Source: Paraglomus occultum
Taxonomy: Eukaryota > Glomeromycota > Glomeromycetes > Paraglomerales > Paraglomeraceae
Assembly: GCA_910592205.1 (NCBI GenBank)
Contig: CAJVPJ010000021.1
Location: forward strand, 1 to 64,000
Direction: 5' to 3'
DNA: 64,000 nt
The notes under the pieces: model-generated
What the model saw: the letters and a program-made list of their open reading frames with translations, nothing else
Told to the model about the DNA's origin: nothing
Databases searched by the model: none
Position numbers and translations under genes: made by a program
Shown: one piece after another, positions 1 through 64,000 of the stretch
Numbering within the stretch: position 1 is the stretch's first letter
Layout of the letters: each line of letters opens with the position of its first letter

Positions 1-2438
1 AGATCCCCCTGTCGGCCGAACCGCCTACAGTTCGCTCTCCCACAAATCTCCCTAATTAAATACGCCGACCGTAACAGAGGTTGTGCGAGAGTAGAGTAGC
101 TAATGTCATATTAAGTTTATGTAAATATAAATTTATTTATTATTATGTATATTATTTATTATTAATTGCTAATACTATTACAAGCGAATTAAAAATGCAC
201 TTTTTATTTTTGGTTACTATTAATCACGTTGATCTAAATTTGATTATCCTCTCCTCAAAAAGCGTAATAAAATCTTGCGAATAATCGTTTGTACAACAAT
301 TGGATGACATCATAATACCGAATTTCCTTTTGGAGATGTTTACCTACGGTCACGTTACTGTGACTTTTTAAGTATTAAAAGATCACGCGTTGTTTACATG
401 TTGGTTTATAACAAATAATAATAATTGACCGGAGCAAAGCGAAGGACTACGCACTATTAGCTATGAAAAATTTCGATTCTCCGTCCGAAACATGATCTCG
501 ACCAATGATTGTGATTGACAACGTTATTGATTGCTCCGGACTCACAACGGTTCCCGTTTCCCTAGTAACAATAAGTAAACAAGCAAACAAACCAAGAAGA
601 TAATCTTCTATTAACGTTAATACTAACATGAAACGATACGGTAATGTGACGAAAGTTTCTCCACTACCTTTGTATAGTGCATCATTCACCTCTACCTTTG
701 CGTAGTGCATTATTCGTCTATATCTTTGTCACTACCTTTGCGTAGTGTATCACTCATATCTTAATTCTCATATTTAGTTTATATATTAATATAGGAATTC
801 TACGACCCACCATACACCACCGCCATACACAAACCAATGCTGTGGTCAACCACAGTGCTCTGACTTAATACAATAATATCAGGAGATATTGTAGGAGTTA
901 CTGGAAAAAAACTATATGAGTGGTTGTTAACAGTTACTCCTGTAATATATGTACATATAATTAAAAAAACAGACAAAAGGTGTAGTAATAGTATGCTTTA
1001 TTCGATAGTAGTAAAAAAAACAATGAATTAAATCTGACAGTATGTCCAATGATCAGTTACGGCCACATTCACTTTCGACCACATACTCTGGCAAGTGAGT
1101 TCTTTTATAAAACGAGTGAGATGACGTACATGTTCGGGGAAGGTGCAGTTCAGTGCAGCCAAGTCTTTTAATTCCGAAAAATATTAGGATTCTGCACTGT
1201 GCCGCCGCACGGAAAGCCAATCATTAACGGTAAGCATTTTAACATTTCCCCCTGAGAAATTAAAATGGGAAATTATCTCACCTTTATCTCTCTCTCGTCC
1301 AGGTCCGCACGCCGTCAAGACGAAAAGTTTGTATTTGTATTTGTTATTATTATTTCAATGAATACATTATATAAATTTGACTGTCTACCGTGCTCTTTCT
1401 CATAACAAAAACCTTCGTTATCATTGCCCACGTACCGGAGCTAAAGAAAGAGCAGCTGGAATTGCTGTAGGCCATAACAATAAAGCAATAATACTAGAGC
1501 TGTTTTCTGTTTTTAAAATAAATGACACCAAAATTTTTGAGGAATATCTAAATAAAGAAAAATTTATCAATTAAATTTACCAATCTTAAATTACTTCTTG
1601 CTCTCCATCATATTATACTGTTGTATTAAAAAAATAATTATTTGATTGTCAAACCTTGGTTTGTTCATCTAATGTCAAAATTTTATTCCAACTGACACAT
1701 ATTCTATGTGGCTGTTCTGGAGGTACACTTAATCAAAGATGATAAATTTTTGTTCATATAAATGCTTATAAACAATTTTATAGACACTGTAACATATAAA
1801 CGAAGTATTCTGCTTAATTTATCTGAGGTACAAGAGCCGTTAAAAAGTAAACCATATTTTAAAGTTTTTTCTTATTAGTTATAGTTTCGAATAGTCAAAA
1901 TAGCTTTAGTCGAAGAAACATTGGAATGGTACCCCTCAGTAAATAGGTTTTGGATGGCACATAGGTCTTCAAATGGAGAGAATAAATCTAGTTTTGGAAT
2001 TTTATCAGGCTTCATAGTTCGAAATGTTATATCTTTACAGTATAAGTATGGTTCTGGGCTATTTGCAATAATCTGGTATGCTGATTTGAAGCATAAATAT
2101 TTTGGTTACTTGAAGTTTACTCTTCCTCTTTTATAACCATAATAATAACAAATTAACTCAACGCTTGATACTTTGCCAACTACTCCGTCCTTTTCAGATC
2201 CCATAATTGTTCGCTGAGTTATTGCGGAAATGAAGCGAAACCAATCATATCTTCTACAGGCTTATCCATCAGCTGACCAAAATCATTGATCTGTTTGATC
2301 GATCGAAGAAAGCGCGTTTTTACGGTTCTTCGTCATTAAACGATATCTTGTGATAATTAACATGAATTATTTATTCAGGCGAGTATAATTTTTTTTCTCT
2401 CTCCATAATGTTTCGATAGCTCTGTTAAGCACGAAAAG
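1..2438. other. gene-poor AT-rich stretch
   Basis: I see no gene here. The open frames at 447-710, 1377-1574 and 1921-2136 either lack an ATG start or resemble no family. The only structure is the small palindromic repeat cluster at 661-755, listed separately. The stretch around 1140-1235 is less AT-rich than its surroundings and ends in a possible donor (GGTAAG near 1229), so an unrecognised 5' exon is possible. Confidence 0.4.
661..755. repeat. three irregular copies of a small palindrome
   Basis: Three imperfect copies of a roughly 25-30 bp unit lie head to tail. Each has the core CTACCTTTG(C/T)(G/A)TAGTG. In the first and third copies CACTAC and its complement TAGTG can pair into a short hairpin. 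No coding frame explains the pattern. Confidence 0.45.
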
Positions 2439-2647
2439 CGCCAGCGGGCAGACTGGGAATACTAGATCTGTCGGAAGCCAATACTGGCAAGTCATCAATA
2501 GATGGCCGGCTTTGAGTGAAGACTTCAGTCGCGCAGAGTTATTATGAGATTGTTGGGCACAAAGACGCCAGCGGGCAGACTGGAATCTCTAGATCTGTCG
2601 GAAGCCAATAATGGCAAGTCATCAGTGGATGGCCGGTCTTGAGTGAA
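2439..2647. repeat. direct repeat of an 82 bp GC-rich unit
   Basis: Two copies of an 82 bp unit, 2439-2520 and 2566-2647, are spaced 127 bp apart. They differ at only a few positions. Both begin CGCCAGCGGGCAGACTGG and end with GAGTGAA, and both contain AGATCTGTCGGAAGCCAATA. Short similarity continues upstream (GTTnnGCACnAAAG). The unit is clearly more GC-rich than its surroundings. It has no good open frame on either strand, which fits a structured RNA or a transposon end better than a gene. Confidence 0.6.
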
Positions 2648-2906
2648 TGACATCTCCTTTTGATGACTAATTGATAAGTTTTGTTCAACAAGTTACTTAC
2701 CCATATCTTTTACGATTTTGAAGATGCGCAAGAAAAAGAAGATGGATGATCAATTGTGATAATCCTACACCCCTTTTGTTCCATATGCTGACAAGGTTAC
2801 ATCTTCGAAATAATAGGACAAGATAAAAAAGAGACACATGCTTCGTTTCATGCACTATTAGACGATGGTATCGATGGTGGAAAATCGGTTTATGATCAGA
2901 AGAGAG

Positions 2907-3130
2907 TACCGTAAACTGCCATGAATAAGAGCCTCCCCTGTAAAAATTTTTCTCCCCTGCCTTTAGCCAATTCGTATAAAATGTTCTGAAGATTAAAAAT
3001 CTCTACACGTATGCCACATTCTACAAATTTTAGAAATGTAGTATGACACCAATAATCTTCCCAGAATTTCTTGAGAGCAGGGGAGAAAAAATTTTACAGG
3101 GGAGGCCCTTATTCATGGCAGTTTACGGTA
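2907..3130. mobile_element. 224 bp MITE with terminal inverted repeats of about 52 bp
   Basis: The ends are near-perfect inverted repeats: 2907-2959 begins TACCGTAAACTGCCATGAAT and 3078-3130 is its complement with about three mismatches. The outermost bases are TA on both sides, consistent with a Tc1/mariner-type TA target duplication. The interior of about 118 bp has no open frame. This is a non-autonomous DNA transposon. Confidence 0.8.
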
Positions 3131-3896
3131 AGTTAGTTGTTTTCACGATTTTTTATGAATAATAATACTAAGATCAACGTTAATTATTATACTAGTCATG
3201 CGTGACGAATTACAATTTTAAGTCACAGCGTGGACGCTATAATTAACTTGGATGTATAATAAGCTCGAACCTATAATCAAAATAATCATGTCTTGATATG
3301 CTCGATATGCTCGATATGCTTGATTGTTGACATATTGTATAGATCTTTTATCCACCGAATATTAAGACTTTGAAATTAAATTACTTTCTTTCCCTCATCA
3401 TCATTGCTATATTAATTAACCGGATATACCTATAAGAACGGCTCACATAAAAGCTGTAAGGTTTCGGCATAAACAGCTGTAGCGACCGATATGTAAACGA
3501 TGCTCATTCAATCCGTAGAATATCCATTGATCAATTACGCAAATTAATATTACAAACGATTATTGTTTAGAATAGGCAAGTGACGTTTATCCCGACTAGT
3601 CGACATACCAAATCGAAGATCGCCCAGATTCCCCTTTGACTCTGGCGGTATAATAATTGGTTTTATTTATTATACCACGTGTCGTAGACACTTTTATTTG
3701 GATATGAGTACGTGGAGGCATCGTATAGGGAGCGCGCATTAAATAATTAAATTAGGTCATGTTGGAAAAACTGTTGGATAATTGTAGGCTTGACGAATTA
3801 GACGGATACACCGCAAGAAGTTTCTGAAAAACTGAGTAGGCTCGATGGTGTGAACCAACGGGCTGCCCAAAACAAAAAATATGGCCGATTGGATTT
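3131..3896. other. no gene seen
   Basis: AT-rich sequence with a short direct repeat of GATATGCTC at about 3295-3320. No coding region, RNA gene or element is recognised. Confidence 0.4.
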
Positions 3897-4083
3897 TACG
3901 CTCATCAAGTCGAAAGAAATTATTTAATCGAGGCATATTTAAGTATGAATAAACTTGCCGAAGCGAGATTTAAAACCACCATTAGCTAGAGAATGCTGTC
4001 CATTCTCCCGGCCTTTAATATAATGATAGAAGCATATGAAAACAGAGATGATTTAAAGGAAGCCAGAAAACTATATCAGTATA
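3897..4083 (+). pseudogene. PPR-like repeat remnant
   Basis: One frame encodes two consecutive segments that look like pentatricopeptide repeats. The first has NYLIEAYLSMNKLAEARF. The second has FNIMIEAYENRDDLKEARKL, the classic helix-turn-helix spacing of a PPR motif. An in-frame TAG at 3987 separates them and I see no start upstream. The frame runs into a Tc1-like terminal repeat at 4084, so the gene appears decayed and interrupted. PPR proteins normally bind organellar RNA. Assignment rests on only two repeats. Confidence 0.5.
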
Positions 4084-5230
4084 CACTACCTGGACAAAAG
4101 TATCGCACTCCTAAAATTTATTAATTGCGCAAAACAGTACATAATAATTATGTCTCAAATTTTAGCATTTTATACTTCAACCAATGAATTAGCTATACAA
4201 GTCAATATTTAGTAGGCCAGCCATTGCTTGTAATAACTGCTTTTCTATTCTCCGTGGCATACTTTCTATCAAGCTGATTATTTGATTTATCGAAATTTTG
4301 CTCCATTCTTCCTGTAAGGCAGTTTCTAATTCTGTAATGTTTTTTATTACTTGTGGTCGGTTTCTTATTCTTCTTCCCAGCTCTGACTATAACTGCTCGA
4401 TTGGATTTAAGTCAGGAGACTGACTTGGCCAATCTGGTAAAACATTGATTTTGTTTGTGAGCATCCACTGCTTGACATTTTAGCAGTATGGACTGGGGCA
4501 TTATCATCCTGAAACAGATATCCCTTACCATCAAATTCCTTATCTATCAAAGGCAGTAAATGCTTTTCCAGTATCTGTATATAATCCAATCTACTCATTT
4601 TGCCCTCCACATTTACCAATGGACCCAATCTTTTACCCAAAAACATCCTCACACCATTAGTCTTCCATCACCGAATTTTACAGTTGGAACCATGTTTGCA
4701 ATATTAAATCTAGTGCCTGGAGTCATGGTCTGGTCCATCATTGTCAAATATTGTAAAATTTGTGAGTAATTTTTTCCTTATCCAGATACTACTCGAGAAT
4801 TTGGGTATCATTAATTTTAAAAATGTAAGGGCAATTTTTTTCTCTCCTTATTCTTTAGGATGCTTCTAATAATGCTATAATTCTTGGGTTCCATGATTGA
4901 TTTGGTGTAAATTAATCCATATTGATATTTTTTATATAAAGATAATCCTATATATTAATATATTAATCCTGTTATGGTTTATATTCATCACATTCTGGTA
5001 TGTACAGTACTGCAGTATATGATAAAGTAAACATTATAATTAAAATTAACAAATCCATAATAATAAGTTATGAATGAACACCATTGTTACTTTTCAAAAC
5101 GTCATAAGTCACACTGGTCAATTTTATAGCTACATCATAATCAGCCTTTCATTTTAATTTTAATTTACAGAATGTTCGCTTGTCTGGTTTCGTTGCAGCT
5201 TGCCTCGTGTTTTGGTTATCAAACTCCATG
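4082..5230 (-). mobile_element. decayed Tc1-like transposon
   Basis: The left end at 4084 reads CACTACCTGGACAAAAGTAT after a TA, a typical Tc1-type inverted-repeat end. Inside, the minus strand carries transposase pieces. The piece at about 4410-4650 has the catalytic-core stretch LFQDDNAPVHTAKM, in which the second D is part of the DDE triad. The N-terminal half lies at about 4740-5200 and is broken by stops and frameshifts. I cannot find the matching right-hand repeat, so the right edge is approximate. Part of the same family recurs at 42.0-42.3 kb. Confidence 0.65.
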
Positions 5231-5890
5231 AAAACGAGATTTAACAAATTTATCCATCACATCATGATAGTCCAAAGGTGAAGAGCAACTTTCTTAAGCA
5301 AGTAGTAGTAGTAATAGTAAAGCATAACTGATGATTTTTAGATAGGCATTGTAACGACGAGGTTAAAAAGTCACAGAAAGTTGATAAATCTTTCTTCCGC
5401 CACATCTCCAAAACCATGTCATTTTCGATGACATTTTACTTTTCCAAGGAAACTCGTGAATGACGATGACCACATATCGAGCAAGTTCATTACTGTCAAA
5501 CTGTGGTGCCTCATACCCCTCAATATCCTATGTTGGCTTGGCTAAATCACAGTCAATCATATAATCAACTTATTATCGTATCAAATTTGATGTAATGCCA
5601 AGGAGCTGCTTCGCCAAAGATGCGACGCTTGTGACGACGTATTCCTCCCTACATATACATTCCGATGGTGCCACAGGGAATATTAATAATAGGTTTATTG
5701 TAAGGTAGCACAATATATACTGATGTGTGGCATATATATCCACTACTAGAAGTTTTAACTACAAAGATTCTAAACAATTACATATAATCATTTGTATTTT
5801 CATCCATCTATTGTTGCATTAATTACCTTTTTTTTTTTCAAAAACACTCGCATAATCGCCAACACATATCTCATCATCTTACTATTTTCT
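5231..5890. other. no gene seen
   Basis: This is the 3' flank of the TVP23 gene. A short minus-strand frame at about 5570-5660 is open but too short to judge. Nothing else is recognised. Confidence 0.4.
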
Positions 5891-6909
5891 CTACGTGAAT
5901 AACTTTCCAAATCCGAACGAGAACAGCTTCCCAATCACACCAGAATTACTTGACGCTGCTCTTGCAGCAAGTCCGCTGGCCCATTTACGTTTTGCATCTT
6001 TATCGCACTGAGTATATCCAATCACATTTGCTATATTCAGCGTCAACGCCACGACGACGATCAAAAGCCATTGCGGTTTGATGAGAGCAAAGAAGCCAAA
6101 GAAAAACCATATTACAAGGGTTACGTAAAGCGATATCCAAAATACTCTCGAGTCGGTTTGATTGATTGGCCGTGAAGGCTAAAATGTTGGCATTCAAAAA
6201 GCGAAGCATGAGAGGTATAAGGGGGAGAGTGATGCAAGAGGGAAAAGTGAGCATGTAAACACGTATGTGTGCAAGAAAATAGCGATCGATTAAACATTCA
6301 AAATAGAAATAGCCTTCACTTACATCCCTGCTCTCAAACATCCACACATTTGTTCCATCTTCCTGAATATCATTCCACCATCTCAAGCCGACTAATAATC
6401 GACCCGTGACATTCTTTACCGTCCAAAAATCAAACGACAATAACAATACGCAAATAATAAATATTAGAGGAAAATTTGAGGTGAACAAGGCACCAAAGAG
6501 ATAGACAAGTAGTGCCGTGGTGCGAAATAAGAGGTGGAAGCCCAAGGCTATTGGGTGACTATGTCACATTAAAGAAATTTTTTGATTTTGTTGGTGAGAG
6601 ATCAGATCAAAGAGTTTACGAAACTCGAACCGAATAGTGAAGCAAGATTTATAAACACGTCCAACCTTGACTGCTCCCAAATGCTCGGATTTCTAGTATT
6701 CCCGCCCTGATTCTGTGTGGTTGAAGGAGTCTCGGTCCCCGTTTCTACGTCTTGCTCCACTCCCGAAAAGGGAGCGGCGGCCGAGAGAAGATTCTGACTA
6801 GATTCCTAAGAAATAAATCAAGCATCGTCAACAGTGTTTAGAAGAGCAAGCCGAGAGAATCTATAGAAAGTCACCGGGAAAACGACAGTAGAGGGATTAA
6901 GCATACCAT
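5891..6909 (-). CDS. TVP23: TVP23/FAM18 Golgi membrane protein
   Basis: Small four-helix membrane protein of the late Golgi, linked in yeast to vesicles that contain Tlg2. Four exons on the minus strand join with consistent phase: 6909-6907, 6805-6666, 6558-6324, 6178-5891. They give 221 residues, close to the family's roughly 200. Family signatures are the HPIALGFHLLFR segment before the first helix, FDFWTVKNVTGRLLVGLRWW in the middle, and VIGYTQCDKDAKRKW near the C-terminus, with hydrophobic helices between. The N-terminal 47 residues are polar and poorly conserved. The start is an ATG cut off by the first intron, which makes a three-base coding exon. That is plausible because the next exon has no ATG. 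The second donor (GTTGGA) is weak. Family assignment is firm; the first exon less so. Confidence 0.9.
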
Positions 6910-7739
6910 CTATAAGTATTTTGAGTTGAAAACTGAGTATGAGATGGTGAGAATCGTGACATATAAAAGTTTATGTGTAACGTTGGATGACGGTCAAAGC
7001 ATGTTGTTTGTCGATTGAGAGAATTACATTAGTCACGCTGCTGGAGACAGTCAAAAGACCCGGTTCTATCCAAGCAGTAAGGCGAAACGTGTTAATTAAG
7101 ACAAGAAGTCTAATTTGGGAGACAACATATTAGTATTATTCATTTTTCGATATAAAAGTATTTCATTTGCAGGTATCTGGATGAACTCGTAAAATAGCGC
7201 GTTTGCTACATTCGTTAAGGTCGCTGCTTTACTCTCGACTACTCGCACCGATCTGGAATATGACGTTTGGATTGGCCATGGTATAATTATTATTCTAGCT
7301 AGTCTAGTTAGAGAGTGGTTTCTTCTCTCATCCGCCTGTTAAAAAGTGCCGTTACGTTGGTTTTTTCATTTTGAATTGTAATGCTACCTTAACTTCGGAA
7401 GATCAGAAAAACTTTCCCTGATTCTTGTTGAGGTACTCTGTAGTATGCGCATTTTACTTACAAATTACTACTGAATTCCAATTCCATAGCGATAATTGTG
7501 TGTTATTTATTAAGTTTAATTATATACGCTTTATTGATTTCTATTATCTAAAATAAAGGTAGTCTTAAGTAAATAATAATTATTGGTTATTAAATTCACT
7601 ATTTATAGTAGTCACTTACAAATAACAACGGACAGCAATCATTTTGTCACAACTTACGATTCTATCATTCTTCATTCAATTCAAGACGGCTAATTAAATT
7701 AATATTAAGCACAATATTTTGCGAAGCATTATCCTATTC
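6910..7739. other. no gene seen
   Basis: Upstream flank of TVP23, presumably holding its promoter, then AT-rich sequence without a recognisable gene. Confidence 0.4.
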
Positions 7740-8205
7740 TTCTATCATAAACTGTTCCAGCCTTGTAAAATTTTCGTTGTTGCTTCTCCATATTTCCCTT
7801 AACAATGGCCCACTAGTTTTCGACAGGTTCGATCAGCAAGCCACAGTCGAAACTTTTTTTTTGAAGAAATTCTTTGGCATGCAAATCGTTATCGTGTTGA
7901 AGCTGCCACGGGGTCGTCTAAAGCGGGGGCAACACAAGAAATCAGTCCAATTAAATTTCAAAGATTGGCGAAGTTAACCAATCTAATTACAAGATCATGT
8001 GTAACATATAAAGTTCAAAACAAGCCAAAAAGAAGAAAATTCATAAATAACTCAAAATTTTACTATGATAACTAGCCTTTGACTTCTAAGTAAAAATGTT
8101 CAGCATGAAATTTTACCCATATATATTAAACATCAATAACTTAATTAAAAAATTGTTATTAATTTGATAATTTTATGTATTTGTCCCCGCTTTAGCCATC
8201 CCCCC
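7740..8205 (-). mobile_element. Tc1/mariner transposase C-terminal remnant
   Basis: On the minus strand, 7920-7740 reads QHDNDLHAKEFLQKK in one frame. After a frameshift it reads IEPVEN, a stop, then WAIVKGNMEKQQ in another. These match the transposase core (Q-x-D-N-D...) and the later NPxEN-x-WAxxK motif. An inverted pair, TCTAAAGCGGGGGCAA near 7917 and TTTGTCCCCGCTTTAG near 8180, may be element ends. A related GGCTAAAGCGG motif lies at about 50.33 kb. The copy is broken. Confidence 0.55.
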
Positions 8206-8726
8206 AATGCATAAGCTTACGGACAAAAATTGTTTATATACCAAAAAAAAGTTCGTAGTATTTGTTTTCCGCGAATCTCGCTTACGTGCGTTAATTTTCC
8301 GCAAAAGAAAAACGGCTAAATTTTGCCTAGGAATTGAGGTAACTAATTAATTGTTATTCACAAACAAACACATAATTCAACTGCTAAAACTAAGAGGTAC
8401 CGTAGTTGGGAGGTCTTTGTAATAAACTCGGGGATTTCCTGATCCCGCATGATCACATGAAATGTTTACCAGCAATCTTGAAATTCTTTTGCCTCCAACC
8501 CTCGAATGTAAAAGATATGCAGCTGAATGGGGGAGGAAGGGTAGCTATTGGTGGATGAGCGTACGGACAACTAAATTTGGTAACATAGTTGTAAATAATG
8601 TAGCAGACATGGATTCTTTATATAAAGCAGTCTGAAGATAATGGAGGTTGACATAGTAATAGTATATTTCTGTTTAAAATTTAAGTAGCTACATTTATTC
8701 TTCACCTGCCTGCCCAACCCAACAGG
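8206..8726. other. HMG gene 1 upstream region
   Basis: No gene is recognised. This is the presumed promoter and 5' leader of the HMG-box gene that starts at 8727. Confidence 0.4.
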
Positions 8727-9423
8727 ATGTCGTTTAACGAGTTTTCGCTTCATGGGAATCCAGAGATTTATCTAGACATAGATAACATAGTCTCTCAAGG
8801 ATATTCTGCAAATCTTCTTTCTTTGCCGATCAACGATAATAATGAGGCTCCGACTGAGTCGTTGCCAACAAATGCTACGTTGGAGTATTGTCAGGATATA
8901 TCTACGTTCGTTGTGAAATGTAATGGTGAAGAACTTGTCTCATTTCTAATTGAGAAAGAAGCGATGGGCAGCAATGCATACATGCGCTTTAGAGGGGAAT
9001 TTGTGAGAGCTCTAAAACAGAAGGGAAACGATTTGTATAAAGATATGAAAGAAGTATCTAAATTAACAAGTATAGCTTGGAACAGTGCTGATGACCGTAT
9101 TAAAGACAAATTCAGACGCAACAGCAGAAAGAGAAAAGTACAATCAATAAAGACGAACACATCTCAGAGTTTTACTTGCCCCGACTGTGGAACTTCCCAT
9201 GAAATCCCTAGCCAACCCGTCAAACTTATATACGCTGAGACGACTACAACCACACAGAGTATTAAGTGTTCCAATCTTAAATGTCAAAGAAAACACAAAC
9301 TAGTTGCGACTTACAAAGGTATGTGTTGTTCTCAATGCCCGTAATTTATTTACAACAGCATTCTGATATAATATTTCTCCACCCTGTAAAGTTTTCTCGA
9401 AGAAGGGGATCGGCATGTGTTAG
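8727..9423 (+). CDS. MATA_HMG-type HMG-box protein with C-terminal zinc-ribbon-like cysteines, copy 1
   Basis: Probable DNA-binding protein. Exon 1 (8727-9318) and exon 2 (9392-9423) give about 207 residues. The splice at ACAAAG|GTATGT is inferred because copy 2 has the same donor and a similar acceptor. Residues about 83-135 form a divergent HMG box (AYMRFRGEFVRAL, MKEVSKLTSIAW, KDKF). A basic stretch NSRKRKV follows, a likely nuclear signal. Residues 151-187 hold C-x2-C (CPDC) and a second cysteine pair (CSNLKC). A conserved segment before the box, at about 63-77 (VVKCNGEELVSF), is shared with copies 2 and 3. Large families of such HMG proteins are known from arbuscular mycorrhizal fungi. 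Targets are unknown and the zinc ribbon is my reading. Confidence 0.75.
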
Positions 9424-10140
9424 ATAGACCATATTTTCCGCATAAAATACCAGTTTACTGCGGAATGGTACTGCGATCGGTTTGTTACACAAATACTTGA
9501 CCATGGTACAGCGTTTTTTACACCTCTACAACGCTAAGAACGACACTGTTTACATGTAAGACGTGCCTTTCGAATCGTCATACTAAAGCAAGCAATATGT
9601 TGCAAGTTCGTAGATGCAAAATTTTAAGTACGTTACAGCCAATAAAATAGCGACTTATATACCCCTATCATAATACCCCCCCCCGGTATAAATTTTACTT
9701 TTTATATATAGAGTACAACAAAAAGCCTCAATATAACCTTTCGTTGTTTTTGAGATTTGTTGTTAGAAGGCATCTTATCATATTAATATGTCTTACATAT
9801 ATATATAGTAACCGTTAACAGATATAAACTACAAATTTTACTCAGACATGGTTTTGTATCTGGTTTTTGTGAGAAGCATGAAGTGGAAGCAGCAGTTCAT
9901 TTCATATTCGCATAATACACTCACACAAGTGTAACCAGGTAGTGAGGCAGCCAAGACAAGTATAAAATGAATTCTGTATGAATGACTTACTGAGATAGAA
10001 AGCCCAGTAGTCCATGCAGGATCTTAAAAAAAAAAGATTTTTGCTGGACCTGATTTAACGCCTTAAACTGATGACCTCATTGTAAGAGACTTTTATTGTA
10101 AGAATGGACCCGATATTTCTTATATTGTATATCAGTTGTA
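9424..10140. other. no gene seen
   Basis: AT-rich spacer. It contains a run of ten C at about 9677-9686 and otherwise no feature I can name. Confidence 0.35.
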
Positions 10141-10325
10141 CTCAGAGCTATTCCCCTTATGCTCAATGTATTTGGTTCAATCGTTAATGATTGGTTAAAG
10201 TCATTTAATGCTTCGTCATATCAAGATAGACAGCTCCCCTTCCACTCCATGCATACGCATCGTTTGATTCAATAGCCAAAGATTTGTTAAAGTCATATAA
10301 TGCGTTAGCGTATTGTTTACCAATA
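10141..10325 (-). pseudogene. TPR repeat remnant
   Basis: The minus strand encodes two tandem tetratricopeptide-like units. The first has YANALYDFNKSLAIESNDAY followed by WSGRGAVYLD. The second, after a frameshift, has DEALNDFNQSLTIEPNT. The repeat spacing and the (D/N)A(Y/W) and IEP positions are typical of TPRs. Stops and frame changes on both sides mark it as decayed. Confidence 0.6.
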
Positions 10326-11280
10326 ATATATTAATATAGATTTACCGTATTTCTCTGACTAAAGTAAAATACTCTTCAGCAGTTTTGAGGCCTGATTTTG
10401 TAAAAGACCTGGGTACTATGCTCGGAGAAATAAACGCGTCAAGTAAAATATTTGGGAACTTTAGTCCGGTACTAGCAATCAATTCAGACCATAGCTCCGC
10501 ATAAAGATTTTTCTATGAAAGTCAACACACTACCATCAAAATTCGCTACATTTACGCAGCAACTATTTGTAAAATCCGTAGCCACATGACAGCTAAGCTT
10601 ACTATTACTGACCTAGTCTTCAAACACTGTTTATCATTCAACATGACAGCTCAATAAATGTCGAGTAGTAACAATAATAATATTAACTGCAAGGTAAACT
10701 TGCAAAATGAATATTCACGATGCAGTGAAACTGGTTATCCAAAAAAGTGTTAAGAATCACCTTAAAACGTAATGCGACTCGATATCAATAAATATAACAC
10801 AATTATTATAAATCGTTATCCTGCTTATTGATATGAAATAAGTGTTTTATGTGAAGTTGTAAATCTTTCGTCTCTCCCATTTATAAACGTTTCAATGTTT
10901 TTAGATTTATTATCGTTTTTGAACTGCAGCGGTAAATTTGTTATTACAATTGCTGTATAAGGTGCATTTGCTTGTGATTGATTCTTAATTTCAAACAGTA
11001 TTCAATTGTAACATTGATTTTATAGTAATAGTAATTATCGCTGCAAGTTTTGTGAGGAACAATTACAAAAAGCTCTTCACACGAAACTATGTCGTAATTA
11101 CTGTCTCAACCAACGTTACTTTCCAAAAGTGAAGTCGTTTCGTGCTGTTATATCGAAAATGACTTGAGTCGTTCGATCACCAGAAAGAGCATCTGTTGCG
11201 TTTTTAAAATTCCATACTTGGATCTAAAACATTGTCTTGTCATTAATTAAGTTTATTTGTACGCGGTTTCTGTATACTCT
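10326..11280. other. no gene seen
   Basis: AT-rich sequence with no family-level similarity that I can read in any frame. Confidence 0.35.
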
Positions 11281-11700
11281 ATCTCAGGGTGTAAGGTGGG
11301 CAACACTCTAAGCGACCAACTGACCTCTTACTAAGTAGAAAAATTAAATCATACTGTGCTAAACCATGATCCATTAGCTTACCATCAGATATTGATATTG
11401 GCTATAGCTTTGCAAACTTTATGTTGAAATTTTAGCTCAACACATTCCTGAAATCAATTAGACGCTTGGTAAAAGTTGAAGGTTCCCGAGCAGGACAATG
11501 ATCCAAAGCATATAACTAAAAATTTTATATTCAACAGAATATGGATTGGCCCAACAGTCTTTGTTTAAATCCCAATAGAAATTTCCGGTGTATCACTAAA
11601 CATAACGTTAATAGTTAAATGAAGTAATGAAGAGTTAACGCAAGTTATGGAAGAATGGAAAGATGCTCAGGAAACGACTCAACGAAGACGTGAATTTAAT
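11281..11700 (+). mobile_element. Tc1-like transposase remnant
   Basis: The plus strand at 11488 reads EQDNDPKHITKNF, the Tc1 catalytic-core motif with its conserved D-N-D-P-K-H. Downstream, with stops in between, it reads EELTQVMEEWKDA, as in the C-terminal helix of these transposases. It is not intact. The boundaries are approximate. Confidence 0.6.
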
Positions 11701-12708
11701 TTTTGAGCGCAATGGTAAGCAGTCTCATGTAGTTATTATTCATAAATCTATAGGTTTTTTAAGCGTTTATTCAAATCAGCAAGTGTACATGTACGGATTT
11801 AAAAATATCTCTTTCTTAGTTACACGCTGCACTGTCTATCTAGTAACGAGTTGTTTATTTTTACAAAATCAATTACGCGTGGTTTATCAGCAACCGGATG
11901 AATTCAAACCCATGTTGCCGGTAGGGCATAAACCAATACAAATTTGGTAGTTTGGTTATGGACATTTTTGGGCGTAAATATGAAAAGAGAGGTTGATCGT
12001 TCAAGTTAATATGTTTCTCTTACATTATAGCCCCCCTTGTTCTTCCCTGTCGTAGTCGAATCATTTCCATTTTCTCTCATCGATTTCCTGATTTGATATT
12101 AATATCAACCGCGAGGAAGATAAGAAAACATTCCCCTAATACATTGGTATGCCATGACTATATGCATTGAAACCTAATCCATTGAAGAAAGAGACTGACG
12201 CCAAGAACATTACAGATTGGGCATTCAGTTAACTCCTCGCAAAGTGTGGTTGGTTCAACTAATAGGCGCCCATGCAAAGCTTCTTTAGCAATAGCGTATT
12301 CTCATATATATAATTGCGATCCGTAGCAATAATGTTTTAAAGTTTATTGGGATATGTATATGTATGCATATATAATGTATACACAATGCACACACACATA
12401 TGGTACTGATTGACGGGAATGTTAAACGAATGATGAACGTCGCAAATCAATCGATCAGAATGCCGAAACGTTCGAAACGACCGTTTTTAGCAGATAGGCA
12501 ATTACAGTGCCTTAAATCGTACCGTTATCAACACACAGCCGATATAAATTTATTATATGGTATCATTTAATGACATTTGGAATGCACTGGATAATGGTTT
12601 CCTATGCATTCGATGCTTTTGTCAAACTACTCCAAAAACTAATAAAATGACAAGAAACAAACGTTTTCTCGATAAAACAAACGCTTTCTTGACTATCAAG
12701 GATTCACA
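11701..12708. other. spacer upstream of HMG gene 2
   Basis: An open frame at 11663-11950 overlaps the transposase remnant and resembles nothing. The rest is AT-rich and presumably carries the promoter of the gene at 12709. Confidence 0.35.
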
Positions 12709-13696
12709 ATGAACACAACTGATATTGGCCGTGATTTTAACGCGATGTCGGACGAATTCTTGTCTTTGGAAAATCGAGAGTCTGACCAAGTCCCAAATGG
12801 CATAGCCTCTGGATATCATCTTAATTATCTTTCTCTGCCGATCAATGATAACGAGGCCAATCGGTCCCGGTTGAATGCTATATTGCAAATCTTCAATCAG
12901 ATCACTCAGGCATATCTTCTTTCCTTGTCGAGCAACGCTAATCGGACCGAGTGGAACGCTTTATTGCAAAACTTGATCTCTCAGGCATATTCGTTGATCA
13001 ACGATAACGAAGACAATCGGGCCGAGTGGTACGCTCTATTGCAAGATTTGATTGACATAATCTCTCACGCATATTCGCTGATCAACGATAACGAGGCTAA
13101 TCGGACCGAGTCATTGCCACATGTTACGTTAGAGAACTGCCAAGATGTGTCTATGTACGTTGTGAAATATAATGGTGAAGAACTTGTCTCATTCCAAATT
13201 GAGAAAGAAACGAAGGGCGGCAATAGATACATGCGCTTTAGAAATACAGTTGTAAAAGCCCTAAAACTGAAGGGGCACGCATTTTCTAAGGATATGAAGG
13301 AAGTATCTACATTAACAAAAATAGCTTGGCACAGTGCTGATGACCGTATTAAAGACGAATTCGATCGCATAGGGAACAGTGCTGATGACCATAGTAAAGA
13401 CAAATTTAATCGCAAAAGGGGAAAAGTACGATCAAAAAAGAAAAACTCGTCTTTGAGATTTATTTGTTCCGTCTGTAAAATCTCCTTCCCTATCCAACAT
13501 GCCAAACGTATATATGCTGCGGATAAGGAGGCCACAACCAGGCGTGATATTACGTGCCCTAATTGCCAAAGGCTACACAAACTTCATACGACTTACAAAG
13601 GTATGTAATCAGTATTTGGTTTCAATAACTAACTAACATTTATTAATAACATTCTACAAATATTTTCTCTTCTCTTACTAAGTCGTCTCTGAATAA
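12709..13696 (+). CDS. MATA_HMG-type HMG-box protein with zinc ribbon and internal repeats, copy 2
   Basis: Paralogue of the gene at 8727. Exon 1 is 12709-13600; exon 2 is 13683-13696, joined at ACAAAG|GTATGT and TTACTAAG|TC with a clear branch-like CTAAC. The protein is about 302 residues. Residues about 40-135 hold two to three tandem repeats of a unit like SLINDNEANRTEW-ALLQ-LI. These are absent from copies 1 and 3 and lengthen the N-terminal part. The shared segment VVKYNGEELVSFQIEKE is followed by the HMG box (YMRFRNTVVKALKLKG, MKEVSTLTKIAW). Within and after the box a NSADDRxKDxF phrase is repeated. The end carries C-x2-C (CSVC) and C-x2-C (CPNC), a complete zinc-ribbon pattern. It probably binds DNA; the function is otherwise unknown. 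Confidence 0.75.
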
Positions 13697-14349
13697 CTTG
13701 AAGTAAAACTCACGCAGAACGCAACGGTTTATAAACAACTGCGTTACAAAATCCTCTTTAACTTCGGAAACTGGTGGCAAACAGCAAGACCTGGAAATAT
13801 TTTTGATTCTGGGATTCCTGAAATCACGCAAGGGAACAGTTATTGTCTGGAATAATGCTATTTGCGCCAATTACATAGTATCTCAATTATTGTAAGGGAG
13901 GCGAACGTTAAAATCATCTTCCATTCGATACGGGTTATGTTTCATAGGAATATTTGGTAGATTAATTTAAGTATACATATACATTTAACATTCTATAGGC
14001 CAGTAATAGTAAGATACAATTATGTTTCGAATAAAAAAAAGGGATGATGTTGACTAACTTCTGTGTCTTGCTGAGTCTTTTCAAGCTTCCAGCACTCTGA
14101 AAAAAGGGGTCATGTCGCGAGTATAAAGTGCATTTGCTAGCGATTATCTAAAGAGTGGAAAATATGAATTTAAGTATATTAATATTAATATACAAGTATA
14201 TGCGTTTTGTAACAAAAAAATCGACCGAAATTGGCATAAACACATTGTGACGATCGTTTCTTACTGTTTATATCAATTTCTACTTCCTGTGAAACAAGAG
14301 CCTTTTACCAATGCTTTGCAATGAATGTCATTAATAAAAAGAAGACTTA
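13697..14349. other. spacer between HMG genes 2 and 3
   Basis: No gene is recognised. The minus-strand frame at 13643-13870 starts at a non-ATG codon and resembles nothing. Confidence 0.4.
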
Positions 14350-14925
14350 ATGACTTCTCCCGACAAGCAGACGATGAACAATCCCGTCAGCTCAAGTCAA
14401 ATTAAAGAGCTGTTTGGCGGCTTTTCCGTCCCAAACCTTTATTTTCCAGACTCGTACGTTAGTCAACCTGAGCAACAAACAAGTTCAGATCCAAAAGCTG
14501 AACTTCGGCATGATTATAATTCGGGAACGACCACTCTGAACCTGGACGGTGAATACGTTACCTCGTTTCAATTGAATGAATTTAATACAAGTGGCAGCAG
14601 TAATGGATTTTTCTATATTAGATGTCTCATAAATGAGGCTCTAATACGAGACGGCAACGACCTCTACAAGGATCAGGCTCGGGTTTCCAGGATTGCCGGT
14701 GCAGCTTGGCATTCTACAACCGACGCTATCAGGCAAATGTTTAACGATTTTAACAGAAGTCTGGTATCGGCTTCAGGAATGGCAAGCCCACAACGCAATG
14801 TAACTTGCCCCCATTGTCATAACTGCTTTGTATTAGTTCAACCCGACCCGCCCAGGCCGAAGCGACGGAAGCAGCGACAGCAACGACGGCAAAGACGAAG
14901 ACCAGGGGGACAGGAACCTGAGTAA
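14350..14925 (+). CDS. divergent HMG-box protein with arginine-rich tail, copy 3
   Basis: Third member of the local family, apparently one exon of 191 residues. A segment like VVKYNGEELVSF is recognisable as LNLDGEYVTSFQLNEF. The HMG-like box at about 95-140 contains IRDGNDLYKDQARVSRIAG and AAWHS. After it comes one C-x2-C-x2-C cluster (CPHCHNC) and then a lysine/arginine-rich end (RPKRRKQRQQRRQRRR) in place of the second half of the zinc ribbon. That tail could bind nucleic acid or act as a nuclear signal. It is the most diverged copy. The ATG at 14350 is the first in frame. Confidence 0.65.
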   Translation: MTSPDKQTMNNPVSSSQIKELFGGFSVPNLYFPDSYVSQPEQQTSSDPKAELRHDYNSGTTTLNLDGEYVTSFQLNEFNTSGSSNGFFYIRCLINEALIRDGNDLYKDQARVSRIAGAAWHSTTDAIRQMFNDFNRSLVSASGMASPQRNVTCPHCHNCFVLVQPDPPRPKRRKQRQQRRQRRRPGGQEPE

Positions 14926-15390
14926 TGTGTATCAAGATTCAAGGACTAGAGGTTGAGGAAGTGGTGTATTTGAGTCTCAAGATTAAAATATACGAGTTTC
15001 TTGTAAAAACCAATGTTCTTTTTTTGTCTCTAGTTTGGCACCCACCCAACTACCGTGAAACCTTAAAGTGTAATAATAAGTCTTTACAAGCCGCGTTTTT
15101 GGTTCAGTTGTATATTCTTTCACTTACGGGCCCAGTTCTCTGTAGACAATGTACTTAAATGTATTGTAGCAAAGCTTGTATATCACTTTGTTTGGGTTCA
15201 TCGATGTAGAATATCAAAAATATTTTTAGGATGTAGAAACCTTGACTGAGGCTTCTCGTGTAGAAATAGTGTACCGTATGAATCGGAAATAATAAATCTA
15301 ATTGTTTGTTTAACGAGAATACAAAGCACAAATATCAATTCCATCGATTAGCGAAACTTGTAACTATAAGCAATCCTCTTCCGCTGGTAA
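14926..15390. other. no gene seen
   Basis: A 77-codon frame at 14925-15158 overlaps the end of HMG gene 3 and looks accidental. No other feature is recognised. Confidence 0.35.
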
Positions 15391-16330
15391 TCTTATGATA
15401 CTCCTACGCCCTCGCACCGGAGCCGTTCTCTTTGCGATTCGAGCACTTCCATTTTATTGAACAGATGATGAGAACCCTGCCAAAGTATATTGTACCAATT
15501 GTCATTCCTTAGTCTTGTGAGAATTGGAGCACCGCCGTTCCCATTTGACGGTGGTGCTGTGGAAAATTGGTGTGAGCCTTTCTCAGAAACATTCTGGTTA
15601 CCCCATGTTCGATTCGGACGTCCACATCGCAGATATATCGTCAATAAATACCGTATTCTTCCGAAATAAGCAACACTTTTCGTTAAAGTGTTGCTTATTT
15701 CGGGTAGTATAATAAAACGAAAGAATTTGTTTATTTATAAAAGTTTAATTTTTCCGAAGTTTTGCTTATTTTTGGAAGAATACGGTAATAGTAAATAGTT
15801 TTACAGAATTTCGGCTTGGAAGGGATCGAGTCGATGATCAACTTCCCGGAAGCTGAATTGTTCGCAATTTTCCCCTTGATAGATATCATCGGCAACAGCA
15901 ATCTCAATTAAACACACCTGTCTTCGTAGAGCCTATATACCACAACATCGGTCTTGCTATCTTACGGTTATTCAGTGGAGCTGCCGAAAAGGTCATATGT
16001 GACGTTTGCGTTACTGTTTTGCGACTGAAAATCCAAATTCAGCAATACAAAAAGGAAACTGTTGATCGGTGTCATTGAAAACAAGGGCAGCAAAATCAGG
16101 TTAAATTCATCTTTGCTATCAGTCTTGCTGTCTTTGCCAAGTTCGCGGTTTTAGCGATATAAGCTTGACTCAAATATAGATGCTTTGTTAATGATATAAC
16201 AAAAGCAGTTGTCGAACCAGAGAACTTTGGTTTACGGGCCTTGAGATTTAACTCTTTTCAATTGGAGCCCTTTCGATATTCCTACTTTTAGTAGAATGAG
16301 ACCAGAAGGACAGATATTTCGCGTACACGT
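15391..16330 (-). pseudogene. coding-like minus-strand fragments split by a MITE
   Basis: Three open, coding-like minus-strand segments lie in a row: about 16150-15970 (with LGKDSKTDSKDEFNLILL), about 15925-15805 (with IEIAVADDIYQGENCEQF and REVDHRLDPFQAEIL), and about 15640-15393 (with SHQFSTAPPSNGNGGAPI). The first two end in stops. A MITE at 15649-15787 sits between the second and third. I do not recognise the family. They may be exons of a dead gene or parts of an unknown mobile element. Confidence 0.3.
15649..15787. mobile_element. 139 bp MITE, TACCGTATTCTTCC type
   Basis: The ends are inverted repeats of about 28 bp. The left begins TACCGTATTCTTCCGAAATA and the right is the complement of TACCGTATTCTTCCAAAAAT. 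TA lies at both outer edges. The left part also holds its own hairpin (AGCAACACTTT...AAAGTGTTGCT). It shares the outer TACCGTA with the MITE at 2907 but the rest differs. Confidence 0.75.
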
Positions 16331-16556
16331 CGATAGTTATGCATACGTCACACACGCGAGTGACACAGATTACAAATTAACCTAATTTGACATGTTTTTT
16401 CGTGTCCTACAAAACCCTAGCGCCTATCGCCCAGTAACTATCGGTGGCTGTTCTTACAATTTCCTTGATACGGAAAGAATGTCGTGCGACAAAACCATTA
16501 GCAAAACAGATAATAATTTATTTGATTCTAAAAACATTGGAAAGTATTTCATTATA

Positions 16557-19500
16557 TCAAAAATCCGTTCTATATTTTTTAACTTCGGCTACAATTGTCT
16601 GTATACTGACAGGCTGCTGTTTGAATTTAAGACTATTATCCGGTATTCTTTTTTCCAACAGCTCATGAAATTTGGTATAATAAATTATCAATTGTCCCAA
16701 GACAGAATGGAGTATCATTGTTCCATTCTTGAAATTAGAAAAATGCTGAATTACTGATGCATTGATGGATGTAATTGATTGGCGCCAAGTCGTCGCAAAA
16801 TTTGTTGACACTTCTTCAAAGCGCTCTGTATTTGGTGACAAGTTTGTAAAAGTCAGGACGAGCCTATTTTATTATTCCGCACGCGACAAGAAAAAGCATA
16901 GACCTGACCTGATGGTAAAGAATTGATATCCTCTGCTTGCTCGACCTGCTTAACAAATGAAATCAAGCCACCAAAGTATGGCTCCAACTCCTCCTCGACA
17001 AATCCAGAAATTTTAGAGCTCAATAACTGTTGAAAATGGTTAATTTCCGCTTCCACTGCTTTCCCTCCATTCTCCTAAAAAAGACGTTAATAAACATCGC
17101 GTCGTACGTAAAAAATCTCGACTCGAGCACCAAGTACTCACATTGAGGATAGTTATAACCAGATCATAATTGTTTATTAAAAATATGTAACGGCTCTTGT
17201 GATCAGAAAACTCGGTTGACATCTTATTAAGTAGTAATTCAACCTCATTACGTACTCGAAGCAGACTGTACAGCGAAATAAAAGTAAGACCAAGTGTGAA
17301 CAAGCAATCAATCCAATAAATTAGAACAAACGATATACCTGTTTGTCAGTATAGGGTCGTTGGCATCCTCATTAAGCTTTAATATTGATGCTGCAAATTC
17401 AGCATAACGACGAGTCACCTAGGAAAAGAAAAAAAATCAAGGATAATGAGAATGTAAGGTTTTCAATCATATTATAAAAATGCGCGCACCGAATGTTTAC
17501 TTACAAAGTGCGGATGGGTATCTTTTACCACAAGCTTATTGCCTGCTTTCTTAATACTTTCAATATGCAAATCTATAATGGACTGGAACCGCGGCCATAG
17601 CAACATATTTGTTTGATTAATGTAACCCTCCAGGGCAGGCACTCTTCTTCTTTGCAATTCAAGCGCAAACTGCATGTTCAACCGAATGCACAGCAAAATG
17701 CCAACGGCATCATAACTGTTCTCAATATAGTGTTTTGTAGCAGCAAGACCCATTTTTATCGTAGGATCAAATATCTCTGCAAATACTTCGCGTGCAACAT
17801 CTATTGCTGGCTTGTCATCCTTGGCAAAGAATTCGACGATAAACAGATACTCGGAACTGGCGTTATCGATAAATATCAAATTGAAGCTTCTGAAAAGAGC
17901 TTCATATGAATATTTCTAAAATATGAGTAATTATGGTCCATTAAACGGTGTTTTGACTAGTAACAGATCAACAAGAGACGTCTGAATACCTGGCTTGAGG
18001 TTTCAGCGACATGCACAAGTATAACTCCTGCGTCAGTGTTTCGGAGAGTATTTATTCGATCGCCCAAGGAAAAAGTGTTCACTTTGTCTTTCAGGGCAAT
18101 CTTGCTGGTTCCAAATAATCCACCTAAAATATCGATAACGGTTCATGACTGTGCACACAGATTAAGGCTTTAAAATAACATAGCCCATAATCACACTAAC
18201 CCTTTTTTAAGCTCTCATCGTAACCGATTAAATCGCCTTTGCCTGCAATAGAGTTCTTTTTCAACACGACAACGAGTCAGCTTAATATTAAACATCACAA
18301 AAAGTAGTTAACTTGGATTTCTTCGATAAGTACTTGTAGTCTTTGCAGCCCTTTATTGTATCTCTCAAAATGATTGGAGAAATACCATCTCATGGTATTC
18401 ACATAAGTCTGCCTTATTTCAAACGCTACTTCAGCGTATCTTTCCATAAGAAACTGGTGAAGTTGCTTATATTTAAGAAGGACCGATTGTTGAAGAATTT
18501 GGATGTTGGTATTCGGTATGCGGAGGGATTTTATCTTCATAAGCAGAAATTCTCGTATCTTCTCTGACGCCTTTATAGAAAGAAGACATAAAAGTAAATT
18601 CGAATGCGTATTATAGTTATAGCACGTTAAATAATTACTGTCATACCTTTAGCCTCAATTTCTCAAGTTCAGGTTCAATATCTTTTAGTGCTGTGACATT
18701 CTCGCCCCGATGAGTTTCTACGTAAGTCATTTTCTTGTTCATTTCTATTAAATAAGCGAGCCACACTTCATCTATATTCCCTTCAGTAATTTTTCTTTGA
18801 ATGTACACATTCATCAGTAAAAGTTATAAATAATATATGACAGGAAATTTGCAAGAAACCAGATACATACTTTATCATAGACGGGGATATAACGATTCCA
18901 TCCAAAACAGTATTCAGTCGTTCCTCCACAGCCTGAATTTAAAACATAGGATTAACATAACATTTTCAATTTCAGTTAAAACGCTCGTTAGAATTCAACA
19001 AACACGTACCATTCTATTTTTCAATTTGATATTCATGATCATTGATTTGTCTTGGAGTGTTTGAATCTCTGAACTAATGTTTCCCAAATCTGCCTGAAAT
19101 ACAGTCAACATGTCTTCCATAGTAGCCAGGATTTTATCACATGACTAAAAGCAGGATGAATTAATTGTTTTTATCTGGCAGACAGCTCCTGCAAAATCTT
19201 TTCTTGGCAGATACCTGAATCTGGTTGTGCATTTCTACAAAATTCCTCGTTTGATTGATGTCTTAGACACATGTTTACACTAGTCAAGAATTTTATGCAG
19301 ACTACTTTTCCGACGAATAACAAAAACAGGCAGACATGTAAAGGATACAATCTATTTCATGCTCTTTGTCTATAGCATTTAATTCATTTTCAACGTTCCA
19401 CGCATACTCCTGCAAGTCTACTCCCTATTAAAATTGAGAAAAGAGACGGTCAGCATTTATCCATCAAGTAAATACGCAAAACTTTAAACAGACCTTTGCG

Positions 19501-19925
19501 ATTTCTTGCCTAACAAACTCATCTTCCTGAATTTCTGTATCAATATTAAAAGGACAGTTTAAATCGCATTCTCACTTAAGAAAGACGGACTTGAATTATT
19601 ACATTACCGTTGACTTTGTCAGATGTAATTTCAGAATGGTTCTCTCCAGGTGTGCTGTCGGGTTCAAGTTTACGCAAGATTGAAGAAGACTACCACACAC
19701 ATGTGAGGGATAATTATGCCGAGTCAGAACTGTCTTGAACCCGACAAAATGTATTCTAATCTAACTGTACGTTTTCAGAAAACTCAAAATGTTTGTTTGC
19801 CTTACATCGCCAAATAGCTTTTCAAACACTTTCTCGAATGCAACGGACGGCGATTCAGGCTTATTTGTTGCCTCTTCAGAAAATTTACCTTTAGACGGAA
19901 CAAAAAGCCGATCAGGACGCTCCAT
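16557..19925 (-). CDS. VPS52: VPS52, GARP complex subunit
   Basis: Subunit of the Golgi-associated retrograde protein (GARP) tether, which captures endosome-derived vesicles at the trans-Golgi with Vps51, Vps53 and Vps54. Sixteen exons on the minus strand join in phase (19925-19806, 19689-19608, 19534-19494, 19424-19349, 19261-19215, 19144-19010, 18932-18871, 18794-18647, 18570-18313, 18255-18201, 18123-17990, 17915-17505, 17418-17339, 17265-17142, 17074-16909, 16825-16557). They give about 735 residues, near the 720-odd of animal Vps52. Recognisable blocks: GVDLQEYAWNVENEL and ISSEIQTLQDKSMIMN near the N-terminus (coiled-coil part), KIREFLL and LLKYKQLHQFL in the middle, then SYDAVGILLCIRL, LLWPRFQSIIDLHIESIK, FLINNYDLVITIL, YFGGLISFVKQ, and HFSNFKNGT near the C-terminus. 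The open frame extends 16 codons past the ATG to an AG at about 19974, so an extra upstream exon is possible. Confidence 0.92.
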
Positions 19926-19973
19926 TAATTCTGGTGATTTTAATAACCCAGGCCAAGCAAAGTGAGCATACAC

Positions 19974-20671
19974 TACAAAAATAACATTGATAATTATAAT
20001 TAACGATTTTTGTACGACGACACAAAATCACGCGAATTTTCTATTACCATTACTATTACTATTGCATTTATGTACACTCATTGAAACTGTAATTGTCGTA
20101 AGTCTAACATGCACCTCTTTCATATAAAAACGCCAAAGTGAATTCATCATAAAAGGACATGGATTTCCAGAAGACAATTGATTATATATAAGCTTCGTTC
20201 TTGTATTAACATTATAGCATTCAGTTAATCTTTTTAAATGCATGTGTTTTGATTCTGTGATTCTTAGACGCATTCTCTCTGGGGGCAATGTAGATTTACA
20301 AATTCCTGTATATGTAATTTGGAAATTATATCGTAGAAGACATTTGGGAAACAATGTACTTGAAAACAATTATAATTACATGCTCGATTAGTTACTAGAT
20401 AGCGTTAAAGACCTATAGTTTCTGCTATGACGAAACAGATACAGAATATTGGAAATTTCAACGCAGAGCGAGGGTTTTTCGAACATTTATCTTAACGTAT
20501 TCGTTCTATTTTTAGCGTATATAACAATCGGCTGGGATAAAGCGCATTTACAGGAAACAGCGGAATCAAACTATCACATCCTTTTCCTTTAATCAATCGT
20601 GATCGTAATATCTATGACCCCAAGTAAAGTCCAAAAGTCCACAAATTATCTTTCAATTCACGTATGCTATC
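19974..20671. other. spacer between VPS52 and uS8m
   Basis: Likely promoter of VPS52. The minus-strand open frame at 20028-20369 lies directly upstream of the VPS52 frame and could hold a 5' exon, but I find no support for it from conservation. Confidence 0.35.
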
Positions 20672-21133
20672 TCACCAAATTCTGCACAACACTTCCCCGC
20701 CTTGATTACAGGCTATCGCCTCATGAACACTTATGACGCCAAGCGTAGTGCTGATAATAGCGACTTCTCCAATCTTCAAGCCACTCACGAAATCCACTCG
20801 TTGTCCAGCCAAAAACCTCTGCAATTCTTCCACATTCATATAAACACGCCTCGATCCTTTACTAACGCAACTCATGTTCTTCAAGACCGGCTCATTCTGT
20901 CTGTATTTCAATTCAAGCCATAGTCGACGCGTAGCGATATTCTCTGGTGTGTTTGGCACGAACTCTTTATCCGGTCCGCGGTGATCACCCCGAGTGACCG
21001 AGGATATAAAGCCTTCACGATAAAGTGCGTTACATATGGCAAGGTTCATTTTTTTGTCTGGTACAGATATCGATCTTAATTGTGCTCGGAATCCGTTCTG
21101 AATTCGTGCGCAAAGGTCATGAACTGCCGGCAT
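20672..21133 (-). CDS. MRPS8: mitochondrial small-subunit ribosomal protein uS8m
   Basis: Core protein of the mitochondrial small ribosomal subunit that contacts helix 21 of the small-subunit rRNA. It is a single exon of 153 residues starting at an ATG that matches the usual family start (MPAVHDLCARIQNG, compare the D-x-L-x-R-I-x-N-G of bacterial uS8). The second domain has SCVSKGSRRVYMN, then VAIISTTLGVISVHEA and the terminal GGEVLCRIW, which is the family C-terminus. A fungal-type insert of about 15 residues lies between the two domains (DHRGPDKEFVPNTPENIA). No separate targeting sequence is seen, as is common for this protein. Confidence 0.92.
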   Translation of the reverse strand: MPAVHDLCARIQNGFRAQLRSISVPDKKMNLAICNALYREGFISSVTRGDHRGPDKEFVPNTPENIATRRLWLELKYRQNEPVLKNMSCVSKGSRRVYMNVEELQRFLAGQRVDFVSGLKIGEVAIISTTLGVISVHEAIACNQGGEVLCRIW

Positions 21134-21885
21134 GTGTTGAACGAGTGTGATGTCTCTTGCGGCGGAATACAGTAAGTAAAATAAATAGGGAAAGAATGAA
21201 TGCTATGGACAAGCAAGCGAAGGCAAAATGCGTTAAGATTGCAAAATTTAGGTCACACAAATATGGGCATGACCAGCATTTTATTGGTTGAGACATAAGA
21301 TAAGGCACGTAGAAAATAATAAACGTGTATTTCATTGCTTGCTTTATTGTTCCCTCTTTATTCGTAGCATTTACTGAATCAAGCGAAAAACAAATCAAAA
21401 CCATTGTTCACGGTAAGTGTCTATGTTGTCAAGTTCTGAGAAGAATGTTGTATCTTAATCTTGCTGCGTTCCTTGATGCATGGAACATATCACTTGTGGA
21501 ATAATTGCACCTTGGAAAAAATCTAAAGTGCCTTATCGTTTCAATTAATAGCTTTTTTTTCTACTTTATATTAACAACGTTTTAAATAGTTGGTTTTCCT
21601 GTTTATGTAATTAGCAATCAAATCTATTCCGCGAACTGCTTCGCCACTTTTGACGTTAGGAAATTGTTCTTCACTCATCAGGTTTGTCGGATTTGTCTCA
21701 AGTTTATCAGGATACTTACCATGTCAATTATCGCTTGAGAATTGAGCTCATCATCGATTTGATCGGCTGTTAAGGAATCCGAAATAAGTCATCGGTCAAT
21801 TAAATGTTGAACGTACCAAAAGTATTACGCGCTTTATTTTTGAAAAATGGTTTAGTATTTCATGTCCTCTTCCACTATCTCGAGT
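21134..21885. other. no gene seen
   Basis: Upstream flank of uS8m. The frame at 21117-21404 (-) is hydrophobic and unlike any family I know. No clear feature. Confidence 0.35.
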
Positions 21886-22002
21886 TTATGCTGCAAGATA
21901 TTCTGTAATCGTTGTTCGATGATGTCTTACAACTTTTGCAATTTCTGTATTGTTGTGGCCTAATTTTTTTTGTGCAGAAATTAATGCCTTACCAAGACGC
22001 AT
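21886..22002 (-). mobile_element. transposase helix-turn-helix fragment
   Basis: A 38-codon minus-strand frame from an ATG reads MRLGKALISAQKKLGHNNTE, then a helix-turn-helix-like VVRHHRTTITEYL, then a stop. This resembles the N-terminal DNA-binding part of Tc1-like transposases. The catalytic part is missing. Confidence 0.4.
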
Positions 22003-23003
22003 TACGCGAAAGTTGAAAATGATAAATTTTTAGAAGCGGATGCGTGTTAGCGTTATTAAATTTCGACCGTGCAATACTTCTGAACTTTTAGGCAATGCAG
22101 GATTCTAGCTCAAGTTAATGGAGCTGTTGTATAATAGTATATGCCGTTGATTACATGACTGTCGATTAATCCGTTCCTTTATACAGACCCAGTGAATTGT
22201 CATACTCGCCCATTTCCCTTTCAGTTCTTCTAACTTTTTGCAACACGTACAATATAATTAGTATTAGTATTCGAGCACGATTTGTTATTGGTTTTAAATC
22301 CTCGTTAAATATAACTACCGGTTTTCTTCTCTTCAAGCCAAAAATGTAAACATATCTTCAACGCTGTCGGTGATTTTGTATCATTCAACATTTACAGGCA
22401 CAAATCTTTAATTTGGTTCCGGCATTCAAGGGTCATGATTGTTTTATTTGAAATAACACTCGCAGTTGGGAGAGAGAAGTTTAGGAACGTGCTGTATATA
22501 ACATATATCCGGTATCAGTTTCCGATTAGACTGTTAGCACTGACACCTGCTTTCTCGATCAATTAATTGTTTCCATTTGATCTATCACGATGATGATGAG
22601 CGATGATATTCGTAACAGGACAGTTTAAACATTCGGAAAGGTGACTACACGATAATTAAGATTCCGATAAATTTCCGTTCACTTAGTCTTTCTCGTATCT
22701 GCTCAGGTTGCTACGAAAGTGTACGAAACATCAGAACACCGAATAGGAAGATTTTGCTACCGCTTTGCTTCATGAGAGGTTATAGAGAAAGAATGGAAAC
22801 ATGTGACAAGGTATAATAAAGGCTACAAAATTATAAGTTATTTGAGAGTGCTTACGAAATACCAGACGACTTTATAAAACAAATTGACGTCAACGTATAA
22901 ACCAACGAATAAACTAATTTTACTACTATTACATTGGAATCCAAACCAATACAAGCCACTCAGCCCTCTAGCGTTCCAAAAGCAAACAACAAAGTTTACA
23001 AGT
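22003..23003. other. no gene seen
   Basis: AT-rich. Complementary frames at 22838-23038 (-) and 22884-23126 (+) lie at and beyond the 3' end of the OB-fold gene and are probably accidental. Confidence 0.35.
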
Positions 23004-23651
23004 TCAAACACATATTCCTGGAACATACTGATATTCAACCAAACTAACGTTCTTATCCGTGTTTACACTTTCTGGTCCTTCGTCCACAGGTATTATTGCT
23101 CCATTTGCATTATTATCTACAATTAATCGCATAAAACCGCGGTACATCTCTATACGTGCATTCTGGAGAAGGACGGTTGTTTGAGGGACTAGGAGTGAGA
23201 TTTGTTCTTACGAAGAGATATAATTTACAATGTTAATAGGATATTTGAACCACTGGTTCACGAAAGCGAAAAGAATAAATAGGTGGCAGTCATACCATCA
23301 ATTGCTTTTAATATCACGCATCCACTTGCATCGCCAACTAGGAATTCTGCTACTTTTACTTTTACCCATGCTAGTGACCAAAGAGATAGACAAGCATGTA
23401 TATATTAGCACATGGTTATGATGGAACATATGTCAGTCGCTTTTTCGGCGATATCAAACCAAACTTACATGCGTTATCGCTAACTTCACCAAGCATTATC
23501 TGCGTAATCACTTTCACACAGAGATTCAATTGACATTGATCTGGTTGAAGTGTCGATACAGGACTAGCTACCGGATCACATGGTGAACACTAAGAGTAAG
23601 CCAGCAAGCATTAACGAACACCGTCAAATCGGAAAAAGATTCACTCACATA
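23004..23651 (-). CDS. OB-fold nucleic-acid-binding protein, 5' end unresolved
   Basis: Likely single-stranded nucleic-acid-binding OB-fold protein of the RPA/SOSS-B type. Three minus-strand exons join in phase: 23589-23469, 23370-23296 and 23188-23004. The conserved OB core is VKVAEFLVGDASGCVILKA, then TVLLQNARIEMYRGFMRLIV, which strongly resembles the small plant and fungal OB proteins. The end reads VSLVEYQYVPGICV and stop. Between the two core exons about 8-9 residues expected from the family (the strand before the TVLLQNA segment) are missing. A micro-exon or a small deletion may explain this. A further upstream exon to about 23649 (RPPFPFLPNVTEREY) is open and ends at a good GTGAGT donor but contains no ATG, so the true start lies further upstream and is not identified. 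Confidence 0.65.
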
Positions 23652-24931
23652 CTCTCTTTCGGTGACATTTGGTAGAAACGGGAATGGCGGGCGGTAGAAA
23701 TTAGAAAGCACAATTACATTTATATCAAATGATGTGTCACACCATGCAGATCATCGGAGATTTATTCCTTCGCTCGCGATATTAAATAACCCTGTTCCTC
23801 TATTAATTTCTTCTTATTATATTGCGTATACGAAATAAGACAATTTGATGACTATAACACAGTATCGTATGACGAGGTTACCGCTCTTTTCAATTAAACA
23901 TAGAGGAGTTGAGCTGCGAACCATACTAACGTTCTTTTGCTGACAAATATGCAGTTTTCAATCAATTTGACTTTCATACGACAGTGATTAATACCACACT
24001 TTTAGTTATCGTCTTTGAAGAGATAATCAGCGACACGGACACGATGGAAATTGAGCATATTTATACTAATATACTTGTAGACGGGATTCACAAGGTGATG
24101 GAATGGAACTTTATCGCCATGACTGTCGTCTACAATAAATTCACCTGATTATATTTACATTATATCGAACATTTGTATAAGTTGGTGACTCACAATGATT
24201 GTAATTTACACCCGCAATGCACATTCTAATTGCATTACTAGTGTATGATGACGTCTTTGCTCCTGCTATTTTCTCCTCACATTCTGATAATAATATGTCA
24301 ACTTCTATCGGCGGTGCATTGACTTTGACGATGATGTGTGATATGAAGACTGCCCCATTTTTCTACATTCGGTTCACGGTACATCATGCAAGCGAATACC
24401 GCTCAACCTTCTTACCTTTCACCGTATCTCGTTTACCAACGTACTTGCCTCTCTATGGTTATTCGGGTCGTAAGAGAGAACATATTGAGTTTCACATAAA
24501 TTGCTCCATCGATGAATCATTGCAGCTGAATTTCTGACCAATCAGGTAAATTTAATCGTACTCTGCTTTATTTGGAAATGAGCCCATCCACAGTATGAAG
24601 GAAACCGTGACCAAATTTACTGCACAATGGTCTCGATGTAATAATAATGACTATGCCGTTAACCGAAAATTAAAACCTCTTTTCTTAGAATTCTGGATCT
24701 ACATTTTTGCGACATCGTTTAAGATATCACTGATGAGAATTCATTTTATATTTTTGCCTAAAATGGAAGGTTACAATTGAAAAGGACCCTGTATTTTCTG
24801 TTATCAAAAGCACACAATGCTTTAATCGGAATTCTGACCAAAAAATTTTAAGTTGTCAGACCCAAATAAATTTTAATCACTGATTTTATCATTTTTATCA
24901 GTTTAATGAGAGATTCTCTGAAGATATTCCA
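23652..24931. other. spacer between divergent OB-fold and IDH genes
   Basis: It should hold the missing 5' exon(s) of the OB-fold gene and the IDH promoter. A plus-strand frame at 24217-24537 (106 codons from an ATG) has no recognisable family and I do not call it. Confidence 0.35.
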
Positions 24932-26788
<1,857 letters not shown>

Positions 26789-27732
26789 AATTCGCAAAAA
26801 AAATAGTGGAAAGCGTGCAAATTGTCGCGTATCTGATTGGTGGCTCACTTTAATAACTGCATCAAAAAATACAATGTTAATGCATATTTACTATTTGGGA
26901 CTCCTTTATATGAACACAAATAAAAACTGGAAAAGCGAGTTTATAAATTGGAGGTCGATGTGGAACGTGTGCAGAGCTGATTGATTCATTTGTCTACATC
27001 TCAGGTCTTATAGCGAGAATTATTACAAGGATAATTCAGAAAGAATCAAAGATTAGTTTTTTGGGGCATGTAGTGTAAAGTTCATCAACGCGCCGTGGCT
27101 GTTGTACGGCGAAGTACTGTCTAAGGAAAATGAAAGCCTTGACATTTCTGGCCAGATTGTCGTAATGCATCATCCCGACTTACGCGAACGAATTTATTAA
27201 ATCCTCTCTTTCAGAATTAATTTTGTTACAGCTTATACAAGATGATTGTTAATCATCGACTTTCAATAGAAAGCAGCAATATATGAATAAAACGCCAATA
27301 TATAATTCAATTGCAGTCTTTATAAAGAAAGTGATTACTGTCTAAAATTTTGCTCCTGTTTAGCGAAACTAAAATGGAGAATCGTCTACTCGTATAATAA
27401 AGTTGTATAAGTTATGGAGCAGACAGAAGTTTCCATAAAACGTTTCTGTGCTGACGTGAAAGTAGTGCGCGCGTCTGTTTTTGGGAATCCTTATGGTTTC
27501 CTGTAACACTTGTATACGACTTGGGTTTCTGCAGCTATTAATTATAATAATAATAATAAAGAAAACTCTTGAATCACACTTCTTAGTCTTAGTCCCATGA
27601 GCTGTGTCACAGCATTTACAGACTTGTCACGTGATAAAGACTATAAACACTTGCAGTAAATAAACGACGCGACTTTTTACGCATTTATGTTGTTGTTTAT
27701 TTACAAAGAAAGCATCCTGTTGTGGAGCACTG
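26789..27732. other. spacer downstream of IDH
   Basis: No gene seen. A short TAA-repeat run lies at about 27540-27560. Confidence 0.4.
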
Positions 27733-28113
27733 ATGGCTAGCGCTCACAAAGGTCTTTCAGGTCTCGAGGCAGGAGAAACCAATGATGAAAAAACAAACAT
27801 TGAGAGGAAAACGGGAAAGAGTAGTAGGGATGAAGATGCAAAGATAAGATCGAATAGCTTGTATTCTAGGCTCTCGCAATCAACGACGATGGGAACATTT
27901 GAAAAAGTTCATGTATGGCTGTCTAGACTTGAAACAACCGCATTAGACTCTGCATCAGACACACTTCTCGAGGACGCTAGCATGAATTCCAACTCTCAAA
28001 GACTCAAGCGACTGTCTCGGCAGTCAAGCAACGAAGAATATCGTCGATTTCAGAGGTTAATTCAAGATCAAAAATGGAGGGCCAAGCGACGGCGTGGTGA
28101 TTTGAAGCGCTGA
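27733..28113 (+). CDS. small basic orphan protein
   Basis: A 126-codon open frame from an ATG, without introns. I do not recognise it. The composition is plausible for a real protein: a polar N-terminal half rich in S, E, K and D; a middle with FEKVHVWLSRLETTALDSAS; and a basic end (RRFQRLIQDQKWRAKRRRGD) that could be a nuclear signal. Many serines suggest phosphorylation. It sits alone between IDH and the VIP1 gene. Confidence 0.5.
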   Translation: MASAHKGLSGLEAGETNDEKTNIERKTGKSSRDEDAKIRSNSLYSRLSQSTTMGTFEKVHVWLSRLETTALDSASDTLLEDASMNSNSQRLKRLSRQSSNEEYRRFQRLIQDQKWRAKRRRGDLKR

Positions 28114-29228
28114 TTGGGGGAGATTTGTAAAAGGGAGAGCCATGCATTAGGGACCATTGTAAGAAAAATTCACGTGAATTAAATTGATATTCATTATTTG
28201 AAATAACGGTTTTATAGTCATTTTTCTTTAGGACGGATCTGCAAGGTGACCATTCCAGTAACCAAACGGGGGGAGGCATTCTCATTTATTCTCGTTCAAA
28301 AAGATGATGGAGAGATAAGAGTCGGAAGCGGATGATGCAGAGGGGCGTTGATATTACAACGTATTTTGTGGGCTGTGCGTGAGAGAGCAATGAATTGATG
28401 GAGTGTAAATAGGCGTAGGTTATTTTAATCTTGTAAAGTACATATTATTTAATCCATGATCGCCGTCGTGTTCCTGAGACAATTTGTATCCATATATTCG
28501 AGAACGTTAATCCGGCAGTTTTTCTTATAGTAAGTAATTAGCTTCATCTAAGCCCACTTAAAGTGACACAGCAGAAGACATTCTGTGCGCTTATTGTCGC
28601 CAATCCTATATTAACTATGCACGTGCTGTTAAAACTTTCTCAATGAAACATTAAGGAAAGTCATTAACGCTCAAAAATGCTAAAATTATTATGATAGTAT
28701 GCAACGCACCTAGACGTGTTACAATACTAGTATTGATTCAGATTATGGTAATATCAATGAGGTGTTCCTGTCATTTTCAATACTTTTCCTTTCTTTACCT
28801 GCGCACTAACCGGATTGGTCTCACCGTCTTGCATTGTTGCATCCCCCCCTAATTTGTTTACCTAATTGAGATGATCAGTTATTATCACATATAAACGCGC
28901 GCGCAGTATTCAGTTTTTACAAATGATGATCAGGCAAATAATGATTGGATAAAAATTTTTATTTTTTTTTTCCGCAAAATTTTCAATGCCCGCTTAGTTT
29001 CACAGACTCGGTATAATCGTTATAATTTGTATAACCTATAAATAAGCCATTGTGTTTCACCGAACAAACATTCTGTTGATTATCGTATATATACTATAGA
29101 CTGACGCAAATATGATTACACCAAATACAGATAAAAGCACGCTTGGTACAAATAGATACGACAGAAGGGTTCCCCGAAGAGTAAAAAGATAATCTCCTTA
29201 CAACATTTAGAGATACTTTCAGCAGAGT
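28114..29228. other. no gene seen
   Basis: Spacer upstream of the VIP1-like gene, presumably with its promoter. AT-rich with a long T run near 28965. The minus-strand frame at 29094-29381 starts at a non-ATG codon and lies opposite the VIP1 5' end. Confidence 0.4.
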
Positions 29229-31562
29229 ATGACACCAGCAAAGACGCATTCCAGAACAATACCACCACAGGTACCTGTGGACAACGTCCCAAATCAAAAG
29301 CGTAAGTATGGCGGGAAGTGGGTGGGAATATCGAAGAGACCCGGCTGCAGATTCGCAGGCAACATGGAGAAAGCGACCCACATATTTATTCAGTATTTAT
29401 TTTTTTTTATCTGGTAGACGTGATAGGCGTATGTGCTATGAAAGCTAAAGCGACTTCAAAGCCTATGGAGAGCATACTAAATAGATTAGTTGCTTATAAT
29501 GAAATAGACGTTGTAACTTTCGATGAGGAAGTTATACTGACGAAAGGTATGGTCTCGCTCATTACAACAGTAATGCTTATAAGCGAAGAAATAACGCTGC
29601 TTGGAAGAACTTTATTTTGTGGTCTACCCTTTTTCTATTCCTGCTTCTTCTCACGCGCATACCCGACAAACAGATGTCCATTCATGGCCTCACTGTCACA
29701 CCTTGATATCTTTCTTCAGCACCGGCTTTCCGTTGGATAAGGCTGAATCATATGCAAGACTAAAGAAGCCCTTTTGTATCAATGATCTCACTATGCAGCG
29801 TCTACTCTGGGACCGAAGACTAGTGCTTGCACTTCTCGATGCAATAGGAGTCCCGACTCCCCCAAGAATAATAGTTAACAGGGATCGATGTAAAGTGGAT
29901 CCTAGTGTTATCGAGAAGATCAAAATAGCAACAGGTGTCGAAATTGATTTGGATAGCTTTTGTGAGATTGGGAACAATCATGTCGAGATTGTTGACGAAG
30001 ACACTGTAAGGATTGGGGGACAGATTTTGAAAAAGCCATTTGTCGAGAAGCCAGTCGATGCTGATGATCACAATGTGTACATATATTATTCAAAAGAGAT
30101 GGGAGGAGGTGGTAGAAGATTATTTAGAAAGGTAAGCTATCGGGTAAACATAGAGCGAATCGAACTACTTGTTTTACTTAAAGCATATGTAATTTGGACT
30201 TGGTTGTATAGAAAGGATGCGTGTACAAACTACCTGTTGCGTTCCACACACTTCTTTATTGAACCCACACCTTCTACTTATTAATACATATGCCAACTCT
30301 AATTTCAGGTAAACAACAAGTCGAGCGATTTTGATCAGACCCTGACCACTCCGCGTACATCCGGTTCATACATATACGAGGCATATCTTCCACCCGATAA
30401 TTCTTCGGATGTGAAAGTATACACCGTTGGCCCCGGATATGCTCATGCAGAAGCTCGCAAATCGCCTACTGTTGATGGGCGAGTAGACCGTTGTAAAGAT
30501 GGTAAAGAAGTCAGATATGTCACACAATTGACAGAAGAGGAGAAAGAAATTTCTGGAAGGATTGTTAAAATCTTTGCACAATGGATTTGTGGATTTGACT
30601 TGTTGAGAGTAAAAGAGAAAAGTTATGTCATTGATGTAAATGGATGGTCCTTTGTCAAAGGATCTGAAAATTATTATGAAGACTGTGCTAGGTTGATACG
30701 AAATTTGGTTTTGGAAAGAGGTATGAAGGACGAACTGCAAAACTGTAACGATAAATGTACCGCCGATGCAGCAGACGAGGCTGACGCCTTAACCAAAAAC
30801 GATACTGTCGAGGACTCGGATACACTGATCGAACAAGACACGTCATTAGCTGAACGTTCCAACTTGTCATATGCTTTTGTTCTTTCGCCTATTTCAAATT
30901 TTATCCATATCATCACTACCAATGGGGTTTCTTCCCTTCTTCTCCAAGCGAAGCAATCTTTGTCTACTGTGTTGAACTTTACAATTGAAGCCGTAAAACG
31001 ACGATATGACTATGTCATAAAAGTGATCCAACTCGATGCGTTTATTTCGAAATGGGCGACTACTGTTGATTCAGCGGCTACGCAGAACGATGAAACAACA
31101 GAGGTTATGCCGTTTGAAAATTCTGTTAATCATGATGAACGTGAAAGTTTTGCCAGCCATAAAGTGGAGAATGTTGAGTCGGTTGAAAATGCCGAGATGA
31201 ATGTGCATACACGAACATCTAGCTGCTGGGATGAGTGTTTTGAGATTGCGTTCAAGCGGGACCAGAATGACGCGTCATGGGAAGAGGAAGACGAAGGATC
31301 ACATGGACAAGAAAGCATTGCTGATAATAGTGACGATGATGATAGAAGCGTTGATAGCAGGGATAGTGCGGACCATGATGTTAGTAGAGCAGATGACATA
31401 ACTGGTAGTTCAAATGATGAATACTGCGAACATTCTCGGTTTGAAATGTATGAATCGCAAATTTCAGAGATATCACATCAAAAGTCCCCTCACATCACTT
31501 ACTCGGACCATGACTATCAACATTATGACAATTGTCCAATAATCAACAAGTCATGGGGATAG
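29229..31562 (+). CDS. VIP1: VIP1/PPIP5K inositol pyrophosphate kinase lacking the phosphatase domain
   Basis: Kinase that adds a pyrophosphate at the 1-position of InsP6/5-InsP7. Four exons in phase (29229-29301, 29418-29546, 29674-30131, 30309-31562) give 637 residues. The N-terminal module has VIGVCAMKAKATSKPM. The ATP-grasp kinase follows: STGFPLDKAESYARLKKPF, CINDLTMQRLLWDRR, KKPFVEKPVDADDHNVYIYY, GRRLFRK, VKVYTVGPGYAHAEARKSP, ICGFDLLRVKEKSYVIDVNG, then SFVKGSENYYEDCARLI. All the nucleotide, inositol and metal positions I know are kept. Canonical proteins then have a histidine-acid-phosphatase domain (RHGDRTP). Here the frame goes on, after residue about 365, into an acidic segment, a hydrophobic stretch at about 405-450 and a strongly acidic Asp/Ser tail, then stops. 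No phosphatase motif is seen there or in the next 2 kb. Confidence 0.9.
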
Positions 31563-33842
31563 GGTGCTCTGTGAGTTACTAAATTGACAAGTCTCTCAAT
31601 AAGTTTCTATTTGGATTCGGTAATAATTTCACGGTTTATATGTGATTCTTGTAGTTTAGTTAATTACGAGGAATGAGGATCAAGTCGATTGAGGGATGAA
31701 TTACTAAAGCAAAGCAAAAGACTATATTGAATAGAGATATGTGTTTATGCGCACATGATTTTTACTCGATACTCTGCGATGTTGCCTTTGCTCCTCTGAT
31801 TTGAGAGTATATACACCAAAAAATTCATTATAGAAGAACAATCGGATTATCAGTATTTTTGCTTTTTCCCATGGAAAATGTACATAAACACTGTAGAACG
31901 GTAGATAATGAAACACTTGACAAAAAAAATGTAACATACATTCCCGAAATAAAAAAGCGGTTTTTTGCATAAGTCTACATTGGTATATTCAATAATTTTC
32001 GGCAGTAAATTTTCACTCGCATTTGGCGCAAGAATCTCACATGCCTACAATGAGTTTTGTTTGTTTGTTGTAGATTTAAAATTCCACTTGCTCGATTAGT
32101 GCCTAGCATTTTTAGCATTTTTATGACACCTGACTTTTGCTTTTCCGCTTATGGGGGGGAGGGGGAGCATCAATCAGGGGGGTAAAGTTTGAGATTTGAC
32201 AACGAAACATGTCAGAGTTTCATTACACATTTTTGTATTCAGAGAAATATTGCGTATTTGCTTATCTTGCGTTTATTTGAGTAGTAATACTTATTCTACA
32301 CAGATAACCTTGCAATGATAACGGTTATACGACAGAGTTCAAATCTTCTCATTTCGGGATCAATGTTTCTGGAAAATAAACAAACAACCCCCTTATCAAC
32401 ACCGCACCAATGGAATGTATCGATAAGAAAAATTTTTTAAGATTATTTGAACTTTGTAGTAGGGAAGATTAAGGGTTGGTTTTACGATTTGCCTGATTTT
32501 CAACAACCCCATCACTGATACTTTTCTATCTCTATACAAACATGGCATACAACAAATTTTATTACAGAACGATCAGCTCTACTTGTTACAATATTGTATG
32601 AGTAATAATATAGCGCTATTAAAACTGACATAAGTCAAATTCTGATTATTGTTATCGACATTCGGCGTTTGATACCACATGTGTCATTCACAACCTTACT
32701 CTTAACCGAACAAACAAAGGTCATTGCACACAGAATTGTCACAATCATTGTTGCAATGAGCCGGGTTGAACATGGGGGGGCTTTAATAATTACTATACAT
32801 GCCATTATTCGTTCAATGTTGTCAGAACAACTCGTAGACATTATCAAGATTCAGCTTATGCAGTCTTTTAAAAAGTTGGTAAAAGCTTCCATTTAACGCA
32901 AGCTTGGCAAATTTTGTTATACGTGAAAATCATGCATGTCTCGCCCATTATTGTATCGTGCTATGCGCCATGCGTAAACGCCTTATTACTATTTTTAAAG
33001 TCTTGCCAATAAATGCATGATGGAGGTCACACGAACTAGTGTTGCAGATTAGATAAACGATGTGCCGTATTATTTCCCACATACAGCAACTGATGTTTTT
33101 GAAGAAAGCTTAGATAAGCGTTGTCATTAGAAAGAACCTTATGCGTTGTTGTAAATTACAGGCCCAATTGTGCCAAACTATTACTATTCCTATTTTGCCG
33201 TTAAGATTCTGTCCCCTCACGTTTCAGAAATCTTGTAGGGTTTTGATTCTTAAACACGAGTTTGATATAACATAAAAGAATTAACGTTCTTTTCTTGATC
33301 CGAACTTTTATTGTTACATAAGAGGCGTATGGCCCATATAAATCAATAACAAAAGGAATGTCTACACAATTATCCCGTATGCTATTCTTTAGAAGTCAGG
33401 CCATCATACCTTTTTTGGGTAATAATTCATAACCGATCACCTTAATATTAATTGAGTATTGTGATCCGTGTAACGAAACCTAATACGCTGATCTAGTAAT
33501 AGGTCAAACAAAGTCTATAAAGAAAGAACAATAGGAACAAAAATGACAAAGAAAGCGAATCTTTTATTATCAGAACTCTGCCAGAGGAAACAAGGAGTTT
33601 GGATTACATCATGCATGGGCCATTGCCGTCGCATGTCAACCATCAATGATAAATAGCACGCGAGAGAATCCCACAGTTGACCTTGAACGGAAAATACCCC
33701 AGATATTCTTTCTTTTTTCTTCCCTTCCTCGTGCATACATAAATTATACATCCTCATATCACTTTCCGTCGACTAATATACTCCTGATATAACCGACACA
33801 TCGACTAATATAGCCCACCTCTATTACGCTTTATAATACAAT
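31563..33842. other. 2.3 kb spacer without a recognised gene
   Basis: AT-rich. A G-rich run at about 32153-32183 (GGGGGGAGGGGG, then a further G6) could form a G-quadruplex. I found no acid-phosphatase signature here in any frame. The frames at 31722-31970 (-), 32669-32896 (+) and 33515-33757 (-) resemble no family. Confidence 0.45.
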
Positions 33843-35468
33843 ATGCCCGCTAACCTTAGTATAAAAGCGCTTCCTTTGGAGATTGTCAATTCAAAGCAAA
33901 TTCTATCTCCATCGGCGCTACTACCTTCCGCTCACTTATTCATGTTAAAAGTAACAACCTTGGTATCTCCACCTATAAGCAAATTGTACAAGATAACCGT
34001 AGAACAGTCCAACCATCTCATGCAAAAATCGATACTTTTCCATGATTTGGCCACACAATACGCTAGCGTTGCATCACAGTCAGTTGCTACTGGCGAGCTT
34101 TCGGCTGAAGAAGAGCGGCAACTCGTAGAGGAGGCTCAAGGTCTACCCATGATTTACGTAGAAGCACCGGTTGAACGCGTTGAGATAATCGATGCATTGT
34201 TAGACTGGCTTTTCTCGTCTTGCGATGCTGACGATATCAATGAAACGCTGTCTTCGTCGCTGGCGTCGAAGATTCAATCTACCCACGATTTCTTCTCGTT
34301 GATCAACTTTGCTACTCTCTTGAACTTGTTCGAGCCTTATTGTAGCGCAGTCGATGAAATACTGGTTTATTATTACTTTGGCCTATCTACCGAGGACAGA
34401 AGAAATACGATTCTGGCTCATGATCAATTTATTGAAGGACTTCTCCCCGGTAGATTTGCGAGGAGGTTGGTCGAGGTGGTGGCAGAGGATGAAGCAATAG
34501 AAATTATCAAAGCGTTCTTTAGAGCAACATGCATCTATCGTGACGATCAAGAGGGGTACTTTGACGCATATGTATGTGATGAAGAGATGACGTTTGTTAG
34601 CGAGTCTGGTTTCGACTTGAAAAACTTTCCCAACGCACCCGTGTCTACTCACCAAGACCTTGTGAAAAAATCTATTGGCCGCGAAAGTGTTCCTAATACT
34701 CCATTCTCTCCATTTGATTATGCCGAGCCACCAACACCGTTGGGATCGGCGTATATGTGTATACCACCGGGGACTCCTGCAACCCCATCATCCCAGCGTA
34801 TACGACCGAGGTCTATGACAGTTGGAGCAGCTACACCGAGGAGCCCCATGTTGCAGCATGTTCCTCCTAATACTCCGGCCACACCATTCTCGCTTTTGAC
34901 CCCAACACCGACTAAAGGAGGTTTTGAAACTAACTCCTCGAAAGTTCCACCGAATACGCCTGCTTCTCCATCATTTAGTCAATCTGTTGGAAACCCGACA
35001 AGCCGGTCTTTTGATAACGTTTCCAGTGTGCCACCAAACATACTAAACGTACTTGAATCGGCTGGCTTATATGATAATCTATCTAATAATGTCTTGAAGA
35101 CTTCCACGATGTGTCCAAATATCGTCGAGCATAGTGTCAAAGACAATAATGACGAAAACGATAACATTAACCATAACCATAACAATAACAATAACAATAC
35201 CTACAACTACAATAATTCCTCACCTAGTATTTGTAATAATCTCCTATCACCGTCTTCACCTTATCTTCCTAGTGCACCACCAAATTCTCCCGCATCTCCT
35301 TCAAAATCGCGAACAGTGTCTGAAAATGACCAATTAAGTGTTCCGTCTATTCCTTTAAATAATTCTACTACTGGTATAGTGCAAGGAATGGACGGTAGCA
35401 ATTCGTCCATTCGTCGCAGGATATTTGAATATGCACTGAGCAAAATGGGAACTCGTCGCTTCTTGTAA
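33843..35468 (+). CDS. unknown protein with helical N-terminal domain and S/T-P repeat region
   Basis: Single exon, 541 residues, from an ATG. I do not recognise the protein. Residues about 1-265 look folded and helical; the part around 110-190 (VERVEIIDALLDWLF, then HDFFSLINFATLLNLF) faintly recalls a BTB/POZ or Skp1-like fold, at low confidence. From about 280 the sequence is low-complexity. It has at least six variants of a repeat like VPPNTPATP-S (VPNTPFSP, IPPGTPATP, VPPNTPATP, VPPNTPASP, APPNSPASP), all with S/T-P sites suited to proline-directed kinases. An asparagine-rich run (about 434-457) follows. The end is basic (SSIRRRIFEYALSKMGTRRF). Confidence 0.7.
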   Translation: MPANLSIKALPLEIVNSKQILSPSALLPSAHLFMLKVTTLVSPPISKLYKITVEQSNHLMQKSILFHDLATQYASVASQSVATGELSAEEERQLVEEAQGLPMIYVEAPVERVEIIDALLDWLFSSCDADDINETLSSSLASKIQSTHDFFSLINFATLLNLFEPYCSAVDEILVYYYFGLSTEDRRNTILAHDQFIEGLLPGRFARRLVEVVAEDEAIEIIKAFFRATCIYRDDQEGYFDAYVCDEEMTFVSESGFDLKNFPNAPVSTHQDLVKKSIGRESVPNTPFSPFDYAEPPTPLGSAYMCIPPGTPATPSSQRIRPRSMTVGAATPRSPMLQHVPPNTPATPFSLLTPTPTKGGFETNSSKVPPNTPASPSFSQSVGNPTSRSFDNVSSVPPNILNVLESAGLYDNLSNNVLKTSTMCPNIVEHSVKDNNDENDNINHNHNNNNNNTYNYNNSSPSICNNLLSPSSPYLPSAPPNSPASPSKSRTVSENDQLSVPSIPLNNSTTGIVQGMDGSNSSIRRRIFEYALSKMGTRRFL

Positions 35469-36142
35469 TATAGTATGTTAAGATAGGTGATAAGTTTTTT
35501 AATAGACATCCAATGTCTCTTCTTAAAATCTGCTGATAGATTGTATAGAGCTACCTATTAATAAAGTAATCTTCTGTTTGATAACATGGAATAAGCGGAA
35601 TTCTTACCACCATTGACATCATCTATGGATAGGGATAGGATATTACATATGCCAGAGTATAAAAGGCTGATTTAGCAGCAAATTTATCATATTTGGACTT
35701 ACGGACTACCCAATAGGACTTGTCCCAATATAAAGATTAACTGTAGCAATCGATCATGAAAGGGTATTTTTTGCACGTCTCCAAGTTTCTCCCAGAGTTG
35801 GTTATTTTTGGACTAAGTACGACTGAAGAGCTAACATATTTATTCATCTTCACTAGTAATGACAGCCTACACGACTGCCATATTATCAATGAATGTCATA
35901 CGCAATTGAATCTGATCATCGTTAGACAATAAGTTCTTATTTGAACAGAAATATCGTCTTCAGTATATCCGAATGGATTTCATTGTCCCTTAGTAAGTAA
36001 GCTCTTGCTCACAGCTGTCGATACATTCTTCCTCTCTTAATAATAAATCGGGACATTCAATGGCGCCTTTACTCTGTGTAGTAGTAGCGTTCTTTATTAT
36101 CGGTACGTATGTTGGACTGACGTTAAAGGCGTTTATGTTGCT
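35469..36142. other. spacer between convergent genes
   Basis: Lies between the 3' ends of the S/T-P repeat gene (+) and the EAF3-GATA gene (-). No gene seen; presumably holds both polyadenylation regions. Confidence 0.45.
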
Positions 36143-38616
36143 TTACTTGCTCGATCCAGTTTTTATATGTGTCCATAAATGTTGTGGTCGATGTGATTTA
36201 TATTTAGCATAATACAATCCACATGCTTGTTACAATGAAAGACAAAAATTAGCATCTTTTTATAACATATCATCTTACACAAGGCATATGCAATTTCTTA
36301 CCATTACAAAGTTTCTGCTCTGGTGTTTCCCCTGCTCTCCATCCAGGAGTATCACTCGTACCACAGTTATAACATGAAAGACCAGCTGCATTATTTAGAG
36401 ATATAATCAGTATTATTAATGATGGTTCAATGACAATATTAACGAGTCATTTACCTGGATTATTGCCCCATCCACTTGTCTTCTTTTCGTGAGATTTCTT
36501 TGATTTAGGGTAGGGTACTACGCTGGTTGGCTCATATTCATTAAGAAAATATTGTGCCTCATTCTTCTCTAGAAATCTGCATGCATATATCAGACAGAAA
36601 TCCGTTAGAGCATAATATCAAAGCTATTTCTTACAATACGATAAGCACTAATTTCAATACATCGCTCCTCGAATCCGGGCTTCCCAATAAACCAGAACAG
36701 TGACCATCGAAAGGAAATTAGTTATCCTTATCAAAATTATATCACGCTTCTTTTCACCATGCCTAATGCTTACCTTAAAAAATTCACCAGATGTTCAACC
36801 AGAGAAACAGCAGTAGCCTCATCAATATTAGTATGGGCAAGCAGCTGAGGAAGCTCGACTATAAATAAATAACCGGACAATCAGCTTTCTTAAAGCGGAA
36901 CGATTTCACCATCCGCATACAAACCGTCTTACCAAATAATCTTAACAGATGTTCTGCACCATATATTTCAGAGTAAGTCTTATCTTCATATTTTGTCTTC
37001 ATATCAGAGAGTTGTTGTCTCTCAGATGCATAAAGAAGCATGGTAGAAAGGACCTTTTCGAAATATACTTTTATACCGTTTGCTACCTCGGAGTGAATAT
37101 CAGATCTAAACAGTGGCGAAAACGTTGTGTGTTTTTTTTTCGAATGTGTAAATGTTATGTCGAGAAAAGTCGATGCGCGCATAGAAACTTACCTTTCACC
37201 CTTGGCTATTGCGGCTTTTGACTTCTCATCGACATATTGATTCAAAATCTCAATTACCGTAGGCCGACGGGGCAATGGAACAAGCTATAATATCGGTATA
37301 TGTTTATAATCAAAGTCAATACTAGTCAATGTGGACAAAGTACATCATTACAGCCAACGAAAACAAGCCACGCAGTCTCTCCACACAAACACACTCGTCA
37401 CCAACCTCTCCACGTAGTATAATATGTTCCCAATCGTCAATCAGTTTAGCCTTGAGCGCCTCGGGAATAGATACTTGTAACTCTGGTCGGTTCAAAAACT
37501 CGGCTTCCTAAAACCAATCGGATCTCACGGTTAGGAACTGTCATCACTCCGCATCTCATGTAACCTACTAACGCCCTCGACACCCTTACCAGTTCTCTCT
37601 CTTCTGGCGTAAGATCGGTTCTTTTGTAATATACGCCCGTGGAATCTTTTTTTCCTTTGCTATCTTTAGCCATCGCATTATTCTCCTTGAATTCACCAAG
37701 ATCATCCGGATCTTTCATCGTAACGTCGCCATCATTATCACTATGAATGTTTTTCTTTTCGAGTTTTGTTCTTTTAGTCTTTCTTTTTGTTTCTGATACT
37801 GTTGTGTCAGCAGATCTCTTTTGAGTGATTCTCTTTTGTAACACCTTGACCTCTTCCACCGCCTTGTCATCTAATTAAGTATGTAAAGTCAAGAGTGATT
37901 ATTAATAAATTGACATCAAACAGACTGTTAGCACGTTATGGCGCATTTTACCTTACGAGATACCTTACCGCTTGTCTTATCAGTGCCTTTCTCGGATGGT
38001 TTTGAAGATGACTTTTTTTTGCCAACCATGCCAGCATTACCACCCGAAGGAGTATAAACTTTTTTTAATTGTCGTTGTCTTTCAAGATTTGCCTCGTTCC
38101 ATTTAACAACCCTTGTCTCTGGTACCCATTCGTCCCACCTAAAAGGCGCAGGATCGACGAATGAGTAGTTAGTATCGACGAATGAGCAGTTAGTCTCGAC
38201 AGAAAAACGCGTGAAACAAAGAAACTAGCATAAAAAGCAAAAAACATACGTGCTCTTCCAGCCTTTGTAGTGTATGTAATAATGAGGTCCATTCTCGTCG
38301 TCGGGAGAATCTCTCCCAACCCAATATTCTGCTTTCAACACCTGGAAAGACGCGTTAATTGGTGGAATGGAATGTAGAAAATAGAGTGCATTTGTTAGAT
38401 ATATATCTTCTTAAATACTCGCACTATGGCCACATTTGTGATCACACGTCAAATTTTTTCACCCTAAAAACATGCACCGTCCCACGAAAAAGGATTTCTC
38501 AGAACGTCAATATTACGTACTTTAGCTTCATATAGTAGTGGTCCGTGAAAGCAAAGCACTTGCTCATTATCAGCGAATGTTAGTTTGCCTCCAGCGGAAT
38601 CGGGTGCAGCAGACAT
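36143..38616 (-). CDS. EAF3: Eaf3/MRG15-like chromatin protein with C-terminal GATA zinc finger
   Basis: Chromodomain-MRG protein of the NuA4 acetyltransferase and Rpd3S deacetylase complexes, which reads H3K36 methylation. Eleven exons join in phase (38616-38521, 38341-38250, 38138-37969, 37870-37590, 37507-37406, 37284-37193, 37105-36933, 36858-36774, 36576-36455, 36385-36302, 36225-36143), giving 459 residues. The chromodomain at about 10-80 has VLCFHGPLLYEAK, YYIHYKGWKSTWDEWVPETR. A basic linker follows, then the MRG domain (RPELQVSIPEALKAKLIDDW, LPRRPTVIEILNQY, GAEHLLRLFVELPQLL, VNFLRFLEKNEAQYF). The usual protein would end soon after. Here two more exons add a GATA finger, C-x2-C-x18-C-x2-C, with CYNCGTSDTPGWRAGE and LCNACGLYYAKYKSHRP. 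If the intron at 36454-36386 were retained, the protein would stop after NNPGK, without the finger. Confidence 0.9.
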
Positions 38617-39610
38617 TGTTTTTGTCGTTCAGTTTAACTAATCTCAAAACAAACAACGTTGATTTACAAGAGAATTTGAGATATTTAACATGTGTCATGA
38701 TTAGGTAACACAAATAACGGAACGGTAAAATGTGCGAAATATTCACCATCAGATTTTCCGGATAGCAAAATCATGGTTCCGAGTACTTTCGCTAATCTGG
38801 GATGCTATCGTTGAAGATTCTGTTCACCAAACTACAACATATAAGTACTAAATGCTTACACATGGTTACATAGAATTGAAAGACTTAAATCCAAGGCCAG
38901 TTACTTTCGCAGTGGTTGGTCCGACACGATCGCGAGTTTTGTTGTTTAAACGCAGAAGATTAATTCAACTAAAAAGCTATATATTGTTATGTAAAAGTGT
39001 TGTTTGAGACTAGAGCAATCGAATACGAGAGAAGTCAACACTGTGCATGTAGCTTTCTGCGGTTTCCCCTACTTTGATCTTAAACCCTCGAGTTAATTTT
39101 TAATTCGGTAGCCTATTATAGGTTGGGTATCAGTATTAGTATACTTCCACTCAAACTTGAGTATAAAAACTCTCTAATATAAATAGTGATAAAATATGAA
39201 ATCGATTGTAAGCGAACGTTATGAGAACGTGTGAACAAAAACACTTCCTATAGTTAAAGCTAAAATCTTTGTAATTTCGCCAAGGTAATTATCTTAACGT
39301 GGAGTATAAATTTACTTCCATTTTACCATGCTAATACACTTAATATTAACTTGAAAAGTTGCGGAATTAACCAAAGATAAAATTCTTTGCAACAGAAACT
39401 TTACGTAATAGCAATGCAAATTACACATTGAATGTCAAGCATAGTATACTATATATTTCATCTTCATCAAGAACATAATTAATCTGTTCCCGTAACTGCC
39501 TCGTCTTGAATGCACTTTGCGTGGACTGAGATAATAAGTCTTACTTACCTGTTGACCCGAATGTGGATCTGTGCTAGCATTAATGCTACAATAATCAGTT
39601 TTATCTCTTG
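38617..39610. other. EAF3 upstream region
   Basis: No gene seen. It presumably includes the EAF3 promoter just above 38616. Confidence 0.4.
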
Positions 39611-39790
39611 TTATTGCCCATCTACTAATTTCCTCTGTCGTTCCGCTAATTTGTAGTAATTTAGATGTTTTTTGTATTGTTTCAATAAATCCTTTGCTTC
39701 CTCTTCCTTACGACTGTAAGCCATTCCGAAAATGTTGGCACGTGCCACGTAAAGCCGTTCGTAGGCTAATTTGAATATAAGGCGTGCCAT
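39611..39790 (-). CDS. 59-residue open frame of unknown status
   Basis: A short minus-strand frame from an ATG encodes a mostly helical, charged peptide (with YERLYVARANIFGMAYSRKE and KDLLKQYKKHLNYYKL). A second, overlapping frame (with FIETIQKTSKLLQISGTTEE and YCSINASTDPHSGQQ) continues to a strong GTAAGT donor at about 39547. Both look coding-like, which suggests a frameshift or a mis-set intron in a decayed gene. No family recognised. Confidence 0.25.
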   Translation of the reverse strand: MARLIFKLAYERLYVARANIFGMAYSRKEEEAKDLLKQYKKHLNYYKLAERQRKLVDGQ

Positions 39791-40310
39791 AACTTGCGAA
39801 ACGCGTCATATTTTAATAATTTCAACGTGTTAATCATTTTCGAGACCTGCAATAAAATCACTATTATTATAGAGGCATATTGTGATCTCAATAATAAAAA
39901 GTTCTTTTATTAGTACGCGTTATGAAATATGGAGAAGATCAGAAAACAAACTTGAGTAAGGAAATATGGGCTGCATATTTTGTGTTAAGGGAAGGTGGCT
40001 CCCTTCACGGCGATTTACGGGTAATATCATGGTGCGAGCTGATACCAAAAATGGAATTCATTGACTTCGATTAGGCAATGCTAGTGAAGTAAAATATCCC
40101 TTCTCACTGAATTCAGATCTCCCTTGGCATGAACATGATAAGGATACATCAGAAAAATGCTTTCTAGATGTTTTGAATGTTAAACTAAATATAAAGTTTA
40201 TTTGTAAATCAGTTTACAGCAGACTATGCAAATTTATAAAATTATATATAGGACACCTGTATATGAAAAATAGTGAATATAATGGTTCAGCTGAATATGA
40301 AAAGGCAATA
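39791..40310. other. no gene seen
   Basis: AT-rich spacer before the repeat-family remnant at 40311. Confidence 0.35.
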
Positions 40311-40440
40311 TTTTCTTGGAGTTAGGTAAATGATTCCAAGGGAAAAGTTTGTTGAATTACATGAGGCGTTTCAAGCTCTCTCTAGATCCGAACAAGATAT
40401 ATTTTTAATGGCCCAACTGAAAGCCATGAAATAACCGCCA
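40311..40440 (+). mobile_element. remnant of a repeat-family protein, copy A
   Basis: The plus strand encodes REKFVELHEAFQALSRSEQD followed by IFLMAQLKAMK and a stop. The same segment recurs, frameshifted, at 54.15-54.24 kb. The DNA similarity between the two copies covers about 150 bp (YEKAx-FxWSx..., MIPRxKF-EL-E-FQ). It looks like the N-terminal part of a transposon-encoded protein of unknown family. Confidence 0.45.
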
Positions 40441-41161
40441 GTCGACGTGGGTTTGGTTGATTTTTGGTCTTGAGAACGTGCATTTTTTTGGTAGGAGATA
40501 TAGAAGTTGTGTATCTCGCATAGTATGCACAAGCTTGTACATATGGATTGGCTTGTGAACAATCTTGTTTGAATTCGAAAATTGCTAGTAGATAACAATT
40601 GTTCCGTTCTATAAAATAAACATCTAACGTAAGATATCCATTTGACTTCGTTTGTGAGAGATGTTATATAGTAAAAACACAAACATGGTATGTATTATTA
40701 TCATTTGCAAAATTCGGATTAGATTTCAAGATATTAGCCAATTAAATTGCATAATACCACACCTGCATTACTGAACACGCGTCAAATCTCCACCAATGCA
40801 TGTAACGTTTGTACAGATCTAATTATTCAACCCGTAATCTCCGAGTTGCTGTTTGCAAGGTTATAAACATTAAGCCATCCTTCAAATCCACCTTCACAGG
40901 ACGTTCTTCGCTTATCCTGTCCAGCAAGACATAAATTAGCTAACACCCAAAACGTTCCCCATAGAAACCGTGTGCATGTTTTAGGAGAATCATGAACAAA
41001 AGGCTGTATGCTGTAGCGTTTTCCCAATACAACTATATTACAGCCCATACTACTCCGTCTACTCTACCCTATGTACATACTACTATATCTCCCCGACGCC
41101 GAGTCACAAAGTCGTTACCTGGTTGAGCAATACCATTAGACGTTATTATTATCACATTTTA
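40441..41161. other. unassigned stretch with one 73-codon frame
   Basis: A minus-strand frame at 40827-41048 begins with an ATG and reads MGCNIVVLGKRYSIQPFVHD onward. It resembles no family I know. It lies downstream of the viral Rep fragment on the same strand, which may or may not be meaningful. No other feature. Confidence 0.25.
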
Positions 41162-41296
41162 TTACGGTCCCCCGACAGAGTAATCAATCTTCAACGACAG
41201 TTCCTTAAGCACATCCTCCTTCTCCATCGCACATCTCGGATAAGTCAGAAAAATCTTCTTCGCTTGAAACCTAAATCCTCCCTGTCGTCGTGGCAT
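41162..41296 (-). pseudogene. truncated Rep gene of a CRESS-DNA virus
   Basis: A 44-residue minus-strand frame from an ATG has FRFQAKKIFLTYPRC at residues about 8-22. FLTYP-x-C with upstream basic and aromatic residues is motif I of the rolling-circle HUH replication initiator of circular Rep-encoding single-stranded DNA viruses. EKEDVLKEL follows, as in the helix after that motif. The frame stops before motif II (H-x-H), the catalytic tyrosine and the helicase domain, so only the first strand and helix remain. Such relics are known in many eukaryotic genomes. It is an inactive fragment. Confidence 0.6.
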
Positions 41297-41346
41297 GATT
41301 GGTTGTTGTTTATTAATTAGAAATCTTCGAAAGATATCGAACCAAG

Positions 41347-41520
41347 GTGGGAGGTGGACGATCGATCTATCGCAAGAAGGCGGTTATTAGATTTGGACGA
41401 AGGAGATTTGCGCCACGTTCTAGGTGGTACCGTAAGAAGCGTGTGTATGCTATATCGGCATTGAAGCATGAGGAGCCGTCGAAGTTTTATGTGAATATGT
41501 GGGCTGAAGATATGTCCAGC
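41347..41520 (+). pseudogene. possible capsid-like arginine-rich frame
   Basis: Divergent to the Rep fragment and 50 bp away. The frame is very rich in R, K, Y and W (RFGRRRFAPRSRWYRKKRV), then AISALKHEEPSKFYVNMW. It has no ATG and merges into unrelated sequence after about 41510. CRESS-DNA viruses often have a divergent capsid gene with an arginine-rich N-terminus, so this could be the matching relic. The capsid reading is an inference from layout and composition only. Confidence 0.3.
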
Positions 41521-41526
41521 CGGTCC

Positions 41527-41736
41527 CTAATAATAAACTACATTTGTCAGCCTCTTGCACATGCGCCTCCAGCCTCTCTTACCTCTAGCCGAGTCTTCTC
41601 CCATCTTGACTGCTGCGTCTCCGTTCACCAGCCTCAGTCTCAGCGTCTCCAGAAGTTTCCCCTGTGCTTGGCTTTCTTTAAGCTCCTTCACTTGCACGTC
41701 TTCTAACTCTCGCTCAACTTTTTCAATACTCGTCAT
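41527..41736 (-). CDS. possible first exon of an unknown gene
   Basis: A minus-strand frame from an ATG at 41736 encodes a charged, coiled-coil-like peptide (MTSIEKVERELEDVQVKELK, then LLETLRLRLVNGDAAVKMGE). It reaches a good donor (AGAG|GTAAGAG) at about 41580. I cannot find the following exon. The viral relic lies just downstream, so the gene may have been interrupted. Confidence 0.3.
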   Translation of the reverse strand: MTSIEKVERELEDVQVKELKESQAQGKLLETLRLRLVNGDAAVKMGEDSARGKRGWRRMCKRLTNVVYY

Positions 41737-41999
41737 TTTCAAAATGTTTGATGGGAAGATGTGCTGCGCTGCGCGATGAGATTATTATTATTATACGCTG
41801 GTTTTTTGCACATGTTTCCCTTTTCATACAATACGGTAATGGTTTGCTGCAAACCATTATTATCATATTCTAACTCGAGTAGTATATAGAGAATTGTCTC
41901 GATTATTGATTGTAATGCAAGGATAATGAAAGAACAGCTATTTGCTTATGCTTCTAGTTTTCGCTTTTTTCTTGGTTCATCATAAGTTGAGGTTAATGT

Positions 42000-42330
42000 T
42001 CGCGTTCTTCTCATAAATAAATTTTCCTTGATCTAGATATTCCCGGAGAGTTTGATTTTAAAACCGGAGCAATTCTTTCTCCTTGAGCTTTTTTTAGAAT
42101 GCTTCGAATAGTGCTGCAATTCTTGGGTTCGATAGTTGGTTTAATGTAGATTAGTTTCACATATTAATATTTGATTTTTATATAGAGGTAGTGCTATATT
42201 AATCACATTATGGTCACATTCTATGATAAAATTATTAGTCTAGTTAACTTTCAGCCACACAAGCCTCATTTCAGAATGTTCACTTACTGAACTTGATAAA
42301 CCAGAAAGCGTGCATATGTGGACAGTTTGC
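42000..42330 (-). mobile_element. second decayed Tc1-like copy
   Basis: DNA similarity to 4850-5200 is visible over about 250 bp (TTCTTGGGTTC-AT-GTTG-TTTAATGTA-ATTA, later CATTATGGT-ACATTCT). On the minus strand it includes transposase linker residues such as PTIEPKNCSTIRSILKKAQG. No complete frame or terminal repeat is seen. Confidence 0.5.
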
Positions 42331-42576
42331 TATCGGCTTTTTACAGAACATAGTCTGAAGGACAAATGTGCTATCACTATAAAAACTCGGGACGCGATTA
42401 GAATTGTGTTTATTAATATACATCTTAATTGTTTTAATGCAAAATCTGTTATCTGGGATTTATTCAATCACCTTTTGACTGGTACTAGGTTTGGTTTTAT
42501 ACTATAACGTAGCCACTTGGTGCTAACCTCGATGATAGCGAATACGCGTGTGATTTTTTTTTATTTGCATATATAG

Positions 42577-43479
42577 CTAACGGATATAACGCGATGATTG
42601 TCAGTGATCACAATACGATTAAAGGCGGTCTGGAGGCCAAGGAAATAGCAGAGACGAAATATAACGACTCTATCATTATCATCCCTGCCGTTGAATACAG
42701 GTATGTGTGTTTGGTTAAAAATTGCTATATATGTCATTCTCGTTGTTATTCTCGTGTTTATAACACTCGTTTTTTTCGTCTTTCTAGTATCTGTTAATCA
42801 CATTCCTTGGAGTAACAAGACCGGTATGCCAAGGAGAGTTGGAGATAATGCTAAGTTGGAAAGTGTAGTGTACGTGTGAATATTGAAGCGATGAAAAGCA
42901 TGAGTGATGAAGTCTTATGTATTTCTTCATAAAATACGGATATGAAATGGCAACACTTCCAAATCATCCGACACGCGAACAGTTAATTGAGTGGGTAAAT
43001 GATTATCTTTCTTTTCCTGCGTGTTTTCTTTACTGAACTTATTTTCATAATACGATTTTTTGCAATCGAAATCGAACATTCGATGCCTTCGAAGTAATCA
43101 ACGGAGGAACATTCGATATGCAGACCTATCTCTATGTCTCTTCGTTGTCGCATCGTTTTTTTTTTTAAAACAGGAACAGATTTGCATTACCCGACTACCC
43201 CAGCTTATGCCTGGACCCCCCTTTCAATACCATCTTTCAGTAGTGAATCCTATATACTATGCTTTCCTTCTGATTATGAAATTAGCCGGTTATTGGACAA
43301 GTTTTTATGAAGAGAACCGAGGACTGTACTCATTCAGAGGGAGCTTTTGTCGTGAAAGAAAGGTGGTTCTGCATCGGGAGAGTTATGTGACATTCGCAGT
43401 GATGTGTCTTTGTGTGTTGCTGTGGATTGAATTTGTTTTATGGGCAGTTAAATTTACAGGCGAGAAGCTTAAGGGATGA
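42577..43479 (+). pseudogene. inverted, internally deleted copy of the PHP phosphoesterase gene
   Basis: Matches the gene at 47397-49172 in opposite orientation. Exon 2 is nearly intact (NGYNAMIVSDHNTIKGGLEA...VEYR). Of exon 3 only the end remains (VSVNHIPWSNKTG). Exon 4 is present (ESGYEMATLPNHPTREQLIEW). Exon 5 starts (FEVINGGTFDMQTYLYVSSL), shifts frame at a T run, loses its middle, and ends with YVTFAVMCLCVLLWIEFVL and a stop at 43479. The N-terminal exon is missing. The deletions and frameshift make it non-functional. Confidence 0.85.
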
Positions 43480-43966
43480 CGTTTGTGGGGACGAAACCGG
43501 AGATGAGTTTAGTGAAGCGGAAGAATACTAGTAGAGAGAACTTATTGATGTTTTGTACATAGCCGGAAAAATAGTATGCGTAATTGGGAGTAACATGGTC
43601 TTTTATACATATACATTGTTATGTAATATGTGCCAATTCTACAAGTACAAGTCTTGTCTAAAAGCGGTTAAAGAAACTTTCACATTTCAAAGATGCATTA
43701 ATCCTATTTGAGTTAGTTTAACGTAATGTCGACTATCTTGGGACGTTTAGACGATCGCATTCAATAGTTGGTACAAGCAAATACTTTGATAATCGTCAGT
43801 CCTGCAAATCTCACTAACCAGTCAAAGTATGTGATTAACTCTGTGCTTTATAAAACGGTTTAAACGGGTTTTACACAATCCTCTTTTGACAGCCGCCCAG
43901 CTCACTAGTCTAGTTGATATGATTATTTCAATTTGTAAGAGTATCGGTATATTAATTACATTTTGT
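43480..43966. other. spacer
   Basis: No gene seen between the PHP pseudogene and the 3' end of DGAT2. Confidence 0.4.
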
Positions 43967-45371
43967 TCAATCAATTAAAGTCAATTCTTTTTTCCTATCT
44001 TTAGCGTATGTGTCTTTGTAAGTATTCCATATACGAAACAATTCATCGATGTATTTTTGTTGAACTATCCTGAGTTCTTCTTCGCTTGGGTTATCTTTCT
44101 GTGTAACTTCTATTGGCTTCCCAACTGTATGAAAAGCAGAGATTGAGAGTGAACAACGGCAGTTGATAATGATTACATTCCAAGGACATTTCATACTTAC
44201 CAATTGTTGTAATAGGTCTTCGGTGTGGCATTAATCCTACGTTGTCTATAGTTATGTATATGCGCAGAGTCAGTATAAAAAGCGTTTCAAGTTACTGGTC
44301 TCTCAAATACAGATAAAACTCCGCTTACAATTAAAAAGGCCGCGTCCATGGAAGAGTGGAAGTGTGAACCCAAGTAATTGCTGCATTTTTTTCTGCAACT
44401 TCCACACAACGCCACCTTGCTCGTTATCAACTTGCTCCCAAATGTCATTTTCACCGAATGAAAATACGGGAACAAGACAGGCTCTGTTAAAGCAAAGGTT
44501 CGTTTTACACGTTCGCGTAAGAATCACATGTCATCGGTGTCAATGATTACAGAAATCTCTGGCTACGTACCCATTTTGCACAGCAAGTTTGACGAATCCT
44601 AATCTCTTCTTCAGTGTCAAATCGTACACTCCGGGACGCGCGTTTAAACTTTCTGCTGCGCCACCGACGACTATCATGATCGAATGTCCTGGTCCCATTC
44701 TCAATATATTCTGGCAAGACGTCCGAGACACTGAAGCTACTCCCTGAGACATCACATGATCTCGATACAAAGGAATGCTAAAATTACTCGACAACGTCAA
44801 GAGACGAACGATTATGCCAGGGAACAATTTAGAAAAGTCATTTGCTTCGGTTGCAAAGTTGGTCCATGCTCCGACTGCGATCACACCATGTGGATGATAA
44901 CCTTGTTGTTTAAACAGTGGTGAATTAGGTTTACAAATAAGTTATTTTTTACAAGCGATAGCAGAGCTTTGTCAAAATACCAAATATGTAATTCTTGGAC
45001 GAATCTAAATCGGCTTCCTGTTCAAATGAAAACAATGTAATTCACAAGATTCAAGCACACAGAAAAAGAATAGCGAGTAGGATCTTCGCTCACACCTTGA
45101 TTAAACGAATCGGAAAGTAATCTGCGTACCACTTCCAGAATCGTGCCTTTCGTGCCCACTCTAATCGCCTCCCTCCATTCTCAGGCGCAATGTCGAATAA
45201 TAAGAACAATAAATATGTGATAATAAACGGCCAGAAGAACGGGACTGTACACATGAAGAAGAATACAAATAATGTGACTGGTAGTGATATCAGCCATAAA
45301 AAGACCACAGCCGTCTGGCGTCGCCTTTCGAATGGAACGTCTAAAGGTGCGAAGAGGATATTAAATTTCAT
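43967..45371 (-). CDS. DGAT2: diacylglycerol O-acyltransferase, DGAT2 family
   Basis: ER membrane enzyme that makes triacylglycerol from diacylglycerol and acyl-CoA, the storage lipid of fungal spores. Six exons join in phase (45371-45096, 45017-44981, 44901-44571, 44483-44329, 44245-44201, 44124-43967), giving 333 residues, typical for fungal DGAT2. Two adjoining transmembrane helices lie at about 22-62 (FLWLISLPVTLFVFFFM...FIITYLLFLLF). Then come the active-site YHPHGVIAVGAW, GGAAESLNARPG, the KKRLGFVKLAVQNGACLVP-FSFGEND motif, HGRGLFN, and MPHRRPITTIVGKPIEV before the C-terminal helix. All catalytic signatures are intact. A G-rich run (about 45394-45422) lies just upstream of the start codon. 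Confidence 0.93.
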
Positions 45372-46139
45372 TCTTTATGTGTAACTATGAGGTGGGGATA
45401 AAACAAGGGGGGAAGGGGGGGACTGTTTCTTGGTTAGTATAGTTGTATGAAGCGCATATAAGCACGACGCGTTCATATTACACGCTTCTGAAATAGTTAG
45501 GTGGTGATAACTTTTACAGAATTGCTCACGCTGGACGAGGGGAAAGGACAACGAATTCAACAGATCGCACCACCGCAACGTTATAGGCATACCGGAAATA
45601 TAATTTCTATTCACTAAGTATATTGTGAAGTAGCACAGTCTTCGAGTAATAGGCTTTTTTTTTTCCCCGAAATAAAAAATGAGGGAGAAGAGGGGCTTCA
45701 AGTGTCAGTGCGTTTTATAATTTCTTTTTTGACAAGAGGTAGATCCGTGAGTACTTTTGACATTGATAGAGTCTTCACACGACTTTTATTTAAATGATAT
45801 CGGAATGGGGCGGTGTGTTCGACAGCAAATAATAACAAAGATTGACGTTTCGCATATTTTCAGCGAATCTCGTCTAATATGGCATGTGGCGACATGACGA
45901 CAATGATCATTGTGTCATGTAAGGGATTCTTTTCATGACCATTTTCAAAAAATAAATCGTTTTCGGATATTTCCCTTACCTATGAGCCACGACATTTTAG
46001 TTACGCTTATCATTGTTATCACCATAATTATTATTATAAAACTTTCCCATTATGCGATATCGATAATTACTTGATTGCCACAGAAGAACAAGCTCGTTAG
46101 AATGATTGAACCAGTTTGCACTTCGGTCCGATTTTTTAC
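45372..46139. other. DGAT2 upstream region
   Basis: Includes the G/C-rich run at about 45394-45422 (GGGG, G6, G7 runs). No gene is recognised in the remainder. Confidence 0.4.
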
Positions 46140-46605
46140 CGTCAATTTGTCACATGATATTACATTCACTATTCATGTTATCTCTCTCCCGAGGTCTATC
46201 TTTCTTAACAATACTTACCTATTCCCCATTCTGATCGAGTGGTATGCACATGTCCATCCAACAGTATTTCTATTTTCCATTAAAAATGTCACTTGCGAGT
46301 AATCGTATTGACCCGGTATCATCTGAAAAAGTTGAATGACGATGGATATGCAGGTGAGGAGACAGCGAATTGTGGAGCGAGTTTGGAGAATGCGATCGTG
46401 GTTGGAGAAGAGGAAAGTAATCTGGCGAGCGCGTAGTAGACATTTAGTTCTGCCAGTCTGGAAGATTGCATGATCAGTAATCAATCTGTTGCACAACCTA
46501 ATAATAAAATAAAACGACAAGGACGAATTCCCTCTCGCTATTTGTAGAACTAAAATTAGACCCGTTGTAGATCAAAAGACAAAAACGGTAGACGCGAATT
46601 AAAAC
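46140..46605 (-). pseudogene. broken copy of the PHP gene 5' end
   Basis: The DNA matches 48745-49370 (exon 1 and its upstream flank) with deletions. Shared blocks include GATCGAGTGGTATGCACATG, GTCACTTGCGAGTAATCGTA and the upstream part around TAGTAGACATTTAGTTCTG. The peptide QYDYSQVTF is still readable. The copy is in the same orientation as the parent. The exon is disrupted by deletions of about 35 and 70 bp. Confidence 0.8.
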
Positions 46606-46669
46606 TAGCTTAGAAATTGTGGGAAAAACAAAGAACTTAATTACTGTATAATTGAATTAAGCTTTTGTC

Positions 46670-47100
46670 TGTGGAACTTCTCGTTAAAGCAGGATTGTTG
46701 GCAATCTGGTTTAGTGAAACGACCATTTCTTCCTCTACAAAAAAGTTATCAGCAATAAATCTAGCAACAATTCATAACAGCGTTTATTTTAAGTGATAAC
46801 GGCAAAACCATCCACCGTTTATTATAAGCGAGTTTTCTGGGTCTGAGGCACACGTTGAATTCATCACATAATTCTGCCAAGCGCCCTCACTGTCTCTCAG
46901 TTCACCAAAAAAAGACTTCTAATGGTGGTGCAGCGTCTGACATTCATCACCCATCGTTAGCTACTTCACGTAAATGGCTCTTACTTCCTTAATGCCTCCC
47001 TTCCCATTCCATCTTCCTTATCTATGATCCTTCTATCAGTTACAACTCTTTCCACTACCACGTATTCTTTCTTTTCTACTGTCTTGACATAATACATCTA
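46670..47100 (-). pseudogene. broken copy of the 3' part of the 57 kb gene
   Basis: The DNA matches 55795-55930 joined to 56560-57105. Shared blocks include AAAAAGTTATCAG-AATAAATCTAGC, TTTATTATAAG-GAGTTTTC and CTTCCTTATCTATGA. Also shared is the stretch around TCAGTTACAACTCTTTCCAC that encodes the parent's VVERVVTDKGVIDKEDRMKR. Frames are broken. About 630 bp present in the parental flank, including a MITE, is absent here. Confidence 0.75.
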
Positions 47101-47396
47101 TGAATTATCATATATGGAATACTTTTCTTTACCCAAATTGGTTGAAGTAGGATTGTATTCCGTTCAAAGCGTGCTCGACACATTACGCTAAAATATAGAA
47201 TTAACACAAGTTTAGTTTCCTTTGTTCGTGTAACCTCTTTTAGAAATAATAGAGACGGCGAAAACATTAAAAAATAAATCTTAATGACTGTGTGAACAGA
47301 GTTTGTTATTACTGTACTTGAAGAAAAACATGTTGCATATAAATTAATCAACGATATCTAATCAATTAAAAGACCAACTCGATATCTTCCTCCCGA
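47101..47396. other. short spacer
   Basis: Between the pseudogene and the 3' end of the PHP gene. No feature seen. Confidence 0.4.
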
Positions 47397-49172
47397 CTAT
47401 TTTTCCGACTCGTATTCCTCCGCTTTATTAAACTCATCTATTACTATAGTCAACGTCCGGTTTCGCCACCACAGCCGTCCCCACAACCGTCCCCACAACC
47501 GTCTCCATTTCAATTTCTTAAGCTTCTCGCCCGCAAATTTAACTGTCCACAAGACAAATTCAATCCACAACAACATACAAAGACACATCACTGCGAATGT
47601 CACATAACTCTCCCGATGCAAAACCACCTTCCTTTCATGACAAAAGCTTCCCATGAATGAGTACATTCCTCGGCTCTCTTCATAAAAACTTGTCCAGTAA
47701 TCGGCTAGTTCCATAAGCGGAAGTAAAGCGTAGTATGACGATCGTTCAGGTGGATAAGATATAAAGCGCGTGCCGGCCGGGTCGAAAAGAAACGATGTCG
47801 ATGGGCGGGAACGAAGAGTTGTAAAAAGGGATTCGCTGGTGAAGGACGGTGTTGAAAGAAGCGTCCAGGCGTAAGCTGGGGTATTCGGGTAGTGCAGATC
47901 TGTTCCCGATAAAAAAAATAATGGAGGAGAATGCGACAAGGAGGAGACATACAGATAGGTTTGCATGTCGAATGTTCCGCCGTTGATTAGTTCAAAGGCA
48001 TCTACTCCCTAAAAGTTTCGATTTCGATCGTATTATGATATGACCGCGGAATGCACAAGTTCAGTATGGTCGTGTAAAGAAAACGCGCAAAGGGAGAAAA
48101 AGAAAGATAATCAACTTACCCACTCAACCAACTGTTCGCGTGTCGGATGATTTGGTAGTGTCGCCACTTCATATCCGCTTTCTATAAAATACACAAGACT
48201 TTATCACTCTTATGTCACTATTTTAACCATACTTTTATCGTTTCAATCTCCAACTCTCCCTCGCATACCAGTCTTGTTACTCCACGGAATGTGATTAACA
48301 GATACTAGCCCACCCAACTCGTGCGTTAGATCAATAATCTGCTTTATTTCATCGTCAGACGGTTCAGCTGAGCCATATGGGATGTCTTGTGTTAAGCCAA
48401 TTAGGTTCATATGGATACGACAATTGCTTGCATGTTTGAATGAGGAAGAAGAGAGAGGGGAAGAGACGAAAAAAAAAACGAAAATGTGTTATAAACATGA
48501 GATAACAACGAGAATAACATATATAGCAATTTTTAACCAAACACTCATACCTGTACTCAACGGCAGGGATGATAATGATAGAGTCGTTATATTTCGTCTC
48601 TGCTATTTCTTTGGCCTCCAGACCGCCTTTAATCGTATTGTGATCACTGACAATCATCGCGTTATATCCGTTAGCTATATGCAAATAAAAAAAAATCAGA
48701 CAAAAAATACACACGTATTCGCTATCATCAAGGCTAAATTATCTTCTCTCGAGGTATATCTTTCTTAATAATACTCACCTATTCCCCATTGAATAACCTG
48801 TTCTGGACTCAATTTTCCATCTGATCGAGTGGTATGCACATGTCCATCCAACAATATTTCCACTCCCCCACTGTCGTTATGCGTACCGATCGATCCATTC
48901 ATCGGGATCAAATATCCTCTTGGATCTATTTTCCAATCAAATGTCACTTGCGAGTAATCGTATTGATCCGGTATCATCTTGTATTTGATTATAGTAACCA
49001 TAACCAATATCGGTATTAAACAAATACAAAACAACATCAAATGATAGAAAAACGCAATAAGGCATTTTGAAAGAGATATACGAGGAAGACGCATTAAGAC
49101 TCTTGAAAATTTGAATGACGATGTATATGCAGGTAAAGTGGGTGACGGAGGCGGCGAATCGTGGAGCGACAT
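47397..49172 (-). CDS. membrane-anchored PHP-domain metal-dependent phosphoesterase
   Basis: Probable metal-dependent phosphoesterase of the PHP fold. Five exons join in phase (49172-48779, 48674-48551, 48426-48269, 48181-48120, 48008-47397), giving 449 residues. A polar N-terminus (SPPPSPTLPAY) leads to a transmembrane segment at about 33-60. The PHP metal-site motifs then follow in order: DGHVHTTRSDGKLSPEQVIQ (H-x-H and D), MIVSDHNTIKGG (D-H), IIPAVEYSNCRIHMNLIG (E and H), VSVNHIPW (H), and GTDLHYPN (D-x-H). The full set looks intact. A second membrane helix lies near the C-terminus (FAVMCLCMLLWIEFVLWTV), with a short WGRL repeat after it. Substrate unknown. Two broken copies lie at 42.6-43.5 and 46.1-46.6 kb. 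Confidence 0.88.
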
Positions 49173-49389
49173 AGTCGAGTTTGGAGAAAGCAGTCGTTAC
49201 GGAGTAATCTGGCGAATAGACATTTTGGTTCTGAAAGGTCACAACGATTGATCAGTTGTCGCACAAAGCTTTTCCGGACAATTCCCTTTCGCTGTCTGTA
49301 GAACTAAAAATCAGACCCTTTGTGGATCAAAAAGACACGGAAACAGTAGACGCGAGTTAATGCTAGATTCAGCTGTGGAAAATGTTCAA

Positions 49390-50795
49390 ACATTTCAAAC
49401 ACAAGGAAGATTGTGTAAAATGTAGTGGATTTCTGTTATCATGGTTCTTTGTGGATTGATTGACAATCGATAGTTCGATCGAGTAAAGGCATATCCAATC
49501 AGACATACTTAATGTGTCACAGAATTTATTTAGGATTATCGTTATTATTATACCAAAAATGGATAACGTTTGATCGCTACTTTTGTGTCATAAAACCGTC
49601 GATCAGAATATTCTCGAAAATTTATTTCATGTGACGTAATATACTAATGCGTTTATTATTATTATATACCAAAACTTCACAGCCGAGAATATATCAACAC
49701 TGTCATGGCTGTCAAATTCACTATCTCATTTCGCCTTCGAGATTTTATATTAGCATACCTCTTCCGAAGACTCTCACTCATCTGTTCGAGAAGAGTTTCT
49801 ATCAGAGGTTCGATATCCGTATACTAACACAAGCGGCTTGTGTACGCGCTTATTCTGCTCTCAATATCGAGAAGCTCATTGCTTCATAAGAATTCAGCGT
49901 TCATATTACAATATCATCATACGCTTTCTGTATAGTCTTTTAAATCTACAATACCCTTTCTTTGATCAACTTGCAAACACAAGCATATGGGTAATGACTT
50001 TGTGACTTAATACTGGATTGAAACAATAAATAATTGTATGATAAGCGATACATTGTGTGATATCTGCTATGTATAGTAATTCTGATAATGATAATCGTAT
50101 GAAGCTTATCATTAAGGGAAGCTCAACAGAAGTGTAACGTAGTTGTCACAAAACAAGTATATAAACGACTATTTACTATGATTGAGAAATATGTCAATTG
50201 GATATTTTTACCAAATTACAAATATAACATTATAAAGCGTTAAGCCTTCTTGTCTGGGGTAAATAACTCATCTATCATGTTTGGGGGTGTAATCCGCCAC
50301 AATAAGTTGCGTTTTTTTTGTGGGATGGCTAAAGCGGAGTAGAACGTACAAATTGTGGTCTGACGTACATTATATTACGTACTGCAAATTATATATAACA
50401 ATATGAACGATATAAACTCCGTTCACCAAGGAAGAAATAATAACCAATGAAAATATTTGAGAAGTTCAGGTGATGAAAGTATTAGTATTAATATACTGTA
50501 TATTAATATCTAAGCCACATTCGTGAGAATTAATGAACAATGGAAAAGATGAGTAGATACCATATTTGTTTTAATTATCTATTTTTAATACAGTAATAAT
50601 AACGAACGCTTGCCAAGATAGATCATCTAACTTTTCTCATTCCTTTTCTCATCCTTTGCTCTTTTACATTCCTCTATACTACTACTACCGGTTCATAAAT
50701 TATTTAATATTCAAGGTAAACCTTTACATAACACCTAACATTCTATTGTTTCAATCATTTCTTTTCAAACTAATATAATATATATAATAATCAGG
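49390..50795. other. spacer at the start of the accessory block
   Basis: No gene seen. The frame at 49647-49889 resembles nothing. A GGCTAAAGCGG motif at about 50326-50340 recurs near 7.9 and 8.2 kb and may be a transposon end. Confidence 0.4.
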
Positions 50796-51600
50796 ATGAA
50801 AAGCTATAACAAACAAGGAAGAGAATTCGATAATACCATCAAGAAACTTTTGAGGAAGAAGGGGGTGAAAGTTCGTCGCTATGAGTGAGTATCTCACTGA
50901 ATATTTGCTAAGTGGTTATTGAATCCGAAGGCATGCTGCCACTAGGTGTTTTCGAAAGCGCTCGTGGCCGCAGCTTGCGAAAGTCGCCAGTCAGGTACCC
51001 AGTCCTGACGTATGGTGGACGGCCTGCTGCGAACGTTCTTCAAATGGTTAATAACTATGATAATGCAGTTACTCACATTTTATACCTATAGGCACGAACC
51101 AAGTGGCGGCGGTGTTGACTTGAGCGGGTGGTTCAGGAATCTTTTTATTGCAATCCAGTGCAAGGTAACTATTACTATCGCCATTTAATTATATTTTTAT
51201 TTAAGAGATTAAATCCTTATTTATACTATAGTGGGGGAGATGGATTGCATACAAAGATATACAGCGCTTTGAAGGCGCCTTATCAGGCGTCAATAAAGAA
51301 GTTACTGTTGCAATTATGGTAGCCCGATCGAAGAAAGGGTATACCAAAAATGCAATAGATAGAGCAAACAGAGCCAAACAATCAGCCGGATATAACATCA
51401 TCTTAACAGATGAGAAAGATTTATATTCGGACTTGATTGAATACATCGAGTCAAATGGACTTGATGGCTCTAACAAAGCATTGAAAGAAGAGTTAAAAGA
51501 AATTCATTTAGAAGCTCAGCGATTAGGCACTGAACTTCAGCAATTAAGATCAGAAATTGCTGAACTTCGAGATCTTGTAGCCTCTTATTTAAATAAATAA
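50796..51600 (+). CDS. Mrr-like PD-(D/E)XK restriction endonuclease-type protein
   Basis: Predicted nuclease of the Mrr restriction-endonuclease fold. Three exons join in phase (50796-50884, 51092-51164, 51232-51600), giving 176 residues. The N-terminus NKQGREFDNTIKKLLRKKGV is the usual helix. Catalytic positions follow: SGGGVDLSGWF (D), then IAIQCKWG (Q-x-K), the D...(E/Q)xK pair of this family. Next comes KDIQRFEGALSGV, and then VARSKKGYTKNAIDRA, which matches the conserved F/YT-x-x-A motif. The last 60 residues form a likely coiled coil (HLEAQRLGTELQQLRSEIAE). The introns show it is a eukaryotic gene, not contamination. No methylase or other restriction partner lies nearby. Substrate and role are unknown; a bacterial origin in the deep past is likely. 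Confidence 0.78.
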
Positions 51601-51633
51601 GAATAAAATATTATTAGTCTTTCGATGTTTTTG

Positions 51634-51687
<54 letters not shown>
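51634..51687. repeat. (TAA)n microsatellite
   Basis: About 16 uninterrupted trinucleotide repeats of AAT/TAA just after the nuclease gene. A shorter related run is at about 51789-51801. Confidence 0.9.
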
Positions 51688-51690
<3 letters not shown>

Positions 51691-51699
51691 TTACTCCCT

Positions 51700-52390
51700 T
51701 ATTATTATAACTGAAGTTCGAGAACAACATGAATACATGATATGATATGGAATAAGAATGATATAATTACAAAATACTCATACTCATAATAATAATAATA
51801 ACAACAATTATGAGTTATAACTATATTAATATCAAATATGTGTATCCCGGTTTTTCCTCTAATGTTGATCGCAGCCCAAACGTGAGCTTTAAATGAATGC
51901 TTAACCATAGGCTGAACTGGTTTTTTTCCGCGTGACCATGTATGGATCGTAGTCTCATAGAAAAAACTACTTTGTTCCAATTGTAATGCAAATAATTACG
52001 TGCCCAAGTTAAGCGATTAACATTCGCTTGCTGGGTTAAAACGGGCACTCTTCGCGGAAGAACTGAAGTATAACCAAGTGTATTAAGGTTACGGCGAAAA
52101 GTGCGTTCACTGACAACTAACTCTGAGTGTTTTGTTTCCAGCATAGTCTTCAATTCCTTAGATGTCGTGAAATGGTTATGTTTAATGATCATTCCAATCT
52201 GGCGACGTTGTTTAGGAGATAATTTTTGTGGGCGACCAGTTCGATAAATGGTCGGAATTTTGCCATTTTTCCGAAGAAAATGGACATAACGTTCACAGGA
52301 ACGCAAGGGAATTTTCGAAAATTTTTTTGCATTACGGATGTTTTGCTTCCAAACAAGTTTACGGTTTGTTTTAATAGGTGTAGGCGTCAT
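51700..52390 (-). mobile_element. Tc1/mariner transposase, frameshifted
   Basis: From an ATG at 52390 the minus strand encodes the paired DNA-binding region (SCERYVHFLRKNGKI, YRTGRPQKLSPKQRRQ) and the start of the catalytic domain (NWNKVVFS). At a run of T near 51968 the frame shifts. The other frame continues FYETTIHTWSRGKKPVQP and HVWAAINIRGKTGIHIF to about 51830. The first catalytic aspartate (SDE in active enzymes) reads Y-E here. The rest of the domain is missing, so the copy is dead. Confidence 0.8.
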
Positions 52391-53084
52391 TTAAAACTTA
52401 AAACGAGTGTAAAGTCAAGCTGTACATTTGTGTTCATAGTAAACAAACTTCCAAAACGCGACACGGTGATGCTATCAACAAAAAACAAAGTCGCGTACCT
52501 ACCGCCATTACTTTCGTCCAGCACTGTACTACGAAAACACTATATAAATACATGGATTTTCTCTGTTTGTATTTGATCCTTTTTTTTCTCCTCAGGTGCT
52601 TGTATTTGATTCATAACTAGTCACCAACAACGTATACCGAAAAATGTCAGAAGGTATTTTATTTTCGTAACTACCGTAATCTGCCGAATACCCCGGATAC
52701 ATTGTACGGTAAAATTACATTACGAATTACTTCGCTGATATCAGTATTGCGTGTGTTTATGTTCGATGACGTCACAATTAACGTAAATTATGTATAGACG
52801 CGTTGTAATGGCTAAATTTTTCTTTATTTTTATTGCCTTACTTAACAAGGTAAGCACTATCGCTATTGCAAAGCATTATTTGGCTTGCAAAAAAATAATC
52901 ATTATATACCTAATAATGGCAGGTTTAAACAAAAATATGGGGTTCAGAGACTCGCTTTCATACTTGAATAATAAGATTTATGTTATTGTGATGGGTTCGA
53001 ACACCGAACTAAGAATACAAGCACAAGCTGGAGGAATAGCTAGGCTGTACTAGTGACTAGCAGACCTGGCTTCATCCAAATCGA
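52391..53084. other. no gene seen
   Basis: 5' flank of the transposase and AT-rich spacer. A small TACCGTA...TACGGTA palindromic stretch at about 52674-52712 recalls the ends of the MITEs at 2907 and 15649. The frame at 52790-53053 is not convincing. Confidence 0.35.
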
Positions 53085-53315
53085 TCAAATGTTCACAAGA
53101 AACACCTTCCAGCGATCAAGTATTAACTGCGCCTTTCTTTTTTTCATCAAATCGAAGCTAGAATTATCGGACGTAATGGTTTTCAGGTCCTTCTTCATAC
53201 GGTCATAAATTTTTTGATTGGATCCATCTTCGTGACCGGTAATGTTCAAAGATATTGCTTCTGGTCCACTCTGATAGGCGTGAGTATGTAAAAATTCCTC
53301 GTTACGGCAAAGCAT
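53085..53315 (-). CDS. 76-residue open frame, unknown
   Basis: Minus-strand frame from an ATG, with good codon-like composition: RNEEFLHTHAYQSGPEAISL, then GHEDGSNQKIYDRMKKDLKT and a charged end. I cannot assign a family. It may be the last exon of a gene whose upstream part I could not find, or a fragment. Confidence 0.3.
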   Translation of the reverse strand: MLCRNEEFLHTHAYQSGPEAISLNITGHEDGSNQKIYDRMKKDLKTITSDNSSFDLMKKRKAQLILDRWKVFLVNI

Positions 53316-54060
53316 ACTTTTTTTCCGTGTTCCACAGCTGCTGCAGATCGCCACAATCACCACGAGCGCCACCCAAATTTGGTATCATGTGAATAGAGAT
53401 GATACGTGGAATGACAGAAAAGTTTTGATCGTGGATTTTTATCTTGACAAGTGCCGGTCTCACTTAAAAGTAAAGATAAGGATTCGAAGCTTGAGCTTCT
53501 GGGAAACAAGTAAAAAAAAAGTTGGTGCGAATTGACATGTTAGTTGTTGAGTAGCTTTTATTTTTTCCTGGCACACTAAACAATTGGAAAAAAATTCGAT
53601 TTAAACATAAATTTCAAAAATTCGTCTCCAGTCTTCTATGCAATTCTTGCAAACTTTTTATTATTATTCTTATATTCTCTAAACCACCGTTAGAGATTAC
53701 GCAAATTGTGATCGGAATTGTGACGAGATCATTATGCGCATAAAAACTCGCGCGACGCGGATTTTGCCGATCTAATACCACGATCCATGCAAGTTCTATG
53801 CAATTTCTAAAAAATTGTTTGAACAAACAAAAGGAAAAAACGATTATGTAAATTGCTTAGAAAAGTATGGAGATGGAATTTATAAAAATAATGTTATAAT
53901 GCATATGCTCCTAGGATATTTAAAAGCTTATCCACAACGCCATAGCTGCGGAATCGAATCATGTGATCTGGAAAATTTTTTATTTCTTTCATGTGCGAAA
54001 TCACATGGTCGGGCTGATCAATAATAAAGGAATACCCGTATATTATTATAATATGAAAAT
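53316..54060. other. no defined gene
   Basis: Oppos­ing frames at 53614-53826 (-) and 53815-54024 (+, with YKNNVIMHMLLGYLKAYPQR) are open but resemble nothing known to me. They may belong to the degraded element that follows. Confidence 0.3.
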
Positions 54061-54378
54061 TTATAATTATAATGGGGTTTCATCGAATACGAAAAGGCAA
54101 TGCGTTTCTTGGAGATAGGTTGCAAATGTGATTGCGCAAAAATGATTCCGAGAGCAAGGTTTGCTGAACTACGTGAAGTGTTTCAAACCCGAACAAGATA
54201 TATTTTTAATGACCCAGATGAAAGCGATGAATGGTGGAGAAATAGGGTGACGTATCCTTTTACTGTGAAAACCGCCAGTGCCACCAGAATCTCAAGGATC
54301 AGCGATGGGAATTATAACGGTGGTACCAAGAGTAACGGTTGTACCAGAAGCGGTTGTACCGGAAGCGCGTCGTACTAA
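54061..54378 (+). mobile_element. remnant of a repeat-family protein, copy B
   Basis: Related to copy A at 40311. Reads LEIGCKCDCAKMIPRARFAE then LREVFQ; after a one-base shift, PEQDIFLMTQMKAMNGGE. A C-x-C-x-C cluster precedes the shared part. Downstream the frame becomes a short repeat rich in G-C-T-R-S. Not intact. Confidence 0.5.
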
Positions 54379-54388
54379 TTTCAAGAGA

Positions 54389-55078
54389 TGTTGCACCGGA
54401 AGCGCTGGACAGAAGCGCTGGATAGCACAGCACAGTACGGCAGCAAAGAGAGAGTAGTGATAAATTAGAGAGTAATTATTAATTAGCCAATAGAATTTTA
54501 TCCGATGCTAAAAATAGATTAATTAGTCAGTCCAAAAGATATAAAAGCAGCGTAGGATAGACTTAGCATCGGTGTGTCCAAGTTAGTGTTCAGTGTTCGC
54601 GATGTTCGAGATCTAACATTTATTCCTTTATATCGAAGACGTTCGATTTCCTTTTTCTTATTAATAAACGAGTATCCATTTACTCTGAAACGAAAATTCT
54701 TTCCCCGAATATTCCGTTATATTTTTAAAGCATTAATCCGTATAACGGCAAGATCGGTCATAATACTTGTCTCGTGATCGATCGAGTGGCATTAGGATAG
54801 TTAATTATTATTTCTCAACGCGTTAATTTCTTATTAAGACCCCGACCTACAGACTACCGAATTAATCCTAGAGAGTAGTTTTGTTACTCGAGTATAGTTA
54901 ACTATCTAGGATTAGTGTGTGCAATCCGTATACGAATACGTCAGCACTGAAAAGCCTAAGTGAAAGGTCACTAACTGTTTGTTACGATTTAGTATCGCTG
55001 AGGTAAGCCACACTCCTACGACGGCGCAGCTAGATCCCAAACCGAGACAGTAGTTATCCGCCTATTGCCTCGACAACA
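54389..55078. mobile_element. possible solo LTR
   Basis: The stretch begins TGTTG and ends CAACA, has a TATAAAA box at about 54540 and an AATAAA at about 54663, and encodes nothing. This is the layout of a long terminal repeat of about 690 bp. I could not find a matching target-site duplication or a second copy, so the call is tentative. Confidence 0.3.
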
Positions 55079-55794
55079 GCTAGTACATTAATGTGACTAA
55101 ACTGAATCAACAAAGAAACTTGGCCTAGTGCCTGGTATTTATGTAGTAGTTAATTAATGTTAATATTAATATTAAGTAATTTACGTTAGCCGATATAACT
55201 TGGCTTTTGATTTATCACCTTTTTCTTATTCCATTGATAGAGAAAAGAAAAGGAAGCATTGACGAGAAGGTACAGTATTTTCCAATAATGTATTATTAAT
55301 TTTATATTACATTTGTTTATTATTATATGAAGATAGGCATATTACAGCTGTCAGTAAACCGTTTATTATTATCTCAACAAGTTTACACTTTGACACCAAA
55401 TTAATACAAGAGTAAAATGCAATAAAACTTATCGATGAATTCAGACATTAATATGGACTACAGCTGTGGACAAAATCAATTCCAAAAAGAATCTGTCACT
55501 CTTCAGCTACATTAGCAATTTAAAACTCACATCGTCAAATGTTCACTTTGCCCCAGGCATATTAAAATACACTATATGGTAAGATTTTTATATTAATATC
55601 TCGTTATGTAGAAACCAGTTGGACTTTTGCCTTCATTATAAAGAGAGCCACTGTGTACATATGAGGCATTTCTTGATTATCACTCATCCCTCTACAGTTT
55701 GAGTTATGTGAGCGAAAAGAATTTTAGCTTCATTGTAAAAAAATTACTGCACAGTACAAAAAGCTTTGAATCGCTTGCACTAGAAGGTTACAAA
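55079..55794. other. no gene seen
   Basis: AT-rich spacer at the right end of the accessory block. Confidence 0.35.
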
Positions 55795-55938
55795 ACTTCT
55801 CATAAAAAGTCAAAATTTGTTGGCAAGCTGGTTTAGAAACGAATAACAAGACACAACTTTTCCTCTACGAAAAAGTTATCAGGAATAAATCTAGCGTGTC
55901 TCTATTGTCCAATTCATAACTGCGTTTATTAAGTAATA

Positions 55939-56041
55939 CACAGTGAACCTGGATATAACGACAAAATTTCCTGGATATAACGAAAACCTGTGAAGAAAAA
56001 TGGCAGAACGGAGGCACTTCATTATATCCAGGATCACTGTG
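55939..56041. mobile_element. 103 bp MITE, pogo/Tigger-like ends
   Basis: The ends are inverted repeats of about 20 bp, CACAGTGAACCTGGATATAA and the complement of CACAGTGATCCTGGATATAA, flanked by TA on both sides. An internal GGATATAACGA is repeated. The paralogous region at 46.8 kb lacks it, which shows the insertion is younger than that duplication or was lost there. Confidence 0.8.
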
Positions 56042-56766
56042 TATACAATAATAATCAAACGATGTTTACGTACTAAAAGAGGACGTCAGTCAAGCCGGAT
56101 TATTCGCACAGATATGAGATCATTGATTCCGCAGAAAAAACAAACTCGTCAAGAAGAGACAGTATAGCCTGGAGAGAATCTGCTAAATTATCTACATACC
56201 GTTGATTTAGTAATCCTCGTCAGCGTGTCCTAAGAAATTTAAGCTGTGCCTACAGTTGGAAACCTAACCTCGAACTTTTTCTGTGGTATGAATAGTTAAT
56301 GACTAGTAGTAATCGTTACGTTTTCGTAACGCATGGAAAATTCTGTAATACGTCGTTGCGTACGAGTAGAATTATCAGATTGTTAATTTCCCCACGACGG
56401 AATACTGGAAGACGCATTCGGAATTGTTTGCTGCTGGAAAGAGAACAATGTCAATACATGTAATAATGGTAATAATAAGTTAGTGGATAATATGTGTCAC
56501 GTTGTTACTAAACATATTAATAAAATCAGCACTTTCCGAAGATCCCATCGTCTACCATAATAATAAGGGAGTTTTCCTGGATCTAGGCACATGTCGAATT
56601 CGAATGATCATTATTTGTACTTAATATTAATATTAAAGATTATTATTTTATTTTGCCATGCGAGTTCAAAGCAAACTTAACGAAGATTAAAAAAAAAATA
56701 CATGCAATTCAATATACAACTTATATTACTACTGTTGTGTTTTGTTAATAAATTTTACCAAGCGCC

Positions 56767-57850
56767 TCACCGTCTCAGTTTATCGTTCTCATCCACTGAA
56801 TGCCAAAAAGGACTCTCAACAGCCTCAGGCGTAGACTTGTTGGTTCCAGCGGATGGTATTCTGATCGGCGTTTTTGTGACGTCTGGCCATTCATCATCAC
56901 TAGTATCATCGCTAACTACCTCACGCAATTTCCGGATGAATGGTGATTCTTTCTTCCCTCTTATTTCCTTAACACCTCCCCTTTTCATCCTATCTTCCTT
57001 ATCTATGACTCCTTTATCAGTTACAACTCTTTCCACTACCAAATATTCCTTCTTCTCTCCTTTCGTCTCTTTTGTAAAGCTCACTCCTTCCAAGTCAGCG
57101 TCATAATACTCTGACAAGGCCAGCTCTCTAAATACAATTCTCTTTTTTGTAACCGGATCCGCACGAGACGCAAATAACGAGTTCTTTGATTGACAATAAT
57201 GTGCTGGCGGGATATTTTCTTGATCATCAGCTGTGGATGAAATGTCTGAGAAATCGTCGAGCAGCTCTGGTAACTCGGATGGAGTTGAGCTCGCGGCTAT
57301 AGGTGATACATTGTTGTAAATAAGTGAGGGCCGACGGGGTGCAGGAGGAGTAGGAGATGCGGAATCAGGCAGCGGATTAGAAGGAGGAGGAGTTGTCATG
57401 TTGGCCCTGTCAGTGGTGGCTGAAATAATAGAGTTAGATTCTGTATCTGAGAGATCGCGCTGCCAGAACTGTTCCGCTTGAGGGTAAAAACTGTTAGTGG
57501 TCGTGGAAGGCGGTGGTGACGAGGGGTTGTCTATTGATTTTATGTAATGCTTGAGTGGATTGCGTATCGAATTTCTCAAAGCTTTTGGGCTTGGAGATCG
57601 CAGAAACATCTATCATAATCGGAAATGAAAAACGAGCATTGCGTGAAAGAGTGTGATTAGTATGCATGTATTGACAAGTTTCAGGTAAGCAAGACGTTCC
57701 GGATCCACACATGCTGCACGAACACATAACTGAAACACCCGTGAATGCAACTCATACCTCTTGGAAATTCAAGCTTAGACCTGGCGTGGCAGGCTCTGGC
57801 TTGTGTCGCGAATCGTATCTTCGTATAGGACTTTGTAAGAATCGTTCCAT
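56767..57850 (-). CDS. unknown serine/proline-rich protein
   Basis: Two exons, 57850-57758 and 57609-56767, join in phase, giving 311 residues. I do not recognise it. The N-terminal 60 residues carry likely conserved short motifs: MERFLQSPIRRYDSRHKPEP, TPGLSLNFQEMFLRSPSPKA, then RNSIRNPLKHYIKS. A long disordered part rich in S, T and P follows (TTPPPSNPLPDSASPTPPAP), with an acidic patch (LLDDFSDISS). The C-terminal half is charged (RIVFRELALSEYYDADLEGV, VVERVVTDKGVIDKEDRMKR, SDDTSDDEWPDVTKTPIRIP). Many S/T-P sites suggest cell-cycle or MAP kinase control. A decayed copy of its 3' half lies at 46.7-47.1 kb. Confidence 0.7.
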
Positions 57851-58296
57851 TGCTCTTTCGCTTCCCTGTTTATAAAAATACTAGAACTTTATTTTCTCTT
57901 GCTGCTATCTGTATCTTGCGGTTTCTACCAATAGACAAATTCAAACTGTTTCAACCCGAGCAAATCGATTTTTCGAGGTAAAAAATACTTGGTACGGAGA
58001 CGCGTCGTGATGCAAGATAAATATGGTAATCACGTCGTGCGTCGGTGATTTGGGAGATAAATAAAGTATATCGATATTTGGGCGCAGACGCGAATGTCGA
58101 GGTTAGAAAGCAGTGATGAAAATTTGCGAAAATGACAACATCGACGCGTATACGGTTGTCCCATTGTTGCATACCTACCAATTGACCAATAAAGTTCTGT
58201 GGCTCAGCAATCACGCACGCCAGAACATCGACATTATAACTTAAAAGAAATCGCGGTAGAAAAATCATAGAAATTATATTAAAAAGGCAGGCTATT
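57851..58296. other. upstream region of the 57 kb gene
   Basis: No gene called. A minus-strand frame at 57951-58406 is open but overlaps the inverted repeat and resembles nothing. Confidence 0.35.
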
Positions 58297-58589
58297 CGAA
58301 CTACCACCAGTAAAAAATGACAGGTCATGTGTCTGCTATTGTGACACAACTGTATTCTGACCAACGAAAACTTTGCAATAATTGGGTTTACATGCAAATT
58401 TTGCATTTCCCTATATAGACAAAGTTTACCGTTAACGTTAGTACATTCCTTTCCGTTTCCAAATTGGGACGTTGATCCTAATTCGGAAATTGTGTTTGTA
58501 AACTTTGTCTATATAGGGAAATACCAAAATTTGCATGTAAACCCAGTTATTCGGACACATGACCTGCCATTTTTTGGTGGGTAGTTCTG
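58297..58589. repeat. long imperfect inverted repeat
   Basis: Left arm 58297-58430 and right arm 58498-58589 are complementary over about 90 bp each. Shared strings: GAACTACC, GGTCATGTGTC, GGGTTTACATGCAAATTTTG and TTTCCCTATATAGACAAAGT. The left arm has an extra piece of about 43 bp (58337-58379). The loop is 67 nt. A transcript would fold into a long hairpin. It could be a foldback element or a source of small RNAs. Confidence 0.8.
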
Positions 58590-60767
58590 TAAACAAAGTA
58601 CCAAGTTGACTATACAAATGCACATAAATGAAGGTGAGGCTTGTTTTGATCTCAGCAAAGACATGGTATAATTATGTATTTATTCCAGAAAATGTGCACC
58701 AGATAACAGTTGTAGCTATAACTACACAAGACCTACAACAGGAAACGATAGATTCGACTTACTGTATGTTGATTTCACGCTCTCGCGGTCGTGTTGTTTT
58801 TTCACATTTACTCTTTTGTCTTTCCCCTTACTTAGTCCTCACGTTGTTTTTTCTTTAATACTACATAGATACGAAGGTATATACGGCAAAGTGTGGGCAA
58901 ATGAGGAAACGAGGGACCGACGAAATGGTGCGTTTGAGGCTCTGTATGTATGATGGCCCGATTGTCTTAGAGAACAGAGACAAGGCTAAGGATGGGGAGG
59001 TCATAGCGAGGGTATTAAAGCTGATTAGAAGGCATGGAGCAAATACTGATTGAGAACGTTTTATTTCTGGATTATTGAACTATAGACACGAGCGGCTATG
59101 CACAGTAAAAGATGATCATAGGGATACATTTATACGGCCGGTGAGATTTGATAAGTTGTAAGTTTTTGACAGTTTTCCAAGTCAAGCCCGAATGATTCAG
59201 GAATCGCGATCATAGTTAAGAAGAGAGTTGCTGAATTAAGGGCGCGTTCTTGTGTTACAATGTTCACCTGTCTCATGTTTTTCCCTCTTTCCATCTTTCG
59301 ATCAAGGTATAAATATTGCACAAAAACGTACTCTAAACCCACGCAAGATCTCTCCGATTCTGATATCGAACACTAATAGTAATATTAATATTCATGATAC
59401 ATTTCTCTCGGTAATAATTAATGTAATATGTAGAGTAGACAGAATATGCACTTTCCGTCTACCATCAAAGGTCAGTTGGGTTTTTGATAAATTGGACATT
59501 GATGCCATGCTCACAGACCGATGATGATAACAACCCATTAAATATCTTATTTTGAAATAAATGATGATTTCCTTATAATTTCCAGATTTTCAACAAGGCG
59601 TTAAGAAATATCCTATAGAACAACATCGTCAGAAATTTATCTAATGAAAACAGAATAAGGAGGAATTTATTTAAACCTTGTGAGAACCTTGATATCATTG
59701 CTTTTAAGAATTCTAAATAATTCATGTATATGTAGTAACCTTGTTCTACTTTCTGATTATAGGATTGTTTATCTTGGGCGAAGTGGGCAAAGTACTTTCC
59801 TGCAGAAAGGTATTAAAAGCAATTCGGGTTTTATTTCGGTTTTGCAGGGATCATTCCGTCTTTAAGCAAGGATTTCTTATCGCTTTGCTCTAATTTCGTA
59901 AGTCTCGCATAGAATTTTTTACCTGTCTTACTATTACGTCTGCATTAGACTCGCTCGTCCGAGGAGATTGTTGTCTCTAAGTTTTTAGTTTCGCCTTGGC
60001 TGTGCCAACTCTGCTGATTCTGCATGATGTAAATTAAAAATGACACTTAAATTTGTCATTGATTACTTTTAAAAGTGATTCACCGTATATATGAAATTCT
60101 TGCTCAGGCGTCAGTTAATACCCTATTGTAATTGATGCAAATTACCCCACATGATTTATAGAGAACTACTTAAGTAGTTGTCCAAGGCCAAAGTTTTCTA
60201 TCAAGTCGGCATGACATCCTCTTCCTTCGTTTGTAAGTTATCCCCTGTAATAAGTATTAGATATTAAACGTGTTAGTATTAGACGTTTGCTCAAGTATTT
60301 ATTTCACAATTCTCAAACACATCTCACTTTGTAATTGCAAACTGACGAATTTTTATATAAGCCCGACCTTCTGTTACACATCCTCTTCTACCTCAGAATC
60401 CAGTGATTATTTTTCATCGAGATTTTAACCCGACTACCTCACTAAATCATATATTATTTATAAACTTTCGAAATTGCCGGTAATTAATGGGAGGTTCGGT
60501 CCGATGTGATCAAAAATACTTTTACGTGCTTTCTAATTTTACTATTTTCAGCTCTCCTGCTTGTTTTCCCAATTAGTTGATAACACAATTGTTCTGATAT
60601 AATGAAACATTTGCGTAAATGCGTAAAAACTTTTTCAGCAAACTACGCTAATAAAAATCGCGCCAGGATCCTCCCAAAGTAAATTTAAACAGCCGAGTTA
60701 TTATTTCGCCCCGCGAAATTTTTGAAGCCGGCAGTCCTACAAAAATAGCTATGATTGGCTAATATAC
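58590..60767. other. no defined gene
   Basis: A 50-codon plus-strand frame at 58901-59053 (MRKRGTDEMVRLRLCMYDGP..., ending RVLKLIRRHGANTD) has coding-like composition and could be the last exon or a remnant of an unknown gene. The rest is AT-rich with nothing recognised. Confidence 0.25.
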
Positions 60768-62640
60768 ATGTTTATTCTTGTATTATTTAATATGTTGTAT
60801 GCGACCCGAAGTTGTTATATTCTGAAAGGCGTTTCCCTTGTTGTAAATGTGGTGTGCCTACTGGTGTTGCTTCTGGTCGATGTTCATTACATAACTAATT
60901 TACTTCGAAAGTTGTTTCTTGATCACCATTGGTCACCGCAGAGGCGATCAATTTGTTGGAAAGAGCAGCTTAAATATAAACACCGAAATAAAAAAAGCCA
61001 TCCGAGAAATGATCAGTCTGGACGAGAAGTGAAATAGCCATCTGCATCGAATAAACCGTTAGTTTTTATTTATTAAAAAAAGTAATAATATTTTTCATTG
61101 AAGGGTATCACAGGTTGCCTCGCAAACAGAATGACTTGGCTGCGCAAGTGGCCATGCTTTGTAGGCAAAATCTCAGCAGCTAATCGCGAGTTAGACTTGT
61201 TTATTAAATTTATAGTACAGGTCACAAAATTATGTCAACATCGTTAATACGTACTCAAAACTAGAGTATCGAAGGAAATAGCACACGATAAATTCTGACA
61301 ATTAACTCGGACAGATGGTAATAAAATTCGCAAGTGAGTGATACCAACGCAAATTCAGCGGCAGAATCTCCTCGCTCTGCGAGGTCAACCGAATATCGGT
61401 TATACGAAAATAGACATGCGGAATAAAGGAGTTATCTACGAACAACTATCTCTATTAACGAGCTTGATCAATTTAGTTGGCTCGCTGGTATTACTATAGC
61501 ATTAAAAGAATTAATGACGACACAAATGTAAACTGTCCCAGGACCCCATCATCGGCTTTGAATTTTTGAACGAAAAAAAACACACTCTTTTTGATAACTA
61601 CATCAAGAACATACACAGAGAATTTACAAAAAAAAGAGATTAATTTATTGCTTTTGGTAAAACGAATTAAAATGTATTTTATAATAGTAGCATACCAATG
61701 AAATTATAAATAATTGTTGACACTAATACAAGTGAATCAGAGTACAATACACTACAGCTATTATGCAACATATCACAATTAAAATACAAGTTTTCTCTAA
61801 GAGTCATTGAAAATATGTTTCTGCTCCTGAAAACTTTGAGTACAGTTGTCTGGTTGTATAAATGCTGACATTTTTATATTCTAAATTCATGTTGCTTTAT
61901 TGATAAGTAAGTTTCTATAAAGTTGTTCTATGATAAAATAAGATTGAATGAAAGTTATTGTTATGTAGGATACAATTTGTTGGTAATCAAATAAACACAT
62001 TTACTTTCAACAGTTAAATTATTTCTAGTTCACTAACCCATGTAGAACGTCCACATCGTGAATGTTGATAGTTATCAATGAACCGATGTATGATATTCGT
62101 ACAAAAAATTCCAATTTGTGTAATCGTCTCATGTTACCCATCGCGCAACGTGGAGAACTAACAGCTTCCTTTAAGTCCCCAATAAACAAAATACAATTAT
62201 TCATAGAAAAGTACCCCCTCGAGTATATAACTAACTATCTGTTAATTCTTCACGTTGAACGTGAATAAAGTATAAATATAAATCATATATCTTTCCCCGA
62301 TAAATAAATAGATTGTGTTGTTCTGACATTAATTGTTGAAGTTTGCAGTTTCTTGCTCCGTCACGCACATTCTCGTTTAATACCGACCGTTATCGCCTAT
62401 GGTGAGATATTACCGCGTGATAACGACAGTAATTTATAATATAAAAACTACGTATTTAACTTTCAGATATTCCAAAATTTGAATTTATTAATAAAATTTT
62501 ATACTTTAAAATTGTCTTCAACTTGTAAATTTGTTTTTGTATGTATTTAATAGATTTATGTTGCTCGCTCTGATGCCATATTGTCCATTAGGGGAGGTTT
62601 TCAAAAATTATGGTGATGCATTTGCAATATATAATGAAGA
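60768..62640. other. no defined gene
   Basis: The plus-strand frame at 60768-61037 encodes a hydrophobic segment followed by a basic tail, and the one at 62062-62268 is polar. Neither matches a family I know. I do not call them as genes. Confidence 0.25.
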
Positions 62641-63460
62641 AAGCAGTTGTGCGATAAGACATGTCATTAATAGTTGTCGACTCAAACTTTGAGCCAAAAC
62701 GTCCGCAACAACTTCGACTCCTCCATTGGCAAAACTCTCAGCGTAGGATATGTATGCGACAATGCTCCCTCCACAATAGGGATCCAATTTCCAAAGTACC
62801 AGTTCCTTTTTTTTTTTTCGCTGTGGTATATGTGGTACAAGGATTGGGATTGGCTCGAAACGGAGACTGGGAACATTCTTGGCAAAAAAAAAACTCTTTG
62901 GGAAAAGTGTGCTATGATTGATATGCCAGAACAGAGTGAATATTGGGAAAAGTTGACATTGCTCGATTGACTCCCTATCCCATTATTTAACAACGGGATG
63001 TGAGAATATTGCACATAATCTGTATTTCCTGTCCTGCAACAATATTAACTATTGTCATCCGGGAATCCGAAACTTGTATGAATATCTCAACCAGATATAG
63101 TATGTATACAAACGACAAACACAGTCTTCATTCTCGGTGGCGGGGAATTGCAAAAATATGCGAATCAGCCGACAGGCCCGAAACCCCAGTCACACAGTAA
63201 GATTTTCCTTTTTAATTCTTATGCATACAGTTCTAACCGTTGTATATGTATTCGTGCTACCTGACAGGATTTCATGAAGCAGAAACATTTGTAAGAGTTT
63301 GATTATGCAGCCACAGTGTTATGTAATCATGTCTCATACAGCAATAATAACAAAGCCAGCTGGTGAATGCGAATTCTATTGGAGAGTAAATTTGATTCGA
63401 TTGGTGGCACGAGAATATTAATATTGAATCTCTTGAATCATATGGGTCATGCTGCAACAA
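62641..63460 (+). other. coding-like segments of unknown identity
   Basis: Several plus-strand pieces look translated: NVRNNFDSSIGKTLSVGYVC (about 62698), LWYMWYKDWDWLETETGNIL then MPEQSEYWEKLTLLD (to 62970), and ISQPDIVCIQTTNTVFIL followed by GGGELQKYANQPTGPKPQ (about 63078-63195). The last reaches a GTAAGA donor at 63199. They are in different frames with stops between, so this is a multi-exon gene I cannot resolve or a decayed one. Confidence 0.25.
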
Positions 63461-64000
63461 AACCAGACATTGTAAACACTTGCTTATATGAGCTGATGGG
63501 GCTGAAAAATTGGTTTAAAGTGACCAACTATTTTTAGCTTTAATTTAGTATTTAGTAGCACGATTATGGCATATATGGAAAATTTTAGATCTGCATTAAT
63601 TTGGAAATGTATACTTGGTTGAGATAAATGTTTTACTTGACATTATTATTATGACATAATATAGGATTAGGGGGCCTATATAAAATATATTAATATGAAA
63701 GTAATTTACATTAAATCTACCATGGAACTGAAGAATTACAAAAATAAAAGGCAAAAATATCTGGATGAAAAAATTTAATACAAACTTAAAACTTACTATT
63801 ACCATCTATTCAACTTGGTAAGATAAAGATTTCTAAGCAATATTAATGGTTCCAACTCACTATGATTCAAAACACTCATTTTTTAAATACTTATTTTGCT
63901 TCTGTTTTTGTAAAACTTTTTATAAATCATAGTCTAAACAAAAAAAATTATGACTAAAAAGGATATTTTAATTGTAAAAATACAAAGGAAATAATTTTTT
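63461..64000. other. no gene seen
   Basis: AT-rich end of the window; no feature recognised. Confidence 0.35.

Follow-up and report, generated by a model that had tools for sequence, protein, structure and literature searches.

We identified, in the 64-kb stretch of Paraglomus occultum DNA analyzed here (the window), a gene whose product joins an Eaf3/MRG15-family protein to a C-terminal GATA zinc finger. At the level of sequence, the two parts are fused in one reading frame, the fusion is conserved in nine genera, the proteins that carry it fall into a single clade, the finger is akin to that of BRD7/9-type bromodomain proteins, and the gene has a finger intron in common with a BRD7/9-type gene of its own genome. 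We consider it rather likely that the protein is an Eaf3/MRG15-family subunit with a BRD7/9-derived finger that was gained in an ancestor of Glomeromycota and that adds a direct contact with nucleosomal or linker DNA. Eaf3/MRG15 is a core conserved reader common to two opposing machines, the Rpd3S deacetylase and the NuA4 acetylase, and Glomeromycota are mostly obligately plant symbiotic and hard to transform. A finger kept on Eaf3 throughout this group would alter how chromatin machines locate their sites, and such a change would define the lineage.

Gene model and domains of the MRG-GATA protein

The MRG-GATA (Eaf3-like) gene extends over 36143..38616 on the minus strand and consists of 11 coding exons that join in one frame to encode 459 amino acids (aa). 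All 10 introns are of the GT-AG type, and the stop codon lies at 36145-36143. The features to which we refer below are as follows:

38521..38616, minus strand: exon 1; start codon at 38616-38614, first part of the chromodomain
38250..38341, minus strand: exon 2; chromodomain
37969..38138, minus strand: exon 3; end of the chromodomain and linker
37590..37870, minus strand: exon 4; charged linker
37406..37507, minus strand: exon 5; MRG domain
37193..37284, minus strand: exon 6; MRG domain
36933..37105, minus strand: exon 7; MRG domain
36774..36858, minus strand: exon 8; MRG domain, ending in ...NFL plus two bases
36577..36773, minus strand: intron 8; 197 nt, phase 2, immediate stop after ...FLR if retained
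36455..36576, minus strand: exon 9; last part of the MRG domain, linker leading to the finger
36386..36454, minus strand: intron 9; 69 nt, phase 1, stop after ...NNPGK if retained
36302..36385, minus strand: exon 10; first part of the GATA finger (CYNC...LCN), both flanking introns in phase 1
36226..36301, minus strand: intron 10; 76 nt, phase 1 (LCN|A), matched in place and phase by an intron of the BRD7/9-type gene on contig C1357
36143..36225, minus strand: exon 11; ACGLYYAKYKSHRPQHLW..., tail and stop codon
36093..36098, minus strand: AATAAA, 45 nt 3' of the stop codon

The predicted protein contains an MSL3_chromo-like domain at residues 14 to 88 (Pfam PF22732; 66.4 bits, cut-off 28), a complete MRG domain at residues 212 to 379 (PF05712; 178.7 bits, profile positions 8 to 189 of 190), and a GATA finger at residues 409 to 443 (PF00320; 47.1 bits, E value 1.8e-12, cut-off 26.8). 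The finger has the form C-x2-C-x18-C-x2-C; it is split by intron 10 and restored exactly on splicing (LCN|ACGLYY). Moreover, P0001, a separately made model from Paraglomus brasilianum (Paraglomerales, Glomeromycota), matches the protein with 94% identity at 100% coverage and agrees with our model through both finger junctions. The initial annotation had described an 11-exon, continuous-phase reading from an MRG protein into a GATA finger of this form, and the joined frame, the introns, the Pfam matches, and the P. brasilianum orthologue bear it out.

That the reading reflects an assembly join or two neighboring genes is exceedingly improbable. We found nothing that favors such an artefact; no more than a 69-nt intron precedes the finger exon and parts its frame from that of exon 9, no ATG occurs upstream of the finger within the stop-to-stop frame of the finger exon, and independent relatives (P. 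brasilianum and species of eight other genera) have the finger joined to the MRG domain, which refutes it. The AATAAA at 36098 is the first AATAAA or ATTAAA downstream of exon 4 on the same strand, and neither hexamer was found in introns 8 to 10 on that strand. Thus, with no ATG upstream, the finger lacks a separate start, and with the AATAAA 45 nt beyond its stop codon, it precedes the first likely 3' end of the gene.

Apart from the finger and the linker that leads to it, which are additions of the P. occultum protein, its chromodomain and MRG domain are those of the Eaf3/MRG15 (MORF4L1) family. The closest PDB entries by sequence, with P0001 as the query, were Schizosaccharomyces pombe Eaf3 (8i02), human MORF4L1 (8bpa), and yeast EAF3 (7yi0). 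The stretches HGPLLYEAK and HYKGWK..WDEW could be aligned with both S. pombe Eaf3 and human MORF4L1, and they may contain the methyl-lysine aromatic cage. An AlphaFold model of P0001 (38-row alignment) was confident for the chromodomain and the MRG domain, of low confidence for the linkers, and moderately confident for the finger (10-residue means of 68 to 80 over residues 401 to 440); because of this moderate confidence and an overall pTM of 0.53, we draw no inference on contacts between the finger and the MRG domain. In Foldseek, the best matches of the P0001 model were Eaf3 in Rpd3S-nucleosome structures and MRG15, with TM-scores by target length of 0.81 to 0.91 against MRG15/Eaf3 MRG-domain crystal chains (e.g., 7s4a, 6ine, 2f5j, and 8i3f).

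The fusion across Glomeromycota

We searched for homologues with the whole protein, and the matches listed are the best 120 of 1761 (8000 candidates scored). PF00320 was present in 13 of these 120, and all 13 come from Glomeromycota, where the carriers represent nine genera: Paraglomus, Diversispora, Acaulospora, Rhizophagus (four proteins), Funneliformis, Cetraspora, Entrophospora, Geosiphon (two proteins), and Ambispora. None of the 97 listed homologues not named as Glomeromycota (best 120 of 1761) had a PF00320 match; these include Mortierella, Mucor, Bifiguratus, Jimgerdemannia, Calcarisporiella, and chytrids. Since a whole-protein search favors finger-bearing proteins, a close relative of the fusion elsewhere should rank high, while MRG-GATA fusions with a different finger could be missed at this depth of search. 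The initial annotation had raised the question of whether the joined form is conserved, and among the matches listed, it is, in all nine genera. It had also stated that it knew of no described MRG-GATA fusion; we found none in the titles and abstract openings of the open-access papers listed. The domain combination itself is visible in database entries through precomputed Pfam matches.

An MRG tree with the finger cut off was built from 16 glomeromycotan rows (15 of the 23 listed and the P. occultum protein), 25 of the 97 others, and a paralogue. The 16 glomeromycotan Eaf3 rows formed a single clade (98/93) whose internal branches follow genus and order. This one clade, obtained without the finger, points to a single origin of the MRG-GATA fusion. 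Mean pairwise identity over the nine genera was 0.76 for the finger, 0.75 for the chromodomain, 0.53 for the MRG domain, 0.33 for the pre-finger linker, and 0.24 for the long linker. Identity close to that of the chromodomain, with far lower values in the linkers, suggests that the finger is under strong constraint. Entrophospora is the exception, with a finger that is changed at W-R, CNAC, and CGL and is still above the Pfam cut-off (28.8 bits). In Entrophospora sp. SA101 (P0014 and P0021), the MRG-linked finger has drifted to W-H, CSIC, and CALYY at positions otherwise kept, a drift that serves as a natural test for whether finger loss can occur.

The P. occultum genome contains two further MRG loci. 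One of them is an unfused paralogue:

G000:C7, 86030-89230: L010, unfused Eaf3 paralogue; 300 aa, complete, with chromodomain and MRG domain and without a finger

Three MRG exons of L010 match those of the fused gene in length and phase (92, 173, and 85 nt). Its branch is long in the finger-free tree (1.09). In topology tests, a placement of L010 with all glomeromycotan MRG rows was not rejected (p-AU 0.33), and a placement solely with the MRG-GATA pair of Paraglomus was rejected (p-AU 0.007). The other locus, L011, is more divergent, and genome searches that scored the best candidates gave no GATA match on its contig. As L010 is complete without a finger, fused and unfused Eaf3 coexist in the same genome.

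Intron retention and public gene models

The fusion is partly hidden in public gene models, since 10 of the 23 glomeromycotan entries among the matches listed have no intact finger. Five of these (P0015, P0016, P0018, P0019, and P0020) end in ...DFLK at the place of intron 8; P0010 continues as ...REGNLDYVPIF and ends just beyond the place of intron 9; P0012, labeled as partial, terminates just ahead of the finger; in P0011 and P0013, read by eye, the first exon of the finger appears to be present in a different frame; and half of the finger is present in P0021. The models that end in FLK match retention of intron 8, whose phase-2 GTAA donor reads G-TAA. The Rhizophagus irregularis models P0004 and P0007 differ in the pre-finger linker.

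These endings could be taken to mean that fusion is confined to a minor or regulated isoform and that most of the protein stops before the finger through intron retention, and retention of intron 8 or 9 does give a stop within a few codons. However, an immediate stop is expected for any phase-2 intron that begins with GTAA, the form ending in FLK is missing the last part of the MRG domain, the model P0004 from the same species (16 member sequences) has the finger, and the finger matches the chromodomain in its degree of conservation. We therefore regard a predominantly finger-free protein as improbable, and the differences among public models are no proof of regulated splicing. The initial annotation had also proposed that splicing of intron 9 could switch the finger on or off. 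Retention would indeed give 406 aa ending in NNPGK, but the switch finds no specific support: an in-frame stop follows retention of 9 of the 10 introns, so the intron 9 stop is a generic property, and we rejected a special regulatory meaning for it.

Kinship of the finger with BRD7/9-type proteins

A search with the finger region gave eight matches, six MRG-GATA proteins and two Basidiobolus bromodomain-DUF3512-GATA proteins (82% finger identity). The reverse search from Basidiobolus gave 17 matches, which included the two Basidiobolus proteins, two MRG-GATA proteins, and bromodomain-GATA proteins of Ambispora, Geosiphon, Cetraspora, Acaulospora, Rhizophagus, and Diversispora (79 to 84%). Further matches were the bromodomain-GATA protein P0134 (60%), a Tudor-GATA protein (62%), and five GATA-factor-like proteins, partly of Tilletia (52 to 56%). 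Searches of the P. occultum genome itself (32.3 Mb in 1408 contigs) scored only the best candidates, so that more fingers may exist; the best other finger by identity was the C terminus of a BRD7/9-type gene (79% and 75% over two exon pieces), and the next best reached 60%. By E value, the one-exon finger C302:5213-5341 (51%) ranked just above each single exon piece of this gene:

G000:C1357, 6200-8590: L024, BRD7/9-type bromodomain gene with the sister GATA finger at its C terminus; LCN|A phase-1 intron

A second DUF3512 (BRD7/9-type) match in the genome lies at G000:C281:5965-6069.

The two P. occultum genes have the same two intron phases. In each, one phase-1 intron lies shortly ahead of the finger, at a distance from the first cysteine of four residues in the MRG gene and three in the BRD gene, and another phase-1 intron lies at LCN|A, where the place is the same as well. 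Intron positions were compared within the P. occultum genome, for this pair and 11 other GATA fingers, and none of the 11 (printed sequence read by eye) had the LCN|A intron. In C195, C302a, and C215, the matched finger has no internal intron; in C302b, an intron directly follows the fourth cysteine; in both fingers of C656 and the first of C748, it follows CNACGL; the second C748 finger has a phase-1 intron inside the third cysteine codon, two codons upstream of the LCN|A place; in C66 and C240, the intron precedes LCNAC; and in C97, it lies past CNACGL at a place not fixed exactly.

The BRD7/9-type (SMARCI) bromodomain-GATA proteins of Glomeromycota and Basidiobolus have a nearly identical finger subclass (TPGWRAGETP.QKLCNACGLYYAK...HRP..LW) on a different carrier, with a bromodomain and mostly with DUF3512. 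The signature TPGWR...LCNACGLY(Y/F)...RPxxLW is found in the P. occultum finger and in 9 of 10 BRD rows, P0134 reading CGLFW. In finger trees, which rest on 50 columns, MRG and BRD fingers were united with 97/90 (37 rows) and 70/31 (31 rows, after six partial or long rows were removed), and the MRG fingers formed one group with 88/82 and 54/76, respectively. A topology with the BRD fingers as a clade of their own was not rejected (p-AU 0.30).

Judged by its sequence, the finger is most closely related to the one at the end of BRD7/9-type bromodomain proteins. We infer that the finger represents the last two BRD7/9 exons copied onto EAF3; the direction from BRD7/9 to EAF3 is suggested by the occurrence of BRD-GATA proteins also outside Glomeromycota, which does not hold for MRG-GATA proteins among the matches listed. 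An origin from the canonical GATA factors of the genome was judged unlikely, since both sequence and intron position differ. In R. irregularis, RBRD7/9, which may be the same protein as P0127, is listed as an orthologue of the SWI/SNF subunit SMARCI in PMC9170682; GATA is absent from the main text of that paper.

DNA contact and its alternatives

The finger has the C4 zinc finger of PF00320 in common with canonical GATA factors (GATA-1/3 and AreA, and C195 and C302 of the same genome) and differs from them in its x18 loop, the glycine at position 17, the missing basic tail, and its carrier, a chromatin subunit. The numbering of Leu17 and Leu37, and the roles of these residues and of the basic tail, follow GATA-1/AreA structures and are assumed to apply here. 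Glycine occupies the Leu17 position in 21 of 22 MRG/BRD finger rows (aspartate in Entrophospora), and lysine replaces Leu37. In an alignment that included GATA-3, the finger lacked a basic tail, unlike C195 and C302a (KTDVIKKRNR and KRSVIKRRKR). The P. occultum finger retains N and A in CNAC, R after W, and L in CGL.

The initial annotation had suggested that the finger aims NuA4 or Rpd3S at WGATAR sites. A complete C-x2-C-x18-C-x2-C finger above the Pfam cut-off, with the retained residues just named, would be expected of such a sequence-specific binder. However, glycine in place of Leu17 and the missing basic tail weaken WGATAR targeting and leave DNA binding by the finger not assured; with lysine at Leu37 and membership in the BRD7/9-type subclass, the claim is not supported. 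A finger that addresses these complexes specifically to WGATAR sites is possible and is not our default reading; we hold it to be unlikely. The main rival to DNA anchoring is that the finger would be a protein-docking module for a partner common to the BRD7/9 remodeler and Eaf3 complexes and would not bind DNA. It would fit the presence of the same finger at the end of two kinds of chromatin protein and its departure from canonical GATA DNA-contact positions, and human GATAD1 is a separate protein found with MORF4L1 in the SIN3B-PHF12-MORF4L1 complex (PMC8143632). Against this, the partner is hypothetical, and the zinc site and helix core are as in DNA-binding fingers; we regard docking as a tentative reading, somewhat ahead of a WGATAR address. 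DNA anchoring with a weak or altered sequence preference would be the most likely role of the finger, and it is glycine at position 17, lysine at position 37, and the missing basic tail that make the preference appear weak or altered.

For DNA anchoring, we propose the following course of events. In the common ancestor of Glomeromycota, two terminal exons of a BRD7/9-type gene would have been duplicated onto EAF3, giving it a C-terminal finger. The chromodomain would read H3K36 methylation and the MRG domain would dock Rpd3S/NuA4-type partners, both as the yeast and human proteins do. Tethered C-terminal to the MRG domain by a flexible linker of ∼29 residues, the finger may then contact nucleosomal or linker DNA, probably with a weak or altered sequence preference, and such contact could strengthen or bias where the complex sits. 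Sin3 and EPL1 domains are present in the P. occultum genome; a search for the Set2 SRI domain gave no match in the genome and none in the controls either.

In yeast Rpd3S, as described in PMC10542350, the chromodomains hold H3K36-methylated nucleosomes and the MRG-PHD arms bind DNA linkers, so that a finger C-terminal to the MRG domain would sit where it could add a DNA contact. The yeast TINTIN module of NuA4, which contains Eaf3, binds nucleosomes weakly, and recruitment of NuA4 is thought to go through Tra1 and transcription factors (PMC9643008). GATAD1 provides a precedent in trans for a partnership of MRG and GATA-finger proteins; it is likened here by name, not by finger sequence, and unlike the fused P. 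occultum protein, it is a separate polypeptide in animals.

A bolder possibility, which we put forward with considerable doubt, is that a modified two-exon GATA finger was copied from the SWI/SNF subunit BRD7/9 onto Eaf3 in the ancestor of arbuscular mycorrhizal (AM) fungi and that the remodeler and the H3K36me-reading HDAC/HAT subunit, each bearing this DNA- or partner-reading finger ever since, are co-addressed to the same chromatin sites. If true, exon duplication would have rewired core chromatin machines throughout the lineage. Through the finger, a core gene-regulation machine of AM fungi may contact DNA or partners by a route that its relatives are not known to use, and one finger on two carriers is a concrete, testable handle on gene regulation in these fungi.

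Neighboring features in the window

Besides the MRG-GATA gene, the 64-kb window contains several other open reading frames (ORFs):

8727-9344, plus strand: ORF with a borderline HMG-box match (25.2 bits, cut-off 25.4)
12709-13608, plus strand: ORF with a sub-threshold zinc-ribbon match
14350-14925, plus strand: ORF with no Pfam match
29601-31562, plus strand: ORFs, of which 30411-31562 has a RimK-like ATP-grasp match (24.6 bits)
33843-35468, plus strand: 541-aa ORF with PPNTPATP-type repeats and no Pfam match, convergent with the MRG-GATA gene
51821-52390, minus strand: ORF

The first three ORFs are similar and adjoin one another, and we take them to resemble the expanded MATA-HMG genes of AM fungi. 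The ORFs at 29601-31562 presumably resemble a VIP1/PPIP5K-type inositol pyrophosphate kinase. By eye, the minus-strand ORF at 51821-52390 resembles a Tc1/mariner-type transposase.
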